NCBI RefSeq assembly: GCF_040796495.1
Contig: NZ_JBFNQN010000001.1
Location: 372,001 to 436,000 of the forward strand
Source of the DNA: Kineococcus endophyticus
Lineage (GTDB): Bacteria; Actinomycetota; Actinomycetes; Actinomycetales; Kineococcaceae
Length of the DNA stretch: 64,000 nt
Direction: 5' to 3'
In this document: positions 1-64,000 of the stretch, piece after piece
Position numbering within the stretch: the stretch's first letter is position 1
Layout: each line of letters starts with the position of its first letter
Translations under genes and position numbers: made by a program
Notes under the pieces: model-generated
Told to the model about the DNA's origin: nothing
What the model saw: only the letters and a program-made list of their open reading frames with translations
The model's database searches: none

Positions 1-195
1 ATGTTGTGGACTTGCAGCGGCGGGTTTCTTGACCCTCCTTGCTGTGATCGAAACATTGTCGTCAGCTGCGATGGCGGAGGAGTCGTGCAGGGGACGCGCG
101 GCGCTGGCTGGGTTTGCGTCGAGCACCAAGACCAGGGGGGCGGACAGGAGCACTGTCGAGATGTGGACCCGGAGGCGGTTGAGGTGCAATGTCAC
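1..195 (-). CDS. Secreted protein, N-terminal part only (runs off left edge)
   Basis: The minus strand reads open from a GTG at 195 to the window edge, giving 65 residues. The start MTLHLNRLRVH is basic and is followed by a hydrophobic core (STVLLSAPLVLVL) and an ANPASA-A cleavage-like site, so this looks like a Sec signal peptide of about 32 residues. The mature part seen is short and not recognisable. The start overlaps the stop of the upstream DUF6318 gene by four bases (GTGA), so the two are probably translationally coupled. Codon use is less GC-biased than in the rest of the window. The function is unknown; the signal peptide is the only solid inference. Confidence 0.55.
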   Translation of the reverse strand, partial: MTLHLNRLRVHISTVLLSAPLVLVLDANPASAARPLHDSSAIAADDNVSITARRVKKPAAASPQH

Positions 196-848
196 TCAAC
201 CTCCAGCGCCATCCAGTGTCCTTGCTGCCAGACGACTTCCATCCAGAACTCGGAGTCGGGGGCGGCTTCATCAGAGCTGATCATCGAACCATTTCGGTCG
301 AACGTGTTGTATGCCGGTCGATCGACAGTGACCGTGAGTTTCGCGTAGTCAGATGCTGGATCCCATGCGTCGATGCTCGTGCCGGTGAACTGCAACACGA
401 ACTGAGGAGTTGTGTACCCCTTCTCGCGGTACTCGTCGATGACGTCCGAGTAGAACCTGCATCCGGTGCACGACTCGACCGAGATCGAACGCAAGGTCGA
501 TGAGTCAGCCGTTTCCCGAGCGTGGTTGAGGACGCGTAGGAAGTATGCAGCGAAGAGGCTTGCTCCAGTTTCGTCCTGCACTTTGGCGCGCTCATCCAGC
601 GTAGGGACAGAAACTCCTGCTGTCGCGGGAGAAAGAGTCGGGTCGTCCCTCATCTCGGGCGTTCTGGTGGCCTGCGCGTCGCCGTGCTCGTGGTGAGTTC
701 CCCCAGGTGTCGAGGCCGCTGTCGAGGTCGCCGCCGCGGCGGGTGCCGGGGCCGCCGGCGCCTCCTGCGAACACCCCGCGAGCAGGCCGGCGAGGGCGAG
801 GCCGGCGGCGGTCGCGACGAGGGGGCGGGCTGGGATCACGCCAGGCAC
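192..848 (-). CDS. DUF6318 family lipoprotein
   Basis: This encodes about 218 residues. A signal peptide ends in a lipobox LLAGC (Cys about 26), so the protein should be lipid-anchored outside the membrane. An Ala/Thr/Pro-rich spacer with a His-rich patch (HHEHG) follows. The conserved part begins at PTLDERAK and continues through FAAYFLRVLNHA, a CTGC pair and FYSDVIDEY. This arrangement matches actinobacterial DUF6318 proteins, whose function is not known. The start is GTG at 848, with an alternative in-frame GTG at 839. The 3' end overlaps the next minus-strand gene, also exported, by four bases. GC content in the 192-600 part is visibly lower than in neighbouring genes. Confidence 0.8.
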   Translation of the reverse strand: MPGVIPARPLVATAAGLALAGLLAGCSQEAPAAPAPAAAATSTAASTPGGTHHEHGDAQATRTPEMRDDPTLSPATAGVSVPTLDERAKVQDETGASLFAAYFLRVLNHARETADSSTLRSISVESCTGCRFYSDVIDEYREKGYTTPQFVLQFTGTSIDAWDPASDYAKLTVTVDRPAYNTFDRNGSMISSDEAAPDSEFWMEVVWQQGHWMALEVE

Positions 849-989
849 GGTCGCACGTTCCGGGGGCGTGCGGAGCCGCTGGACGGGGTGCTGTGGATAA
901 GTGCTGGGCCGTCCGGGTGACCCCTCGCGGCCAGTGACCCTCCGTCGCCGAGGCTCGACGCTGTGTCGTGTGGACAACCCGGTTCGCCG

Positions 990-1020
990 TTGACGCGTCC
1001 TGAGGGCGGTGGTGTAGCTT
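990..1020 (+). promoter_or_regulatory. Probable promoter of the translesion block
   Basis: TTGACG (990-995) and TAGCTT (1015-1020) are separated by 19 bases and resemble -35 and -10 elements of a housekeeping sigma factor. The predicted transcription start, near 1027, falls just before the SOS box, so a bound LexA would cover the initiation region. This is read from the sequence only. Confidence 0.5.
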
Positions 1021-1030
1021 CGAGATGTGT

Positions 1031-1046
1031 TCGAACCGGTGTTCGA
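1031..1046. promoter_or_regulatory. LexA-binding SOS box
   Basis: The sequence TCGAAC-CGGT-GTTCGA is a perfect match to the known actinobacterial/Gram-positive LexA operator core TCGAAC-N4-GTTCGA. The symmetry extends one or two bases further on each side (tgttcgaac / gttcgaaca). It lies directly downstream of the -10 element and about 150 bases before the DUF6504 start. It predicts damage-inducible expression of the genes up to DNA polymerase IV. Confidence 0.85.
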
Positions 1047-1196
1047 ACATGATGAGACCGCTCGAGGCGCGGTCCGGGGAGAGGGGAAGCTCCGCGGGCC
1101 GCGCCCCGAGTGCGTGCTCGCGAGCCGCTTCCCCCGGCTCGCCGCACCGCGCGCTCCGCCGCGGTGCCGGCTCGAGACAGGGGAAGGGTGACGACG

Positions 1197-1613
1197 GTGC
1201 GACGGTTCTCCGACGCGGTGCACGTCCGCTACGGCGATGCGGACGAGGGGGAGGAGACCCCCGTGCAGTTCATCTGGCGCGGGCGGCTCTACGTCGTCCG
1301 CGAAGTCCTCTCCCGCTGGCGCGAGCGCAGCGCCTGGTGGGAGCACGCGGCCGTGGCCGCTGTCCACGGTGACGTCACCGACTCCGACGCCACCGGCCCG
1401 GGCGGGCGGCCCGCCCGCCGCCGCGTCCTCGAGATCGGCGACCTCGAACGCGAGGTCTTCCGCGTCGAGGCCAGCGTCGGCCGGGCGGGCGGCGCCGGCG
1501 TCTACGACCTCGCCCGCGCCGTCGCCCCGGGGACGGCGGCCGTGTCGGAGGTCGCTGGTACCTCTTCGTCCGAAGCGTCGGGGGACTGGCAGCTGCTGCG
1601 CGTCAGCGACTGA
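1197..1613 (+). CDS. DUF6504 family protein
   Basis: A small cytoplasmic protein of about 138 residues. The motif FIWRGRLYVVREVLSRW followed by WWE is the core of DUF6504, which is commonly found beside translesion polymerase genes in actinobacteria. Its biochemical role is unknown. The GTG at 1197 is preferred because AGGGGA at 1179-1184 then sits at Shine-Dalgarno distance; the in-frame GTG at 1188 is an alternative three codons longer. It is the first gene after the SOS box and is followed after 45 bases by the HEPN gene. The C-terminal 40 residues are Ala/Ser-rich and probably disordered. A part in DNA repair is inferred from context. Confidence 0.75.
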   Translation: MRRFSDAVHVRYGDADEGEETPVQFIWRGRLYVVREVLSRWRERSAWWEHAAVAAVHGDVTDSDATGPGGRPARRRVLEIGDLEREVFRVEASVGRAGGAGVYDLARAVAPGTAAVSEVAGTSSSEASGDWQLLRVSD

Positions 1614-1658
1614 CACCACCGACCGCCAGACCAGACCGCACGACCGGAGGAGAACGCG

Positions 1659-2096
1659 ATGCCCACCACCTTCGACGTCCCTGCGGGCGTCCCGCGCCCG
1701 CTGACGACGGCCGCCCTCGACCTCCTCGCTCGCTGCGAGGACGAGCTGATCGCGGCGCTGCGCACGGACGACGTCGCCGAGCGCTACGTCCACGCCCACC
1801 TGGCCGCCCTGCGGGCCGGGGCCGCGATCGTCGCCGTGCACGGCCGGCCCGCCCGCGGCCGGCGCAGCGGGGGGCCGCGCAGCGTCTGGGAGATGCTGCC
1901 CGCCCTCGACCCGGGCCTGCAGGAGTGGGCCGACCGGTTCGCCGCGACGGCCGCGGTCCGGTCTGCGGTCGAGGCCGGCCGCACCGGGGTCGTGGACGCC
2001 GCGGCCGCCGACGACCTCCTGGCCCACGCCGAGCAGTTCCACCGCGTCGTCGAGGTCACGCTCGGTCTCAGCGCCCTCCAGCCGCTCGCCGGCTGA
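1659..2096 (+). CDS. SAV_6107-type HEPN domain protein
   Basis: A helical protein of 145 residues. The segment CEDELIAAL...ERYVHAHLAALRAGAAIV carries an R-X4-H pair (Arg42, His47), the signature of HEPN domains, many of which are RNases or nucleotidyltransferase partners. The SPRSVWEMLP-like stretch (RSVWEMLPALDPGLQEWADRF) and the C-terminal FHRVVEVTL helix match the SAV_6107 subfamily found with actinobacterial DnaE2-type polymerases. The start is ATG behind a strong GGAGGAG. It sits between DUF6504 and the DnaE2-like gene in the SOS-box block. Whether it has nuclease activity cannot be judged from sequence. Confidence 0.75.
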   Translation: MPTTFDVPAGVPRPLTTAALDLLARCEDELIAALRTDDVAERYVHAHLAALRAGAAIVAVHGRPARGRRSGGPRSVWEMLPALDPGLQEWADRFAATAAVRSAVEAGRTGVVDAAAADDLLAHAEQFHRVVEVTLGLSALQPLAG

Positions 2097-2185
2097 CCGC
2101 GCCCGCTCCACCGCTCCACCCGTACGGTCCAGCAACTCCCGCACCACCCGGTCTTCCCCACGGGCGCGTTCCAGAAGGACGTCCC

Positions 2186-5100
2186 ATGACCACCCTCGCT
2201 CCACCCGCCGCACCGTTCCCGCACCTGCACGTCGCCTCGGGGTACTCCCTGCGGTACGGCACCTCCACCCCCTCCGCCCTCGTGGCCCGGGCCGCCGACC
2301 TCGGCATGCCCGTCCTGGCGCTGACCGACCGCGACGGCCTCTACGGCGCCGTGAAGTTCGTCCGCGCCTGCGGTGAGGCCGGTCTGGCTCCCGTGCTCGG
2401 GGTCGACCTGGCCACCACCCCGACGGGGCTGGCCGACGGTCTGCCCGCCTGGGCCGATCCCTCCGTCGCGGTGCGCCGCACGGCGTCCCGCGCCCCGGTC
2501 CGCGGTGGGGCGGCCGTCGACCTCAGGCTCCCGCGCGTCACCGTCCTGGCCCTCGGGGCCGATGACGCCGGAGCGGGACGGGGCTGGGCGGCGCTGTGCC
2601 GACTGGTGAGCGCCACCCACCTCGGCGGGGAACGGGGCACCCCCGTCAGCAGCCTCGACCTCGTCGCCGCCCACGCGGGCGGCTCCGACGGCCGCCCTTC
2701 ACTGGCGGTCCTGCTCGGGCCGGGGTCCGAACTCGGCCGGGCACTGCTGGCCCGCCGGGAGGACCTCGCCCACGCGGTCCTGCGCCGGTGGCGCGAGGTG
2801 CTGCCGGCTGGCTCGCTGCACGTGGAGGTGGTCTGCCACCACGCCCCGCCGGGCACGGCCGGCAGCGTCGAGCACGCCGCCCGGATGCTCTCCTTCGCCC
2901 GCGCCGCAGGGGTTCCGGCTGTCCTGACGGCCGCCGTCCGCTCGGCCGGGCCGGACGGCGGCCTGACCGCCGACCTGCTCGACGCGGTCCGCCGCCTCGT
3001 GCCGCTCGACACCCGGCACACCGACCGGGTCAGCGGGCAGGGCCACCTCCTGCCCAGCGTCGACATGGTCCGCACCGCGGCCGACGTCGCCCACGCCGTC
3101 GGCGACCCGTCCGCGGCCGCCGACCTGCTGACCACCACCGCCGGGCTCGCCGCCCGCGCCGTGCAGGACCCGGCCACCGACCTCGGCATCGGGGGACACC
3201 ACCTGCCCGACCCCGAGGCGCTCGGGCTGACCCGCGACACCGACCAGGACGCGGTCCTGCGCGCCCGCTGCGAGGCCGGGATCGCCCGCCGGTACCCGGG
3301 GGCGGACCTCAAGGGAGAGGCGAAGGTCCTGCGCCGCCTCGACGACGAGCTCGACATCATCCGCAAGGTCGGGTTCGCCAGCTACTTCCTCACCGTCGCC
3401 GACGTCTGCGACCTCACCCGCTCGATGGGCGTCCGGGTCGCCGCCCGCGGGTCCGGGGCCGGCAGCCTCGTCAACCACCTGCTGCGCATCTCCGACGTCG
3501 AACCCCTCGGGCACCGGCTGCTCATGGAACGGTTCCTCAACCCGCGCCGCGGGCAGCTGCCCGACATCGACCTCGACGTCGAGTCGGCCCGCCGCGAGGA
3601 CGTCTACGCGGCGGTCCTGGACCGCTTCGGCGGCGACCGCGTGACGTGCGTGTCGATGATGGACAGCTACCGGGTCCGCCACGCCGTGCGGGACGTCGGT
3701 GCGGCGCTGGGACTGCCCCCGGTGGAGGTCGACGCCATCGCCACCGCGTTCCCGCACCTGCGGGCCCGCGACGCCCGCAACGCCATCGCCGAACTGCCCG
3801 AGCTGCAGCGCAGCGGGCTGGGTGAGGAACGCCTCGACGTGTTCTTCGACCTCGTCGAGCGCCTCGACGGTCTGCCCCGCCACATCGCCCTGCACCCCTG
3901 CGGCGTCGTGCTGTCCAACCCCGCGCTCATGGACCGGACTCCCGTGGAGGCCAGCTGGAAGGGCTTCCCCATGAGCCAGTTCGACAAGGACGACGTGGAG
4001 GACATGGGGCTGCTCAAGCTCGACGTCCTCGGGATCCGGATGCAGTCCGCCATGGCGTACGCGGTGCAGGAGATCGCCCGGGTCGAGGAGACGGACGTCG
4101 ACCTCGACGACCGGGCGCAGGTCCCGCTCGACGACCCGGCGACCTACAAGCTCATCCAGTCCACCCGCACCCTCGGCTGCTTCCAGATCGAGTCCCCGGG
4201 CCAGCGCGAACTCGTCGGCAAGTTCGGGCCGCAGACCTTCGACGACATCATCATCGACATCTCCCTCTTCCGGCCCGGGCCGGTGAAGTCGGACATGGTC
4301 ACGCCCTTCCTCAAGGCCCGGCAGGGCTGGACCGCACCGCAGTACCTCGACGACCGGCTCAAGCACGTCCTCGAACCCACCTGCGGCGTCGTCGTGTTCC
4401 ACGAGCAGGTCATCGAGCTCATCCAGGCCACGACCGGCCACGACCTCGCACTGTCCGACGAGTACCGCCGCCACCTCGGCACCCGCGCCGGCCAGGAGGA
4501 GATGGAACCCCAGTTCCGCCGCGGGGCCCTCGAGCACGGCTACCCCGAGGAGACGGTGGACCGGATCTGGGCGGTGCTCAAGGCGTTCGCCTCCTTCGGC
4601 TTCTGCAAGGCGCACGCCGCGGCCTTCGCCCTGCCGACCTACCAGTCGGCCTGGCTCAAGACCCACCACCCGGCGGCGTTCCTCGCCGGGGTCCTCACCC
4701 ACGACCCCGGCATGTACCCCAAGCGGCTGATCCTCGACGACGCCCGCAACCTCGGGATCGCCGTCCTGGGCCTGGACGTCAACGCCTCCGGCGACACCTA
4801 CCGGGTGGAACGGGTCGACCCGCCCGACCCGCTCGTCGCCGGCGACCCCGAGAACCTCGACCCCTGGCTCGGTGGCCGGGGTGTGCGCAACCCCGACGGG
4901 CTCGGCGCCGGGGTCGCCGACGGCACGGGGTTCGGCATCCGCCTGTCCCTCACCGACGTCAAGGGGATCTCCGAGGCGGAGGTGGCGCGGATCGTCGCCG
5001 GTCAGCCCTACCGGTCGCTGGCCGACCTGTGGCAGCGGGCCCGCCCGTCCCGCCCGGTGACCGAGCGACTCGTCCTCGCGGGCGCGCTGGACTCCCTGCA

Positions 5101-6196
5101 CGGGATGCGTCCCGTCGGCCGCGCCGGGGACGCCGTGCCGCGCCGGGGTCGGACCACGCGGCGCGACCTGCTGCTGCAGGTCGCCGAACTGGACCGCTGG
5201 AGCCGTTCCGCGGGCACCGCCCCGGCGCGGGCGAGCGCCCGGCAGGTCCGCAGACCGATCGACGCCCGCGCCCTGGAGGGCGGGTCGGGGGGCCGGACGC
5301 TCGACGTGCGCGCGGCCGCGGCCTCGCAGTCGCAGGCCGCGCGGCCCGTCGACGACTCCGCCCGCACGGTGCAGCTGGCCCTCGACCTCGGCGACGCCCC
5401 CGAGGAGGTCGCGCTCAGCGGGCTGCCGGACATGACCGGTCCCGAACGGGTCCGCGCCGAGCTCGACGTGCTCGGGTTGGACGCCAGCGCCCACGTCGTC
5501 GACTTCTACACGCCGCTGCTGCGGGCGCTGCGGGTCACCCCGGCCCGCGACCTGCGCTCCCAGCGCAGCCGCGCCGAGCTCCTCGTCGCCGGGGTGAAGG
5601 TCGCCACCCAGACACCGCCCGTCCGCTCAGGGCGCCGCGTCGTCTTCCTCACCCTGGACGACACGACCGGCCCGCTGGACGCCACCTTCTTCGAGGACGC
5701 CCAGGGTCCGTACGCGGCGACGGTGTTCCACTCCTGGCTGCTCGTCGTGCGGGGCGTGCTGCGCCGGACCGGCCCGCGCGGGGTGTCCTTGCGGGCCACG
5801 GGCGCCTGGGAGCTGCCGGCCCTGTGGGACGCCTGGACCGCCGGCGGGATCGAGGCCGTCCACGAGCTGATCGCCACGGCCCCGAACCCCGAGTACTCCC
5901 GCGCCGCGACGGAGGGTGCGGCCGCGAGCCGGTCGAGCCGACCGGTCGTCGCGAACCCGCCCGCCGGCGCCCCCACGCACCTGGAGGAGCACGGCTCGGC
6001 GGCCGGGGGGATGGGGCGGCGGCGCGTCCTCGTGCACGCCAGCGGTTTCCGGCAGTCGCCGTACGCCGACCTCAAACCGGCGGGGGAGGACACCCGCAAC
6101 TCCCGCTCCATCGGCCGGGCCGCCGCGGCGCAGCCGTCCGACAGCGCACCGGAGCGCAAGCTCTGGCACTCCAGCTCCGGCAGCTCGGGGAGGTGA
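2186..6196 (+). CDS. DNA polymerase III alpha subunit, error-prone DnaE2-like
   Basis: This 1336-residue C-family polymerase has a PHP domain at about 10-250, the palm with the catalytic motif PDIDLD (460-464), a helix-hairpin-helix-type segment at about 925-975 and an OB-fold at about 1125-1215. In the PHP domain HVASGYS and LTDRDG replace the HVHTEYS and TTDHGF of the replicative DnaE at 36470, so metal ligands are lost and proofreading by this domain is unlikely. The start is ATG at 2186 behind AGAAGGA. The C-terminal 60 residues form a tail ending KLWHSS-GSSG. With the SOS box upstream and Pol IV downstream, a role in damage-induced translesion synthesis is likely. It is longer than most DnaE2 proteins, so orthology to dnaE2 is not certain. 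Confidence 0.85.
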   Translation: MTTLAPPAAPFPHLHVASGYSLRYGTSTPSALVARAADLGMPVLALTDRDGLYGAVKFVRACGEAGLAPVLGVDLATTPTGLADGLPAWADPSVAVRRTASRAPVRGGAAVDLRLPRVTVLALGADDAGAGRGWAALCRLVSATHLGGERGTPVSSLDLVAAHAGGSDGRPSLAVLLGPGSELGRALLARREDLAHAVLRRWREVLPAGSLHVEVVCHHAPPGTAGSVEHAARMLSFARAAGVPAVLTAAVRSAGPDGGLTADLLDAVRRLVPLDTRHTDRVSGQGHLLPSVDMVRTAADVAHAVGDPSAAADLLTTTAGLAARAVQDPATDLGIGGHHLPDPEALGLTRDTDQDAVLRARCEAGIARRYPGADLKGEAKVLRRLDDELDIIRKVGFASYFLTVADVCDLTRSMGVRVAARGSGAGSLVNHLLRISDVEPLGHRLLMERFLNPRRGQLPDIDLDVESARREDVYAAVLDRFGGDRVTCVSMMDSYRVRHAVRDVGAALGLPPVEVDAIATAFPHLRARDARNAIAELPELQRSGLGEERLDVFFDLVERLDGLPRHIALHPCGVVLSNPALMDRTPVEASWKGFPMSQFDKDDVEDMGLLKLDVLGIRMQSAMAYAVQEIARVEETDVDLDDRAQVPLDDPATYKLIQSTRTLGCFQIESPGQRELVGKFGPQTFDDIIIDISLFRPGPVKSDMVTPFLKARQGWTAPQYLDDRLKHVLEPTCGVVVFHEQVIELIQATTGHDLALSDEYRRHLGTRAGQEEMEPQFRRGALEHGYPEETVDRIWAVLKAFASFGFCKAHAAAFALPTYQSAWLKTHHPAAFLAGVLTHDPGMYPKRLILDDARNLGIAVLGLDVNASGDTYRVERVDPPDPLVAGDPENLDPWLGGRGVRNPDGLGAGVADGTGFGIRLSLTDVKGISEAEVARIVAGQPYRSLADLWQRARPSRPVTERLVLAGALDSLHGMRPVGRAGDAVPRRGRTTRRDLLLQVAELDRWSRSAGTAPARASARQVRRPIDARALEGGSGGRTLDVRAAAASQSQAARPVDDSARTVQLALDLGDAPEEVALSGLPDMTGPERVRAELDVLGLDASAHVVDFYTPLLRALRVTPARDLRSQRSRAELLVAGVKVATQTPPVRSGRRVVFLTLDDTTGPLDATFFEDAQGPYAATVFHSWLLVVRGVLRRTGPRGVSLRATGAWELPALWDAWTAGGIEAVHELIATAPNPEYSRAATEGAAASRSSRPVVANPPAGAPTHLEEHGSAAGGMGRRRVLVHASGFRQSPYADLKPAGEDTRNSRSIGRAAAAQPSDSAPERKLWHSSSGSSGR

Positions 6197-6256
6197 CGAG
6201 CGAGGTGGTGAGCGAGGTGACGGCGGAGGTGCACGGGCGCGCCGGGACGGGGTGTC

Positions 6257-6262
6257 TAGGGT
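6257..6262 (+). promoter_or_regulatory. Possible -10 element before the methyltransferase gene
   Basis: TAGGGT in the 130-base gap after the DnaE2-like gene resembles an actinobacterial -10 box and lies about 65 bases before the methyltransferase start. No clear -35 partner is seen. It may give the last two genes of the block a second promoter. Confidence 0.25.
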
Positions 6263-6326
6263 GGAGGCGCGCAGTGCCGGACGCACCACACCCGGCACGG
6301 GGAACCGCACGAGGCTGGAGGAACGA

Positions 6327-7070
6327 GTGGCGAAGGAACGGGGCCGCCCCCGCACGTCGACGGTCCTCTGGGAGGGGGTCCAGCGACTGCTCGCCGCCGC
6401 GAGCGCGGACCTGGGCACCACCGAGCTCACCGTGGTCGACCTCGGTGGTGGCACCGGTGGTCTCGCCGTGCGCGTGGCTGCCCTCGGGCACCGCGTCGTC
6501 GTCGTCGACCCCTCGCCCGACGCACTCGCGGCGCTGGAGCGCCGCACGGCGGAGGCCGGTCTGTCGGACCGGGTCCGGGCGTTGCAGGGGGACGCGACCG
6601 AGCTGTCCGCCCTCCTCGCCCCCGGCAGCGTCGACGTGCTGCTCTGCCACGGGGTCCTCGAGGTCGTCGACGACCCCGCTGCCGCCCTGCGCGCCGCCCA
6701 CGAGACCCTCCGCCCCGGCGGGCGGCTCAGCCTCCTCGTCGCCCAGTGGCCGGCGAGCGTCCTGGCCCGCGTCCTGGCCGGTCAGCTCGGGCAGGCCCTG
6801 CACGTCCTGTCCGGCGAGGAGCACCGCTGGGGTCCGAGCGACCCGCTGTGCCGCCGGTTCGACCGTGCCGGGGCCACGGCGCTCGCCGAGCAGGGCGGCT
6901 TCACCGTCACCGCGGTCGAAGGCACCCGGACGTTCAGCGACGTCGTGCCGTCCGCCGTCACCGAGTCCGACGACGCCCTCGCCCTGCTGCGGGAGCTGGA
7001 GTCGCGCGCCGCGGGGACCGAGGAGCTGCTCGCCCTGGCCGCGCACCTGCACCTGCACGCCACCCGCTGA
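6327..7070 (+). CDS. Class I SAM-dependent methyltransferase
   Basis: A protein of 247 residues with a Rossmann-type methyltransferase fold. Motif I is VVDLGGGTGGLAVRVA, followed by VVVVDPSPDAL (acidic end of strand 2), LQGDATEL, and VDVLLCHGVLEVVDDP with LRPGGRLSLLVAQ downstream. These are features of small-molecule or tRNA-type class I enzymes; the substrate is not evident. The GTG start at 6327 follows CTGGAGGA. The gene lies between the DnaE2-like polymerase and Pol IV. No target-recognition domain is present, so it is unlikely to be a restriction methylase. Confidence 0.85.
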   Translation: MAKERGRPRTSTVLWEGVQRLLAAASADLGTTELTVVDLGGGTGGLAVRVAALGHRVVVVDPSPDALAALERRTAEAGLSDRVRALQGDATELSALLAPGSVDVLLCHGVLEVVDDPAAALRAAHETLRPGGRLSLLVAQWPASVLARVLAGQLGQALHVLSGEEHRWGPSDPLCRRFDRAGATALAEQGGFTVTAVEGTRTFSDVVPSAVTESDDALALLRELESRAAGTEELLALAAHLHLHATR

Positions 7071-7103
7071 CCCCTTCCCCGGGGCCGGCCGGGGGAGCAC
7101 GCG

Positions 7104-8330
7104 GTGAGCCGCCGGCAACTGGTCCGCCCCGACCCCTCCACCGGGTGGGGCCTGGACGACGACGACACCGGGTGCACGGTGCTGCACGTCGACATGGACG
7201 CGTTCTACGCCTCCGTGGAGCTGCTGCGCCGGCCCGACCTCGTCGGCACCCCCGTCATCGTCGGCGGGGGCGACCGCGGCGTCGTGCTGTCGGCCACCTA
7301 CGAGGCCCGTCGGTACGGCGTCCACGCCGCGATGCCGATGGCCCGCGCCCGCCGCCTGTGCCCGACCGCGACCGTCCTCGTGCCCCACCACGAGGACTAC
7401 GCGCGGATCTCGGCGGGTGTCATGGAGGCGTTCCGCTCGGTCACCCCCGTCGTCGAACCGCTCAGCCTCGACGAGGCGTTCCTCGACGTGTCCGGCGCGG
7501 TCCGCCGGCTCGGCAGTCCCGCCCGGATCGGGCAGCTCCTGCGCGACCGGGTCGCCGACGAGCAGGGCATCACCTGCTCGGTCGGGGTGGCCTCGACGAA
7601 GTTCGTCGCCAAGCTGGCCTCCGGCGGCGCCAAGCCCGACGGCCTGCTGGTCGTCCCGCACGCCCAGACGGTCGCCTTCCTGCACGCCCTGCCCGTCGAG
7701 GCGCTGTGGGGGGTCGGTGAGCGCACCGCCGAGGCGCTGGGGCGGCTCGGGCTGCGCACGGTCGCCGACATCGCCCACACCCCCGTCACCACGCTGGTCC
7801 GCGGGCTGGGGGAGGCGACCGGCCGGCACCTGCACGCCCTGGCCTGGGGGCGGGACGAGCGGCGCGTCGTCGCCTCGGTCCCCGAACGCAGCATCGGTTC
7901 GGAGGAGACGTTCCCCCGCGACGTCGACGACCCCCGCTACGTGCACCGCGAGCTGCTGCGCCTGGCCGAACGGACCGCCTCCCGGGCCCGGGCGCAGGGG
8001 ATGGCCGGACGGACGGTCGTCCTGAAGGTGCGCTTCGCCGACTTCACGACGATCACCCGGTCCCGCACCCTGCGCGAACGCACCGACGTGACGCGGGAGA
8101 TCCACGCCACCGCCCGGGACCTCTTCGACGCCCTGGCCCTGGACCGGGCCCGGTTGCGGCTCGTCGGGGTCCGGCTGGAGGGGCTGGCGGACTCGGCGAC
8201 GGCGCCGCGCCAGCTGGTCCTGGGGGAGCGCGCCCACGGCTGGCGCGACGCCGACGGCGCCGTGGACCGGGCCGGCGCCCGCTTCGGTGCCGGCAGTGTG
8301 AGACCTGCCACCCTCCTGACCCGCCGTTGA
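7104..8330 (+). CDS. dinB: DNA polymerase IV (Y family)
   Basis: A 408-residue translesion polymerase. The two catalytic acidic motifs are intact: HVDMDAFYASVE (Asp30) and LSLDEAFLDVS (Asp123, Glu124). SVGVASTKFVAKLAS and the thumb helix-hairpin-helix LWGVGERTAEALGRLGL follow, and the little-finger domain occupies about 255-365. The C-terminus ends in an Arg/Ala-rich tail without an obvious QLxLF-type clamp motif, although RQLVLG at about 369 could serve. The start is GTG, 33 bases after the methyltransferase. It closes the SOS-box block, and no separate imuB-like inactive Y polymerase is present. Confidence 0.93.
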   Translation: MSRRQLVRPDPSTGWGLDDDDTGCTVLHVDMDAFYASVELLRRPDLVGTPVIVGGGDRGVVLSATYEARRYGVHAAMPMARARRLCPTATVLVPHHEDYARISAGVMEAFRSVTPVVEPLSLDEAFLDVSGAVRRLGSPARIGQLLRDRVADEQGITCSVGVASTKFVAKLASGGAKPDGLLVVPHAQTVAFLHALPVEALWGVGERTAEALGRLGLRTVADIAHTPVTTLVRGLGEATGRHLHALAWGRDERRVVASVPERSIGSEETFPRDVDDPRYVHRELLRLAERTASRARAQGMAGRTVVLKVRFADFTTITRSRTLRERTDVTREIHATARDLFDALALDRARLRLVGVRLEGLADSATAPRQLVLGERAHGWRDADGAVDRAGARFGAGSVRPATLLTRR

Positions 8331-8542
8331 GGGAGAGCCCGACCGCCCACTCGGACGGCGCACGCCTCTGACCTGCGGTGGAACCGGGGACGACCCTGCG
8401 TCGTTCTCCCGTTCGAGGGACGAGACACGCCAACTGCGCCACAGCACGACCTCGTGTGAGGGACGATGTGGTAAGTCGAGTTTCGCCCATCGCCGCGGGG
8501 TCGTAGTCTTGAACAACAACGTGCGCACGCCAGGAGGTACAG

Positions 8543-8941
8543 GTGCCGCTCTCGGAACATGAGCAGCGTCTGCTCGAGCAGATGGAACGTGCGCTGTCCG
8601 CGGACGATCCCAAGTTCGCCAGCGCCATGAAGGGTTCCCGCCACGGACGCGCCGCCAGACGTCGCCTCCTCATCGGCATCGCTGCCGTCGTGGTGGGTCT
8701 CGTGCTCCTCATCATCGGGGCAAGCACGAGTCAGATCTGGCTGGGGGCGGGCGGTTTCATCGTCATGCTCGCCGGCACGATCTGGGCCTTCTCACCGGCA
8801 CGGGGGACGACCGGTGCGGCCGCCGGGCAGCCTCCCACCACGGGCGCTCCGCGCCCGCCGCGGACGGGGAAGCCGCGGCGGAGCGGATCGTTCATGGAGC
8901 GTCTCGAACAGCGCTGGGACCGCCGACGCGGTCAGTGGTGA
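8543..8941 (+). CDS. DUF3040 family membrane protein
   Basis: This 132-residue protein opens with PLSEHEQRLLEQMERAL, the DUF3040 signature, followed by DPKFASAM. Two membrane segments occur at about 42-61 (LLIGIAAVVVGLVLLIIGAS) and 67-84 (WLGAGGFIVMLAGTIWAF). The tail is rich in Pro, Arg and Gly. Function is unknown, though the gene is common in actinobacteria between Pol IV and the mra region. The GTG start has a very strong AGGAGGT. TAGTCT at 8504-8509 is a possible -10 box for its own promoter. Confidence 0.88.
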   Translation: MPLSEHEQRLLEQMERALSADDPKFASAMKGSRHGRAARRRLLIGIAAVVVGLVLLIIGASTSQIWLGAGGFIVMLAGTIWAFSPARGTTGAAAGQPPTTGAPRPPRTGKPRRSGSFMERLEQRWDRRRGQW

Positions 8942-8950
8942 ACTCGTCCT

Positions 8951-9080
8951 CACCGCCCGCGCGGCGGTGAGACCGGAACGGGCGTCGTGGAGCCATCCAC
9001 GGCGCCCGTTCCACGTTCCGCGTCAGCACGCCCCGGCGCAACGACGAAGGGCCCGTCCACCCGGACGGGCCCTTCGTCGT
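8951..9080. terminator. Three stacked hairpins between convergent genes
   Basis: Three inverted repeats fill the gap between the DUF3040 gene and the convergent transglutaminase gene. The first is CACCGCC/GGCGGTG (8951-8969). The second is a 10-bp outer stem GGAACGGGCG/CGCCCGTTCC (8975-9012) with a 6-bp inner stem. The third is a perfect 18-bp stem with a 4-base loop (9041-9058 with 9063-9080). The last is strong on both strands and probably terminates both transcripts. No T tract follows, which is usual at this GC content. Confidence 0.75.
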
Positions 9081-9123
9081 GCCGGAACGTCGTGCCGGCC
9101 CGTCCCCCAGGGACGCCCGGACC

Positions 9124-11433
9124 TCAGTCGCGGTCCCACCAGTCCAGCAGGCGCCGCACGCCTGCCAGGGGGAAGAGCCGGGCCCGCCAGCGCACCCACC
9201 GCGGCCGCTCGGCGGCGACCGCCTCGACGACGACGTCGACGTCCGCGCGGACGAGCCGGCCCACCTGCCGGTCGGTGCGCTGGTCCACCAGCACCCCACC
9301 GGCCGGCCTCGACCCCGATCCGAAGCGGGCGCTCTCCACCGCCGACCGCAGGCGGGTGAGCTGGTCGGCTGCGGCCGACCCGGAACCGGTGAACTCCGAC
9401 AGGCTGGTCGCCCGCTGCCGCGGGGTCGTCGACGCCGGCCAGCTGACCCCGAGGTCGTGGACCCGGTCGTCGAGCTCGGCCCACGCCGCCTCCGCCGACG
9501 ACGGAGCGTCCGCCACCCCCGCCCAGCGGCGCCGGGCCAGCCACGCCGTCGACGCCCACGGGGTGAGCAGCGCCACGACCAGGAGCAGGGCCCCCAGGAT
9601 CCAGCCCCACGGCAGGGCCAGGAAGCGGTCCCACCCGGTGGGGGCGGCCGCCGTCGCCGCGTCCGTGGCACTCGTCGTGCTGGTGCTCGAGGTTGCGCTG
9701 GGGGCGGCACTGGGCTGCTGAGGAGCGAGGGAACCCGTCTGCCCCGGCGTCGGAGGGGCCACCGCCTGAGCCGGCACCGAGTACCCCGGGGACTGACCGG
9801 TGCGGGTGGCCGGCGTCGGCTCGAACCGCACCCAGCCCACGCCCTCGAAGAACAGCTCCGGCCAGGCGTGCGCGTCCTGCGCGCTGATCCGCCAGCGGTC
9901 CGGCGTGCCGTCCTGGCCGGACTGCGTCTCCTGCCCCGGCAGGAAGCCGATGGCCACGCGGGCGGGGATGTTCAACGAACGCGCCATGACCGCCATGGCC
10001 GAGGCGAACTGCACGCAGAACCCGGACTTCTCCGACAGGAACGTCGCGACCGCGTCGGTCCCGCCGTCGTTCGGGGCGGTGGTGGAGTAGGTGAAGCCGC
10101 CGCTGGAGCGGAAGTACCGCTGCAGCAGCGCGGCCCTCTCGTAGTCGTCGCGAGCCCCCGCGGTCACCTGGCGGGCGGTGTCGCCGACCACGGCGGGCAT
10201 CTGCGGCAGCTTGGTGTACCGCTCCTGGATGTCGCCGGGCGCCGCCGGGGCCGCCCGCAGCTCCTCCTCCGTCGGCTGCACCTCCAGGTGGGTCACGGTG
10301 TAGGACCGGCCGCGGGTGGTCTCCCCGTCGCCGACGACGTTCAGGCTGTCCGTCTCGTACAGCCAGTCCCCGGTGATGTCGACGCGCAGCGCCGGGTAGG
10401 GCAGCGGCAGGTACGTCTGGTCCAGGCCCCGGACCGAGATCTCCGTGGTCCGGACCACCGAGGCGTTCCGGACGGCGTCCGAGAGCCCGGGGGCGGGGCT
10501 GAGCCCGTCCTGCACCCGCTGCCGGCGCGGGATGTCGGCGCCCGTGCTCGGGGCCCAGGTCTCCCCGTCGAAGACGTCGGCCGTCACGATCCGCAGCGGC
10601 GCAGGGTCCGGCTCGTCCGTCGTGTACGTGACGATCGTGGCGTCCGACCGGGCGCCCAGGGACGCCTTGAGGTTGAGGATCGGGTTGATGACGGCGATCG
10701 TGTCGCCGGGCCCGGTGTCGATCGTCAGCGGGCGTTCGTCCAGCCCCGGCACCGCGGCCGGGACGGCGACGGCCGCGACGAGGGCGATGGCCGCCGTGGC
10801 GCTCGCGGTCACGCCCGCCACCGACCGGCCGCCGGACCTGCTGCCGGACGCGCTGCGCGCGCGGCGGGCGGGGGAGCGTCGGTCGCCGGCCAGCAGCACG
10901 AGGTAGGGCACCCCGGCCAGCACGAACGCGAAGGCCCCCGAGCCACCCGGAGCGAGGGCCAGCGGGACGGCCATGACCGCCAGCAGCGGGACCCCGGCGA
11001 GCGCCGGGCGTCGCAGGGTCACCGCGAAGAGGTCGACGGCGAAGGCGACGAGACCGGCGCCGGCGACGAGCAGCAGCCGGAGCCCGCGCAGGTCGACGGC
11101 GGGGACGCTGTACCGCTGGATGACCTGCACGCCGTCGGTGGCCAGCTGGACGATCCGGTCGACGGTGCCCGGCGTCGGGACGATCCCGAACAGCGCGGTC
11201 CCGCCGCTGAAGAGCAGGACGACGACGAGGAGGACGACGACGGCCTGGACCGCGACGGCCAGCCCCGGCCGGTGGAACAGGCCCCGGACGAGCAACCCGG
11301 CGCCGGCCACGGCGCAGACCATCCCCAGGGCGCCGACGAGCCAGCCCGAGGAGACGACGAGCGGGTGCAGCGTCACGACGGCGGCGGCGCTCGCCGCGGC
11401 GGCCCACAGGGCGGTCCGGGCACTGCGGGTCAC
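9124..11433 (-). CDS. Membrane transglutaminase-like protein (TgpA type)
   Basis: A 769-residue protein with about six N-terminal membrane helices (first ~200 residues; DUF3488-like), a large outside region, a further helix near 610-630 and a cytoplasmic tail. The transglutaminase core shows the triad region: Cys about 473 in SGFCVQFASAMAVMARSLNIPAR and His about 522 in DAHAWPELFFEGVGWVRFEPTP, with the Asp expected shortly after. It is the third gene of a MoxR-DUF58-transglutaminase operon, and its ATG overlaps the DUF58 stop by four bases. Such operons are thought to assemble or modify cell-surface proteins; the substrate here is unknown. Confidence 0.9.
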   Translation of the reverse strand: MTRSARTALWAAAASAAAVVTLHPLVVSSGWLVGALGMVCAVAGAGLLVRGLFHRPGLAVAVQAVVVLLVVVLLFSGGTALFGIVPTPGTVDRIVQLATDGVQVIQRYSVPAVDLRGLRLLLVAGAGLVAFAVDLFAVTLRRPALAGVPLLAVMAVPLALAPGGSGAFAFVLAGVPYLVLLAGDRRSPARRARSASGSRSGGRSVAGVTASATAAIALVAAVAVPAAVPGLDERPLTIDTGPGDTIAVINPILNLKASLGARSDATIVTYTTDEPDPAPLRIVTADVFDGETWAPSTGADIPRRQRVQDGLSPAPGLSDAVRNASVVRTTEISVRGLDQTYLPLPYPALRVDITGDWLYETDSLNVVGDGETTRGRSYTVTHLEVQPTEEELRAAPAAPGDIQERYTKLPQMPAVVGDTARQVTAGARDDYERAALLQRYFRSSGGFTYSTTAPNDGGTDAVATFLSEKSGFCVQFASAMAVMARSLNIPARVAIGFLPGQETQSGQDGTPDRWRISAQDAHAWPELFFEGVGWVRFEPTPATRTGQSPGYSVPAQAVAPPTPGQTGSLAPQQPSAAPSATSSTSTTSATDAATAAAPTGWDRFLALPWGWILGALLLVVALLTPWASTAWLARRRWAGVADAPSSAEAAWAELDDRVHDLGVSWPASTTPRQRATSLSEFTGSGSAAADQLTRLRSAVESARFGSGSRPAGGVLVDQRTDRQVGRLVRADVDVVVEAVAAERPRWVRWRARLFPLAGVRRLLDWWDRD

Positions 11434-12737
11434 GACGGGACCTCCCTGGTGGACGGGGCGGGCGAGTGGTGGCCCCGGGCGTCGACGCGCGTCAGGCGCG
11501 CCCAGACGTCGGGGACGGCGTCCGCGGGGCCGGCGACGGCGGTCCGCCAGCCCGCACGGGCCAGCACGAGGCGGGCGCGTTCGAGGCGTGCGGGCCCGGC
11601 CTCGGCCGCGCCCTCGCCGGAGTCCCGCGGCGCGGGGGCGGAGGCCCAGTCGTCCGTCCGCAGCAGCACCGCCAGGGCGGGCACCCCGAGGGGGCGCGCC
11701 GCGAGCAGCGGCGCGACGTCGTCCTCGTCCACATCACCGAGGAAGGCCACGAGCAGCGTCGCCTCGGCGCGTCCCAGTTCGGTGACGGACCGGGCCAGGC
11801 CGTCGGGGGCTCCGGGGCGCAACCGGGCGAGCGAGCGCATGAGCCCGCGCACCGACGACGTCTCGTCCAGCTCGCGCGGCGGGTCGTAGGTGCCGTCGTG
11901 CAGGAGGCGGACGCGGTGACGACGTCGCTGGAGGTGGGAGGCCGCCGAGGCCGCCGCGCTGATGGCCCACTCGAGGGAGGAGCCGGCACCACGACCGCGG
12001 TGCGCGCCCTCGCGCGTGTCCAGCAGGACGACGACGTCCGGCCGGCCCGGGTGCTCGTCGGACCGCACCATGACCGCGCCGCGGCGAGCGGTGGAACGCC
12101 AGTGCACGCGCCGCAGGTCGTCGCCGATGCGGTACTCGCGGATGGACACGTCGTCCGGTGCCGCGGCCGCCGACGCGCTGGCCGAGGACCCGCGGGCGCC
12201 ACCGAGCTCGCCCAGGGTGAGCTCGGTGAGGGGGTGGACACGGGGGAGCACGTCGAGCACGACCGGTTCCCCCAGGACGCGGCGGGCCCGGACGAGACCG
12301 AAGACGTCGCCTGCGACGACGGTGGCGGGCCCGAGGGCGTAGGAGCCGCGGACCTCCGATCTCACCCTGTACTCCAGGTCGAGGGTCTCGCCCTCGCGCA
12401 ACCGTGGCACGGGGAGACGGGCCGTCCCGCCGAGGGCCAGGGGGGCGGCGTCCTCGACGACGAGGCGCACCCCGGCCCGAGCCCGGCCCAGCACCGAGAG
12501 CCGCACGCTGCTCGCGACGCCGGCCTCGACGAGCTCGTCCTTCGACCTCGACACCAGCTCGAGGGTCCTCACCGCACGACCGGTGGACCACACCGCGACG
12601 AGGACCAGCACGACGAGGAGCACGCCGATGCGCAGGATGTCGCGCTGGCCGAGGGCCGGGCCCCCGACGAGCGCCACGAGACCGACCGCGGAGAACGCCC
12701 ACCCGCGGGCCGTGGGGCGGGCGCCGCCGTACCTCAC
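11430..12737 (-). CDS. DUF58 domain protein
   Basis: A 435-residue protein. Two membrane helices lie near the N-terminus (WAFSAVGLVALVGG and IGVLLVVLVLVAVW). The DUF58 core follows, with the signature IREYRIGDDLRRVHWRSTARRGAVMVRSDE at about 215-245, and then a von Willebrand A-like fold (VVVLLDTREG). These proteins pair with MoxR AAA+ ATPases. The gene starts with ATG 10 bases after the moxR stop and overlaps the transglutaminase gene by four bases, so all three are co-transcribed. The exact task is unknown. Confidence 0.9.
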   Translation of the reverse strand: MRYGGARPTARGWAFSAVGLVALVGGPALGQRDILRIGVLLVVLVLVAVWSTGRAVRTLELVSRSKDELVEAGVASSVRLSVLGRARAGVRLVVEDAAPLALGGTARLPVPRLREGETLDLEYRVRSEVRGSYALGPATVVAGDVFGLVRARRVLGEPVVLDVLPRVHPLTELTLGELGGARGSSASASAAAAPDDVSIREYRIGDDLRRVHWRSTARRGAVMVRSDEHPGRPDVVVLLDTREGAHRGRGAGSSLEWAISAAASAASHLQRRRHRVRLLHDGTYDPPRELDETSSVRGLMRSLARLRPGAPDGLARSVTELGRAEATLLVAFLGDVDEDDVAPLLAARPLGVPALAVLLRTDDWASAPAPRDSGEGAAEAGPARLERARLVLARAGWRTAVAGPADAVPDVWARLTRVDARGHHSPAPSTREVPS

Positions 12738-12747
12738 CGGGACCTGC

Positions 12748-13767
12748 TCACCGCGGCGAGGGGAGCGCCGTGGTGCGGAGCACGTCCGTCACGACGTCGG
12801 CGCCGTCCCGGCCGGCGAGCAGCGCGTCGGCGGTCAGCAGGAGGCGGTGGGCGACGACGGGGACCGCGAGGGCCTGGACGTCGTCGGGCAGCACGTGGTC
12901 CCGGCCCTCCAGCGCCGCCCGGGAGCGGGCCGTGCGCAGGAGGTGCAGGGCCGCGCGCGGCGAGGCGCCGAGTCGCAGGTCCGGGTGGGTCCGGGTGCGG
13001 CGCACCAGGTCCACGACGTACTGCTTGAGCGCCTCGGCGGCGTGGACGCCGCGCACGGCCCGCGACAGGGCCCGCACCTCGGCGACGTCGACGACGGGCC
13101 GGACGGCGTCCAGGGGTGCGGTCGCCCCGTGCTCGCTGAGCATCGTGAGCTCGGCGTCGGCCGAGGGGTACCCCATGGAGATCCGGGCCGTGAACCGGTC
13201 CCGCTGGGCTTCGGGCAGCGGGTAGGTCCCGTCCATCTCGACGGGGTTCTGCGTCGCGAAGACGATGAACGGCCGGTCGAGCTGCCAGGTGGTCCCGTCG
13301 ACCGTGACCTGACCCTCCTCCATGCACTCCAGGAGCGCCGACTGCGTCTTGGGGGAGGCGCGGTTGATCTCGTCGCCGATGACGACGTTGGCGAAGACGG
13401 CGCCGGGGCGGAACTCGAAGGCCGCCCGCTCCTGGTTCCAGATGCTGGAGCCCGTGACGTCGCTGGGGAGCAGGTCCGGGGTGAACTGGATGCGCCGGAC
13501 GGTCCCGTCGATGGCGCGGGCGAGCGACTTGGCGAGCATCGTCTTCCCGACCCCGGGAACGTCCTCGACCAGCAGGTGCCCCTCGGCGAAGAGCACCGTG
13601 AGCGCGAGCCGCACCGTGTCGTCCTTGCCCTGGATGACGCGGTCGACGGTGACGGCGAGCTCGTCGGCGACGGTGCGCAACCTCTCGAGCGCAGCGGGGA
13701 GCTCCTGCGGATCCAGGGCCACCGGCTCGGCGGGGTGGCTGCCCGGAAGTGCGCTCGTCGTGGTCAC
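12748..13767 (-). CDS. MoxR family AAA+ ATPase
   Basis: A 339-residue chaperone-like ATPase. It has Walker A VPGVGKT, the MoxR hallmarks IQFTPDLLPSDVTG and FEFRPGAVFANVVIGDEINRA (Walker B), sensor 1 FATQNP, and the arginine-finger region LPEAQRDRF, with a C-terminal lid. The GTG at 13767 is chosen because GAGGGAGACGAGGG precedes it; the open frame extends 39 codons upstream but that part is Arg/Gly-rich and unlike the family. It is the first gene of the three-gene minus-strand operon and is divergent from mraZ. Confidence 0.92.
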   Translation of the reverse strand: MTTTSALPGSHPAEPVALDPQELPAALERLRTVADELAVTVDRVIQGKDDTVRLALTVLFAEGHLLVEDVPGVGKTMLAKSLARAIDGTVRRIQFTPDLLPSDVTGSSIWNQERAAFEFRPGAVFANVVIGDEINRASPKTQSALLECMEEGQVTVDGTTWQLDRPFIVFATQNPVEMDGTYPLPEAQRDRFTARISMGYPSADAELTMLSEHGATAPLDAVRPVVDVAEVRALSRAVRGVHAAEALKQYVVDLVRRTRTHPDLRLGASPRAALHLLRTARSRAALEGRDHVLPDDVQALAVPVVAHRLLLTADALLAGRDGADVVTDVLRTTALPSPR

Positions 13768-14149
13768 GTGCCCTCGTCTCCCTCGGTGGACGTCGCGAGT
13801 TCGAACGTCCGTCCCCGGCGCCCGGTGCCCCGGACGCGGGCCGCGACCGACCTGCGACCGGGCACCTGTGCCGGACGCCCCCACTCTGCCCCACGGTGCA
13901 CCCCCTGCGCCCGTTCACCGGCGAGCTGCCCGGCCCTACCCGGCCCCACTTCCCTCCACCGGCGGCCCCCCACGACGCGTGGTGGAGCCTCCGTGGCCCC
14001 CGGACACCCGCGGCGGGGCCCCTCGAGGCCGCCGAACGGCATGTGCACCGCGTGACGGAACGGTGGGGGTCCAGACCTCCTCCACTGCCCTCCACCGCTC
14101 TGACCTGCGTCGACACCGCAGTCATCCCGTCACTCTCGGTGGATACACG

Positions 14150-14177
14150 TTGACGGTGGAGGAAAGTGGAGTACCGT
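14150..14177 (+). promoter_or_regulatory. mraZ / dcw promoter
   Basis: TTGACG (14150-14155) and TACCGT (14172-14177) are spaced by 16 bases. The start of transcription would fall near 14184, about 70 bases before mraZ. The GTGGAG repeats overlap the spacer and the -10 element. Confidence 0.55.
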
Positions 14178-14181
14178 GGAG
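14156..14181 (+). promoter_or_regulatory. Probable MraZ operator (three GTGGAG repeats)
   Basis: GTGGAG occurs at 14156, 14166 and 14176, exactly one helical turn apart, with a degenerate copy GTGGAT at 14139. MraZ proteins are known to bind short direct repeats spaced by about 10 bases upstream of their own genes. The position over the core promoter suggests autorepression; this is inference. Confidence 0.65.
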
Positions 14182-14253
14182 GAGTGCGGTCCACAGGGGG
14201 CCGGACGCGAGGACTCGACGACGGACGACTGACCGTTCCGGTGGGGGTGCGCG

Positions 14254-14685
14254 GTGTTCCTGGGCACCCACACACCCCGGCTGGACGACAAGGGTCGGCT
14301 GATCCTCCCGGCGCGCTTCCGGGACCAGCTGCTCGACGGTCTGGTCATCACCCGGGGGCAGGACCGCTGCCTCTACCTCTTCCCCATGCAGGAGTTCGGC
14401 CGGATGCACGAGGAGCTGCGGCAGGCGCCGCTCACCAACAAGGAGGCGCGCGACTACCAGCGCGTCTTCCTGTCGGGTGCCTCGAACGAGGTGCCGGACA
14501 AGCAGGGTCGGTTCACCGTCCCGCCGCTGCTGCGCCAGTACGCGGGCCTCGACCGCGACGTCGCCGTCATCGGCGCCGGCAGTCGCGTCGAGATGTGGGA
14601 CCTGCCGACCTGGGAGGCCTACCTCGAGGGGGCCGAGACGGCCTTCGCGGAACGGAGCGAGGAGGTCCTCCCGGGGATCCTCTGA
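14254..14685 (+). CDS. mraZ: Transcriptional regulator MraZ
   Basis: A 143-residue AbrB-like DNA-binding protein that forms a ring-shaped oligomer and controls the dcw cluster. Two copies of the repeat are clear: [24 protein letters not shown] at the N-terminus and [23 protein letters not shown] in the second half. The start is GTG at 14254 (VFLGTH). It is the first gene of the cluster and lies just downstream of repeated GTGGAG elements it probably binds. A 10-bp hairpin follows its stop codon. Confidence 0.96.
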
Positions 14686-14691
14686 TCCTCA

Positions 14692-14719
14692 CCCTCGAGT
14701 CGAGGTCGAGACTCGAGGG
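14692..14719 (+). terminator. Hairpin directly after mraZ
   Basis: CCCTCGAGTC (14692-14701) pairs perfectly with GACTCGAGGG (14710-14719) around an 8-base loop, seven bases after the mraZ stop. It could be a partial terminator or RNA-stability element that sets mraZ expression apart from rsmH. Confidence 0.45.
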
Positions 14720-14803
14720 CGCCGTCGGACGCGGCCTCCAGCCGCCCGGACCCGACGGTCCTGACGCCACTTCCCCGGTGCCAGGGCCGACGGGCACGAG
14801 CGG

Positions 14804-16054
14804 ATGGGGACCACGACCGACGGCGGGACCGGCAGACAGGTGGCGGCACGCGCAGCGGGGCACGACGACAGCGGGGCAGGGGGTGGGACGGTGGGTGGAC
14901 AGCACCCCTCCGCCGACGACCCCACCGGCGGCGAGCAGGGCGGACGGCCCGGCGCCCGCGCCGAGGAGGCCGCCGAGCGGCACGCCCCCGTCCTCCTCGA
15001 ACGCTGCACCGCCGTCCTCTCGCCCGCCCTGCAGCACCCCGGCGCGGTCAGCGTCGACCTCACGCTGGGCATGGGGGGCCACGCCGCCGAGCTCCTGCGC
15101 CGGCACCCCGGTCTGCGGCTCGTGGGCATGGACCGCGACCCCCAGGCGCTCGAGCTCGCCGGTCACCGCCTCCACGAGTTCGGCGACCGCGTGACCCTGG
15201 TGCACTCGGTCTCCGACCGCTTCACCGACGCCCTCGACGACCTCGGCCTGCAGACCGTCGACGCGGTGTTCCTCGACCTCGGGGTGTCCTCCCTGCAGCT
15301 CGACGCGGACGACCGGGGTTTCTCGTACGCGCGCGACACCCCGCTGGACATGCGCATGGACCCGACGACCGGCCCCACGGCCGCCGACGTCCTCAACACC
15401 TACTCGCACAGCGAGTTGACCCGCCTGCTGCGGACCTGGGGGGAGGAGAAGTTCGCGCCGCGGATCGCCTCGGCCGTCGTGCGCGAACGCGAGCGCGAAC
15501 CGTTCCGGAACTCGGCGCGGTTGGTGGACCTGGTGCGCGCCAACGTTCCTGCCGCCACCCGCCGCACCGGGGGAAACCCGGCCAAGCGGACGTTCCAGGC
15601 GTTGCGCATCGCCGTGAACGACGAGCTGGGCGTCGTGGAACGGACGTTGCCGGCCGCCTTCGAACGGCTCGCGCCGGACGGTCGCCTGGCCGTCCTGACG
15701 TTCCACTCCCTCGAGGACCGGATCACCAAGACCGTTCTGCGGCAACTGTCCTCGAGTTCCGCGCCGCCTGACCTCCCGTTCGTTCCGGCGGGTTCGGGAC
15801 CGCGCGCCGAACTCCTCACCCGCGGGGGCGAACAGGCCGACGAGGCCGAACTCGCCGAGAATCCGCGCGCCGCGTCGGCGCGCCTCCGCGCCGTGCGACG
15901 CCTGCCCGAGCAGGATCGAGCGAGTTCCAGCGGCCGCGCCGCGACCCGGAACCCCCGCCAACGCGACACCCCCGGCAGCACCCCCCGCCAGACCGACCGA
16001 CAGACCAGCCAGCTCGAGCCGGACCACGGCACGACCGACGGAAGGACGCCGTGA
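14804..16054 (+). CDS. rsmH: 16S rRNA (cytosine-1402-N4)-methyltransferase
   Basis: This enzyme methylates C1402 in the ribosomal P site using SAM. The conserved parts are [27 protein letters not shown] (motif I), [56 protein letters not shown] and [12 protein letters not shown]. The first ~55 residues and the last ~60 are low-complexity extensions. The ATG at 14804 gives 416 residues but has a weak Shine-Dalgarno; the in-frame GTG at 14891, behind GGGGTGGGA, is a good alternative. The stop overlaps the start of ftsL. Confidence 0.95.
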
Positions 16055-16515
16055 TGAGCCAGCCCCTGATCGCGGCCCGGAACGCTCCGGTCCGCCAGCT
16101 CAAGACGCCCACCGACGTCCGTCCCGAGCTGCAGGTCGTCACCCCGCCGGCCACGCGCCGCCTGCGCCTGCCGCTGCCCGTCGCGTGCGTGCTCCTGCTG
16201 ACGCTGGGCCTGCTCGGTCTGCTCATGACGAACATCGCCATCGCGGGCGACGCCTACGAGGTCACCGACCTGCAGGTGACGAGCGGTCGGCTCGCCGACC
16301 AGCAGCAGGCCGTGGCCGAGGACCTCGCGCAGCAGTCCTCCCCGGAGCACCTGGCCCTCCGCGCCGGTGAGCTGGGGATGGTCCCCGCCCCGGACGCCGT
16401 CCACCTCACCGACCGCGGCGCCGTCGGGACGGCCACCCCGGCCCCGAAGGCCTCCACGCCGCCGCCGACCGCGACCGACCCTCAGCCTCACGGTCAGACC
16501 CCGGCCGCCCGCTGA
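16051..16515 (+). CDS. ftsL: FtsL-like septum protein
   Basis: A small bitopic protein of about 154 residues. It has a basic cytoplasmic N-terminus, one membrane helix ([23 protein letters not shown], about 47-70), a short coiled-coil-like outside region ([23 protein letters not shown]) and a Thr/Pro-rich tail. Size, topology and position between rsmH and ftsI fit FtsL, which with FtsQ and DivIC controls septal synthesis. Sequence conservation in this family is low, so the call leans on position. The start is GTG at 16051 or the adjacent ATG at 16054; both overlap the rsmH stop. Confidence 0.82.
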
Positions 16516-16552
16516 GGCCGCAGCCCACCCACGAGGTCGAAGAGGTACCCGC

Positions 16553-18454
16553 GTGTCCCGTCGCCGCCCCCGCCCCGACGAGGTGGACCCCCGTCCGCGC
16601 CCCGACATGCGGATGCGCGTCTACACCCTCGGCGTGCTCGGCGGGCTGACCGTCCTCGGCGGCCGGCTCGTCCAGCTGCAGGGCGCCGACGCCAGCAAGC
16701 TCGCCGACCGCGCTCTCGAGCAGCGGACGTCGACGACGACGCTGTACGCCAAGCGCGGCGACATCCTCGACGCCCGGGGCGTCGTGCTCGCCACGTCCGT
16801 GGAGCGCCGCGACGTCATCGCCGACCCGAAGGCGATCAGCTCGTACAACCTGCGCAACGGCAAGCCGTACAAGGAGGACCGCGGCACGGGGCCGGCCGGC
16901 GCGGCCGCCCGGCTGGCGCCCGTCCTCGGCATCGACGTGCCCACACTCACCGAGAAGCTCACGGGCAACGGCCACTACGCCGTGGTGGCCGTCGGGATCA
17001 CCCCCGAGCTGTGGCAGCAGGTCTCCGACCTGGGCATCCCGGGCATCACCGCCCAGCGGCAGACCCAGCGCATCTACCCGACCGGCGCCGCGTGCTCCAC
17101 CCTCGTCGGCGTCCTGGGCACCCCGACGCAGGACAAGAAGACCAAGGCGTTCAGCGACCAGCCGCTCTCCGGTCTGGAGGTGGCGCGCAACTCGCTGCTC
17201 GTCGGCCGGAACGGGTGGATGCGCTACGAGCGCAGCGCCGGCGGCCAGGAGATCCCGCTGGGCGACCGCGAGACCGTCGAACCCGTCGACGGCACCTCCC
17301 TGCGCCTGACCATCGACTCCGACCTGCAGTGGAAGGCGCAGTCGGCCATCGCCGCGAAGGTCGCCGAGACCGGCGCCGAGTCCGGCACGGTCGTCATCAT
17401 GGACAAGGAGCAGCGCCTGCTCGCCCTCGCGAGCGCGCCGAGCCTGGACCCGGCGAACCGCGTGGGCCTGACCAACGACCAGCTGCAGAACACCGCGCTC
17501 ACCAAGGTGTTCGAACCCGGCTCGACCGCCAAGGTCGTGACCCTGGCGGCGGCCCTGGAGGAGGGCGTCGTCACGGCGGGCAGCCGTTTCGTCGTCCCGG
17601 GGGAGCTGCCGCGGTACGACAAGACGTTCCACGACTCCCACCCGCACGGCGACGAGAAGCTCACGCTCGCAGGCATCCTGGCCCAGTCCAGCAACATCGG
17701 GACGATCCTCGCGGGCGAGAAGCTCGACACCGACCTCGTGAAGACGACGCAGGTCCTGCACGACTACCACGTCGCGTTCGGGTTCGGGGCGAAGACGACG
17801 CTGAAGTTCCCGGGCGAGAGCGGCGGCATCCTCGGCGACCCCGCGAAGTACTCCGGGACGCAGCGCTACACGGTCATGTTCGGGCAGGGGTTGTCGGTGA
17901 CCGCGGTCCAGGCGGCGTCCGTGTTCGCCACCATCGCCAACGACGGGGTGCGCGTCGAACCCACGCTCATCGCCGGGCAGTCGGACCCGGACGGGAACTA
18001 CCGCGCCGAGCCCGCGGGCGCGAGTTCCCGCGTCGTCAGCGCCGCCACCGCCACGACGCTGCGGAACATGATGCAGGCCGTCGTCAGCGAGGCCGGGACG
18101 GCCGCGGCCGCCGAGATCCCCGGGTACCTCGTCGCGGGCAAGACGGGGACGGCCAACCGGTACGACGTCGACCTCGGCCGGTACTCCGGCTACACCGCGT
18201 CCTTCATCGGGCTGGCCCCCGCCGACGACCCCGAACTCGTCGTGGCGGTCATCCTGCAGGACCCCAAGACGAACTACTACGGCGGTTCGGCGGCGGGTCC
18301 GGTCTTCAAGGACGTCATGACGTACGCCCTGGCCCAGCGCGGCATCGCGCCGTCGGCCGAACCCCCGGCGGACCTGCCCCTGACCTGGGGCGGGGACACC
18401 GGTGCCGAGCAGGACATCAGCACCGGCGCGGTCGGGGACACGGCCGCTCAGTGA
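16553..18454 (+). CDS. ftsI: Septal peptidoglycan transpeptidase (PBP3 / FtsI)
   Basis: A 633-residue class B penicillin-binding protein that cross-links septal peptidoglycan with FtsW. A single N-terminal membrane anchor lies at about 23-45. The dimerisation/pedestal region begins at KRGDILDARGVVLATS, and the transpeptidase domain has all three motifs: STAK (Ser324), SSN (Ser379) and KTG (Lys530). No PASTA domain is present. The GTG at 16553 is chosen because GAGGT lies nearby and the upstream extension is Arg/Pro-rich. Downstream lies a short gap carrying a likely promoter for murE. Confidence 0.96.
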   Translation: MSRRRPRPDEVDPRPRPDMRMRVYTLGVLGGLTVLGGRLVQLQGADASKLADRALEQRTSTTTLYAKRGDILDARGVVLATSVERRDVIADPKAISSYNLRNGKPYKEDRGTGPAGAAARLAPVLGIDVPTLTEKLTGNGHYAVVAVGITPELWQQVSDLGIPGITAQRQTQRIYPTGAACSTLVGVLGTPTQDKKTKAFSDQPLSGLEVARNSLLVGRNGWMRYERSAGGQEIPLGDRETVEPVDGTSLRLTIDSDLQWKAQSAIAAKVAETGAESGTVVIMDKEQRLLALASAPSLDPANRVGLTNDQLQNTALTKVFEPGSTAKVVTLAAALEEGVVTAGSRFVVPGELPRYDKTFHDSHPHGDEKLTLAGILAQSSNIGTILAGEKLDTDLVKTTQVLHDYHVAFGFGAKTTLKFPGESGGILGDPAKYSGTQRYTVMFGQGLSVTAVQAASVFATIANDGVRVEPTLIAGQSDPDGNYRAEPAGASSRVVSAATATTLRNMMQAVVSEAGTAAAAEIPGYLVAGKTGTANRYDVDLGRYSGYTASFIGLAPADDPELVVAVILQDPKTNYYGGSAAGPVFKDVMTYALAQRGIAPSAEPPADLPLTWGGDTGAEQDISTGAVGDTAAQ

Positions 18455-18536
18455 CGCCTCGAGAGCCGGCCGCCCGCCGCGGGACGGCGTGGGCGACACA
18501 CGGTCGGTGCGGTGCGGGCCGGGCCCGCCGGGCGGG

Positions 18537-18549
18537 TAGCCTCCCACCG
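18537..18549 (+). promoter_or_regulatory. Possible leaderless promoter of murE
   Basis: TAGCCT (18537-18542) is followed by exactly six bases and then the GTG start of murE at 18549. A -10 box at this distance puts the transcription start on the initiation codon, a pattern common in actinobacteria. No Shine-Dalgarno is seen before this GTG, which fits. Confidence 0.45.
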
Positions 18550-20108
18550 TGCCGATGACCGACGGCGGACGACCCACCCTCGCGGACCTGGCCCAGGTCC
18601 TCGGCACCGTCGCCCCTCCGCACCCCCTGACGCCCGTCACCGGGGTGACACTCGACTCCCGCCGTGTCGCGCCCGGCGACCTGTACGCCGCGCTGCCCGG
18701 GGCCAACGTGCACGGTGCCCGGTTCTGCGCGCAGGCGGCGGCCGCCGGGGCCGTGGCCGTCCTCACCGACCCGGCCGGCCGCGCCGACGCCGAGGCCGCC
18801 GACCTGCCCACCCTCGTCGTGGACGCGCCCCGCGCCGTCCTGGGCGACCTCGCCCGCCGCGTCCACGGGGACCCGGGGGCGCGCCTGACGACGTTCGGCG
18901 TCACCGGGACGAACGGCAAGACGACGACGGCGTACCTCGTGGAGTCGCTGTGGCGCACCGCGGGCTGGACGACGGGCCTGCTCGGCACGGTGGAGACCCG
19001 CATCGCCGGGGAGCGCGTCAGCAGCGTGCGCACGACGCCGGAGGCGCCCGACCTGCACGCGCTGCTGGCCCGGATGGTCGCGGCCGGCGTCCGGGGGTGC
19101 GCCCTGGAGGTGTCCTCCCACGCCCTGGCCCAGCACCGCGTCGACGGCCTCGTCGTCGACGTCGCCGCGTTCACGAACCTGTCCCAGGACCACCTGGACT
19201 TCCACGGGTCGATGGAGGAGTACCTCGCGGCCAAGGCCCGGCTGTTCACGCCGCGGCACTCCCGGCGCGGGGTCGTGTGGAGCGACCCCTCCGACCCCGA
19301 CGGGTGGGGCCGGCGCGTCGCCGACCTGGCCACCGTGCCCGTCGAGACCGTCGGCCCGGACGGTTCCGGCGCCGACTGGTGCGTCCGCGACGTGTACGCC
19401 GAGCGGGCGAAGAGCAGCTTCCGCCTCACGGGACCCGACGCCGACCTGCACCTGACGAGCCCGCTGCCGGGGGAGTTCAACGTCGCCAACGCCGCCGTCG
19501 CCGCCGTCGCCGCGCTGCGGCTGGGGCTCACCCCCTCCGAGGTCGAGGCGGGCCTGGCCCGCGCCGAGGGCGTGCCCGGCCGCATGCAGGCCGTCGCCCG
19601 GGACGGCGCCCCCCTGGTCGTCGTGGACTACGCGCACACGCCCGACGCCCTCGAGCGCGTGCTGGCCACGCTGCGCGGCAGCACCCCCGGCCGGCTCGTC
19701 GCGGTCGTGGGGGCCGGCGGTGACCGCGACCGCGGCAAGCGCCCCCTCATGGGCGACGTCGTGGCGCGCCTCGCCGACGTCGCCGTCGTCACCGACGACA
19801 ACCCGCGCTCGGAGGACCCGGCGACGATCCGGGCCCAGGTGCTCGCGGGCGCCCGGGGCTCCGGCGGCTCCGCCGAGGTCCTCGAGGTCGGGGACCGCCG
19901 TGCCGCCGTGGCGGCCGCGCTGGCGCTCTGCGGAGGGCCGCACGACACCGTGCTGCTGGCCGGCAAGGGCCACGAGACCGGGCAGGAGGTCGCCGGGGTG
20001 GTGACCCCCTTCGACGACCGGGCCGTGGCCGACGAGGAACTGCAGGCGTGGCGGGACCGGACCCGCGCGAGCGACGGGGCGCCCGGCGCCCGGGGAGGTG
20101 CCCAGTGA
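18549..20108 (+). CDS. murE: UDP-MurNAc-tripeptide synthetase
   Basis: A 519-residue cytoplasmic Mur ligase that adds the third residue of the stem peptide. The ATP loop is GTNGKTTT at about 120-127, the Mur ligase central domain contains AFTNLSQDHLDFHGSMEEY, and the C-terminal domain contains VVVDYAHTPDALERVL. The motif DDNPRSEDP has the Asn and Arg of the DNPR signature that selects meso-diaminopimelate, so the substrate is likely meso-DAP rather than lysine. The stop overlaps murF by four bases. Confidence 0.96.
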   Translation: MPMTDGGRPTLADLAQVLGTVAPPHPLTPVTGVTLDSRRVAPGDLYAALPGANVHGARFCAQAAAAGAVAVLTDPAGRADAEAADLPTLVVDAPRAVLGDLARRVHGDPGARLTTFGVTGTNGKTTTAYLVESLWRTAGWTTGLLGTVETRIAGERVSSVRTTPEAPDLHALLARMVAAGVRGCALEVSSHALAQHRVDGLVVDVAAFTNLSQDHLDFHGSMEEYLAAKARLFTPRHSRRGVVWSDPSDPDGWGRRVADLATVPVETVGPDGSGADWCVRDVYAERAKSSFRLTGPDADLHLTSPLPGEFNVANAAVAAVAALRLGLTPSEVEAGLARAEGVPGRMQAVARDGAPLVVVDYAHTPDALERVLATLRGSTPGRLVAVVGAGGDRDRGKRPLMGDVVARLADVAVVTDDNPRSEDPATIRAQVLAGARGSGGSAEVLEVGDRRAAVAAALALCGGPHDTVLLAGKGHETGQEVAGVVTPFDDRAVADEELQAWRDRTRASDGAPGARGGAQ

Positions 20109-21580
20109 TCGCGCTGACCGCGACCGAGGTCGTGGAGCTGACGGGAGGGCGGCTGGAGACGGCCGCCGCAGGTGACGTGCGCACGGACGGCCCGGTGGTC
20201 GTCGACTCCCGGGCCGTGGTCGCCGGGGCGTTGTTCGTCGCCCTGCCCGGGGAGCGCGTCGACGGCGCCGACTACGCGGCCACGGCCGTCGCGGCCGGCG
20301 CCACCGTGGTCCTGGCCGAGCGCGCGCTCGAGCTGCCCGCCGGTGCGGCCCTGGTCCTCGTCGAGGACGGTGTCGCCGCGCTGGGGCGCCTCGCGACGGG
20401 CGTCCTGGAGCGCCTGCGCGAGCAGGGGACCGGCCCCCTCGTCGTCGGCATCACCGGCTCGCAGGGCAAGACGACGACGAAGGACCTGCTGGCCTCCGTC
20501 CTCGGGGACGTGCTCGACGGGCCGGTCGTCGCCCCCCGCGGCAGCTTCAACAACGAGATCGGCGCCCCCCTCACGGTGCTGCGGGCCGACGCCCGCACGC
20601 GTGCCCTCGTCGTGGAGATGGGCGCCCGCGGCCTCGGCCACATCGCGCAGCTGTGCCGGATCGCGCGCCCCGACGTCGGGGTCGAGCTCGTCGTGGGGGC
20701 CGCCCACGCGGGCGAGTTCGGCTCCCTGGAGGCCACGGCCCAGGCCAAGGGCGAGCTCGTCGAGGCGCTGCCCGCCGACGGCCTGGCCGTCCTCAACGCC
20801 GACGACGACCGCGTCGCGGCCATGGCCTCCCGCACCCGCGCGCGCGTCCTGACCTTCGGCCGCAGCGCCCACGCCGACGTGCGGGCTCTCGACGTGACGC
20901 TCGACGGCCGGGCCCGGGCGCGGTTCCGCCTCGAGCACGCCGGGGCGAGCGCGGACGCGGCGCTGCTCCTGCACGGGGAGCACCAGGTGACGAACGCGCT
21001 CGCCGCCGCGGCCGTGGCGTTGAGCGCCGGTGCCTCCGTCGCCGACGTGGCCGCCGCCCTGTCCCGTGCGGAACCGGTGAGCCCGGGCCGCATGCAGGTC
21101 CTCGAGCGCGCCGACGGCGTCACCGTCGTCCACGACGCGTACAACGCCAACCCGGACTCCGTCCGCGCGGCGCTCAAGGCGCTCGTCGGCATGGCCGCGG
21201 ACACGGGCCCCGACGGGACCCCGCGACGGACGTGGGCCGTCCTGGGGGAGATGCTCGAACTGGGCGCCGCCTCGCGCGACGAGCACGACGTCGTGGGCCG
21301 CACCGTCGTCCGGCTCGACGTCGACCAGCTCCTGGTCGTCGGCGCCGGGGCCCGCCCGATCTACACCGGCGCGGTCATGGAGGGTTCCTGGGGCGAGGAG
21401 GCGGCGTTCGCCCCGGACGTCGCGTCCGCCCTGGAGTTCCTGCGGCCGAGGCTGCGGCCCGGGGACGTGGTGCTCGTGAAGTCGTCGAACGGAGCGGGTT
21501 TGGCCCGGCTCGCGGAGGAACTCGTGCAGGACAGTTCGCAGGACAGCGGCGCGGTGCGTGCGGAGGCGTCGGACTCGTGA
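20105..21580 (+). CDS. murF: UDP-MurNAc-tripeptide:D-Ala-D-Ala ligase
   Basis: This 491-residue Mur ligase adds D-Ala-D-Ala to finish the stem pentapeptide. The ATP loop is [13 protein letters not shown] at about 117-129; the central domain carries [15 protein letters not shown] and [12 protein letters not shown]; and the C-terminal domain carries [17 protein letters not shown]. The GTG start at 20105 overlaps the murE stop (GTGA), and the murF stop overlaps mraY in the same manner. Confidence 0.96.
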
Positions 21581-22668
21581 GGACCGTCCTCATCGCGGGA
21601 GCCTTCTCGCTCGTCGTCGCCCTCTTCGGGACGCCGCTGTACATCCGCTGGCTCGTCCGGCGCGGGTACGGCCAGTTCGTCCGCGACGACGGGCCGACGA
21701 CGCACCACACCAAGCGCGGGACGCCGACCATGGGCGGCGTCGTCATCATCCTCGCGGCCCTGCTCGCCTACGCCGCAGCGCACGTGTTCACCGGCCGCGC
21801 GCCCACGGCGTCCGGCCTGCTCGTGCTGCTGCTCATGACGGGGCTCGGCATCGTCGGTTTCCTCGACGACTTCCTGAAGATCTCCAAGCAGCGCAGCCTC
21901 GGGCTCACGGCGCGCGCCAAGCTCATCGGGCAGGGCGTGGTGGGCGTCGCGTTCGCCGTCCTGGCGCTGCAGTTCCCCTCCGCCGCCAAGGACGGGGCGA
22001 CCCCGGCCTCCACGCACATCTCCGTGCTGCGGGACACCCCGCTGGACCTCGCGTGGTTCGGGGCGGTCGGCGGCACCATCGCCTTCGTCGTGTGGGTGCT
22101 GCTCATCACCTCGGCCGTCAGCAACGGCGTCAACCTCACCGACGGCCTCGACGGGCTGGCCACCGGGGCGACGACGATGGTCCTGGCCGCCTACGTCCTC
22201 ATCTGCACGTTCCAGTCCAACCAGAGCTGCTACTCCCTCAGCGAGATCGAGTCGCGCTGCTACGAGGTCCGCGACCCCCGCGACCTCGCCGTCGTGGCGG
22301 CCTCCGTCATGGGCGCCTGCTTCGGGTTCCTGTGGTGGAACGCGAGCCCCGCGAAGATCTTCATGGGGGACACCGGGTCCCTGGCCCTGGGCGGCGCGCT
22401 GGCCGGGTTGGCCATCCTGTCCCGCACCCAGATCCTGCTCGTCGTCCTCGGCGGGTTGTTCGTCATCATCACGCTGTCGGTCATCCTGCAGGTCGGCGGT
22501 TTCAAGCTCACGAGGAAGCGCATCTTCCGGATGGCCCCGCTGCAGCACCACTTCGAGCTCGCCGGCTGGGGCGAGGTCACCATCGTCATCCGCTTCTGGA
22601 TCATCGCCGGGTTGTTCGTCTCCCTCGGCCTCGGCATCTTCTACGCGGAGTGGGTCACCGGTGCCTGA
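21577..22668 (+). CDS. mraY: Phospho-MurNAc-pentapeptide translocase
   Basis: A 363-residue integral membrane enzyme that joins the UDP-MurNAc-pentapeptide to undecaprenyl phosphate (lipid I). About ten membrane helices are visible. Conserved loops include [28 protein letters not shown]-like [17 protein letters not shown] (the DD pair), [13 protein letters not shown] and the Mg-binding [16 protein letters not shown]. The GTG start overlaps murF by four bases. The stop overlaps the murD reading frame by eight bases. Confidence 0.96.
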
Positions 22669-24244
22669 GCCGCGCGTCTTCGAGTCCTGGCTCGGCAACC
22701 CGAACCCGCGCGCCGACGACACCGACCGCGTCCGCGAACTGCGCCACCTCACCTCCCGGTGGAAGGGCCTGCGCACGCTCGTCACGGGGATCGGCCTGTC
22801 GGGCTTCGCGGCCGCCGACGCCCTCCTCGAGGTCGGCGCCGAGGTCGTCGTCGTCGACTCCGCGACGGGGGAGGCGCAGCGCGAGAACGCGCAGCTGCTC
22901 GAGGTCCTCGGGGCGAGCGTCCTGCTCGGGCCCCAGCACGTCGATGCCCCGCCGCGCCCCTGGGACGGGTTCGACCTCGTCGTCACCTCGCCCGGCTGGC
23001 ACCCCGACGCCCCGCTGCTGGTCTCCGCGGCGCTCGCGGGCGTCCCCGTCTGGGGCGACGTCGAACTCGCCTGGCGGATGCGCCCCGAGACGGGTGCGGC
23101 CCCGTGGCTGACCCTCACGGGCACCAACGGCAAGACGACGGTCGTGGAGATGCTCGCCTCGATGCTGCGGGCCGCCGGCCTGCGCGCCACGAGCGCGGGC
23201 AACGTCGGAACCCCGCTGGTGGAGGCGTTGCGGCACCCGCACGCGTTCGAGGTCCTCGCGGTGGAACTGTCGAGCTACCAGTTGCACTGGCTCTCCACGG
23301 ACCTGGAGAACTCGCTGCACCCGCAGGCCTCCGCGGTCCTCAACATCGCCCCCGACCACCTCGACTGGCACGGTTCCCTCGAGGCCTACGCGCTGGCCAA
23401 GGGCCGGATCTACCAGGGCACCGAGGTCGCCTGCGTCTACAACGTCGCCGACCCGCGCACCGAGGACCTCGTGCGCGAGGCCGACGTCGTCGAGGGCGCC
23501 CGCGCGGTGGGTTTCACCCGCAGCGCCCCGCGGCTGTCGATGCTGGGCCTGGTCGAGGACGTGCTGTGCGACCGGGCGTTCGTCGAACAGCGCCAGTCGC
23601 ACGCCGCGGAACTGTGCTCCCTGGCCGACCTGCGCCCGGAGGGTTCGTCGGACCCGGTCGCGCCGCACACCGTGGAGAACGTCCTCGCCGCGGCCGCGCT
23701 CGCCCGCGCGCACGGCGTCCCGCAGGTCGCCGTCCGCAACGGCGTGCTGGCCTTCCGGCCTGCGCCGCACCGGGTCGCGACCGTCCTCGACCCCGCCCGC
23801 ACGGGCGGTGTCCGCTGGGTCGACGACTCCAAGGCGACGAACGGCCACGCCGCGAACGCCTCGCTGGCCGCGTTCGAGCACGTCGTGTGGATCGCCGGCG
23901 GCGACGCCAAGGGCGCCTCCTTCGACGACCTCGTGCAGGCGCACGCCGGCCGGCTGCGGGCCGCGGTGCTCCTCGGCCGGGACCGCGGGCTCGTCGCGGA
24001 CGCGTTGCGGCGACACGCACCCGAGGTCCCCGTCGTCGAGGTCGACCTCGCGCAGGATGGGGACGTGACCACCGACACCGCCCACCTCATGGACCTCGTG
24101 GTGGCGCGCGCCGCGGACCTCGCCGCGCCCGGTGACACCGTCCTGCTCGCCCCCGCCTGCGCGTCCTGGGACCAGTTCCGGTCCTACGGCCACCGCGGCG
24201 ACGAGTTCGCCGCGGCCGTGACGCGGCGGTTCCCGGAGGCCTGA
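22661..24244 (+). CDS. murD: UDP-MurNAc-L-alanine:D-glutamate ligase
   Basis: A 527-residue Mur ligase that adds D-glutamate. An N-terminal Rossmann domain ([28 protein letters not shown]) binds the UDP moiety, the ATP loop is [14 protein letters not shown] at about 150-163, and [22 protein letters not shown] and [13 protein letters not shown] are family motifs. About 30 residues precede the Rossmann fold, so an internal start is possible, but GTG at 22661 keeps the tight coupling to mraY. The following ftsW starts two bases after the stop. Confidence 0.95.
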
Positions 24245-24246
24245 CC

Positions 24247-25590
24247 GTGGCCGTCGAGGGAGCGCGCCAGCGGGTCCCCAGCGCGACCGGCCGCTGGAGC
24301 GAGCGCTGGCGCCGGCCCACGTGGCTGGACGCGACGGGGGAGTGGGTCCGGGAACGGACGCGGCTGCTGGACTCCCCGCTCGCCACCCACCACGTGCTGC
24401 TGGCCACGACGTCGGTGCTCGTCGTCATCGGCCTCGTCATGGTGCTGTCGAGTTCCAGCGTGGAGTCCCTGACCGCCACGGGTTCCCCGTTCGCCATCTT
24501 CAAGAACCAGGCGATGTACGCGGTCCTGGGCGCCGTCGTCCTCACGGTCGCCAGCCGCGTCCCGGCCCGGATGTGGCAGCGGCTGGCCCTGCCCGCCCTG
24601 CTGGGGGCCGCGTTCCTGCAGTTCCTGGTGTTCGTGCCGGGCATCGGCAAGGTCGTCAACGGCAACCGGAACTGGATCGTCGTCGGAGGTTTCCAGGCCC
24701 AGCCCTCCGAGGCCGCCAAGGTCGCCCTGATCCTCGCGCTCGCGATGGCGCTGACCCGGCGTCGGGACTGCCTGGGGGACCCGGTGAAGCTGCTGGGCGC
24801 CATGGCGCTCCCCGTCGGCCTCACCGTCGGGATCGTCCTGCTGACGCGCGACCTCGGGACCGCGCTCATCATGATGGCCGTCGTCGTCGTCATGCTCTGG
24901 GTGGCGGGGATCCCCGGCCGCTGGTTCGCCCTCGCGGGGGCCGTGACGGCGGGTGTCGCCGTCCTCGCCGTCGTCACGAGCCAGAACCGCATGGACCGGG
25001 TGGCCCACTGGGTCTCCGGCGCCGCGTCGTCGGACGACATCCGCGGCCTGGCCTGGCAGCCCGTGCAGGGCCAGTACGCGCTCGCCTCCGGCGGGTTCTG
25101 GGGCCTCGGCCTCGGGGCGTCGCGGGAGAAGTGGTCGTGGCTGCCGGAGGCCCACAACGACTTCATCTTCGCCATCATCGGCGAGGAGCTGGGCCTGCCC
25201 GGGACCCTGACCATCCTCGTCCTGTTCGGCGTCATCGCCCTCATGGTGATGCGGCTCGTCCGGCGCTCGGAGGACCTCTACACCAAGCTCGCCGTCGCGG
25301 GCGTCGGGGCGTGGATCCTCGGGCAGGCCCTCATCAACATGGGCGTCGTCCTCAGCCTGCTGCCCGTCATCGGGGTCCCGTTGCCGCTCATCTCCGCGGG
25401 TGGTTCCGCGCTCGTCCTGACCCTGCTCGGCATGGGCATCCTGCTGTCGTTCGCCCGCGCCGAACCGGGGGCGCCCGAGGCGATCCGGACCCGGGAGTCG
25501 GTCGTGGCGCGGTCCCTGGCCGTCCTGCCGCACCGCGGGCCGGGCCGGTCGCGCTCGGCGCGGGGCCGGGCCGGGAAGGCGGGCCGGTGA
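24247..25590 (+). CDS. ftsW: Septal peptidoglycan glycosyltransferase FtsW
   Basis: A 447-residue SEDS-family polymerase that extends glycan strands at the septum together with FtsI. Ten membrane helices are expected. Family signatures include GNRNWIVVGGFQAQPSEAAKVALILALA, LLTRDLGTALIM, LGASREKWSWLPEAHNDFIFAIIGEELG and the PLPLISAGGSALV loop. The N-terminal 50 residues are cytoplasmic, and the Arg-rich tail of about 30 residues is probably cytoplasmic too. Its stop overlaps murG by four bases. Confidence 0.95.
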   Translation: MAVEGARQRVPSATGRWSERWRRPTWLDATGEWVRERTRLLDSPLATHHVLLATTSVLVVIGLVMVLSSSSVESLTATGSPFAIFKNQAMYAVLGAVVLTVASRVPARMWQRLALPALLGAAFLQFLVFVPGIGKVVNGNRNWIVVGGFQAQPSEAAKVALILALAMALTRRRDCLGDPVKLLGAMALPVGLTVGIVLLTRDLGTALIMMAVVVVMLWVAGIPGRWFALAGAVTAGVAVLAVVTSQNRMDRVAHWVSGAASSDDIRGLAWQPVQGQYALASGGFWGLGLGASREKWSWLPEAHNDFIFAIIGEELGLPGTLTILVLFGVIALMVMRLVRRSEDLYTKLAVAGVGAWILGQALINMGVVLSLLPVIGVPLPLISAGGSALVLTLLGMGILLSFARAEPGAPEAIRTRESVVARSLAVLPHRGPGRSRSARGRAGKAGR

Positions 25591-26675
25591 ACGTCCTGCT
25601 CGCCGGCGGGGGGTCGACCGGCCACGTCGCGCCGCTGCTCGCCACGGCCGACCGCCTGCGCCGCCGCGACCCCGGGACCGGGCTCCTCGTCCTCGGCACC
25701 GCCCAGGGGCTCGAGGCGCGCCTCGTGCCCGAGCGCGGCTACGAGCTCGCCGTGGTGCCTCGCGTCCCGTTGCCCCGCAAGCCTTCCGCGGACCTGCTGC
25801 GCCTGCCCGGCCGACTGCGGGCGGCCGTCGCCGGGGCCGCCCGGGCGATCTCGGACGTCCAGGCGGACGTCGTCGTCGGGTTCGGCGGCTACGTCGCCGT
25901 CCCGGCCTACCTGGCCGCCCGTCGCGCCGGGGTCCCCGTGGTCGTCCACGAGCAGAACGCCCTCCCGGGGGTCGCGAACCGGCTCGGCGCCCGCTGGGCG
26001 CGCAGCACGGCCGTGACCTTCCCCGGGACGCCGTTGCGCGGCGCGGTCCACACGGGCATGCCGCTGCGGTCGGAGGTCGTCGACCTGGCCCGCGCGCAGG
26101 ACCGGGACGCGCTGCGCCGCGAGGCCCGCACCGAGCTCGGCCTCGACCCGGACACCCCGACGCTCCTGGTGACGGGCGGGTCGCTGGGCGCCCAGCGCAT
26201 CAACGACGTCCTCGGGGCGTGCGCCCCGGACCTGCTGGGGGCGGGCGTCCAGGTGCTCCACGCCTGCGGCCGCGGCAAGTCCGTCCCGCTGCCGGAGGGG
26301 ACGGACACCTCGCGGTACGTCGTGCGCGAGTACCTCGACGGCATGGACACGGCCTACGCCGCCGCCGACCTCGTCGTCGGACGCAGCGGCGCGGGCACCG
26401 TCAGCGAACTGACCGCGCTCGGTCTGCCCGGGGTGTACGTCCCGCTGCCCATCGGCAACGGCGAGCAGCGCCGCAACGCCGAGTCGGTCGTCGCCGCCGG
26501 CGGTGGCGTGCTCGTCGCCGACGCCGACCTCGACGCCGCCTTCGTCCGCTCCCGCGTGCTGCCCCTGCTGTCCGACCGCACGGCCCTGGCCGACTCCGCC
26601 CGCGCGGCCGCCGGGTTCGGCGTCCTGGACGGCGACGAGCGGCTCGCGGACCTCGTCGAGGCGGCGGCGCGGTGA
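25587..26675 (+). CDS. murG: UDP-GlcNAc:lipid I GlcNAc-transferase
   Basis: This 362-residue GT28 enzyme works at the inner face of the membrane and makes lipid II. It has the N-terminal glycine-rich loop LLAGGGSTGHVAPLLA, GFGGYVAVPAYLAARRAGVPVVVHEQNALPG in the acceptor domain, TGGSLGAQRIN, and the donor site VGRSGAGTVSELTALGLPGVYVPLPIGNGEQRRNA. The GTG at 25587 overlaps the ftsW stop (GTGA). Its own stop overlaps murC in the same way. Confidence 0.96.
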   Translation: MNVLLAGGGSTGHVAPLLATADRLRRRDPGTGLLVLGTAQGLEARLVPERGYELAVVPRVPLPRKPSADLLRLPGRLRAAVAGAARAISDVQADVVVGFGGYVAVPAYLAARRAGVPVVVHEQNALPGVANRLGARWARSTAVTFPGTPLRGAVHTGMPLRSEVVDLARAQDRDALRREARTELGLDPDTPTLLVTGGSLGAQRINDVLGACAPDLLGAGVQVLHACGRGKSVPLPEGTDTSRYVVREYLDGMDTAYAAADLVVGRSGAGTVSELTALGLPGVYVPLPIGNGEQRRNAESVVAAGGGVLVADADLDAAFVRSRVLPLLSDRTALADSARAAAGFGVLDGDERLADLVEAAAR

Positions 26676-28072
26676 CCGGCGTGCTCTCCGTGGCCGACCT
26701 CGGCCGCGTCCACCTCCTCGGCCTGGGTGGCGTCGGCGTGTCCGGCGTCGCCCGGCTCCTGGCCGCTCGCGGCGTCGAGGTCTCGGGCACCGACGCCGTC
26801 GACTCGGCCACGCTGCACCGGCTGGCGGAACTGGGCATCCGCACGTGCGTGGGGCACGACCCCGCGAACCTCGCCGACCTGGGCGCCGGCGACACGCTGG
26901 TCGTGAGCTCGGCGGTCCGCGAGGGCAACCCCGAGCTCGTCGCGGCGCGCGGACGCGGTCTGCGGGTGCTGCACCGCTCCCAGGCCCTCGCCGCCCTCAT
27001 GGCCGGCCGCCGTGGTGTGGCCGTCGCCGGGACGCACGGCAAGACGACGACGACGTCCATGCTCGCGGTCGCGCTCGTGGCCGCCGGGCTGGACCCCTCC
27101 TACGCCATCGGCGGGGAGCTGACGGGCGGCACCGACGGCGGCGCCCGCGACGGGTCCGGTCCGTTCGTGGCCGAGGCCGACGAGTCCGACGGGTCGTTCC
27201 GCGAGTACGCGCCGGTGGTCGACGTCGTCACGAACCTCGAACCGGACCACCTCGACCACTACGGGACCGCCGAGGCGTACACCGCCGCCTTCGACGAGTT
27301 CCTCGCGCGCCTGCAGCCCGGTGGCCTCCTCGTCGCCTGCGCGGACGACCCCGGCTCGGCCGCCCTCGCCGACCGCGCCCGTGCGCGGGGCGTGCGCGTG
27401 CGCACGTACGGCACGAGCCCCGCCGCCGACGTGGTCCTGACCGACGTGCGGCCGGGTCCGGCGCCGACCGCGCGGCTGGACGACGGCACCGGGCCGCGGG
27501 AGCTGCGGCTCGCGGTGCCCGGCGAGCACAACCTGCGCAACGCGGCCGCGGCCTTCTGCGCCGCCGTCGAGCTGGGCGCCGACCCCGACGCCGTCCTGGC
27601 CGGGCTGGCCTCCTTCGGGGGCGCCCGCCGCCGGTTCGAGCTCAAGGGCGAGGCCGGGGGAGTCCGGGTCGTCGACGACTACAGCCACCACCCGACCGAG
27701 GTCGAGGCGCTCCTGCGCGCCGCGCGACCCGTCGCGGGGGACGGCCGGGTGGTCGTCGTCTTCCAGCCGCACCTGGTGAGCCGGACGCGCACCTTCGCCC
27801 GGGAGTTCGGGCAGGCGCTGGCGCTGGCCGACGAGGTGGTCCTGCTCGACGTCTACGTCGCGCGGGAGGACCCCGACCCCGCGGTCACGGGTGCTCTCGT
27901 CGCGGACGCCGTGCCCCTGGACGTCGCGCACGTCCGGTACGTGCCGCGCCTGGAGGACGCGACCGCCGTGCTCGTGGACCTCGTCCGGCCCGGCGACCTC
28001 CTGCTGACCGTCGGGGCCGGGAACGTGACGACCCTCGGTCCCCGCGTCCTCGACGCCCTGGAACGGCGCTGA
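26672..28072 (+). CDS. murC: UDP-MurNAc:L-alanine ligase
   Basis: A 466-residue Mur ligase that starts the stem peptide. The N-terminal Rossmann domain has VHLLGLGGVGVSGVARLLAARG, the ATP loop is AGTHGKTTTTSMLA at about 119-132, VAEADESDGSF and NLEPDHLDHYG are central-domain motifs, and VVDDYSHHPTEVEALLRAAR and VFQPHLVSRTRTF are in the C-terminal domain. The His of HPTE and the whole ATP site are intact. The last base of its stop is the first base of ftsQ (TGATG). Confidence 0.96.
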   Translation: MTGVLSVADLGRVHLLGLGGVGVSGVARLLAARGVEVSGTDAVDSATLHRLAELGIRTCVGHDPANLADLGAGDTLVVSSAVREGNPELVAARGRGLRVLHRSQALAALMAGRRGVAVAGTHGKTTTTSMLAVALVAAGLDPSYAIGGELTGGTDGGARDGSGPFVAEADESDGSFREYAPVVDVVTNLEPDHLDHYGTAEAYTAAFDEFLARLQPGGLLVACADDPGSAALADRARARGVRVRTYGTSPAADVVLTDVRPGPAPTARLDDGTGPRELRLAVPGEHNLRNAAAAFCAAVELGADPDAVLAGLASFGGARRRFELKGEAGGVRVVDDYSHHPTEVEALLRAARPVAGDGRVVVVFQPHLVSRTRTFAREFGQALALADEVVLLDVYVAREDPDPAVTGALVADAVPLDVAHVRYVPRLEDATAVLVDLVRPGDLLLTVGAGNVTTLGPRVLDALERR

Positions 28073-29010
28073 TGGCCCGCCCGACCCGGCCCCGTCAGCC
28101 TCCCGCGCCCCCGGTGGAGCAGCCCCCGAAGGTGACCGGTGCCCCGCAGCGCCGGCGCGCCGCGCGGGCCACCGACGCGGCGCCCGTCCGGCCCGCGCGG
28201 CCCGTGCGTCCGGCGCGGACGGCCACGCCCACGGCACGCCCCGCGGTCCCGCCCCTTCCACGTGCCGGGAGCGGTGCACGCGCCCGCGTCGCCGACCTCG
28301 CCGGGGCCCGCCGGGCCCGTCGCTGGCGCCCGGGCCGGCGGTCCGCCCTCGCCCTCGGGGCGGTCCTCCTCGTCCTCGTCGCGGCCGGGTGGGTGCTGCT
28401 CGCCTCGCCCTGGCTGCGGGTCGAGCAGGTCCGCACGACGGGGGTCGAGCGGACCGATCCCGCTGCGGTGCAGCGGATCCTCGCCGGTGTCGACGGGACG
28501 CCGCTCGCCCGGGTCGACGCCCGCTCGCTGTCGCGCCGTCTCGCCGCGCTGCCGCTGGTGCAGAGCGTGGACGTCTCCCGGTCCTGGCCGTCGACGCTCG
28601 TCGTCGCGGTGCACGAACGCCAGGCCGTCGCGGCCGTCCCGTCGACCGCCGGGGGAGTCGACCTCGTCGACGGGGACGGCAACGTGCTCGTGCACGCCGA
28701 CGCCGCACCGGCGGGGGTGCCCACGCTCGACGTCGACGTCGCGAAGGCCGGGAGCGCCGCCCTGCAGGCCGCGATCGCGGTCAACGCCTCGCTCGGCGAC
28801 CAGGTGCGCAGCGAGGTCGCGTCGATCTCCGCGACCGGCCCGGACGCCGTCACCCTGCGCCTGGCGAAGGGCCCCACGGTCGTGTGGGGTGACGCGTCGC
28901 GCCCCGAGCGCAAGGCCGAGGTGCTCCTGCGGATGCTCGCCGACCCCACGGTGGCCGCGGCGCGGTCCGTCGACGTCTCCGCCCCCGACGCCCCCGCCGT
29001 CACTCCCTGA
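28072..29010 (+). CDS. ftsQ: Cell division protein FtsQ
   Basis: A bitopic protein of 312 residues. A long Pro/Ala/Arg-rich cytoplasmic segment (about 1-95) precedes one membrane helix (ALALGAVLLVLVAAGWVLLA). Outside lies the POTRA domain starting RVEQVRTTGVERTDPAAVQRIL, followed by LPLVQSVDVSRSWPSTLVVAVHERQAVAAV and the FtsQ beta domain. It links FtsL/DivIC to the divisome. The ATG overlaps murC by one base. A long inverted repeat lies in the gap that separates it from ftsZ. Confidence 0.94.
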   Translation: MARPTRPRQPPAPPVEQPPKVTGAPQRRRAARATDAAPVRPARPVRPARTATPTARPAVPPLPRAGSGARARVADLAGARRARRWRPGRRSALALGAVLLVLVAAGWVLLASPWLRVEQVRTTGVERTDPAAVQRILAGVDGTPLARVDARSLSRRLAALPLVQSVDVSRSWPSTLVVAVHERQAVAAVPSTAGGVDLVDGDGNVLVHADAAPAGVPTLDVDVAKAGSAALQAAIAVNASLGDQVRSEVASISATGPDAVTLRLAKGPTVVWGDASRPERKAEVLLRMLADPTVAAARSVDVSAPDAPAVTP

Positions 29011-29047
29011 CCCGGCCGCTCCGTCGGCCAGTCCCCGCCACCAGGGG

Positions 29048-29098
29048 GGATCGTCGACGCAGCGCGCTCACCAGGTGAGCCGGCTGCGTCGACGATCC
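29048..29098. terminator. Long inverted repeat after ftsQ
   Basis: A 16-base arm GGATCGTCGACGCAGC (29048-29063) pairs perfectly with 29083-29098. Inside it a second inverted repeat GCTCACC/GGTGAGC (29066-29080) adds a further stem. It probably acts as a terminator for the mra-ftsQ transcript, although no T tract follows. A protein-binding or cruciform role is possible. Confidence 0.55.
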
Positions 29099-29280
29099 CA
29101 CCGCGCGGCCCGGGCCGGCCCCGCAGGACGTCACGCACCGTCCGGGCAGGTCGACGGAACGTGGTAGTCGCCCTCCGATCCGCATCCGATCGACGTGTTG
29201 TCGCGACACGCCGCGCCATCGGTTGCCTTTGCCCCGTCCGGCTCCCTACGGTCACCACCCAGCAGAACGTGACATAACGT

Positions 29281-29301
29281 TGACCCTCTACTTGAGGGTC
29301 A
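29281..29301. promoter_or_regulatory. Palindrome in the ftsZ upstream region
   Basis: TGACCCTC-TACTT-GAGGGTCA is a perfect 8-bp inverted repeat centred 61 bases before the ftsZ start. The left arm also forms TTGACC, a -35-like hexamer. It may be an operator or part of an ftsZ promoter. Confidence 0.45.
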
Positions 29302-29351
29302 GGGTTTCGCAGCACGGACAGACCAGGCGAAAGAGGCGAGAGGCAACCACC

Positions 29352-30704
29352 GTGGCAGCTCCGCAGAACTACCTAGCGGTCATCAAGGTCGTCGGCGTCG
29401 GCGGCGGTGGTGTGAACGCGGTCAACCGGATGATCGAGGTCGGCCTCAAGGGCGTCGAGTTCATCGCCGTCAACACCGACGCCCAGGCGCTCCTGATGTC
29501 GGACGCCGACGTCAAGCTCGACGTCGGCCGCGAACTCACCCGCGGGCTCGGCGCCGGCGCCGACCCCGAGGTCGGCCGCAAGGCGGCCGAGGACCACGCC
29601 GAGGAGATCGAGGAGGTGCTCAAGGGCGCCGACATGGTCTTCGTCACCGCCGGCGAGGGTGGCGGCACCGGCACCGGCGGCGCGCCCGTCGTGGCCCGCA
29701 TCGCCCGCTCGCTCGGCGCCCTGACGATCGGTGTCGTGACGCGCCCGTTCGTCTTCGAGGGCCGCCGCCGCGCGAACTCCGCCGAGAGCGGCATCGCCGA
29801 GCTGCGCGACGAGGTCGACACCCTCATCGTCATCCCGAACGACCGGCTGCTGTCGATCTCGGACAAGACGGTCAGCATCCTCGACGCCTTCAAGTCGGCC
29901 GACCAGGTCCTGCTGTCCGGTGTCCAGGGCATCACCGACCTCATCACCACGCCGGGGCTGATCAACCTCGACTTCGCGGACGTGAAGTCGGTCATGCAGG
30001 GCGCCGGGTCCGCCCTCATGGGCATCGGGTCCGCGCGCGGGGACGACCGCGCCATCCACGCCGCCGAGGCGGCTGTGAACTCCCCGCTCCTCGAGGCCAG
30101 CATCGATGGCGCCCACGGCGTCCTGCTGTCCATCCAGGGCGGTTCCGACCTCGGCCTGTACGAGATCAACGAGGCCGCGCGCCTGGTCCAGGAGGCCGCG
30201 CACCCCGAGGCGAACATCATCTTCGGGACGGTCATCGACGACGCCCTCGGCGACGAGGTGCGCGTCACCGTCATCGCCGCGGGCTTCGACGCGGGCACCC
30301 CGAAGAGCCGTCGCGACGAGCGCGCGCTCGGCCAGGTCTCCGGCCGCCCGGTCCCGGCCAGCGCCGTGCCCCCGCGCACCACGCGCCCGGCGACCCCGGA
30401 GCCGACGTACGCCCCGCAGCCGCAGTACACGCAGCAGCAGCCTGCCCAGCAGCAGCCGGCGCCGAGCTACCAGGCCCCGGCGCCCACGCCGCAGTACACC
30501 CAGGCCCAGCCGACGGCCCCGGCCCAGCAGCAGCCGCAGCAGCAGCCGCAGTACGCCCAGCAGGCGCCCCAGGTCGTGCCGTCGCCGGACCCGGTCCAGG
30601 TGCCGCGCATCATCGAGCTGCCGCAGGACACCGCGGCCGCCCGTCGTCCGAGCCGGCCCCGGCCGGAGGAGGACGACCTGGACGTGCCCGACTTCCTCAA
30701 GTGA
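29352..30704 (+). CDS. ftsZ: Cell division GTPase FtsZ
   Basis: A 450-residue tubulin homologue that polymerises into the Z ring. GTP-binding parts are complete: [18 protein letters not shown], the G-box [12 protein letters not shown], and [15 protein letters not shown] of the T7 loop. The C-terminal linker is rich in Gln and Pro (about 360-430), and the end [10 protein letters not shown] is the conserved peptide that binds SepF and FtsW. The GTG at 29352 is chosen because the reading frame before it is not conserved in the family. ftsA is absent, as usual in actinobacteria. Confidence 0.97.
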
Positions 30705-30722
30705 GTCGCACGGTCCGCTGAG

Positions 30723-31460
30723 GTGGCTACCGACGCACCCCTGAGCACCGTCCCGCTGCTGGACGCCGGTCTGCCGGCCGGCGTCCACGGCGGGTTCACC
30801 ACCCGCGCGGGCGGCACCGGTCGGGCCCCCTTCGCGGGGCTGAACCTCGGCGACCACGTCGGGGACGACCCCGCCCGCGTCGCCGCGCACCGCGAGGCGT
30901 TGCGGCGCAGCGTCCGTGCGGACGTCCTCGTCGTGCCCCGCCAGGTGCACGGCGCGGACGTCGTCGAGGTCGTCAGCCCGCCGGCGACGGCCCCCGAGGC
31001 CGACGCCCTGTTCACCCGGGTCCCGGGCATCGCCGTGGCCGTGGTCGTGGCCGACTGCGTCCCGGTCCTGCTCGCCGACGCCGGAGGCGGTCTCGTGGGC
31101 GTCGCCCACGCCGGTCGTCCCGGTCTCGTCGCGGGCGTCGTGCCCGCCCTCGTCGCCGCGATGCGGTCGGCGGGTGCTCGCCACCTCCTCGCCGCCCTCG
31201 GCCCCTCCGTCTGCGGCGGCTGCTACGAGGTCCCGCAGGCCATGGCCGACGACGTCGCGGCGCAGGTCCCCGCCGCCCGCGCCCGGACGCGGTGGGGGAC
31301 GGCGGCCGTCGACGTCGCCGCCGGGGTGCGGTCCCAGCTCGACGCCCTCGGCGTCCCCGCCCGCGACCTCGGCCGCTGCACCGTCGAGCACGACGACCTC
31401 TTCTCGTTCCGCCGCGACGGGAGCACCGGCCGGTCGGCCGGCGTCGTGGTGCTCGCGTGA
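30723..31460 (+). CDS. pgeF: PgeF/YfiH family peptidoglycan editing-type oxidase
   Basis: A 245-residue multicopper-oxidase-like (DUF152, laccase domain) protein. Metal or catalytic residues appear in PRQVHGADVV, VVVADCVPVLL, GVAHAGRPGL and LGPSVCGGCYEVP. The usual HAGWRG is here HAGRPG, so the Trp is lost. In E. coli this family removes wrongly inserted L-Ser stem peptides; other members act on purine nucleosides, so the substrate here is open. It follows ftsZ by 18 bases and overlaps yggS by four. Confidence 0.9.
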   Translation: MATDAPLSTVPLLDAGLPAGVHGGFTTRAGGTGRAPFAGLNLGDHVGDDPARVAAHREALRRSVRADVLVVPRQVHGADVVEVVSPPATAPEADALFTRVPGIAVAVVVADCVPVLLADAGGGLVGVAHAGRPGLVAGVVPALVAAMRSAGARHLLAALGPSVCGGCYEVPQAMADDVAAQVPAARARTRWGTAAVDVAAGVRSQLDALGVPARDLGRCTVEHDDLFSFRRDGSTGRSAGVVVLA

Positions 31461-32167
31461 ACCGGACCGAGGAGCTGGCGGCCGGGCTGGCGCGCACCCG
31501 CGAGCGCACGGCCGCCGCGGCGCGGGCCGCCGGCCGTGACCCGGGCGACCTCACCCTCGTCGTCGTGACGAAGTTCTTCCCGGCCGACGACGTGCGCCGG
31601 CTGGCCGGCCTCGGCGTGGCGGACGCGGGGGAGAGCCGGGACCAGGAGGCGTCGTCCAAGGCGGCGGAGCTGGCCGACCTCGACCTGCGCTGGCACTTCG
31701 TCGGCCAGCTCCAGACCAACAAGGCGCGGTCGGTCGCGCGCTACGCCGACGTCGTGCACTCCGTCGACCGGACCCGCCTGGCCGCGGCCCTGCAGGCCGG
31801 GGCCGCCCACGCCGGCCGCCGGGTCGGCTGCTTCGTCCAGGTCGACCTCGCCGCGGGGCTCGGTCTCGACGTCGACGCGGGTCGTGGCGGTGCCGTGGGG
31901 GACGACGTCCTGCGCGTCGCCGACGCCGTCGCGGCGGGGGAGCACCTCGCGCTGCGCGGCGTCATGGCGGTCGCCCCGCAGGGGGTCGAACCGGCGCGCG
32001 CCTTCGCGGAGCTGGCCCGCACCGCCGAGCGCGTGCGCGCCCTGCACCCCGGCGCGGTGGACGTCTCGGCCGGGATGAGCGGCGACCTCGAGGAGGCCGT
32101 CGCGGCCGGGGCGACACACCTGCGTGTCGGCAGCGCGATCCTCGGATCTCGTCCGCCCGCGCGGTAG
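31457..32167 (+). CDS. YggS family PLP-binding protein
   Basis: A 236-residue protein with a PLP-binding barrel (alanine racemase N-terminal fold, no catalytic activity known). The PLP lysine lies in LVVVTKFFPADDVR; GESRDQEASSKA, WHFVGQLQTNKARSV and GMSGDLEEAVAAGATHLRVGSAILG are family signatures. Members keep vitamin B6 and amino-acid pools balanced. The GTG start at 31457 overlaps pgeF, and the gene lies before sepF in the standard order. Confidence 0.93.
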   Translation: MNRTEELAAGLARTRERTAAAARAAGRDPGDLTLVVVTKFFPADDVRRLAGLGVADAGESRDQEASSKAAELADLDLRWHFVGQLQTNKARSVARYADVVHSVDRTRLAAALQAGAAHAGRRVGCFVQVDLAAGLGLDVDAGRGGAVGDDVLRVADAVAAGEHLALRGVMAVAPQGVEPARAFAELARTAERVRALHPGAVDVSAGMSGDLEEAVAAGATHLRVGSAILGSRPPAR

Positions 32168-32260
32168 CGTCCGACAGCAGGTCACGCCCTCCGGGCGGGC
32201 CGCCCGCACCACCCACAGCCCCACCCGACGACTGACCAGCACGATCCCGAGGAGCCTGCG

Positions 32261-32845
32261 ATGGCCGGCGCGCTGCGCAATGCGATGGTCTACCTCGGCC
32301 TCGCCGAGGACGACCGCTACGCCGAGGACGGCGAGGTCGACCAGACCCGACCGCGGGTCGAGACGACCGCGACGGCGCGGCCCGAACCGCGGGAGCAGCC
32401 GCGTCCCGAGCCGCGCCTGGAGGTGCGGCACGACCCCCGCCCCGAGCCGGCGGCGGAGCGGCGCGCCGCCACGGCGACCACGGCCCAGGTGACCCCGATC
32501 AGGAAGCAGGTGGCCCACGTGGTCTCCCAGACCTCCAGCTCCCCGGCCCCGTCGTCCTCCTCGGAGCTGCACCGGATCACGACGATCCACCCGCGGACGT
32601 ACAACGAGGCCAAGATCATCGGCGAGTCGTTCCGCGAGGGCGTGCCGGTCATCATGAACCTCACGGACATGGACGACTCCGACGCCAAGCGCCTCGTCGA
32701 CTTCTCCGCCGGGCTCGTCTTCGGCCTCCACGGGTCCATCGAGCGCGTGACCAACAAGGTGTTCCTGCTCTCGCCCGCGAACGTCGAGGTCGCGACGCAG
32801 GAGGAGGAGCGTCCCGTGGAGCGCACCTTCTTCAACCAGTCCTGA
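32261..32845 (+). CDS. sepF: Cell division protein SepF
   Basis: A 194-residue protein that anchors FtsZ to the membrane where FtsA is missing. An N-terminal amphipathic helix (ALRNAMVYLGLAEDD) is the expected membrane-binding part, a charged Arg/Glu/Pro linker follows, and the SepF domain spans about 105-180 with IHPRTYNEAKIIGESFREGVPVIMNLTDMDDSDAKRLVDFSAGLVFGL. The ATG follows CGAGGAG. TAGCGT at 32165-32170 may be a -10 box for it. Confidence 0.95.
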   Translation: MAGALRNAMVYLGLAEDDRYAEDGEVDQTRPRVETTATARPEPREQPRPEPRLEVRHDPRPEPAAERRAATATTAQVTPIRKQVAHVVSQTSSSPAPSSSSELHRITTIHPRTYNEAKIIGESFREGVPVIMNLTDMDDSDAKRLVDFSAGLVFGLHGSIERVTNKVFLLSPANVEVATQEEERPVERTFFNQS

Positions 32846-32894
32846 CGGGTGGCGCCGGACCCCGGCACCCGTCCCGATCAGGCAGGATGACGAC

Positions 32895-33200
32895 GTGGCC
32901 GTGGTCTTCAAGCTCCTCGAAATCGTCGTCCTGCTCTTCTTCATCTGCCTGATCGGGCGTCTTGTCCTGGACTGGGTGCAGGCACTCTCGCGCGAGTGGC
33001 GTCCCCGCGGGGTCGTCCTCGTGCTCGCCGAGGTCGTCTACACGGTGACCGACCCGCCGCTGAAGGCGCTGCGCAAGGTCCTGCCGCCGCTGCGCCTCGG
33101 AGCCGTGCAGCTCGACCTGGCCTTCCTGGTCCTGGCGATCCTCTGCTCGATCCTCATGCCGACCTTCGACGGGCTGTCCCAGCGGGCCGCCCTGTCCTGA
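32895..33200 (+). CDS. YggT family membrane protein
   Basis: A 101-residue protein with two membrane helices (about 8-27 and 75-95) and the YggT motif FTDPPLKALRKVLPP-like VTDPPLKALRKVLPPLRLGAVQLDLAFL. It usually sits between sepF and divIVA in actinobacteria; its function is not established. CAGGAT lies six bases before the GTG start, which suggests a leaderless transcript. No Shine-Dalgarno is seen. Confidence 0.9.
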   Translation: MAVVFKLLEIVVLLFFICLIGRLVLDWVQALSREWRPRGVVLVLAEVVYTVTDPPLKALRKVLPPLRLGAVQLDLAFLVLAILCSILMPTFDGLSQRAALS

Positions 33201-33318
33201 GGTCGCCCCGCCGGGCCGGGCGCGCCGGTGGTGCCTCCGGGTGACCACCGCGCCCGGGCCGCCGCCCGGACGGGTGGCCCCGCGGCCCGCTGTCCGGGTC
33301 GGGCGCGATCACGTCCGC

Positions 33319-33324
33319 TACCGT
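33319..33324 (+). promoter_or_regulatory. Possible -10 box of divIVA
   Basis: TACCGT in the 191-base gap between yggT and divIVA lies about 68 bases before the start and resembles an actinobacterial -10 element. No convincing -35 element is visible at the right distance. Confidence 0.3.
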
Positions 33325-33391
33325 GAGACGTGAGCCACCGTCCGTCCGGGCGGTCACCGTCGGAACCCGCCCGTCAGCAGAGGTGCACAAG

Positions 33392-34048
33392 ATGCCGCTC
33401 ACTCCGGAAGACGTCGTCGAGAAGCGTTTCAACCCCACGCGCGTGCGCGAGGGGTACGCGCAGGACGAGGTCGACGACTTCCTCGACGAGGTCGTCGCCG
33501 AGCTGCGCCGCCTCAACGCGGAGAACTCCGAGCTGCGCGGGCAGCTGAACCAGTGCCAGTCCCGCGTGGCCGAGCTCACGCGCACCGGTGCCGGGGCCGC
33601 AGCCGGGGAGGCCGCCGAGGTGCCGCAGGCCGCCCCGACCCTGGAGAAGGCGCCCGAGCCGGAGCCCGAGCCGCAGCCGCAGCCGGCCCTCGTCGAGGCC
33701 GCCGCGGCCCAGCCCGCCGGGGACGACGCCGCGTCCCGCGCCGCGGGCGTGATCGCGCTCGCCCAGCGCCTGCACGACGAGTACGTCCGCGAGGGCGAGT
33801 CGCAGCGCGACGCCCTCGTGCTGTCCGCGCAGGAGCAGGCCGAGCGCGTGGTCGCCGAGGCCGAGGCCCGCCGCGACCGCACCCTGGGCGAGCTCGAGGG
33901 CCGCCGCGTCGCCCTCGAAGAGGTCATCACCCAGCTGCACGGCCGGGAGACCACCTACCGCGAGCAGCTCGAGCAGTTCATCGCCTCCCAGCTGGAGGAC
34001 CTGCGCCGGGTCGCCCGCGTCGTCCCGGACGACGCCGTCTCGCGCTGA
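33392..34048 (+). CDS. divIVA: Polar growth / septum protein DivIVA (Wag31)
   Basis: A 218-residue coiled-coil protein that recognises curved membrane. The N-terminal DivIVA domain MPLTPEDVVEKRFNPTRVREGYAQDEVDDFLDEVV is intact and is followed by a first coiled coil, an Ala/Pro/Glu-rich linker (about 72-120) and a long second coiled coil to residue 210. The ATG at 33392 follows AGAGGTG; the 23 upstream codons in frame are not conserved. A strong hairpin ends the transcript. Confidence 0.95.
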   Translation: MPLTPEDVVEKRFNPTRVREGYAQDEVDDFLDEVVAELRRLNAENSELRGQLNQCQSRVAELTRTGAGAAAGEAAEVPQAAPTLEKAPEPEPEPQPQPALVEAAAAQPAGDDAASRAAGVIALAQRLHDEYVREGESQRDALVLSAQEQAERVVAEAEARRDRTLGELEGRRVALEEVITQLHGRETTYREQLEQFIASQLEDLRRVARVVPDDAVSR

Positions 34049-34073
34049 CGCCGGACCCGCTCCGCTCGACCGC

Positions 34074-34102
34074 AGCCGCCGCCCCATACCGGGGCGGCGG
34101 CT
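34074..34102 (+). terminator. Terminator after divIVA
   Basis: AGCCGCCGCCCC (34074-34085) pairs perfectly with GGGGCGGCGGCT (34091-34102) around a 5-base loop. It lies 26 bases after the divIVA stop and is the likely end of the dcw region. Confidence 0.75.
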
Positions 34103-34229
34103 GTCGTCGTCCCACCCGGACGGATCAGTTCTGGCGACTTTCTGTTTCCGGTTGCTCACAGAGGGTGATAGTCCCTAGTGTCTCCCGCACGCGGCAGCAC
34201 GGCCGCACACGACGAGAGGGGGGACCACG

Positions 34230-34730
34230 GTGCACGGAGTGTCTGCGGGGACGACGGAGCCCACCGCGATGGCGGGCGCGGCGGTGGGGGCGACGACGAC
34301 GGGACTGACGGGCAGGGCCGCCCGGGCGGCGGCGGTGCGCGAGCTGCCGGTGAAGGACTCCGAGGAGGCGTGGACTCCCGAGGAGCTGGCCGAGGTCCGC
34401 TCCGAGCTCATGACGGAGGTGGACCGCCTCACCCGTCAGCTCGACGACGCGACGTCCTCCTTCTCCGCGCTCGTCCGCTCCAGCGCCGAGGGGTCCGGGG
34501 ACGACCAGGTGGACCACGGCGCCACGACGGCCGGCCGCGAGCACGAGATGACGATCGTCAACAACGCGCGCGACCTGCTCGAGCAGACCCAGCGCGCCCT
34601 GGTCCGGATGTCCTCCGGCGCCTACGGCGTCTGCGAGTCCTGCAGCGGGGCGGTCGGCAAGGCCCGGCTGCAGGCGTTCCCGCGGGTCACGCTGTGCATG
34701 CCCTGCAAGTCCCAGGCCGAGCGCCGCTGA
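34230..34730 (+). CDS. DksA/TraR family zinc-finger protein
   Basis: A 166-residue protein. The C-terminal four-cysteine zinc finger is clear: YGVCESCSGAVGKARLQAFP...LCMPC (C-x2-C...C-x2-C), preceded by a helical segment (ELAEVRSELMTEVDRLTRQLDDA). The N-terminal ~45 residues are Ala/Thr/Gly-rich. Such proteins can bind in the RNA polymerase secondary channel; whether this one replaces DksA is unknown. The start is GTG behind GAGAGGGGGGA. The gene commonly precedes lspA in actinobacteria. Confidence 0.9.
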   Translation: MHGVSAGTTEPTAMAGAAVGATTTGLTGRAARAAAVRELPVKDSEEAWTPEELAEVRSELMTEVDRLTRQLDDATSSFSALVRSSAEGSGDDQVDHGATTAGREHEMTIVNNARDLLEQTQRALVRMSSGAYGVCESCSGAVGKARLQAFPRVTLCMPCKSQAERR

Positions 34731-34746
34731 CGGGTTCGTGCCGCCG

Positions 34747-34783
34747 TTCCTCCTCCCGGGCGTCGCGGGCCCGGGGGGAGGAA
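34747..34783 (+). terminator. Hairpin between the zinc-finger gene and lspA
   Basis: TTCCTCCTCCCGGG (34747-34760) pairs with CCCGGGGGGAGGAA (34770-34783) with one mismatch around a 9-base loop, 16 bases after the zinc-finger gene stop. It is a probable terminator or partial terminator. Confidence 0.5.
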
Positions 34784-34808
34784 GCGGCCGTGGGAGACTG
34801 GGGCCGCC

Positions 34809-35438
34809 ATGAGCCCAGCCGAGACCCCCGCCGGAACACCGTCCGACCCCCCGACCGACCCCAGGGGTGACACAGCGGGTGACGCACCGCCCGGTGGGTC
34901 CCGCCGTCCCCGGCGCGCCCTCTGGACGCTCCTGGTGTGGGCCGTCGTGTACGTGCTCGACCAGGTCACCAAGGTGCTGGCCGTGGCGAACCTCGAACCG
35001 GGGGTCGTCCGTCCCTTCGTGGGCGAGGTCCTGCAGTTCCACCTGATCCGCAACCCCGGGGCGGCGTTCAGCTTCGCGACCGGGGCGACGTGGATCTTCA
35101 CGGTCCTCGCCGCCGTCGTGGTCGTCGTGGTCGTGCGCATGTCCCGCAAGCTGCGCAGCCTGCCGTGGGCCCTGGCCTTCGGCTTCCTGCTCGCGGGGGC
35201 GACCGGCAACCTGACCGACCGCCTGCTGCGGGCGCCGGGCTTCGCGCGCGGCCACGTCGTGGACTTCCTGCAGCTGCCCCACTGGCCGATCTTCAACGTC
35301 GCCGACGCCAGCATCTGCGTCGCCGCCGTCTTCATCGCCGTCCTCGCCGTGCGCGGCGTGGGGCTCGACGGCACCCGGCAGACCCGCGAGACCCCCGCCC
35401 CGGACGCCTCGACCCGGCGGGAGGCCGACGGTGCCTGA
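34809..35438 (+). CDS. lspA: Lipoprotein signal peptidase (signal peptidase II)
   Basis: A 209-residue aspartyl protease with four membrane helices that cleaves prolipoproteins before the lipid-modified Cys. Catalytic Asp regions are GNLTDRLLR...GHVVDFLQL and [13 protein letters not shown], and [12 protein letters not shown] is another family motif. The N-terminal 35 residues are a Pro/Asp-rich cytoplasmic extension. The 3' end overlaps the pseudouridine synthase gene by eight bases, so they are coupled. Confidence 0.96.
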
Positions 35439-36354
35439 GGTCCGCAGCCTGCCCGTGCCCGACGGTCTCGAGGGCGAACGCGTCGACGCCGCCCTGTCCC
35501 GGCTGCTCGGCCTGTCCCGCACGCGCATCGCCGAGCTCGCCGCCGACGGCCTCGTCGTCGTCGACGGCGCCGCCGTCGGCAAGTCCGACCGGTTGCGCGC
35601 CGGGTCCTGGCTCGAGATCGAGGTGCCCGACCCCCCGGCGGCGCCCACGCTCGTCGCCGAGACGGTCGAGGGCCTGACGATCGTCCACGACGACGACGAC
35701 CTGGTCGTCGTCGACAAGCCGGTGGGCGTCGCCGCCCACCCCAGCCCGGGCTGGACCGGGCCGACCGTCGTGGGGGGCCTGGCGGGCGCGGGCTACCGCA
35801 TCGCGACGTCGGGGTCCGCCGAGCGGCAGGGGGTCGTGCACCGCCTCGACGTGGGCACCTCGGGGCTCATGGTCGTCGCCAAGAGCGAGCACGCGTACAC
35901 GGCGCTCAAGGCCGCCTTCAAGGAGCGGACGGTCGAGAAGGTCTACCACGCGCTCGTCCAGGGCCACCCGGACCCGTTGCGGGGCACCATCGACGCCCCC
36001 ATCGGCCGGCACCCCGGCAGCGCCTGGAAGTTCGCGGTGACCGCCGAGGGCAAGCCCAGCGTCACCCACTACGAGGTGCTCGAGGCCTTCCGTGCCGCGG
36101 CCCTGGCCGAGATCCACCTCGAGACCGGCCGCACCCACCAGATCCGCGTCCACTTCGCCGCGCTGCGCCACCCGTGCGTCGGCGACCTCACGTACGGGGC
36201 GGACCCGACGCTGGCGGCCCGCCTCGGCGTCACCCGGCAGTGGCTGCACGCCGTCCGGCTCGGCTTCGTGCACCCCGGCACCGGGCAGCCCGTGGAGTTC
36301 ACGAGCTCCTACCCGGCCGACCTGGCCACCGCGCTGGAGCGCCTGGCCGACTGA
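35431..36354 (+). CDS. RluA/RluD family rRNA pseudouridine synthase
   Basis: A 307-residue protein with an N-terminal S4 RNA-binding domain ([30 protein letters not shown]) and the RluA-type catalytic domain. The catalytic Asp lies in [33 protein letters not shown] and [20 protein letters not shown] are family motifs. It is probably the RluD type, acting on 23S rRNA, but substrate choice cannot be read from sequence. The GTG start overlaps lspA by eight bases. Confidence 0.93.
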
Positions 36355-36469
36355 CGGCCCGCACCGGGTGTCGGGACCGGCCCGTGTCGGACCCGGCGCC
36401 TACCATCGACCCCGCACGACCCCGCACCTCGGCCACCCCGCCGCCGCACCCACCAGGAGGCCCGCCCCC

Positions 36470-39400
36470 ATGGCGTCCCCGTCCTCGTCAGCGGACTCGT
36501 TCGTCCACCTGCACGTCCACACCGAGTACTCGATGCTGGACGGCGCGGCCAAGGTGGACGACCTCTTCCGGACCGCCGCCGAGATGGGCATGCCCGCCGT
36601 CGCGACGACCGACCACGGCTTCGTCTTCGGGGCCTACGACTTCTGGAAGACGGCGAAGAAGCACGGGGTCAAGCCGATCATCGGCGTCGAGGCGTACCTC
36701 ACGCCGGGGACGGCGCGCCAGGACAAGACGCGCGTGAAGTGGGGCGACCCCAACGGCCGCTCGGGGGACGACGTCTCGGGTGCGGGGTCCTACACCCACA
36801 TGACGATGCTGGCCGAGAACACGACCGGTATGCACAACCTGTTCAAGATGAGCAGCCTGGCGAGCCTGGAGGGCTTCCTCTACAAGCCCCGCATGGACCG
36901 CGAGCTGCTCTCGCAGTACTCCTCCGGGCTCATCGCCACGACGGGCTGCCCGTCGGGGGAGGTGCAGACGCGGCTGCGCCTGGGCCAGTACGACGAGGCC
37001 CGCAAGGCAGCGGCCGAGTACCGCGACATCTTCGGCAAGGACAACTTCTTCTGCGAGCTGATGGACCACGGCCTCGACATCGAGCGCCGCGTCCAGGACG
37101 ACCTGCTCAAGCTCGCCAAGGACCTCGACCTGCCGCTGCTGGCCACGAACGACCTGCACTACACCCACGCCGGCGACGCGGCGGCGCACGCGGCCCTGCT
37201 GTGCGTGCAGTCCGGCTCGACGCTGGCCGACCCCAAGCGCTTCAAGTTCGACGCCGACGAGTTCTACCTCAAGAGCCCCGCGGAGATGCGGCACGTCTGG
37301 CGCGACCACCCCGAGGCCTGCGACAACACGCTGCTCATCGCCGAGCGCTGCGAGGTCGAGTTCACCGAGTCCACCGGCGCGTACATGCCGCGCTTCCCCT
37401 GCCCGCCGGGGGAGGACGAGGAGAGCTGGTTCGTCAAGGAGGTCTGGTCGGGCCTGGCCCACCGCTACGAGGGGCAGATCCCCGACGACGTCCGCAAGCA
37501 GGCCGACTACGAGATCGAGGTCATCACCTCCAAGGGGTACGCGGGGTACTTCCTCGTCGTCGCCGACTTCATCAACTGGTCGAAGGAGAACGGCATCCGG
37601 GTGGGTCCGGGCCGTGGGTCCGGCGCGGGGTCGATGGCCGCGTACGCCATGAAGATCACCGACCTCGACCCGCTGCGGCACGGCCTGTTCTTCGAGCGGT
37701 TCCTCAACCCCGAGCGCATGTCGATGCCCGACTTCGACGTCGACTTCGACGAGCGCCGGCGCGGTGAGGTCATCCAGTACGTCGTCGAGAAGTACGGCAC
37801 CGACCGCGTCGCCCAGATCGTCACCTACGGCACGATCAAGGCCAAGCAGGCCGTCAAGGACTCCTCGCGCGTCCTCGGCTTCCCCTTCTCGATGGGGGAC
37901 CGGATCACCAAGACGATGCCCCCGGCCGTCATGGGCAAGGACATCCCGCTCTCGGGCATCTTCGACCCCAACCACAAGCGGTACTCCGAGGCCGGGGAGT
38001 TCCGCGAGCTGTACAAGTCCGACCCGGAGGTCGTGAAGGTCGTCGACACCGCGCGGGGCCTGGAGGGCCTGAAGCGGCAGTGGGGCGTGCACGCGGCCGG
38101 CGTCATCATGTCGAGCGAGCCGCTGATCGACCTCATCCCGATCATGAAGCGCGAGGCCGACGGCGCGATCATCACGCAGTTCGACTACCCGACGTGCGAG
38201 ACGCTCGGGCTGGTCAAGATGGACTTCCTCGGCCTGCGGAACCTGACGATCCTCGACGACGCGCTGAAGAACGTCGTCGCCAACGGCAAGGACGAGGTCG
38301 ACCTCGAGAAGCTCGACCTCGACGACCAGGCGACGTTCGACCTGCTCGGCCGGGGCGACACGCTCGGCGTCTTCCAGTTCGACGGCGGCCCCATGCGGTC
38401 GCTGCTGCGCCTCATGCGCCCGGACAACTTCGAGGACATCTCCGCCGTCGGCGCGCTCTACCGCCCCGGTCCGATGGGGGCCGGGTCGCACACCGCGTAC
38501 GCCCGGCGCAAGAACGGCCAGGAGCCGATCACCCCGATCCACCCCGAGCTCGAGGAACCCCTGAAGGAGATCCTCGGCACGACCTACGGCCTGATCGTGT
38601 ACCAGGAGCAGGTCATGTCGATCGCGCAGAAGGTCGCCGGGTACTCCCTCGGCAGCGCCGACCTGCTGCGCCGCGCGATGGGCAAGAAGAAGCGCGAGGT
38701 CCTCGACGCCGAGTACGTGGGCTTCGAGAAGGGCATGCTGGACAACGGGTTCAGCAAGGAGTGCGTCAAGGCGCTGTGGGACATCCTCGTCCCGTTCTCC
38801 GACTACGCCTTCAACAAGGCCCACTCCGCGGCCTACGGCCTCGTCTCCTACTGGACGGCCTACCTCAAGGCCAACTACCCGGCCGAGTACATGGCCGCGG
38901 TGCTCACCTCGGTGCGCGACGACAAGGACAAGTCGGCGCTGTACCTCAACGAGTGCCGCCGCATGGGCATCAAGGTGCTCCCGCCGGACGTCAACGAGTC
39001 GAGCGCGAACTTCACGGCCGTCGGCACCGACATCCGCTTCGGCCTCACCGCCATCCGCAACGTGGGCGCCAACGTCGTCGACGCCATCGTGGAGGCGCGC
39101 ACCGAGAAGGACCGCTACGAGTCCTTCCAGGACTTCCTCACCAAGGTGCCGGCCGTCGTCTGCAACAAGCGGACGATCGAGTCGCTCATCAAGGCGGGCG
39201 CGTTCGACTCCCTCGGGCACCGGCGCCGCGCGCTCGTCGCCAAGCACGAGGACGCCGTCGACGCCGTCGTGGACGTCAAGCGCAACGAGGCCATCGGCCA
39301 GTTCGACCTCTTCGCCGGCCTCGGCGGCGGGGACGACGGCGGCGGCACGGGGTTCGAGGTCGTCATCCCCGACGTGCCGGAGTGGGAGAAGGCCGAACTG

Positions 39401-40024
39401 CTGGCCCACGAGCGCCAGATGCTCGGCCTGTACGTCTCCGACCACCCGCTCTTCGGGCTGGAACGGTTGCTGCAGAACGCCTCCGACGTGTCGATCTCGG
39501 CGCTGCTGGAGGACGAGTCCCGTCCCGACGGCTCGAACATCACCATCGCCGGCATGATCACCGGCCTGCAGCGCAAGACGACCAAGCAGGGCAACTACTG
39601 GGCGATCGTCACCGTCGAGGACCTCGCCGGCGCGATCGAGTGCCTGTTCTTCCCGCAGGCCTACATGGACGTCGCCCAGCTGCTCGCCGAGGACCTGGTC
39701 GTCGTGGTGAAGGGCCGGCTCAACCGTCGCGACGAGGTTCCCACGATCTACGCCTCCGGCCTGAGCGTGCCGGACATCTCCAGCACCGACGGCGTGCCCG
39801 TCACGGTGACCCTGCCGACGGCGCGCTGCACGACCGGCATCGTCGAGCAGCTCAAGACCGTGCTCGAGACGCACAAGGGGTCCACCGAGGTCCGGCTGCG
39901 GCTGACGAAGAACGGGGGCGGCAACGGCACCCTGATGCGGCTGGACGACTCCCTGCGCGTGACGCCCAGCCCCGCGCTGTTCGGTGACCTGAAGCAGCTG
40001 CTCGGCGCCTCGTGCCTCGGCTGA
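36470..40024 (+). CDS. dnaE: Replicative DNA polymerase III alpha subunit
   Basis: A 1184-residue C-family polymerase. The PHP domain keeps its metal ligands (VHLHVHTEYSMLDG and TTDHGFVFGA), which in actinobacterial DnaE1 gives a proofreading exonuclease. The catalytic motif PDFDVDFDERR lies at about 420, with GRGSGAGSMAAYAM before it. The finger, tandem helix-hairpin-helix and OB-fold (ITIAGMITGLQRKTTKQGNYWAIVTVEDL) domains follow in normal order and length. The ATG follows CAGGAGG. This is the housekeeping copy, in contrast to the DnaE2-like gene at 2186. The open frame extends 126 codons upstream of this ATG but that part is a shadow of the neighbouring gene. Confidence 0.96.
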   Translation: MASPSSSADSFVHLHVHTEYSMLDGAAKVDDLFRTAAEMGMPAVATTDHGFVFGAYDFWKTAKKHGVKPIIGVEAYLTPGTARQDKTRVKWGDPNGRSGDDVSGAGSYTHMTMLAENTTGMHNLFKMSSLASLEGFLYKPRMDRELLSQYSSGLIATTGCPSGEVQTRLRLGQYDEARKAAAEYRDIFGKDNFFCELMDHGLDIERRVQDDLLKLAKDLDLPLLATNDLHYTHAGDAAAHAALLCVQSGSTLADPKRFKFDADEFYLKSPAEMRHVWRDHPEACDNTLLIAERCEVEFTESTGAYMPRFPCPPGEDEESWFVKEVWSGLAHRYEGQIPDDVRKQADYEIEVITSKGYAGYFLVVADFINWSKENGIRVGPGRGSGAGSMAAYAMKITDLDPLRHGLFFERFLNPERMSMPDFDVDFDERRRGEVIQYVVEKYGTDRVAQIVTYGTIKAKQAVKDSSRVLGFPFSMGDRITKTMPPAVMGKDIPLSGIFDPNHKRYSEAGEFRELYKSDPEVVKVVDTARGLEGLKRQWGVHAAGVIMSSEPLIDLIPIMKREADGAIITQFDYPTCETLGLVKMDFLGLRNLTILDDALKNVVANGKDEVDLEKLDLDDQATFDLLGRGDTLGVFQFDGGPMRSLLRLMRPDNFEDISAVGALYRPGPMGAGSHTAYARRKNGQEPITPIHPELEEPLKEILGTTYGLIVYQEQVMSIAQKVAGYSLGSADLLRRAMGKKKREVLDAEYVGFEKGMLDNGFSKECVKALWDILVPFSDYAFNKAHSAAYGLVSYWTAYLKANYPAEYMAAVLTSVRDDKDKSALYLNECRRMGIKVLPPDVNESSANFTAVGTDIRFGLTAIRNVGANVVDAIVEARTEKDRYESFQDFLTKVPAVVCNKRTIESLIKAGAFDSLGHRRRALVAKHEDAVDAVVDVKRNEAIGQFDLFAGLGGGDDGGGTGFEVVIPDVPEWEKAELLAHERQMLGLYVSDHPLFGLERLLQNASDVSISALLEDESRPDGSNITIAGMITGLQRKTTKQGNYWAIVTVEDLAGAIECLFFPQAYMDVAQLLAEDLVVVVKGRLNRRDEVPTIYASGLSVPDISSTDGVPVTVTLPTARCTTGIVEQLKTVLETHKGSTEVRLRLTKNGGGNGTLMRLDDSLRVTPSPALFGDLKQLLGASCLG

Positions 40025-40515
40025 GCCGGCCGCCGGTCGGGCAGTCCCCGACCGGTGACCTGCCGGGGACCCGCCGGACGGGGTTCGTGCTGCTCTTCGG
40101 CCAGGCCGTGGCCGGTGTCGTCGTCGGGGTGCTGTGGTGGCTGCTCACGCGACGCCCGACGGCCCTGCTGGTGGGCGAACCGCTCGTGACGTCCACGTCG
40201 CAGTTCCCCATCGCCCGCGACGGGGTGTTCAGCGTCCTGACGGGGCTCGTGGGCCTGGTGGCGGCGGTCGTCGTCCTGCGGCGGGGACGGCAGGCGCCGG
40301 TCACGGTGCTGGTCGCCGCGCTGGCCGGGGCGCTGGCGTCCAGCCTGCTGGCGGCCGGGACGGGCAGCGCCCTGCCCCCCGCGCAGGCGGACCAGGCGGC
40401 CCACGTCACGCTGTCGGCCTGGGTCGCGGTCCTCGTGCAACCGTTCGTCGTCTCGGTGGTTGTGGCTCTGGTCACACTGGCCGACGTGCTGGCCCGGTGG
40501 ACCCGCACCCCGTGA
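40012..40515 (+). CDS. Hypothetical four-helix membrane protein
   Basis: A 167-residue protein with four likely membrane segments: about 24-46 (FVLLFGQAVAGVVVGVLWWLL), 70-89 (GVFSVLTGLVGLVAAVVVL), 95-115 and 135-158. The GTG start lies 13 bases inside dnaE, in another frame, so it is coupled to the polymerase gene. A short outside loop has GSALPPAQADQAAHVTLSAW. I do not recognise the family; similar small membrane proteins often follow dnaE in actinobacteria. Function unknown. Confidence 0.75.
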   Translation: MPRLSRPPVGQSPTGDLPGTRRTGFVLLFGQAVAGVVVGVLWWLLTRRPTALLVGEPLVTSTSQFPIARDGVFSVLTGLVGLVAAVVVLRRGRQAPVTVLVAALAGALASSLLAAGTGSALPPAQADQAAHVTLSAWVAVLVQPFVVSVVVALVTLADVLARWTRTP

Positions 40516-40734
40516 CCCCGGCCCGGTTCCACCCGTTCGGCGCAGTCACGACCGGGTGGCGATGAGGTCGCACCCCAGGTCACACGCTGTGTAGCCGTCC
40601 TCCGGGACGCTGCGCCGGACGGCGCGCCGAACCGTGACGGTCGGTGAGATCTCGGGGGTCCGGGTGCGCTCCGGAGACGGGGCGGCGCCGGTGGTCGGCT
40701 CAAGGGGATCTGGTGCGGGCCCGATCCCTACATC

Positions 40735-42792
40735 GTGACCCCCTCCACGATCGTTACGAAGCCCTCCCGTCGCCTCGTCGCTGCCCTCGGCGTCGTGGCC
40801 GCCACCTGCACCTTCCTCGTGACCGCCGGCGAGACCGCCGGCGCCGCCACCGCCGCGAGCGCCCAGAGCGCCACCCAGACCACCAGCAAGGTCGTCGCCA
40901 AGGACACGTTCGCCGGCGCCAGCCGCGCCGTCGGCAACGCCGAGATCGGTGGCCGCTGGGCCGTCCAGTCGCCGGCGGGCCGCACGGTCTCCACCGGTGG
41001 CAACCAGCTGACCTTCCCCTCGGTGCCCAAGGGCGGCAGCTTCGCCGCGCTGCTCCCGGCGGTCGCCGCGGCCGACGTGTCCGTCACCCACGGCGTCAAG
41101 CTGCCCACGGTGGGCGCGGCCAAGATCGGCCTCTACGAGACCACCGAGCTGCGCCGCCAGTCCGACGGCGACCGGTACGGCACGACCCTGACGATCGGTG
41201 CCGGCGGGGCCCTCACGCTCAGCGCTGACCGCGTCGTGGACGGTCGCTCCACCCAGCTGCAGAAGACCGCGCTCAAGGTGAAGGCGAGCTCGGGGTCCTG
41301 GCTCAACGTCGAGACCAAGGTCTCCGGGACCTCGCCCGTCACGGTCCAGGCCCGCGTGTGGGGTTCGGGTCAGCCGACCCCGGACTGGCAGGTCGTCGCC
41401 AAGGACACCAGCGGGTCCGCCGTCAAGAAGGCCGGCGCCGTCGGTGTCAACGGGTACCTCTCGAACAGCGGCACCCCGACCACCGTGTCGCTCAACAGCT
41501 TCCAGGCCGTGGCGACGACCACGGCGGCCGCCCCCGCGGCTCCCGCGCCGGCTCCCACGACCACCGCCAAGCCGCGCCCGACGGCCCCGACGCCCACCCC
41601 CACGGCGACGACGAACCCGCCCAAGCCCACCCAGCAGCCCACCTCCCCGTCGACGCCGGGTCTGCCGACCCTGCAGAGCGTGACGACCAACGGCTTCGTC
41701 CACCCGGGCATCCTCAACGGGACGACCACCCTCGAGGCCGCCCGTGCCGCGGCGCTGGCCGGGAAGTCCCCGCAGAAGCCGGCCTTCGACAAGATGAAGG
41801 GCAGCCGCTTCGCGAGCCTGTCCTGGACGCCGCACCCCACCGCCTACGTCGGCTGCGGCTCCTACAACGTCGTCGACGAGGGGTGCACCGAGGAGACCGA
41901 CGACGCCCAGGCGGCGTACACCCACGCGCTCATGTGGTACTTCACCGGGGACCAGCGCCACGCCGACAAGGCCAAGCAGATCCTCAACGCCTACTCCGGC
42001 ACCCTGAAGGACCACAAGTTCGACACCAAGGTCTACAAGAACGGTCTGCTGCAGGCCGGTTGGGCCGGGCAGACGTTCACCAAGGCCGCCGAGCTGATCC
42101 GCTACAGCGGTGCCGGGTGGAGCACCTCGGACGTCGCCCGCTTCGAGACCATGCTGAAGACCGCCTTCCTGCCCCGCGTCATCAACGGGTGGACCTGGAC
42201 CTCGGCGAACTGGCAGCTGACGATGGCCGAGGCGACGATGAACATCGGCGTCTTCACCAACGACCGGGCGACCTGGGAGAACGGCGTCGGCGACTGGCGC
42301 AACCACGTCAAGGGCTCGTTCTACCTGGCCTCCGACGGCAGCAAGCCGAACTTCCCGGCGAACACGATCATGAAGGACAGCAACTACCTCGACTACTGGT
42401 CGAACCCCAAGCAGTACGTCTCCGGCCTCGCGGCCGAGACCTGCCGTGACGCGTCCCACACCGCGATGGGTCTGGCCTCCGCGCTGGACGCGGCCGAGAC
42501 CGCCCGCATCCAGGGCCTGGACCTGTACGGCGAGCAGCGCACCCGCCTCGTGACGGCCATGGAGTACAACCTCAAGTTCGTCAACGACCCGTCGGCCTCC
42601 GGTTGGGTCTGCCCCAAGCCGCTGAACCTCGGCGGCACCGGCTACAAGCTGACGTTCGCGTTGGGCTACAACGCCTACGCCACCCGTGGTGGGGTCTCCA
42701 TGCCCCAGACGAAGGAGTTCCTCAGCACGGTCAGCCCGACCGGCAGCGGCATCTTCATGAACTGGGAGACGCTGACGCACTCGGCCGGCTGA
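40735..42792 (+). CDS. Secreted alginate-lyase-family polysaccharide lyase with jelly-roll-like module
   Basis: A 685-residue exported protein. A signal peptide (about 1-38, ending AGAATA) is followed by a beta-rich domain at about 50-260, a Pro/Thr linker (262-310) and an alpha-helical alginate lyase domain at about 320-680. Lyase features are WTPHPTAYVGCGSYN, DDAQAAYTHALMWYFTGDQRHADKA, TSANWQLTMAEATMNIGVF (Asn, Trp), RDASHTAMGLASA (the likely catalytic His) and a Tyr-rich end. The substrate is probably the uronic-acid polymer of the neighbouring locus rather than alginate; this is inference. The start is GTG at 40735 and no Shine-Dalgarno is visible. The beta domain is related to the end of the protein at 45024. 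Confidence 0.85.
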   Translation: MTPSTIVTKPSRRLVAALGVVAATCTFLVTAGETAGAATAASAQSATQTTSKVVAKDTFAGASRAVGNAEIGGRWAVQSPAGRTVSTGGNQLTFPSVPKGGSFAALLPAVAAADVSVTHGVKLPTVGAAKIGLYETTELRRQSDGDRYGTTLTIGAGGALTLSADRVVDGRSTQLQKTALKVKASSGSWLNVETKVSGTSPVTVQARVWGSGQPTPDWQVVAKDTSGSAVKKAGAVGVNGYLSNSGTPTTVSLNSFQAVATTTAAAPAAPAPAPTTTAKPRPTAPTPTPTATTNPPKPTQQPTSPSTPGLPTLQSVTTNGFVHPGILNGTTTLEAARAAALAGKSPQKPAFDKMKGSRFASLSWTPHPTAYVGCGSYNVVDEGCTEETDDAQAAYTHALMWYFTGDQRHADKAKQILNAYSGTLKDHKFDTKVYKNGLLQAGWAGQTFTKAAELIRYSGAGWSTSDVARFETMLKTAFLPRVINGWTWTSANWQLTMAEATMNIGVFTNDRATWENGVGDWRNHVKGSFYLASDGSKPNFPANTIMKDSNYLDYWSNPKQYVSGLAAETCRDASHTAMGLASALDAAETARIQGLDLYGEQRTRLVTAMEYNLKFVNDPSASGWVCPKPLNLGGTGYKLTFALGYNAYATRGGVSMPQTKEFLSTVSPTGSGIFMNWETLTHSAG

Positions 42793-42844
42793 GGCCGGGC
42801 GGCGCACCGCGCGCCGGACGAGGAGACGATCGAGGGACACCGCC

Positions 42845-42876
42845 GACGCCCCGGGACCGACAGGTCCCGGGGCGTC
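42845..42876 (+). terminator. Terminator after the lyase gene
   Basis: GACGCCCCGGGACC (42845-42858) pairs perfectly with GGTCCCGGGGCGTC (42863-42876) around a 4-base loop, about 50 bases after the stop codon. It separates the lyase transcript from the glycosyltransferase operon. Confidence 0.8.
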
Positions 42877-43004
42877 GTGCGTTCGCGGCCGACGACGCGC
42901 CGCGACACGCGGAAACTTCTAGCAGACCCTCCCGCCACCCCCACCTTCGGGCTATCGTCATCACTCCGCGTACAGGGGTGGTCGCGGATGGGGGGAACAA
43001 CTCG

Positions 43005-44345
43005 ATGACCAGTCACGCCCGCGGGCCGTCGGACGACGGCTTGCGCATCGCTCTGCTCGGGACCCGAGGGGTCCCTGCACGCTACGGGGGCTTCGAGACC
43101 TGCGTCGAGGAGGTCGGCTCCCGGCTCGTCGAGCGCGGGCACCGCGTCGTCGTCTACGGCGCCCGTCCCGACGGGTCCGCAGACGCCTCGCCGGGGCGCG
43201 AGCACCGGGGCATGGAGCTCGTCCCGCTGCCCGCCGTGCGCCGCCGCTCGCTGGAGACCCTGAGCCGCTCGGCGCTCGCCGTCGGCCACCTGACGGCCAC
43301 GCAGCGGGGCCGCCGCCGGGGCGGGGGACGCGCGGGAGCACCCGCCGTCGACGCCGCGATCGTCTTCAACGCCGCGAACGCGCCCTTCCTGCCGGTGCTG
43401 CGGGCCGCCGGGGTCCCCGTCGCGACCCACGTCGACGGCCTGGAGTGGAAGCGCGCCAAGTGGGGCCCGGTCGGGCAGCGCTACTACCGCTGGGCGGAGG
43501 CCTTCGCCGTCCGGCACTCCGACGCGCTCATCGCCGACGCCCAGGGGATCGCGGACCACTACCGGGCCCGCTTCGACGCCGACACGACCCTCATCCGCTA
43601 CGGGGCACCCGTCGTCGAGGGCGGGGGCGATGCGCGCCAGCTGGCGACGATGGGGCTGACCCCCGGGGGCTACCACCTCGTCGTCGCCCGCTTCGAGCCG
43701 GAGAACCACGTGGACGTCGTCGTCGAGGGGTACGTGGCCTCCCGGGCCCGCAAGCCGCTCGTCGTCGTGGGATCCGCCCCCTACTCCGACGCCTACACGG
43801 CGCGGGTGCGGGCCCTGGCCGACCACCGCGTCCGGCTCGTCGGCGGGATCTGGGACCAGGACCTCCTCGACCAGCTGTACGCCGGGGCCTCGACGTACCT
43901 GCACGGCCACAGCGTCGGCGGCACGAACCCGTCGCTGCTGCGGGCCATCGGCGCCGGGACGGCCGTCGACGCCTTCGACGTCGACTTCAACCGCGAGGTC
44001 CTGGGGGCCGCCGGCACCTACTGGACGACGGCCGCGGACGTCACCGAGGCGGTCGAGGCCGCCGAGGCGGACGAGGGACGGGTGCGCGACCGGGGCCGGG
44101 CCAGCCGGTTCCGTGCGGCGAACTACGACTGGGACGACGTCGCCGACGGCTACGAGGACCTGTGCCTGCGGCTGGCCGGCCGGCCGTCGCCCGTCCGGGA
44201 CGGCCGCAGTGCCGCCGTCCTCGACCTCGGCGCGGCGGCGCTGGGCCACGAGCGCCACGACCTCGTCGTCGACCTCGACCTCAGGGCCCTGGAGGCCGAC
44301 GACCCCGAGTACTCAGAACCCCGAGCGCGCTGGAGCAGCCGGTGA
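43005..44345 (+). CDS. DUF1972 / GT4 glycosyltransferase, probably a rhamnosyltransferase
   Basis: A 446-residue cytoplasmic glycosyltransferase. The N-terminal signature LGTRGVPARYGGFETCVEEVGSRL defines DUF1972, found in WchF/Cps2T-type rhamnosyltransferases, and a GT4 Rossmann domain follows (VVARFEPENHVDVVVEGY, GGIWDQDLLDQLYAGASTYLHGHSVGGTNPSLLRAIGAG). The C-terminal ~70 residues are acidic. The full set of dTDP-rhamnose genes at the far end of the locus supports the donor guess. ATG at 43005 follows GGGGGGA. TATCGT at 42953-42958 may be a -10 box. Confidence 0.85.
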   Translation: MTSHARGPSDDGLRIALLGTRGVPARYGGFETCVEEVGSRLVERGHRVVVYGARPDGSADASPGREHRGMELVPLPAVRRRSLETLSRSALAVGHLTATQRGRRRGGGRAGAPAVDAAIVFNAANAPFLPVLRAAGVPVATHVDGLEWKRAKWGPVGQRYYRWAEAFAVRHSDALIADAQGIADHYRARFDADTTLIRYGAPVVEGGGDARQLATMGLTPGGYHLVVARFEPENHVDVVVEGYVASRARKPLVVVGSAPYSDAYTARVRALADHRVRLVGGIWDQDLLDQLYAGASTYLHGHSVGGTNPSLLRAIGAGTAVDAFDVDFNREVLGAAGTYWTTAADVTEAVEAAEADEGRVRDRGRASRFRAANYDWDDVADGYEDLCLRLAGRPSPVRDGRSAAVLDLGAAALGHERHDLVVDLDLRALEADDPEYSEPRARWSSR

Positions 44346-44974
44346 ACGCCACGCAGCACCCCCGTCGTCCCGGGCGCAGGTCCGGACCGGCCGGCCTGGC
44401 GGTGGCCGCCCTGTGCCTGGCGACCCTCGCCGCCTGCTCCGCTCCCCGCAGCACGTCGACGAGCCTGGCCGGCGCGGAGTCGACCACGTCCGGTCCGGCG
44501 GCGACCGCGACGTCCCCGGCGCCCACCGACGGGACCGGTGAGTCGCCGGGACCGGAGGAGGCGGCGACGGCGGACGTCATCGGCACCCGCACGCTGGCCC
44601 CGGTGCCCGTGCGGGCCCCCGCCCGCTTCAGCGAGGGCCTGACCGTCACGGTCACGTCGGTGCGCGAGGCGCAGGTCACCGCCGTCTACCCCGGCGAGGT
44701 CAGCGGTCCGGGGATGGTCGTGCAGCTGACGTTCACGAACCTCTCGCCCGACCCGGTCGACCTCGACGGTGTGCGGGTCAACGCCTCCCGGCCGGACGGC
44801 TCGCCCGCCACGGCGATGGAGGGCCCGCCGTACGCGGCACCCACGGGGGTCCTGGACCTCGGGGCCTCGGCCGGCGCCACCTTCGTGTACGCGATCCCCC
44901 AGGGCACCGCTCGCTCCATGACGCTCGAGATCACCTCGGTGAGCTCGGCCGACACCGTCACCGTCGACGTCTGA
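44342..44974 (+). CDS. Secreted lipoprotein, DUF4352-like fold
   Basis: A 210-residue exported protein. The lipobox is LAACS (Cys about 34); a Ser/Thr/Ala-rich spacer of about 60 residues follows, then a single beta-sandwich (FSEGLTVTVTSVREAQV...GMVVQLTFTNLSPDPVDLDGVRVNASRPDGSPA...ATFVYAIPQGTARSMTLEI) that resembles DUF4352 domains. The GTG start overlaps the glycosyltransferase gene by four bases, so it belongs to the polysaccharide operon. A surface role in polymer handling is likely, but no activity can be named. Confidence 0.75.
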   Translation: MNATQHPRRPGRRSGPAGLAVAALCLATLAACSAPRSTSTSLAGAESTTSGPAATATSPAPTDGTGESPGPEEAATADVIGTRTLAPVPVRAPARFSEGLTVTVTSVREAQVTAVYPGEVSGPGMVVQLTFTNLSPDPVDLDGVRVNASRPDGSPATAMEGPPYAAPTGVLDLGASAGATFVYAIPQGTARSMTLEITSVSSADTVTVDV

Positions 44975-45023
44975 TCCCGACCGCCACGAACGTCGCCGAC
45001 GAGGCGGCAGCAGGGGAGTACAG

Positions 45024-47318
45024 ATGAACAGCCTCGGCGCACGGACGCCCCACCGCGTCCTGCTCGCCGCGCTGGCCGCGCTCGTCGTCGCACTGGCGGT
45101 CGCCGGTGGACCGGCGACGGGTCGCGACCGCGCGCTCGCGGCGGACGGGAACCAGACGACGCCGCCCACGGTGACCGCCGACGTGCTGCCCACCGTGCAG
45201 ATCGACGGCGTCGTGTGGGCGCAGACGACGATCGGGAACACCGTGTACGTGACGGGCCGGTTCTCCAGCGCCCGGCCCGCCGGCGCGCCCGCGGGCACGG
45301 GGGAGACCCCCCGCAGCAACATCCTCGCCTACGACCTCGTGACGGGGAACCTCATCACGACCTTCAACGCCTCGCTGAACGCCGACGGTCTGGGCATCAC
45401 GTCGTCCCCGGACGGGTCCCGCGTCTACGTCGTCGGCAACTTCACGAAGGCCAACGGGGACAACAGGTACCGCATCGCCGCCCTGGACGCCAAGACCGGG
45501 GCGCTGGTCCCGGGGTTCAACCCGCAGGTCGACTACCGCGCCCGCGCCGTCGTCGCGACCGGGGACACCGTCTACGTCGGCGGGCAGTTCTCCGTGGCGA
45601 ACAAGACGGCCCGCAGCCGTCTCGCCGCGTTCTCCGCCTCGAACGGTGCCCTGCTGCCCTGGGCCCCGGCCGCCGACAACGAGGTGTTCGGGCTCGTCGT
45701 GCCCACGAGCGGTTCCGTCGTCGTGGCCGGCCGGTTCACGACGCTGAACGACGAGCCGAACTACGGCATGGGCGCGCTGGACCCCGTCACCGGGGCGACC
45801 CGTCCGTGGGCCGCCACGGGAACCGTCCGCAACGCGGGGACCGACTCCGCCATCTACTCCCTGGCCACCGACGGCGCGACCGTCTACGGCACGGGCTACC
45901 AGTACAAGTCCGGTGGCGTGGGGAACCTCGAGGGCAGCTTCGCCGCCGACGGCACCACCGGCGCGATCCGCTGGGTCGCCGGCTGCAACGGCGACACCTA
46001 CTCCGTCAAGCCGATCGGCGGCGTCGTCTACACCGCCGGCCACGCCCACGACTGCTCGCCCCTCGGCGGCTGGCCGCAGACCCAGCCCTGGACCTACCAG
46101 CGGGCGGTCGCGACCACCGCGGACGCGCGGGGCAAGAACCAGGGGGGCACCTTCTCCGGGAAACCCGCGCCCGCGCTGCTGAACTGGTGGCCCACGCTCG
46201 AGGTCGGCACCTTCACCGGCCAGGTCCAGGCGGCGTGGTCGGTGACGGGCAACGACAGCTACGTCTCCTACGGGGGTGAGTTCCCGAAGGTGAACAACGT
46301 GGCGCAGCAGGGCATCGTGCGGATGGCGGTGCGGACGATCGCCCCGAACCGGGAGGGCCCCCGCTACCAGGCCGACTTCGCCCCCACGCTGACCTCGACG
46401 AGCTCCGGGACGGTGCGCGTCAGCTGGCAGACGACGTGGGACCCGGAGACCCGCGACCTGCGGTACCGCGTCGTGCGCGACGGCCAGACGGACACCCCCG
46501 TCGGCACGGTGACGGTGGGTTCCACCTGGTGGAGCCGGCCCACCGCTCAGTTCGTGGACACCGGGCTCGCCCCCGGGTCGACCCACACGTACCGCGTCTA
46601 CGCCGACGACGCCGACGGGAACTCGACGAACTCCACGCTCGGCACCGTCACGGTCAGCACGAACACCGATCCGGTCGTCCTCGCGGGCGACTCCTTCTCC
46701 CGCACCGTGACCGGTGGGTGGGGCAGCGCGAGCCCGGGCGGGTCCTGGAGCCTGACGGGTGGCACCTCGAACTTCCGCGTCGCCTCCGGGGCGGGGCAGA
46801 TGACCTCCGCGCGGAACGCGACCACGACCGCCGTGCTGGGGTCGGTCCGCGGTACGGCGACGGACACGACCGTCACCACCTGGGCCGACCAGGTGCCGAC
46901 GGCCGGGGGCGTGGTCCTCACGGCGTTCGGCCGCCGCGTCGGCACGAACGACGACTACCGCGCGGCGGTCCGCCAGGTGGCCGGTCAGCCGGTCACCCTG
47001 ACGCTCACGCGCAAGGTCGGCGGCACCCAGACCACGCTGGCCTCCCTCGCCGTGCCGGGGCTGGTCGGCACCTCAGGCGCCAAGCTGCGCGTGCGCACGC
47101 AGGTCACCGGGACGAACCCCACGGTCGTGCGGGCGAAGGTGTGGCCGGCGGGGACCACCGAACCCGCTGACTGGCAGGTCTCCGCGACGGACGCGACGGC
47201 GGCCCTGCAGGTGCCCGGTTCGCCGGCGTTGTCGACGTACCTGTCCAGCGGGGCGGCGAGCACCTCGGTGCGCGCCTCGTACGACGACCTGACGGTCACC
47301 GACGGCGGGCAGGGGTGA
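45024..47318 (+). CDS. Secreted beta-propeller / FN3 / jelly-roll protein
   Basis: A 764-residue exported protein. A signal peptide of about 40 residues precedes a repeat region (about 50-440) in which GNTVYVTGRF, GSRVYVVGNFTK, GDTVYVGGQFS, GSVVVAGRFT and ATVYGTGYQYK mark successive blades of a propeller like those in delta-60 or PQQ-type repeat proteins. A fibronectin type III domain lies at about 447-545, and a beta-sandwich at about 550-764 resembles the first domain of the lyase at 40735. No catalytic residues are evident; binding to polysaccharide at the surface is a fair guess. The 3' end overlaps the next glycosyltransferase by four bases. Confidence 0.8.
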   Translation: MNSLGARTPHRVLLAALAALVVALAVAGGPATGRDRALAADGNQTTPPTVTADVLPTVQIDGVVWAQTTIGNTVYVTGRFSSARPAGAPAGTGETPRSNILAYDLVTGNLITTFNASLNADGLGITSSPDGSRVYVVGNFTKANGDNRYRIAALDAKTGALVPGFNPQVDYRARAVVATGDTVYVGGQFSVANKTARSRLAAFSASNGALLPWAPAADNEVFGLVVPTSGSVVVAGRFTTLNDEPNYGMGALDPVTGATRPWAATGTVRNAGTDSAIYSLATDGATVYGTGYQYKSGGVGNLEGSFAADGTTGAIRWVAGCNGDTYSVKPIGGVVYTAGHAHDCSPLGGWPQTQPWTYQRAVATTADARGKNQGGTFSGKPAPALLNWWPTLEVGTFTGQVQAAWSVTGNDSYVSYGGEFPKVNNVAQQGIVRMAVRTIAPNREGPRYQADFAPTLTSTSSGTVRVSWQTTWDPETRDLRYRVVRDGQTDTPVGTVTVGSTWWSRPTAQFVDTGLAPGSTHTYRVYADDADGNSTNSTLGTVTVSTNTDPVVLAGDSFSRTVTGGWGSASPGGSWSLTGGTSNFRVASGAGQMTSARNATTTAVLGSVRGTATDTTVTTWADQVPTAGGVVLTAFGRRVGTNDDYRAAVRQVAGQPVTLTLTRKVGGTQTTLASLAVPGLVGTSGAKLRVRTQVTGTNPTVVRAKVWPAGTTEPADWQVSATDATAALQVPGSPALSTYLSSGAASTSVRASYDDLTVTDGGQG

Positions 47319-48502
47319 GCGGGCGCCCCCTGCGCGTCCTGCTCGTCCACCCCGGGGCCGGGCTCTACGGCTCCGACCGCATGCTCCTCGAGGCCGTCCG
47401 GGCGGTCGTCGCGGCCGGTTCCCGGGCGCTGCTCGTCGTCGGAGAGGACGGACCGCTCGTCGAGCTGGCCCGGCGGGCGGGCGCGCGGGTGCTCGTGCGG
47501 CCGGTGCCGGTGCTGCGCAAGTCCGCGCTCTCGCCGCGCGGGCTGCTCGGCCTGACGGGTCGGTCCGCCGTGTCCGCCGCCCGGGACGGCGCGCTGCTGC
47601 GCCGGCTGCGGCCGGACGTCGTCTACGTCAGCACCCTCACGGTGCCGACGTGGGTGCTCCTGGCCCGCGCCCACGGGGTCCCCGTGGTCTGCCACGTCCA
47701 CGAGGCCGAGGCGCAGGCGAGCGCCCTGGTGCAGCGGGCGCTGGCGGCGCCGCTGCTCGCCGCGACCCGCCTGCTCGTCAACAGCGAGTACTCCCGCACC
47801 GTGCTCACCCGGTCCTGGCCGGTGCTGGCCGCGCGGTCCGGGGTCCTGCCCAACGGGGTCCAGGGGCCGGCCGGACCGGTCCCGCCCCCTCCGGCCGGGG
47901 GGCCGATCCGGCTGCTGTACGTCGGCCGCCTCTCGCGCCGCAAGGGGGTCCTCGTCGCCCTCGACGCGTTCGCGCGGGTGCTCGCCGACGGGCTCGACGC
48001 CCACCTCGACCTCGTCGGCGACGTCTTCGGCGAGCACGCCGACTTCGGGGCAGAACTCGCCGACCGGTTGCGCGACAGCGTGTTCGAGGGCCGCGTCACC
48101 GTCCACGGCTTCGACCCGGACGTCTACGCCCACCTCGCCCGGACCGACCTGCTGCTCGTGCCGTCCGTGCTCCCCGAACCGTTCGGCAACACCGCCGTGG
48201 AGGGCGTGCTGGCCGGCCGTCCCGTGCTCGTGAGCGACGTCGGCGGCCTGCCCGAGGCGGTGGCCGGTGTGCCCAGCGCCCGGCTCGTGCCGGCCGGGGA
48301 CGCGGTCGCCCTGGCCCGCGCCCTGGTGGACGCGGCCGCGGCGCTGCCGGACCTGCAGGAGCGCGCCGCGGAGCACGCGCCGGTGGCGGCCCGACGGTTC
48401 GCCCCCGAGCGCTACCGGGCGGGCGTCGTCGAGGGCCTCCAGAGCGCGATCCCGGCGCGGTCCCGGCGGTGGCCCGGTGAGCGCCCGGTGAACGGCCGGT
48501 GA
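47315..48502 (+). CDS. GT4 family glycosyltransferase
   Basis: A 395-residue cytoplasmic enzyme with two Rossmann domains. It has the acceptor-side GAGLYGSDRMLLEAVRA and CHVHEAEAQA, and the donor-side LLYVGRLSRRKGVLVALDAF and LPEPFGNTAVEGVLAGRPVLVSDVGGLPEAV with the family's E-x7-E pair. The sugar is unknown. The GTG start and the stop both overlap neighbours by four bases, showing tight coupling with the propeller gene and the next GT2 gene. Confidence 0.9.
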   Translation: MSGRPLRVLLVHPGAGLYGSDRMLLEAVRAVVAAGSRALLVVGEDGPLVELARRAGARVLVRPVPVLRKSALSPRGLLGLTGRSAVSAARDGALLRRLRPDVVYVSTLTVPTWVLLARAHGVPVVCHVHEAEAQASALVQRALAAPLLAATRLLVNSEYSRTVLTRSWPVLAARSGVLPNGVQGPAGPVPPPPAGGPIRLLYVGRLSRRKGVLVALDAFARVLADGLDAHLDLVGDVFGEHADFGAELADRLRDSVFEGRVTVHGFDPDVYAHLARTDLLLVPSVLPEPFGNTAVEGVLAGRPVLVSDVGGLPEAVAGVPSARLVPAGDAVALARALVDAAAALPDLQERAAEHAPVAARRFAPERYRAGVVEGLQSAIPARSRRWPGERPVNGR

Positions 48503-49473
48503 ACGGCGTGACCACCCCGGGGGGCCTGGGGATCGTCGTCGTCAACTACGGCGACCCCGCCGTCCTCGAGCGGCACCTCCTGCGCCACGACCTGCGCTCC
48601 CTGGGCCGCATCGTCGTCGTCGACAACTTCTCCTCGGCCGCGTACCGGGACGCCGTCGACGCGCTGTGCCGGCGCCGCGGCCTCGACGCCGTCCTGCGAC
48701 CGGCCAACGACGGCTTCGGCGCCGGGGTGAACGCCGGGGCGGCGCACGCCCTCGCCGCGGGCTGCGACGCGCTGCTCGTCGTCAACCCCGACCTCCGGCT
48801 GGACCCCGCGGTCGCCGCGGCCCTGCACGCGGAGGTCCGGGCCCACCCGTCCCGGCTCGTCGCGCCGCGCATCGTCCGCGAGGACGGCCGGCTGTGGTTC
48901 GACGGTGCGGAGGTCTCGCTGCGCACCGGTCGGACCGCCCGCACCGGCCGCCTCACCGGGCCCGACCTGGTGCCGTGGCTGACGGGGGCGTGCCTGGCGG
49001 TGCACCGCGACCTGTGGGAGACGGTGGGCGGGTTCGCGCCGGAGTACTTCCTCTACTGGGAGGACGTGGACCTCAGCCTGCGCGTCCAGCGGGCGGGCGG
49101 GGAGGTCGCCGTGCGCCGGGACCTGCTCGCCGTCCACGCCGTGGGCGGCACCCAGGCCGGCCGGCACAAGTCCCCGGTGTACGTGGAGTTCCACTGCCGC
49201 AACCGGTTGCTGTTCGCCCGGCGCCACCTCGGCGTGCGCGCGGCGTTGCGGCAGGCGCTGGACGCACCGCGGTACGCCGCGGAGGTGCTGCGCCGGGACG
49301 GCTGGCGCCGGCTGCTCACCGACCGGGCGCCGGTCCGGGCCGCCGTCCGGGGGACGCTGGCCGGCTGGGCGGTCGCGCTCAGCCCGCGACGCCGGTCGGG
49401 GTCCGCTGCGGTGCGGCCGACCGGGCGCCCGACGTCGTCCCCGCCGTCCTCGACAGCCGTCCCGACGACCTGA
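48499..49473 (+). CDS. GT2 family glycosyltransferase (rhamnosyltransferase-like)
   Basis: A 324-residue enzyme with a GT-A fold. Motifs are IVVVNYGDPAVLERHL, VVDNFSS, ANDGFGAGVNAGAAHAL, LLVVNPDLRLD in place of DxD, and GGFAPEYFLYWEDVDLSLRVQRAGG. This set is typical of WbbL/RfbF-type rhamnosyltransferases. The C-terminal 40 residues are low-complexity and overlap the convergent Wzy gene by 95 bases. It is the last gene of the plus-strand operon beginning at 43005. Confidence 0.85.
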   Translation: MNGVTTPGGLGIVVVNYGDPAVLERHLLRHDLRSLGRIVVVDNFSSAAYRDAVDALCRRRGLDAVLRPANDGFGAGVNAGAAHALAAGCDALLVVNPDLRLDPAVAAALHAEVRAHPSRLVAPRIVREDGRLWFDGAEVSLRTGRTARTGRLTGPDLVPWLTGACLAVHRDLWETVGGFAPEYFLYWEDVDLSLRVQRAGGEVAVRRDLLAVHAVGGTQAGRHKSPVYVEFHCRNRLLFARRHLGVRAALRQALDAPRYAAEVLRRDGWRRLLTDRAPVRAAVRGTLAGWAVALSPRRRSGSAAVRPTGRPTSSPPSSTAVPTT

Positions 49474-50875
49474 GGGGCGGGTCGGGGCGCGCCTGGAGGG
49501 CCAGGGCCAGCGCCAGGACGACCTCCGGCAGGTTGGAGTACATCGGGCCGACCGCCAGGTCCCACAGCGCACGCAGCCCCAGCAGCACCACGAGGGCCGA
49601 GGCCGTGCCGGCGGCCACCCGCGTCAGGAGCGCGTGCACGATCAGCAGCCCGAGCAGGAGGGCGAACGCGACGCCGACCCAGCCGAAGTTCGACCAGGCG
49701 TCGGCCACGGTCGAGTGCAGCCGGAACTGCCCGCCGAACATGTAGTTGTCGACGTACCCGTTGTCCGGGCCGAGGCCGACGGTCGCCAGACCCTCGCGGG
49801 CGACGACGACGTCGTGCGGGCTCGGCACCGCTCCGGGGCCGAAGCCGGCGGGCGTGTCCTGCATGAGCCGCAGCGTCCCGGCCCACTCCGGCCGGCCTCC
49901 GGCCAGCAGCGATCCCGCGGCCCGGACCTGCGCCTCCGAGCGCAGCTGCAGCTCCCGGCCCAGCACTCCGGACAGCAGCAGCTGCTCCGCGCCGCGGTAG
50001 AGGGCGGCCCCGGCGAGCGCGAGCAGCGCGCCCGTGGCCAGCCAGGGGGCCACGGGCGCGCGGCCCGGCCGCCGCCGGACGCGCCGGCCTGCCCGCACCA
50101 GCTGCCAGCCGACGACGACCGCGGTCAGGGCGGTGAACCCGAAGAAGCTGCGGTAGTCGCGGACCACGCTCACGGCGCCCAGCCCGACGAGCGCGAGGAG
50201 GACCACGACGGACCCGGTCGGGCCCGGGACGCGCTGGGCGACCGCGAGCACGAGCAGTGTGACCGGCAGTGCCAGCTGGTACTTCCAGGCGTTCGGCGAA
50301 CCGGGCACGTGCGGCAGGGCCGCGAGCAGCACCCCGGCCCCGTAGCCCAGGGCCACGGTCTCCACCCGCAGGAACCCCCGGCACCACAGGACGAAGCCCA
50401 GGCCCAGCACGAGCGCGAGCGTCCGGGTGCAGGTGGCGACCGTGAACCGGAGCTCGACGGCGTGCGCGTCGGGCAGCGCGACGAGCAGCAGGCCCGCGGC
50501 GACCGAGGCGAGGGCCAGCACCAGGACGGCCCGCGCCCCCGGGAAGCGGGCCAGCGACCCGGCCCACACGGGCAGCAGCCCGGCCGCGAGGACGCCCGCC
50601 GTGGGCAGGACGTTGCCCAGGGTCACGTCCGCCCCCAGCACCGCCAGCCCCGCGAGGGCGACCAGGCGCAGGGCGAGCAGCTCGCGGGGCGTCGGCCCGG
50701 TCCGCTGCGGGGTGCCCGAGCGGTCCGACGCCCGCCACCAGGCGAGCAACGTCGTGGGGTGGACGCCGGCGAGGGTGCCGACGTGCCGGCACGCCTGCCG
50801 CGTCGTGGCGCCGCCGTCGAGCTCGGCGCGCACCTGGCGCAGCAGGTGGTCGTGCGCGCCGGGAGCGCGGCTCAC
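49379..50875 (-). CDS. O-antigen ligase / Wzy-like polymerase with N-terminal HTH
   Basis: A 498-residue membrane protein with about eleven helices from residue 60 on. The long outside loop (about 320-400) with WAGTLRLMQDTPAGFGPG...VDNYMFGGQFRLHSTVADAWSNFGWVGV matches Wzy / O-antigen ligase proteins, which join polymer repeat units outside the membrane. Residues 8-48 (LLRQVRAELDGGATTRQACRHVGTL-like, then HPTTLLAWWR) resemble the helix-turn-helix of IS3-type OrfA proteins, which is unexpected. The GTG start at 50875 is supported by a four-base overlap with the chain-length gene. The last 95 bases overlap a convergent gene. Confidence 0.82.
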   Translation of the reverse strand: MSRAPGAHDHLLRQVRAELDGGATTRQACRHVGTLAGVHPTTLLAWWRASDRSGTPQRTGPTPRELLALRLVALAGLAVLGADVTLGNVLPTAGVLAAGLLPVWAGSLARFPGARAVLVLALASVAAGLLLVALPDAHAVELRFTVATCTRTLALVLGLGFVLWCRGFLRVETVALGYGAGVLLAALPHVPGSPNAWKYQLALPVTLLVLAVAQRVPGPTGSVVVLLALVGLGAVSVVRDYRSFFGFTALTAVVVGWQLVRAGRRVRRRPGRAPVAPWLATGALLALAGAALYRGAEQLLLSGVLGRELQLRSEAQVRAAGSLLAGGRPEWAGTLRLMQDTPAGFGPGAVPSPHDVVVAREGLATVGLGPDNGYVDNYMFGGQFRLHSTVADAWSNFGWVGVAFALLLGLLIVHALLTRVAAGTASALVVLLGLRALWDLAVGPMYSNLPEVVLALALALQARPDPPLRSSGRLSRTAGTTSGARSAAPQRTPTGVAG

Positions 50876-52332
50876 CGGCGGCCGGACCGGACCCGGGGCC
50901 GCTCGGTCGGGGCGTCCAGGGAGCCCGGCGGGTCCAGGCGCACGGTGGGGGTCGCGAGGTCGGTCGTCCGGCGGGTGCGACCGGACCGGTGCCCGCGCCG
51001 TCGCGAGTGGTCCAGGACGACGCCGAGGACGGTGGCCCGCACCATCTCCAGGTCGCGCAGCGCCTCGGCCAGCTCACGGCGGCGGGTGGCCGGGCTCTCG
51101 GCGACCAGGGCGACCCCGTCCACCCGGGCCGCCAGCACGGCGGCGTCGGTGGCCTCCAGGACGGGCGGCGCGGTGATGAGGACGACGTCGAACTGGGTCC
51201 GCAGGTCGGCGAGGATCCGCTGCAGCGCAGCCGACCCGACGAGCTGGTCGGTGGTCTCGGCCATCGCCTCGGCCAGTTCCCCGCGCAGGGTGCCCGCCGG
51301 CAGCACAGCCGGTCCGTCGAGCTCGCTGCGGCGCAGGGCGGCGGCGACCGGCAGCCCGTCGACGAGGACGTCGACGAGCCCGGGCCCGGAGCCGAGCCCC
51401 AGCGTGCGGGCCAGCACCGGCGAGCGCAGGTCGGCCTCGAGCAGCAGCACCCGCGTCTCGTGGTCGGCCACCGCCCGCGCCAGCTCCAGCGCCAGGTCCG
51501 GTGCCCCGTCCCCGGCCGCGGAGGCCAGGACGACCTGCTGCGCCGACCCGTCGGCGGCGAGGAAGCGCAGGTTGGCCCGCAGCCGCCGGACGGCCTGCGT
51601 CCGGTCCCCGCGGGCCGCAGCGCGCCCAGAACCCCGCTGCCGGCGGGTCCTGCCGCGCCGGCGCACCGCGTCGCGGGGCGGGACGGCCGCCAGGACGGGC
51701 ACGTCGCTGACGTCGAGGACGTCGTCGGCGTCGCGGACGCGGGTGTCGAGGACCTCGCGCGCCACGACGAACCCGACGACGAGCAGCAGGCCCAGGACCG
51801 CGCCGATCCCGGCGTCCAGCCGGCGGTCCGGCGAGAACGGCACTCGCGGGGCGGTGGCCGGGGTCACCGTCGTCACCTCGATGGCGGTGGTCCCGCGCGG
51901 GGACAGCGACTCCGTGGCGTCGGCGAGCTGGTCCCCGACGGCGTTGGCGATGGCGGCCGCGGACGCGCCGCTGCCGGCGACGGCCGTGATGTCGAGGAGC
52001 ACGGTGTCCTGCTGGGACTCCACGCTGACCCGGTCGGCGAGGTCGCCGGGCGTGGTGTCGAGCCCGAGCTGGTCGACGACGGGCTGCAGGACCGTCGGTG
52101 TCGTGGCCAGGCGGACGTAGGACTGGACGAGGCTGCGCGTGTAGGAGGACCCCTGCGCGAGCTCGCCGATCGACTGCCCCTGGCCGGGGGAGAGGTAGAC
52201 GCTCGCGGTCGCCCGGTACTGCGGTTCGGTGCGGAAGCTCGCGCCGTAGCCCAGGGTCCCGCCGACGGCGAAGCACAGCAGCAGCGCCAGCCAGGACCGT
52301 CGCAGCAGTGCGAGGTACGCGAACAGGTCCAC
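50872..52332 (-). CDS. Wzz-type chain-length protein with a degenerate tyrosine-kinase domain
   Basis: A 486-residue protein. Two membrane helices (about 13-32 and 174-192) flank an outside Wzz domain. The cytoplasmic part (245-430) has the fold of BY-kinases / CpsD: RRLRANLRFL, VLLLEADLRSPVLARTLGL and a GLVDVLVDG loop. The Walker A region reads SAAGDGAPDL (271-280) with no Lys-Ser/Thr, and Walker B reads VVLITAPPVL with Thr where Asp is expected. The tail has no Tyr cluster. It probably regulates polymer length without ATP hydrolysis. The GTG start at 52332 follows AAGGGGA. Confidence 0.85.
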   Translation of the reverse strand: MDLFAYLALLRRSWLALLLCFAVGGTLGYGASFRTEPQYRATASVYLSPGQGQSIGELAQGSSYTRSLVQSYVRLATTPTVLQPVVDQLGLDTTPGDLADRVSVESQQDTVLLDITAVAGSGASAAAIANAVGDQLADATESLSPRGTTAIEVTTVTPATAPRVPFSPDRRLDAGIGAVLGLLLVVGFVVAREVLDTRVRDADDVLDVSDVPVLAAVPPRDAVRRRGRTRRQRGSGRAAARGDRTQAVRRLRANLRFLAADGSAQQVVLASAAGDGAPDLALELARAVADHETRVLLLEADLRSPVLARTLGLGSGPGLVDVLVDGLPVAAALRRSELDGPAVLPAGTLRGELAEAMAETTDQLVGSAALQRILADLRTQFDVVLITAPPVLEATDAAVLAARVDGVALVAESPATRRRELAEALRDLEMVRATVLGVVLDHSRRRGHRSGRTRRTTDLATPTVRLDPPGSLDAPTERPRVRSGRR

Positions 52333-52413
52333 GGGTCCCCTTCCCTGGCCGTCGCCCTCCGCAGTCGGGCGACTGCAAATATAGGTGCCTCACCCGGGGG
52401 AGGAGCACATTCG
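52333..52413. promoter_or_regulatory. Divergent promoter region of the wzz-wzy and flippase operons
   Basis: This 81-base gap separates two divergent genes. It has an unusually AT-rich patch for this genome (GCAAATATAGG, 52374-52384), which could supply a -10 element (TATAGG, 52379-52384) for the flippase gene. AGGAG (52401-52405) is the flippase ribosome binding site. Confidence 0.4.
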
Positions 52414-53811
52414 GTGAGGAGTGTTCTACGTGCTGCCAGAGCGCGGGGGTCAAAGGTCGGCAGGAGGGTCGGCGGAGGGGACGCCGCGACGTGGCGGTCG
52501 GTGGGTCGCAGCGCCGGCGCCAAGCTCCTGGTCATGGGGGTCTCGGGCCTCGTCTCGATCGTCTCGATCCGCCTCGTGCTCGGGCACTACGGCGTGGAGG
52601 CGTACGCCCAGTACGGCCTGCTGGTCTCGATCGCCGCGCTGCTGCCGTTCGCCGACCTCGGCATGGGCGCGGCCGTCCTCAACAGCGTCGCGGGCTCGGA
52701 CGACCCCGCCCGGGACGACCACGTGCGGCGCACCCTGGTCGGCGTCTACCGCGTCGTCGCGCTCTCGGGTCTCCTGCTCGCCGCGGTCGGCGTCCTCGTC
52801 ACGCTCGCCGGCGGCTGGCCCGTCCTCCTGGGGGACGGGCTGCTGCCGGGGTCCGGGCCCGCGGCGGCCCTGGCCTGCGTCGTCCTGTTCTGCCTGACGC
52901 TGCCGCTCGCGGTGGGCCAGCGGATCCTCACGGCCCTAGGCCGCAACCACGTGCGCATCCTCGTCCAGGGCCTGGCCTCGCCGATCTTCGCGACGACCGT
53001 CGCCGTCCTCGTCCTCACCGGAGGAGGTCGCGGGGGCGGGTACCTCGCGGCCTTCTCCTACGCCGGCGGCGCGCTCATCGCCGCCGTCGGCTCCGTCGTC
53101 GCGTTCCGCTCCCTGCCCGGGCTGGCCCGCCGCGTCCTCCACGACGTGTGGCGCGTCCGGTCCGTCCGCGGCGCGCCCGTCCTCGGCGTGGCCGGCCCCT
53201 GGCTCGTCCTGACCCTGGCGCTGCCGGTGGCCATGCAGACCGACCGCCTCCTGCTCAGCCACCTGTCGACCCCGACCGACCTCGCCGAGTACGGCCTGGG
53301 GTTCTCGCTGTTCTCCCTGCTGTCCCAGACGGTCAGCGCGGCCGGGGTCGCGCTCTGGCCGGTCTTCGCGCGCGCCCGCAGCACCGGGGAGGTCCGGTCC
53401 CCGTTCGGGATGGCCGCCGCCTTCGGGGTGGGCGCGGCGTTCGCCGCCGCCGTCCTGGCGCTGCTGCTGCCCTGGGTCGTCCCGGTCGTCAGCGACGGGG
53501 CCGTCCGGCTCGACGGGTGGCTCACCGGTGGGCTCGTGGCGCTCGTCGTGGTGCAGGCGGCGAACTACCCGCTGGGGATGTACATGACCGACGCCGCGGG
53601 CCTGCGCTTCCAGGTGCCGCCCGTGCTGCTCATGGTCCCGCTCAACCTCGGCCTGTCCTGGTGGCTGACGCTGCAGGTGGGCGCCGGGGGGCCCGTCGTC
53701 GGGTCGGCCGTCGCGGTCGCCCTGTGCCAGCTGGCCCCCGGCGTCTTCTACGTCGGGCGGGACCTGCGGCGGCGCAGGGCCTCCCGGGCGGAGCTGCTGC
53801 CGCTACCGTGA
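52414..53811 (+). CDS. Polysaccharide flippase (Wzx / MOP family)
   Basis: A 465-residue membrane protein with about twelve helices. Helix 1 starts LLVMGVSGLVSIVSIRLVLGHYGVEAYAQYGLLVSIAALLPFADLGMGAAVLNSV, a pattern typical of Wzx flippases, and MQTDRLLLSHLSTPTDLAEYGLGFSLFSLLSQ matches the centre of the family. It should move lipid-linked repeat units across the membrane for the Wzy polymerase. The GTG at 52414 is chosen because AGGAG lies eight bases upstream. The next gene starts four bases after its stop. Confidence 0.88.
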   Translation: MRSVLRAARARGSKVGRRVGGGDAATWRSVGRSAGAKLLVMGVSGLVSIVSIRLVLGHYGVEAYAQYGLLVSIAALLPFADLGMGAAVLNSVAGSDDPARDDHVRRTLVGVYRVVALSGLLLAAVGVLVTLAGGWPVLLGDGLLPGSGPAAALACVVLFCLTLPLAVGQRILTALGRNHVRILVQGLASPIFATTVAVLVLTGGGRGGGYLAAFSYAGGALIAAVGSVVAFRSLPGLARRVLHDVWRVRSVRGAPVLGVAGPWLVLTLALPVAMQTDRLLLSHLSTPTDLAEYGLGFSLFSLLSQTVSAAGVALWPVFARARSTGEVRSPFGMAAAFGVGAAFAAAVLALLLPWVVPVVSDGAVRLDGWLTGGLVALVVVQAANYPLGMYMTDAAGLRFQVPPVLLMVPLNLGLSWWLTLQVGAGGPVVGSAVAVALCQLAPGVFYVGRDLRRRRASRAELLPLP

Positions 53812-53815
53812 GCCG

Positions 53816-54949
53816 GTGGACGGCGTCGCGGCGCAGGGCGGTCCGGGCGGGGGCGCGGGCGGCCGGGCCCGGGTCTACCGGACCCTGCGCTCCGCCCACC
53901 TCGAGCAGGCCCTGCAGCTCGCCCCTGCCCTCGTCGTGCACCGGCAGCGGCGCTACGACTTCGACGAGACCCTCGCCGCCCGGCTCGACGTCGTGCAGGC
54001 CGGTCCCTGGGCCGCGGCCCTCCTCCTGCTGCGCCGCGGCGTCCGCCAGGTCGAGGTCAACGAACCCCTCATGCGCGGCGCCGTCCGCGACACCGCCCGC
54101 ACCGTCGCCGCGCTGCGCCTGGTCGGGGCGCTCACCGGCCGTCGGGTCCAGGTCGTCGCGTACGGCATCGAGAACCTCGACCCCTACGCCGCGCCGCTGC
54201 CCTCCCCGCGGTGGCGCGCCGCCGCGGCGCGGGACCTGGACCGGCGCCTGAGCCGCTTCGTGTGGCGACGGCTCGACCGGTTCGCCAGCGGCACCGCCGC
54301 CGCCCGCGACCTGTACGCCGCGACCCTCCCCGCCACGCGCGCCGCACAGCGCCTCGTCCCCGCCGTCCCCGCGCCGTGCGACTGCCCACCGCAGGACCGG
54401 CCGGCCGGGCGGGTGCTCTTCCTCGGCGCGTTCTCCGAGCGCAAGGGGTTCGCTGACCTGCGGCGGGCCTGGCCCGGTGTCACGGCGACGTGCCCGCACG
54501 CCCGGCTGCAGCTCGTGGGGCAGGGGGCGATGCTCGCCGAGGCCGAGCGGTGGGCGGCGCAGGACCCCACCGTCGAACTCCTCCTCGACCCGCCCCGCAC
54601 GCGCGTCCACGAGGAGCTGCGCCGCGCCGCCGTCCTCGTCCTGCCGTCCCGGCGGACGGTCCGCTGGCGGGAGCAGGTCGGCCGTCCCCTCGTCGAGGGG
54701 CTGGCCCACGGGTGCACCGTGGTCACCACGACCGAGACCGGTCTCGCCCCCTGGCTGGCCGAGCACGGCCACACCGTCCTCGCACCGGACCGCGTCGACC
54801 CGCCGGCCGACGGGCTGACGACGGCGCTCGCGGACGCGGTCCGGGCGGGCCGGTCCGCGGCGGCGGTCCTGGCCGACCTGCCCGTGCGCGACGGACGGCT
54901 GGCGGCGGACGACTGGCTCTTCGAGGACGCGGGGCTCACCCGCGGGTGA
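53816..54949 (+). CDS. GT4-like glycosyltransferase
   Basis: A 377-residue cytoplasmic protein. The C-terminal half looks like a GT4 donor domain: GRVLFLGAFSERKGFADLRRAWP, ARLQLVGQGAMLAEAERWA, and REQVGRPLVEGLAHGCTVVTTTETGLAPW with the first Glu of the E-x7-E pair. The N-terminal half (LEQALQLAPALVVHRQRRYDFDETLAARL) is not recognisable. It starts with GTG right after the flippase gene, so both are in one operon. It overlaps the next convergent gene by 14 bases. Acceptor and sugar are unknown. Confidence 0.75.
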   Translation: MDGVAAQGGPGGGAGGRARVYRTLRSAHLEQALQLAPALVVHRQRRYDFDETLAARLDVVQAGPWAAALLLLRRGVRQVEVNEPLMRGAVRDTARTVAALRLVGALTGRRVQVVAYGIENLDPYAAPLPSPRWRAAAARDLDRRLSRFVWRRLDRFASGTAAARDLYAATLPATRAAQRLVPAVPAPCDCPPQDRPAGRVLFLGAFSERKGFADLRRAWPGVTATCPHARLQLVGQGAMLAEAERWAAQDPTVELLLDPPRTRVHEELRRAAVLVLPSRRTVRWREQVGRPLVEGLAHGCTVVTTTETGLAPWLAEHGHTVLAPDRVDPPADGLTTALADAVRAGRSAAAVLADLPVRDGRLAADDWLFEDAGLTRG

Positions 54950-56510
54950 ACTCCACGACCTCGTCGAGGGGTCCGGACCACCGGCCGGCGACGACGTAGC
55001 CCGCCTGCGCCAGGGTCTCGTCATCGGCGGCGACCGTCGCGTCGGTGGGCCGGCGCACCACCCAGACGGTGTCGTGGGCCGCCAGGTCCGCCGTGGCGGC
55101 GGCCAGCGGACGCGACCGCCCGGTCAGGTCGCCGGCGGCCGCGGGGGTGCGGGTCAGGGTCAGGTCCTCCAGGCCGGCGAAGCACCGCGGGTAGGCCACC
55201 GAGACGTTGCGCGTCGTGAGCGTCACCGTGCCGTCGACGGGTGGGCGCCGGGCGCCGAAGTACACGGCGTCGCCGGGGGATGCGCTGCGGCACAGGTGCT
55301 CGGCCGCCTGCGCCCAGTCCGAGGCGTCCTTGGCGTGCGGGGTGCGCTGGGAGGCCAGGACCGGCGCCGCGAGCAGGACCGCGAGCCCGGCGACCAGGAG
55401 CCGCCGGCGACCGGGCAGGGCCGCCAGGCCGCAGCCCAGCAGCACGGCGAGGGCCGGCGCGCTGAAGGCGAAGTAGCGGGGGTTGTACAGGGGACCGGCG
55501 CTCGCGGGGACGGCGAGCGCCGCGAGGACGACGAGCCCGCAGGGCACGAGCAGCCACGGCAGGCACCACCGGGCCACCGGCCCCGCCGCCGTCGACCGGG
55601 CCAGCGCGACGGCCACGAGAGCCCACCCGAGGGCGGCGAGCGCGACGGCCGCCGGCTGCCACCACGACCAGCTCCCGCCCGTGACGCCCGACCCGGCGCC
55701 CGAGCCGGCCGTCGGCGTCTCACCGAGGAAGAACTGGTCCACGACGACCCGGCGGGCGAGCGCCAGCGGACCCGGCGCCGACCCGCCGAGCTGACCGCCC
55801 TGGCTGCGCACGAGGAGGACGACGGGCGCCGACACCAGCCCGGCGGCACCCGCCGCCACCGCCCAGGGGAGGCGGCGGCGGGCCGGGACGTCGCGCAGCA
55901 GCAGGACGGTCGCCCCGTGGGCCACCAGCAGGAGCAGCAGGTAGACGTCGACCACGACCCCGACGGCCGCGACGAGCGCGTACCCCGCCCACCAGCGCAC
56001 CCGGGAGCCCCGGGGGGCGCCCAGGGCCCGGACCAGGAGCACCGTGGCCCAGACGGCCAGTGCCGTCGCGACGGCCGTGGGGCGCGCCTCGGTGCCGGAC
56101 CAGGCCGTGCGCGGCAGCAGGGTGCAGACCGTCGCCGCGAGCAGGGCCGTCGAGGAGGACCCCGTCAGGCGTCGGGTGAGGACGAGCACGCCGACGGCGC
56201 CCGCGCCGACCGCCACGGCGCTGGGCAGCCGCAGCGCGAGGGGGCTGGTGCCCGCGACCTGGGTCCAGACGTGCATGGCCGCGTAGTAGAGGCCGTGCAC
56301 CGCGTCGAGGTGCTGCAGCATCCGCCACAGGTCCGCCGGCGAGCGCTGGGCGGCGCTGAGCGTGGCCGCTTCGTCGGTCCACAGCGAGGGCCGCCAGGAC
56401 CCGAGGGCGACGACGACGGTCGCGAGGAGGCCGACGAGGGGCAGCAGGACGGCGTCGCGCGGGCCGCGCCGCAGGGCGGGCCGGGCCTCCTCGCGGGTCG
56501 GGGCGCTCAT
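54936..56510 (-). CDS. Membrane glycosyltransferase, GT39/GT83-like
   Basis: A 524-residue membrane protein with about ten helices. The first outside loop has SLWTDEAATLSAAQRS, the Asp-Glu motif of lipid-dependent C-type glycosyltransferases, and HGLYYAAMHVWTQVAGTSPLALRLPSAV follows, as in the mannosyltransferase / ArnT group. The C-terminal ~130 residues lie outside. It should use a polyprenyl-phosphate sugar as donor. The ATG at 56510 overlaps the GT4 gene by four bases. It ends a four-gene minus-strand operon. Confidence 0.85.
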   Translation of the reverse strand: MSAPTREEARPALRRGPRDAVLLPLVGLLATVVVALGSWRPSLWTDEAATLSAAQRSPADLWRMLQHLDAVHGLYYAAMHVWTQVAGTSPLALRLPSAVAVGAGAVGVLVLTRRLTGSSSTALLAATVCTLLPRTAWSGTEARPTAVATALAVWATVLLVRALGAPRGSRVRWWAGYALVAAVGVVVDVYLLLLLVAHGATVLLLRDVPARRRLPWAVAAGAAGLVSAPVVLLVRSQGGQLGGSAPGPLALARRVVVDQFFLGETPTAGSGAGSGVTGGSWSWWQPAAVALAALGWALVAVALARSTAAGPVARWCLPWLLVPCGLVVLAALAVPASAGPLYNPRYFAFSAPALAVLLGCGLAALPGRRRLLVAGLAVLLAAPVLASQRTPHAKDASDWAQAAEHLCRSASPGDAVYFGARRPPVDGTVTLTTRNVSVAYPRCFAGLEDLTLTRTPAAAGDLTGRSRPLAAATADLAAHDTVWVVRRPTDATVAADDETLAQAGYVVAGRWSGPLDEVVEFTRG

Positions 56511-57583
56511 GCCCGACCCGCGCCGACGGGGGTCCCGGCGTCGGTGGGGTCGTCGGCGCGGTGGCCGGCGGCCCGGTGGTAGAGCTCGGCGTGCGCGCGG
56601 CCCAGGACGTCCCAGTCCCGGGCCGACAGGTCCGGCCGCTCGGCCCGCGCCCCCGTGCGCACGCCGGCCCGCACGGCGGCCAGGGCGGCCGCGAGGTCCC
56701 CGGCGGACAGGTCGCCCTCGTAGACGTGGACCCACCCCGGCCCCACCTCCGCGGCGCGGTCGGCGGCCGCGGGGCCGGCCGGCAGCAGGACGGGCCGGTC
56801 CAGGGACAGCGCCAGCAGCTGCGCCCCGGAGCCACCGCGCGGGGCGTAGGGCAGGACGACCAGTTCGGCGGCCGTCACGGCCAGCACCAGTTCGTCGTCC
56901 CCGACGTGGCGCAGGTCGAGGCGGACCCGCGGGTCGGCCGCGGCGGCCCGGCGCACGCGGCCGGCGAGGTCGGCGTCGGGGGCCGGGCCGAGGACGTGCA
57001 GGCTCGCCTCGCCGGGGACTCCGGCGAACGCGGTGAGCAGCGCCTCGACGCCCTTGTACGGCCGCAGCAGACCGGGGTGGACGAGGCGGCCGGGCACCGG
57101 CGCCGCCCGCGGGGCGTCGCGGTGGTGCGCCCGGTAGTCCCCGTGCGGCACGACCACGGCGGTCGAGCGGGGGCAGACCGCGCCGACGGTGCGGGTCGTC
57201 AGGTGCACGGTGAGCGTCGTGGCCGCGTCGAGCCGGCGCAGCAGGAAGCGCTCGACCGGACCCCCGTCCTCGTGGGGGGAGGGGTTGTGCACCGTGCGGA
57301 CGACGGGCGTCCGCCGGGCCCGCACCCGGGCCAGCAGGAGGCCGGTCCCCAGGGCCCGCAGGGCGCGCCCGGACCGGCGGCGGCTGCGCAGCAGGAGTTC
57401 GGGCCAGTGGACGTGCAGGACGTCGTGGTTCCCCAGCAGCGCCTCCCGCCAGGAGAACGTCCGCACGTCGACACCGGAGCCACCGCCGGCCGGCAACGAT
57501 CCCAGGAACGCGGTCAGGTAGGGGTTCGAGGTGGGCCGGGGGGTCCGGAACGACTGCAGGACCACGGGTCTGCGGGGTCCCAC
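56507..57583 (-). CDS. GT4 family glycosyltransferase
   Basis: A 358-residue cytoplasmic protein. LHVHWPELLL, VVRTVHNPSPHEDGGPVERFLLRRLDAATTLTVHLT, VPHGDYRAHH, GLLRPYKGVEALLTAF and VLPYAPRGGSGAQLLALSLDRPVLLP follow the GT4 pattern of hydrophobic glycosyltransferases. The E-x7-E motif is replaced by a GGSGAQLL loop, as in some family members. The GTG at 57583 lies five bases after the cytidylyltransferase stop; GTG at 57565 is an alternative. It belongs to the operon with the CDP-alcohol phosphotransferase. Confidence 0.8.
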   Translation of the reverse strand: MGPRRPVVLQSFRTPRPTSNPYLTAFLGSLPAGGGSGVDVRTFSWREALLGNHDVLHVHWPELLLRSRRRSGRALRALGTGLLLARVRARRTPVVRTVHNPSPHEDGGPVERFLLRRLDAATTLTVHLTTRTVGAVCPRSTAVVVPHGDYRAHHRDAPRAAPVPGRLVHPGLLRPYKGVEALLTAFAGVPGEASLHVLGPAPDADLAGRVRRAAAADPRVRLDLRHVGDDELVLAVTAAELVVLPYAPRGGSGAQLLALSLDRPVLLPAGPAAADRAAEVGPGWVHVYEGDLSAGDLAAALAAVRAGVRTGARAERPDLSARDWDVLGRAHAELYHRAAGHRADDPTDAGTPVGAGRA

Positions 57584-57588
57584 GGGTC

Positions 57589-58068
57589 TCAGCCGTTCGT
57601 CTCGATGAACTGCCGCAGCAGCGTCGACGTCGTCCCGTGCGTGTAGGGGAAGTAGACGACCCGGGCGCCGACGGCGGCCATGCTCGCCTCCAGCACGGCG
57701 CCCTTCGGGGTTCCGCGCCAGTCGTCGCCCTTGAACAGGACGTCGAAGTGCAGGCGCTGCCACATGGGCATCTTGTCGCTCGTGCAGTCGTCGACGACGA
57801 CCCGGTCCACGAGGCTCAGGCTCTCGAGGATCTCCAGCCGTTCGACCAGCGGGATCACGGGGCGGCGGCCCTTGGTGGCGGCCAGCACCTCGTCGGTCAC
57901 GGCGCCCACGACGAGTTCGTCGCAGGACTGCCGGGCCCGCCGCAGGATGTTCAGGTGCCCGACGTGGAACAGGTCCCACGCGCCCGGGACGTACCCGGTC
58001 GTGGGGCGCGAGCCGGGTTCCCCCGCGGGGGTCCGCAGGTCGAGGGTGCGGCCGGGACCGGCGCTCAC
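57589..58068 (-). CDS. Cytidylyltransferase / adenylyltransferase family protein (TagD-like)
   Basis: A 159-residue nucleotidyltransferase. The nucleotide site GYVPGAWDLFHVGHLNILRRARQ contains HVGH, and the motif near the end YTHGTTSTLLRQFIE corresponds to the ISSTR-type loop. TagD-type enzymes make CDP-glycerol from CTP and glycerol 3-phosphate; HldE-type relatives use ATP. The CDP-alcohol phosphotransferase directly upstream favours CTP, but the alcohol is unknown. Its GTG overlaps that gene by four bases. Confidence 0.85.
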   Translation of the reverse strand: MSAGPGRTLDLRTPAGEPGSRPTTGYVPGAWDLFHVGHLNILRRARQSCDELVVGAVTDEVLAATKGRRPVIPLVERLEILESLSLVDRVVVDDCTSDKMPMWQRLHFDVLFKGDDWRGTPKGAVLEASMAAVGARVVYFPYTHGTTSTLLRQFIETNG

Positions 58069-58880
58069 GACGGGGTCCCGTCGAGTGCGGCGACCTGCCG
58101 GTACCAGGCGACCATCGAGGCGGCGGTGACGAGGGTGAAACCGATCGCCAGCGCCCCGTAGACCCAGCCGAAGACGGCCGGCAGACCCGACAGGGCCGCC
58201 ACCACGCACAGCACGCCGTAGTCGACGGGGACCGAGGCGAGGGAGCGGAGCGTGGAGTGCTGCCGCGCCTCGCCGACGGCGACCGTCGCCTGGCCGTCGC
58301 GCGTCCCGGCGCGCCGGCGCAGGTGGTCGTTGAGGACGATCGTGAAGAACCAGGTGCAGGAGACCGCGCTGAAGAGCAGCGGCAGCAGGAGCCACGCCTC
58401 CGGCCGGGGGTCCCAGCCGCGGTAGGCCGCGACGAGCACGGCGAGGTGGACGGTCGCGGTCTTCGCGGCGTCCACGACGTGGTCGAGCCACTCCCCGGCG
58501 CTGGACCCGCCCCCGCGCAGCCGCGCGAGCTGGCCGTCGGCGGCGTCGAGGGCGTACCCGAGCACGAGCAGGGCCGCGACGACGAGGCCGGTCCACCAGG
58601 CCGGGGGCAGCAGCGCGAGCGCGGCGATGCCCGCAGCGGTGCTCAGCCCGGAGAGGACGGTCACCTGGTTCGGGGCGAGGCCGAGGACGTGGGCGGCGGC
58701 CGCGAGCCGCCGGCCGAGGGGGCGGTTGACGAAGCGGGAGTAGGCGGGTGCGCCCTGGGCGCTCTTCTGGGCCCCGGACAGCCGGCGCACGGCGTCGGCG
58801 TAGCGCGGTCGGCCCGCGAGCGTGGGGACGTCCGTCCCCTGGTGCCGGGAGTCCTCCCGGGTCGTCCCTCCGGCGTTCAC
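58065..58880 (-). CDS. CDP-alcohol phosphatidyltransferase family protein
   Basis: A membrane enzyme of about 271 residues with six helices that transfers a phosphoalcohol from a CDP carrier. The signature D-x2-D-G-x2-A-R-x8-G-x3-D-x3-D is complete in DAADGQLARLRGGGSSAGEWLDHVVDAAK. The GTG at 58880 follows a run of eight G; ATG at 58937 would add 19 residues of doubtful quality. It begins a minus-strand operon whose next gene makes a CDP- (or ADP-) activated compound, the likely donor substrate. Confidence 0.85.
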   Translation of the reverse strand: MNAGGTTREDSRHQGTDVPTLAGRPRYADAVRRLSGAQKSAQGAPAYSRFVNRPLGRRLAAAAHVLGLAPNQVTVLSGLSTAAGIAALALLPPAWWTGLVVAALLVLGYALDAADGQLARLRGGGSSAGEWLDHVVDAAKTATVHLAVLVAAYRGWDPRPEAWLLLPLLFSAVSCTWFFTIVLNDHLRRRAGTRDGQATVAVGEARQHSTLRSLASVPVDYGVLCVVAALSGLPAVFGWVYGALAIGFTLVTAASMVAWYRQVAALDGTPS

Positions 58881-59038
58881 GTGCGGCCCCCCCCGGGTCC
58901 TCGTGGTGCGTGTGGTCCAGACTGCCATGCTGGTCACGCTGCGTGTACGAATTGCTAGACATCGTGGTGACGGTGCGTTCCCACGGGTGAGATGGTTACC
59001 GATCGACGAACTGCGGAGAGAGACGGACGGTACACGTT

Positions 59039-60142
59039 GTGCAGTCGGCAGGGGAGTCCGCGGACGTCACGAAACGCGATCCTGGTGCAGCGCACGGTGA
59101 CCGACGGTCCGGCGGCGTGTCGCGGACGGTCGTCGCCGTCCTGACGTACCGCCGGCCCGGGGACCTCGCCGAGCTGTTGCCCCGGCTGCGCGCGCAGGCC
59201 GCCGCCGCGCACCCGCCGGCCGACGTCCTCGTCGTCGACAACGACCCCGCCGCCTCCGCGCGCGAGCTCGTCGAGCAGGCCGCCGCCACCCCGGGCGCAC
59301 CCGTCCGGCACGTCCACGAACCACGCCCCGGCATCGCGGCCGCCCGCAACCGGGCCCTGGCGGAGGCCGACGTCCCCGGTGTCCCGGGTGTCCCGCCCGC
59401 CGACCTCCTCGTCTTCCTCGACGACGACGAGCGCCCGGCCGACGGGTGGCTCGACGCACTGCTCGCCGAGCACCGGCGCAACGCCCCGTCCGGCCACCTC
59501 GCCGGGGTCGTGGGCCCGGTCGTCTCCACCTTCGAAGGCCCCCTCGACCCGTGGATCGCGGCGGGCGGCTTCTTCGCCCGGCGCCGGCTGCCGACGGGCA
59601 CCGTCGTGGAGGTCGCCGCGACGAACAACCTCCTGCTGGACCTGCGGGTCCTGCGCGGTGCCGAGGTCGACCTGCCGACGGCCTTCGACGAGCGGTTCGG
59701 CCTCAGCGGCGGGTCCGACACCCTCTTCACGCGCTCGCTCACCGCGGCCGGTCTGCGGCTCGTCTGGTGCGACGAGGCGCTCGTCACCGACGTCGTCCCG
59801 GCGGCGCGGGCCACCCGGGAGTGGGTGCTGCGCAGGGCGTTGCGCAGCGGGAACAGCTGGTCGCGGACGTCGCTGGCGCTTCCCGGACGCCCCGCGCGGC
59901 GGTGGGCGCTGCGCGCCCGGCTGAGCCTGGCCGGGGTCCTGCGCGCCGGGGCCGGTGGGGCCGGGGTCGCGGCGGGGACGGTGCTGCGCCGGCCCCGCTG
60001 GCACGCCCGCGGGGCCAAGGCCGCGGCCCGCGGGATCGGGATGGCGGGCGGAGCCTTCGGGTGGACGTACGCCGAGTACGCCCGGGGCGGGGTCACCGCA
60101 GCGCCGCGCACGCCTCCCACGACGGCAGGGTCCCCGCCCTGA
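59039..60142 (+). CDS. GT2 family glycosyltransferase
   Basis: A 367-residue protein with a GT-A fold. It has VVAVLTYRRPGDLAELLPRLRAQ, VVDNDPAAS, EPRPGIAAARNRAL, and the metal motif VFLDDDERPADGWLD (DDD). NNLLLDLRVL and FGLSGGSDTLFTRSL follow. Such enzymes add sugars in the cytoplasm before flipping. The start is GTG at 59039, which lacks a clear Shine-Dalgarno; the family core begins about 27 codons later, at a possible internal GTG (VSRTVVAV). Its end overlaps the convergent rfbC by 50 bases. Confidence 0.83.
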   Translation: MQSAGESADVTKRDPGAAHGDRRSGGVSRTVVAVLTYRRPGDLAELLPRLRAQAAAAHPPADVLVVDNDPAASARELVEQAAATPGAPVRHVHEPRPGIAAARNRALAEADVPGVPGVPPADLLVFLDDDERPADGWLDALLAEHRRNAPSGHLAGVVGPVVSTFEGPLDPWIAAGGFFARRRLPTGTVVEVAATNNLLLDLRVLRGAEVDLPTAFDERFGLSGGSDTLFTRSLTAAGLRLVWCDEALVTDVVPAARATREWVLRRALRSGNSWSRTSLALPGRPARRWALRARLSLAGVLRAGAGGAGVAAGTVLRRPRWHARGAKAAARGIGMAGGAFGWTYAEYARGGVTAAPRTPPTTAGSPP

Positions 60143-60695
60143 GCGCCTCCTGCAGGGAGGGGGCGGCGCGGTCCTTGTCCGACAGCCGCAGCTCCAGCGG
60201 CGCGCCGTCGCGCCCGGTGGTGGGCCAGACCAGGGCGAGGTCGGGGTCGAAGGGGTCCACGCCGTGCTCGCGGCCGGGGGCGTACCCCGTGGAGCACAGG
60301 TAGACGACGGTCGAGGCCTCGGCGAGGGCGAGGAACGCGTGCCCGACCCCCTCGGGCAGGAAGACGGCGCGGCGGTCGACGTCGTCGAGCAGGACGGAGG
60401 CCGAGCGGCCGAAGGCGGGGGAGCCGACCCGCAGGTCGACGACGACGTCGAGGACCGCCCCGCTCGGGCAGAAGACGTGCTTGGCCTGCCCCGGTGGCAC
60501 GTCCGCGTAGTGGACCCCCCGCAGCACGCCGGCCGCCGAGACCGAGCAGTTCGCCTGCGCGAGGGTCAGGTCGCGCCCGGTCGCGGCCCGCAGGTCCTCG
60601 GCGCGGAACCACTCCAGGAAGGTCCCCCGGTCGTCGTCGTGCTGCGTCGGGCTGAGGACGAGGGCGCCCGGGACGGCCAGTTCTTCCACGTGCAC
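60093..60695 (-). CDS. rfbC: dTDP-4-dehydrorhamnose 3,5-epimerase
   Basis: A 200-residue cupin enzyme, third step in dTDP-L-rhamnose synthesis. DDDRGTFLEWFRAEDL, VLRGVHYADVPPGQAKHV (catalytic His), VVVDLRVGSPAFG, LPEGVGHAFLAL and a YLCSTGYAPGREHGVDPFDPDLALVWP-like end are family motifs. The GTG at 60695 is chosen because GAGGAG lies eight bases upstream; an in-frame ATG at 60746 would add 17 unlikely residues. The gene is convergent with the preceding GT2 gene. Confidence 0.92.
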   Translation of the reverse strand: MHVEELAVPGALVLSPTQHDDDRGTFLEWFRAEDLRAATGRDLTLAQANCSVSAAGVLRGVHYADVPPGQAKHVFCPSGAVLDVVVDLRVGSPAFGRSASVLLDDVDRRAVFLPEGVGHAFLALAEASTVVYLCSTGYAPGREHGVDPFDPDLALVWPTTGRDGAPLELRLSDKDRAAPSLQEALRAGTLPSWEACAALR

Positions 60696-60815
60696 GCTGT
60701 GACTCCTCGGTTCCGCAGAGTTCCTCCCGGTCAGCAAGAGCTGCACCGGGTCAGATGACGCTCAGTATGCTGGGCGGTGCACAGGACTCTAGAAATTCGT
60801 CACAGGGGGTAGCGC

Positions 60816-61730
60816 ATGCGCTGGGTGGTGACCGGGGCGGGCGGCCTGCTGGCCCCCGACGTCGTGCGGGCCGTGCGCCGCGCCGACCCCACCGCCGAGG
60901 TCGTCCCCCTGCGCCGCGCCGACCTCGACGTGCTGGACGCCCCGCGCGCCCGCGAGGTCCTCGCCGGGGCCGACGTCGTCGTCAACTGCGCCGCCTGGAC
61001 GGCCGTCGACCTCGCCGAGTCCGACGAGGCCGCGGCCCACGCCGTCAACGCCGACGGGGCCGGGACGCTGGCCCGGGCCACCGCCGCGGCCGGAGCGCGC
61101 CTCGTGCACCTGTCCACCGACTACGTCTTCGACGGGGGTTTCGACGGGGCGCTCGACGGGGGCCCGGAGGCCCGGCGCCCGTACCGCGTCGAGGACCCGA
61201 CGGGGCCCGTGTCCGCGTACGGGCGCAGCAAGCTCGCGGGGGAGGAGGCCGTCCGGGCCGAGGGCGGTGACGCGCTCGTCGTCCGGACCGCCTGGCTGTA
61301 CGGCGCGGCCGGCGGCTGCTTCCCCCGGACCGTCCTGCGGCTGGCGCGCGAACGCGGCGCGCTGTCCGGCGTCGACGACCAGTGGGGGGCGCCCACGTGG
61401 ACCGCCGACGTCGCCCGGGTCGTCGTGGACCTCGTGGCCGCCCGGGCCCCGGCCGGGACGTACCACGCGACCGCGGCCGGCCGCACGACGTGGTGCGCGG
61501 TCGCCCGCGACGTGCTGGCGAGCGCGGGCCTGGCCGACGTCCCCGTGCGCGCGGTCACCAGTGCGGAGTTCCCGACCGCGGCCCGGCGGCCGGAGTTCTC
61601 CGTGCTCGACACCGACGGGTTGCGCCGCGTCGGCGTCGAACCCCCGGCGGACTGGAGGGCGCGGTGGGCGCTCGCCGCCCCCGAGGTCCTCGAGGCGGCG
61701 GGGGCGCCCGCGGCCGGCGCCCTCAGGTGA
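60816..61730 (+). CDS. rfbD: dTDP-4-dehydrorhamnose reductase
   Basis: A 304-residue short-chain dehydrogenase that uses NAD(P)H for the last step to dTDP-L-rhamnose. The cofactor loop is [14 protein letters not shown], followed by [36 protein letters not shown] and the catalytic [32 protein letters not shown] and [15 protein letters not shown] are family signatures. TATGCT at 60766-60771 may be its -10 box. The stop overlaps the convergent rfbA by eight bases. Confidence 0.94.
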
Positions 61731-62601
61731 GGGGTCGGGGACGGTCCAGCAGGCCCAGGAGGTAGTCGCCATACCCGCTCTTGGACAGTTCCGCGGCGCG
61801 GGCGCGCAGGTCCGCGTCGTCGATCCACCCCTGCAGCCAGGCGACCTCCTCGGGGCACCCGATCTTCAGGCCCTGGCGCGACTCCAGCGTCCCGACGAAG
61901 TTGCTGGCGGCGAGCATCTGGTCGAACGTGCCCGTGTCGAGCCACGCGGTCCCGCGGGGCAGGACCTCGACGTGCAACCGCCCGCGGCGCAGGTACTCCA
62001 GGTGCACGTCGGTGATCTCGAGCTCACCGCGGGCCGAGGGACGCAGACCCCGGGCGATGCCGACGACGTCGGCGTCGTAGAAGTACAGCCCCGGGACGGC
62101 GTAGCTGCTGCGCGGTCGTGCGGGTTTCTCCTCCAACCCCACGACGCGCCCCGCGGCGTCGAACTCCACCGTCCCGTAGGCGCTGGGGTCGCGGACCTGG
62201 TAGGCGAAGATCGTCGCACCCTCGACGCCGGTGAACCGGGCGAGCTGCTGACCCAGTCCCGGGCCGTAGAACACGTTGTCCCCCAGCACGAGAGCGGCCT
62301 GGCCGCCGTCGAGGAACTCCTCCCCGATGAGGAACGCCTGGGCCAGACCGCCGGGTTCGGGCTGCTCGGCGTAGGACAGCTGCAGCCCGAACCGGGAACC
62401 GTCGCCGAGCAGCCGGCGGAACTGGGGTGCGTCCTGGGGGGTCGTGACGACGAGGATCTCGCGGATGCCGGCGAGCATGAGCGTCGTCAGCGGGTAGTAG
62501 ACCATCGGCTTGTCGTAGACGGCGAGCAACTGCTTGCTCGTCGCCTGCGTGATGGGGTGCAGGCGCGTGCCCGAACCCCCGGCCAGGATGATCCCCCTCA
62601 T
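61723..62601 (-). CDS. rfbA: Glucose-1-phosphate thymidylyltransferase
   Basis: This 292-residue enzyme makes dTDP-glucose, the first step to dTDP-rhamnose. Motifs are [96 protein letters not shown] and [21 protein letters not shown]. The ATG at 62601 matches the usual family start; the 22 upstream codons are not conserved. Only 31 bases separate it from the divergent rfbB. Confidence 0.96.
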
Positions 62602-62619
62602 GCGGCGTGATTGTGCCAC

Positions 62620-62625
62620 TACGCT
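62620..62625 (+). promoter_or_regulatory. Possible leaderless -10 box of rfbB
   Basis: TACGCT ends seven bases before the rfbB ATG at 62633, so transcription would begin on or next to the initiation codon. No Shine-Dalgarno precedes the ATG. A -35 element would overlap the start of the divergent rfbA. Confidence 0.45.
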
Positions 62626-62632
62626 GGGTCGC

Positions 62633-63616
62633 ATGAAGGTGCTCGTGACGGGTGGGGCGGGGTTCATCGGGAGCCACTACGTCCGGTCTGCGCTGTCCGC
62701 CGCGCCCGGCGCACCGGACGCCGCCGACCTCGCCGAACTCGTGGTGCTCGACAAGTTCACCTACGCCGGGAACCCCGCGAACCTCGACCCCGTCGCCGCC
62801 GACCCCCGGTTGCGGGTCGTGCGCGGGGACGTCGCCGACGCCTCCGTCGTCGACCCGCTCGTCGCCGCGGCCGACGTCGTCGTGCACTTCGCGGCCGAGA
62901 CCCACGTCGACCGGTCCATCGCCGGCGGTGCGGACTTCGTGCGCACCAACGTCGCGGGGACGCAGGTCCTCCTCGAGGCCGCCGCCCGGCACGGGGTCGA
63001 GAAGTTCGTGCACGTCTCGACCGACGAGGTGTACGGCTCGATCCCGCGGGGTTCCTGGACGGAGGACAGCCCGCTGGAACCGAACTCCCCGTACTCCGCC
63101 TCCAAGGCCTCCGCGGACCTGCTCGTGCGCGCCTACGGCCGCACCCACGGGGTCCCGGTCTGCACGACCCGCTGCTCGAACAACTACGGTCCCTACCAGT
63201 ACCCGGAGAAGGTCGTGCCGCTGTTCGTCACGAACCTGCTCCAGGGCGGGTCGGTGCCGTTGTACGGGGACGGGGCGAACGTGCGGGACTGGCTGCACGT
63301 CGACGACCACTGCCGCGGCATCGACCTCGTCGTCCGTTCGGGACGGCCGGGGGAGGTCTACAACATCGGCGGCGGCACCGAGCTGACGAACGCCGAACTC
63401 ACCGCGCGGGTCCTCGACGCGCTCGGCGCCGACTGGAGCCGCGTGCGGCACGTGCCGGACCGCAAGGGCCACGACCTGCGGTACTCGGTGGACTGCCGCA
63501 AGATCCGCGACGAGCTCGGCTACGCCCCGGTCCACGACTTCACCACGGGGCTGGCCGACACCGTCCGCTGGTACCGCGACCGCGCGGACTGGTGGGAGCC
63601 GCTGCTCGCGGCCTGA
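62633..63616 (+). CDS. rfbB: dTDP-glucose 4,6-dehydratase
   Basis: A 327-residue extended short-chain dehydrogenase that converts dTDP-glucose to the 4-keto-6-deoxy sugar. It has the NAD loop [53 protein letters not shown] (the Thr-Asp-Glu triad of the family), the catalytic [39 protein letters not shown] and [12 protein letters not shown]. The ATG at 62633 is set by MKVLVTGG. With rfbA, rfbC and rfbD it completes the dTDP-L-rhamnose pathway. Confidence 0.96.
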
Positions 63617-63772
63617 CCCCGCCCCCGAGCTCCGTCCACGGGCGTCCGTCTGCTGCTCCGCAGGAATGACCCGGTGGCGGAACGTCCTACGTGCTCGGCG
63701 GGATGACCTCCACTGGCGCTGTCGTATCCGGACGACCCGAACAGCCCTGCCGGGTGCCGTCGCGTTCGTCGC
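63617..63772. other. Region after rfbB
   Basis: No convincing gene is seen between the rfbB stop and the possible lipoprotein start. Composition drifts away from the strong GC3 bias of the genes to the left. No clear terminator hairpin or promoter was found, apart from a weak TATCCG at 63725-63730. Confidence 0.5.
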
Positions 63773-64000
63773 GTGGTCGTGCTTCGTCACCGACCCACTG
63801 CCGTCAGGGTCGTGGTCGGTCTGGTCCTGCTCCTGGCCCCGGGCGCTTCCGTGGCCGGGTGCCTGCACGACCGTGGCGACCGACCGAGCCTCGTCGCGGG
63901 GCTGGTCGCCGCCGCGGCTGAGGACGTCCCCCGCAACTTTCGTGCAGCTGCGGACCCACTGCGCCCTTCTGTCGATGCCGGTCCCGGTGGAGGACCTCCT
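63773..64000 (+). CDS. Possible lipoprotein, N-terminal part only (runs off right edge)
   Basis: An open frame from GTG at 63773 (or 63779) reaches the window end without a stop, giving 76 residues. It begins basic (LRHRPTAVR), has a hydrophobic core (VVVGLVLLLAPGAS) and then VAGC, a good lipobox, so a lipid-anchored exported protein is plausible. The part after the Cys (LHDRGDRPSLVAGLVAAAAEDVP) is not recognisable. G/C at third positions is about 70%, lower than in the neighbours, and no Shine-Dalgarno is present, so the gene could be spurious or recently acquired. Confidence 0.4.
   Translation, partial: MVVLRHRPTAVRVVVGLVLLLAPGASVAGCLHDRGDRPSLVAGLVAAAAEDVPRNFRAAADPLRPSVDAGPGGGPP

Follow-up and report, generated by a model that had tools for sequence, protein, structure and literature searches.

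The 64,000-nucleotide stretch of Kineococcus endophyticus DNA analysed here (the window, from a host genome, G000, of 5.04 Mb) carries an operon of five genes, which encode a DUF6504 protein, a SAV_6107-like HEPN protein, the error-prone C-family DNA polymerase DnaE2, a class I SAM-dependent methyltransferase-like protein and the Y-family DNA polymerase IV DinB, preceded by a promoter, an SOS box and a long, structured leader (Table 1). In seven relatives all five genes lie in the same order, and a DUF3040 gene comes after dinB. Among named genomes, the nearest relatives of the DUF6504 protein are found in Kineococcus vitellinus and K. rubinsiae. The methyltransferase-like protein, assigned by its sequence motif, has no match in Pfam or NCBIfam. 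The genome yielded two Y-family genes and no third; the catalytic motifs of both are intact.

Table 1. Features of the dnaE2 operon and its control region, in window coordinates
Feature	Position	Strand	Details
-35 hexamer TTGACG	990..995	+	Same in 10/10 family genomes
Place of PafBC-type -26 element (TGTCRGYG)	999..1006	+	8 nt ahead of the -10; in the window CCTGAGGG (4/8, degenerate)
-10 hexamer TAGCTT	1015..1020	+	19 nt past the -35; TANNNT and 19-nt spacing kept in 10/10 family genomes
LexA operator (SOS box) TCGAAC-CGGT-GTTCGA	1031..1046	.	Perfect arms, extended to 1028-1049
Leader hairpin B (HP-B)	1060..1111	+	Stem of 20 bp, interrupted by small internal loops; loop AGGGGAAG at 1082-1089
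Leader hairpin C (HP-C)	1120..1142	+	Loop CTTCCCC (RNA CUUCCCC) at 1128-1134, complementary to 1083-1089
DUF6504 protein	1188..1613	+	Start GTG 1188 or GTG 1197; PF20114, E=3e-19
SAV_6107-like HEPN protein	1659..2096	+	PF18726, E=2e-30
dnaE2, error-prone C-family DNA polymerase	2186..6196	+	
TGTCTAGGGTGG block, probable internal promoter for methyltransferase-dinB	6253..6264	+	-10 TAGGGT
Class I SAM-dependent methyltransferase-like protein	6328..7070	+	Sequence motif VVDLGGGTGGLAV
dinB, Y-family DNA polymerase IV	7104..8330	+	NF003015, 399.5 bits, above cut-off; catalytic residues HVDMDAF, SLDEAF

The DUF6504 protein is probably a stand-alone subunit resembling the C-terminal part of ImuB, by analogy with actinobacterial DnaE2 systems described as having a stand-alone ImuB-C and an active PolY and lacking ImuA/ImuB (PMC12926913; PMC6511836). 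If so, the operon would be of the DnaE2B-[ImuB-C]-PolY-RecA kind (PMC12926913): dnaE2, a small subunit and a Y-family polymerase with catalytic motifs again share one cluster, and no ImuB was seen in the genome, whereas the HEPN protein, methyltransferase and leader RNA of the present operon were not found in the accessible passages of that account. A real ImuB C-terminus run against Pfam had no match, and hence no link to DUF6504; DUF6504 was also matched in Caulobacter, among the control genomes, and had no relative in a PDB search.

The promoter consists of two hexamers separated by 19 nt, with the SOS box beginning 10 nt past the -10 hexamer, exactly as the initial annotation had placed them. 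Its further claim, that the box is an exact LexA operator, agrees with all sequence tests run: all 12 half-site bases are present, the arms are longer by three bases on each side (TGTTCGAAC at 1028-1036 and GTTCGAACA at 1041-1049), and the core CGAACN4GTTCG has a single zero-mismatch match in the 64-kb window. A consensus promoter scan of the control region returned no match because it allowed spacers of 16-18 nt only, and the control region had no match when searched against plasmids. Across the host genome the core pattern occurs at 31 sites, compared with one for the reversed control pattern, and the full 16-mer at only five of these, including the lexA site and another in front of a radical-SAM gene, a gene type listed as an SOS target in Streptomyces venezuelae (PMC9380542). 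The genome has one LexA, at C5:101122, whose own exact operator (C5:100403) lies between nrdR and lexA. Two more exact 16-mers were noted, at L031 (G000:C22:12886) and L004 (G000:C1:343722). Divergent from the operon runs a DUF6318 lipoprotein-like gene (192-839, minus strand), with the SOS box some 190 bp ahead of its start, and LexA could also touch this gene.

A single exact core site is by itself moderately unusual at most, and it is phylogenetic footprinting that decides. Twelve family genomes were searched, ten of which hold the DUF6504 gene, and in all ten the 12 half-site bases stand at the same place; beyond the family, at the levels of order and class, 11-12 of the 12 box bases are found in 91 leaders, and in a second, separately scanned collection, which may share some species with the first, at least 11 of 12 are present in 58 of 59 loci. 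Judged from these alignments, a chance origin of the conservation of the SOS box can be regarded as excluded, and LexA control of DUF6504-HEPN-dnaE2 as near certain. That actinobacterial dnaE2 is under LexA is already published, as is this type of operon. In S. venezuelae, LexA binds dnaE2 and the adjoining dinP, with mitomycin C induction of 30.6-fold and 13.7-fold (PMC9380542). The operator there is like the present one in its 16-bp palindrome TCGAAC-N4-GTTCGA, the polymerase family targeted and its position in the promoter, but is made up of two boxes, neither of them perfect, that lie 68 bp ahead of the start of dnaE2, whereas here one perfect box precedes DUF6504-HEPN-dnaE2 together with a long structured leader.

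The 19-nt spacing, whose meaning the initial annotation overlooked, matches the layout of PafBC-type promoters found in relatives. The PafBC motif is published as TGTCGG-N10-TA-N3-T (PMC8151990; PMC6789036), and many relatives resemble the mycobacterial PafBC/RecA-NDp promoters in having TGTCRGYG-N8-TANNNT, with a LexA box just downstream; the window differs in keeping the spacing only, since a search for this promoter there found a degenerate -26 element. Among the 72 relatives whose box is preceded by a -10, TGTCRGYG is present at 7-8 of 8 positions in 24 and at 6 or more in 37 at the exact offset, against 0-2 and 0-7 relatives, respectively, at shifted offsets, a contrast to which picking the best -10 contributes somewhat, though not at the scale observed. 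The -26 element plus the LexA box at these promoters suggests that PafBC activation and LexA repression may be joined at one promoter in many Actinomycetes. Seven loci of family f37 (L174, L187, L189, L190, L191, L194 and L201) have no exact SOS box before HEPN and share a block, TTGTCAGTGGCATACC, that resembles a PafBC site.

Tight LexA repression had initially been predicted for everything as far as Pol IV, a prediction that stands for DUF6504-HEPN-dnaE2 and probably does not hold in full for the methyltransferase and DinB. In the gap between dnaE2 and the methyltransferase gene, the -10-like TGTCTAGGGTGG block is strictly kept in 8 of 8 genomes compared and is probably a second promoter that would supply these two proteins independently of LexA, so that we expect LexA to control the first three genes tightly and methyltransferase-dinB partially. 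We therefore doubt the original view of all five genes as one transcription unit governed by LexA only: it fits their collinearity in relatives and the induction of both dnaE2 and dinP in S. venezuelae (PMC9380542), but is at odds with the conservation of the internal block. Moreover, two papers describe that dinP as coding for a polymerase that is inactive and belongs to a different group (PMC6511836; PMC12926913), and its induction there is therefore no proof for the DinB here. Farther on, a promoter-like block that is conserved (in relatives, CGAGTTTCG...GGGACATATCC) lies before the DUF3040 gene at window positions 8455-8515, and DUF3040 is thus probably a separate transcription unit.

From the SOS box to the first gene there are 140 nt, likewise overlooked in the initial annotation, in which the control-region alignment has conserved blocks. 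The two hairpins of this leader, B and C, belong to a fold that stands out against shuffled sequences (z-score -5.1 for 1027-1200 and -4.2 for 1060-1150), and their loops, GGGGAAG in B and CUUCCCC in C, are exactly complementary over seven bases and invariant in 10 of 10 family genomes. No U-rich intrinsic terminator was found in the leader, and a leader peptide with an uninterrupted conserved frame seems unlikely because leader lengths vary among relatives by non-multiples of three. In Rfam 15 no family reached its gathering score in the window or in 16 relatives; the best weak match, to mraW RNA (RF01746; 22.1 bits against a gathering score of 50, minus strand), arises because the loop of that RNA is ACUUCCCC. 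Like the present leader, mraW RNA is an actinobacterial cis-element hairpin, with a loop resembling that of HP-C, but it is a single hairpin associated with other genes and matched on the opposite strand. Matches to GGGGAAGC at 37392 and 37878, both within the dnaE1 coding sequence, were rejected as chance. The literature consulted, open-licence papers and so weak evidence of absence, held no dnaE2 leader RNA and none of the loop sequences, and the leader RNA is apparently undescribed so far.

The structure of the leader is well supported by comparison with relatives, from which we also infer that it has a function. In the family alignment (A2), 97.2% of cells are paired, with double changes at six pairs, and RNAalifold recovered both HP-B and HP-C; in the broad alignment of B-C (A4), 88.9% are paired versus 73.7% after shuffling, and covariation is 0.412 versus 0.141 (0 of 500 shuffles). 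Run on A4 with no structure supplied, RNAalifold recovered HP-B, with 11 of its 13 pairs doubly changed, and did not recover HP-C. Longer leaders are common in other families and contain a hairpin A (loop (A)CUCGACCC), then B (UGGGGAAG), then C ((C)CUUCCCC), with stem sequences that vary among families and pairing that is preserved. For hairpin A of relatives, 80.4% of cells are paired versus 49.9% after shuffling and covariation is 0.715 versus 0.237 (0 of 500 shuffles), and an independent arm-swap test gave 0.887 versus 0.519, a somewhat favourable comparison in that the observed hairpins, unlike the swapped ones, had their loop edges optimised. Tandem copies of hairpin A, two per leader, occur in L091, L100 and L103 as CUCGACCUCGACCCUCGAG and GGUGACCUCGACCCUCGCC or close variants. 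Some relatives have leaders shorter than 60 nt and no leader RNA (e.g., L054, L064 and L137), and the RNA is thus not essential for this operon type.

A covariance model of B-C (R3), which has the window leader among its training sequences, matched that leader in the host genome (HP-B region 1060..1111) with E=1.7e-4, the next best site scoring 1.4. Applied to 247 genomes of the class, it gave matches in 28, nearly always one per genome and chiefly in mutasome leaders, and in the second collection it matched 18 of 59 loci. Many actinobacterial families have the B/C loop pair in their mutasome leaders. An SOS box and A-B-C precede HEPN in family f29, and an SOS box and the RNA do so in family f53 (G193 and G287), where the order, traced in full in G287, is SOS box, RNA, HEPN, ImuA'-like, ImuB-like and DnaE2. 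Ahead of HEPN-ImuA'-ImuB-DnaE2, loop C reads CUUCCUC, and its pairing with GGGGAAG is retained through one G-U. Since the leader stands before both DUF6504-DnaE2 and ImuA'-ImuB-DnaE2, it goes with mutasome operons of both compositions.

Similar hairpins also occur elsewhere. HP-B-like hairpins (loop AGUGGGGAAGCU) lie, with no SOS box, between nrdR and nrdJ, the gene for class II ribonucleotide reductase, in two genomes (G146 and G222; L152 at 1501-1566 and L158 near 1501), the former locus having a C-like hairpin as well. Others lie upstream of rpfB-like genes for DUF348 proteins in two families (L166 and L169, both near 1501; G135 and G365; E-values 0.025 and 0.010), again with no SOS box. 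The E-values of 0.01-0.025 at three of these four nrdJ and rpfB-like sites make them leads; as such, B-like hairpins before these genes indicate that the element is not specific to mutasomes.

Conservation of the operator and promoter, covarying stems, invariant complementary loops and recurrence before mutasome genes are what can be read from the sequence, and together they make it likely, in our estimation, that a mutasome operon regulated by LexA is controlled here at two levels, LexA-gated transcription followed by a kissing-loop leader; that LexA binds at this site, that the loops do kiss and how the leader acts are what we infer from them. LexA dimers on 1031-1046, over the transcription start, would block the TTGACG-19-TAGCTT promoter until DNA damage brings about RecA-driven cleavage of LexA and frees it. 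The first 160 nt or so of the transcript would then be a leader folded into hairpins B and C, and the GGGGAAG loop of the one could pair with the CUUCCCC loop of the other in a 7-bp kissing complex. The folded leader probably adds the second layer of control, most likely at the level of mutasome mRNA translation, stability or read-through, and may thereby limit or time expression of DUF6504-HEPN-dnaE2, either to provide the right amount of polymerase or to make it depend on a second signal.

The kissing pairs are nearly invariant and so display hardly any covariation, and invariant loops could equally reflect a protein or a trans-RNA target. The main rival to kissing is thus that the loops dock a trans-acting factor, an RNA-binding protein or small RNA, shared with the leaders of nrdJ, rpfB and perhaps mraW, a possibility that we hold in reserve as the less probable of the two. 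Some relatives carry A alone, B alone or C alone, and it is in keeping with a trans-acting partner that HP-B is by itself in L048, L051 and L065 and before nrdJ (L158), that C is by itself in several relatives, and that mraW RNA has the loop ACUUCCCC. Against it, B and C occur together far more often than apart (both in 29 leaders, B only in 10, C only in 5 and neither in 47, counts from related loci, for which a Fisher value should not be read literally), their spacing is mostly 35-50 nt, and a change in the C loop keeps the pairing through a G-U.

A translational switch, in which the CUUCCCC loop would mask the Shine-Dalgarno sequence GGGGAAGG (1181-1188) in competition with HP-B, strikes us as improbable. 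In the window, GGGGAAG does lie within the Shine-Dalgarno sequence, which is paired with the C loop in the minimum free energy structure predicted for 1027-1200, but GGGGAAG occurs in this region in only about 4 of 10 family genomes, versus 10 of 10 in the B loop; masking was therefore rejected as a general mechanism for want of conservation and is possible in the window. Less probable still is a plain LexA-controlled operon whose leader hairpins merely provide a stable 5' end, for although GC-rich leaders fold stably anyway and some relatives dispense with the leader, invariant loops within freely changing stems across many families would not be expected of it.

Returning to the kissing leader, we incline, by a modest degree, to regard it as representing an undescribed class of cis-regulatory RNA in Actinomycetes, with loops CUCGACCC, UGGGGAAG and CUUCCCC (kissing between the second and the third), which would exert post-transcriptional control, coupled to a second signal, on SOS-induced mutasome operons and possibly on nrdJ and rpfB.

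Induced mutagenesis in Actinobacteria is driven by error-prone DnaE2 mutasomes, whose control has so far been described as transcriptional, through LexA and PafBC. The SOS box of the present operon is in itself ordinary, and what looks new is the 5' leader, a compact and readily mutated element whose loop complementarity permits a direct compensatory test. The occurrence of the -26 PafBC element with the LexA operator in many relatives likewise provides a testable rule for how two damage pathways may meet at one promoter. If the proposed role of the leader is true, its presence in both DUF6504-DnaE2 and ImuA'-ImuB-DnaE2 operons would mean that the mutagenic response is limited post-transcriptionally as well.
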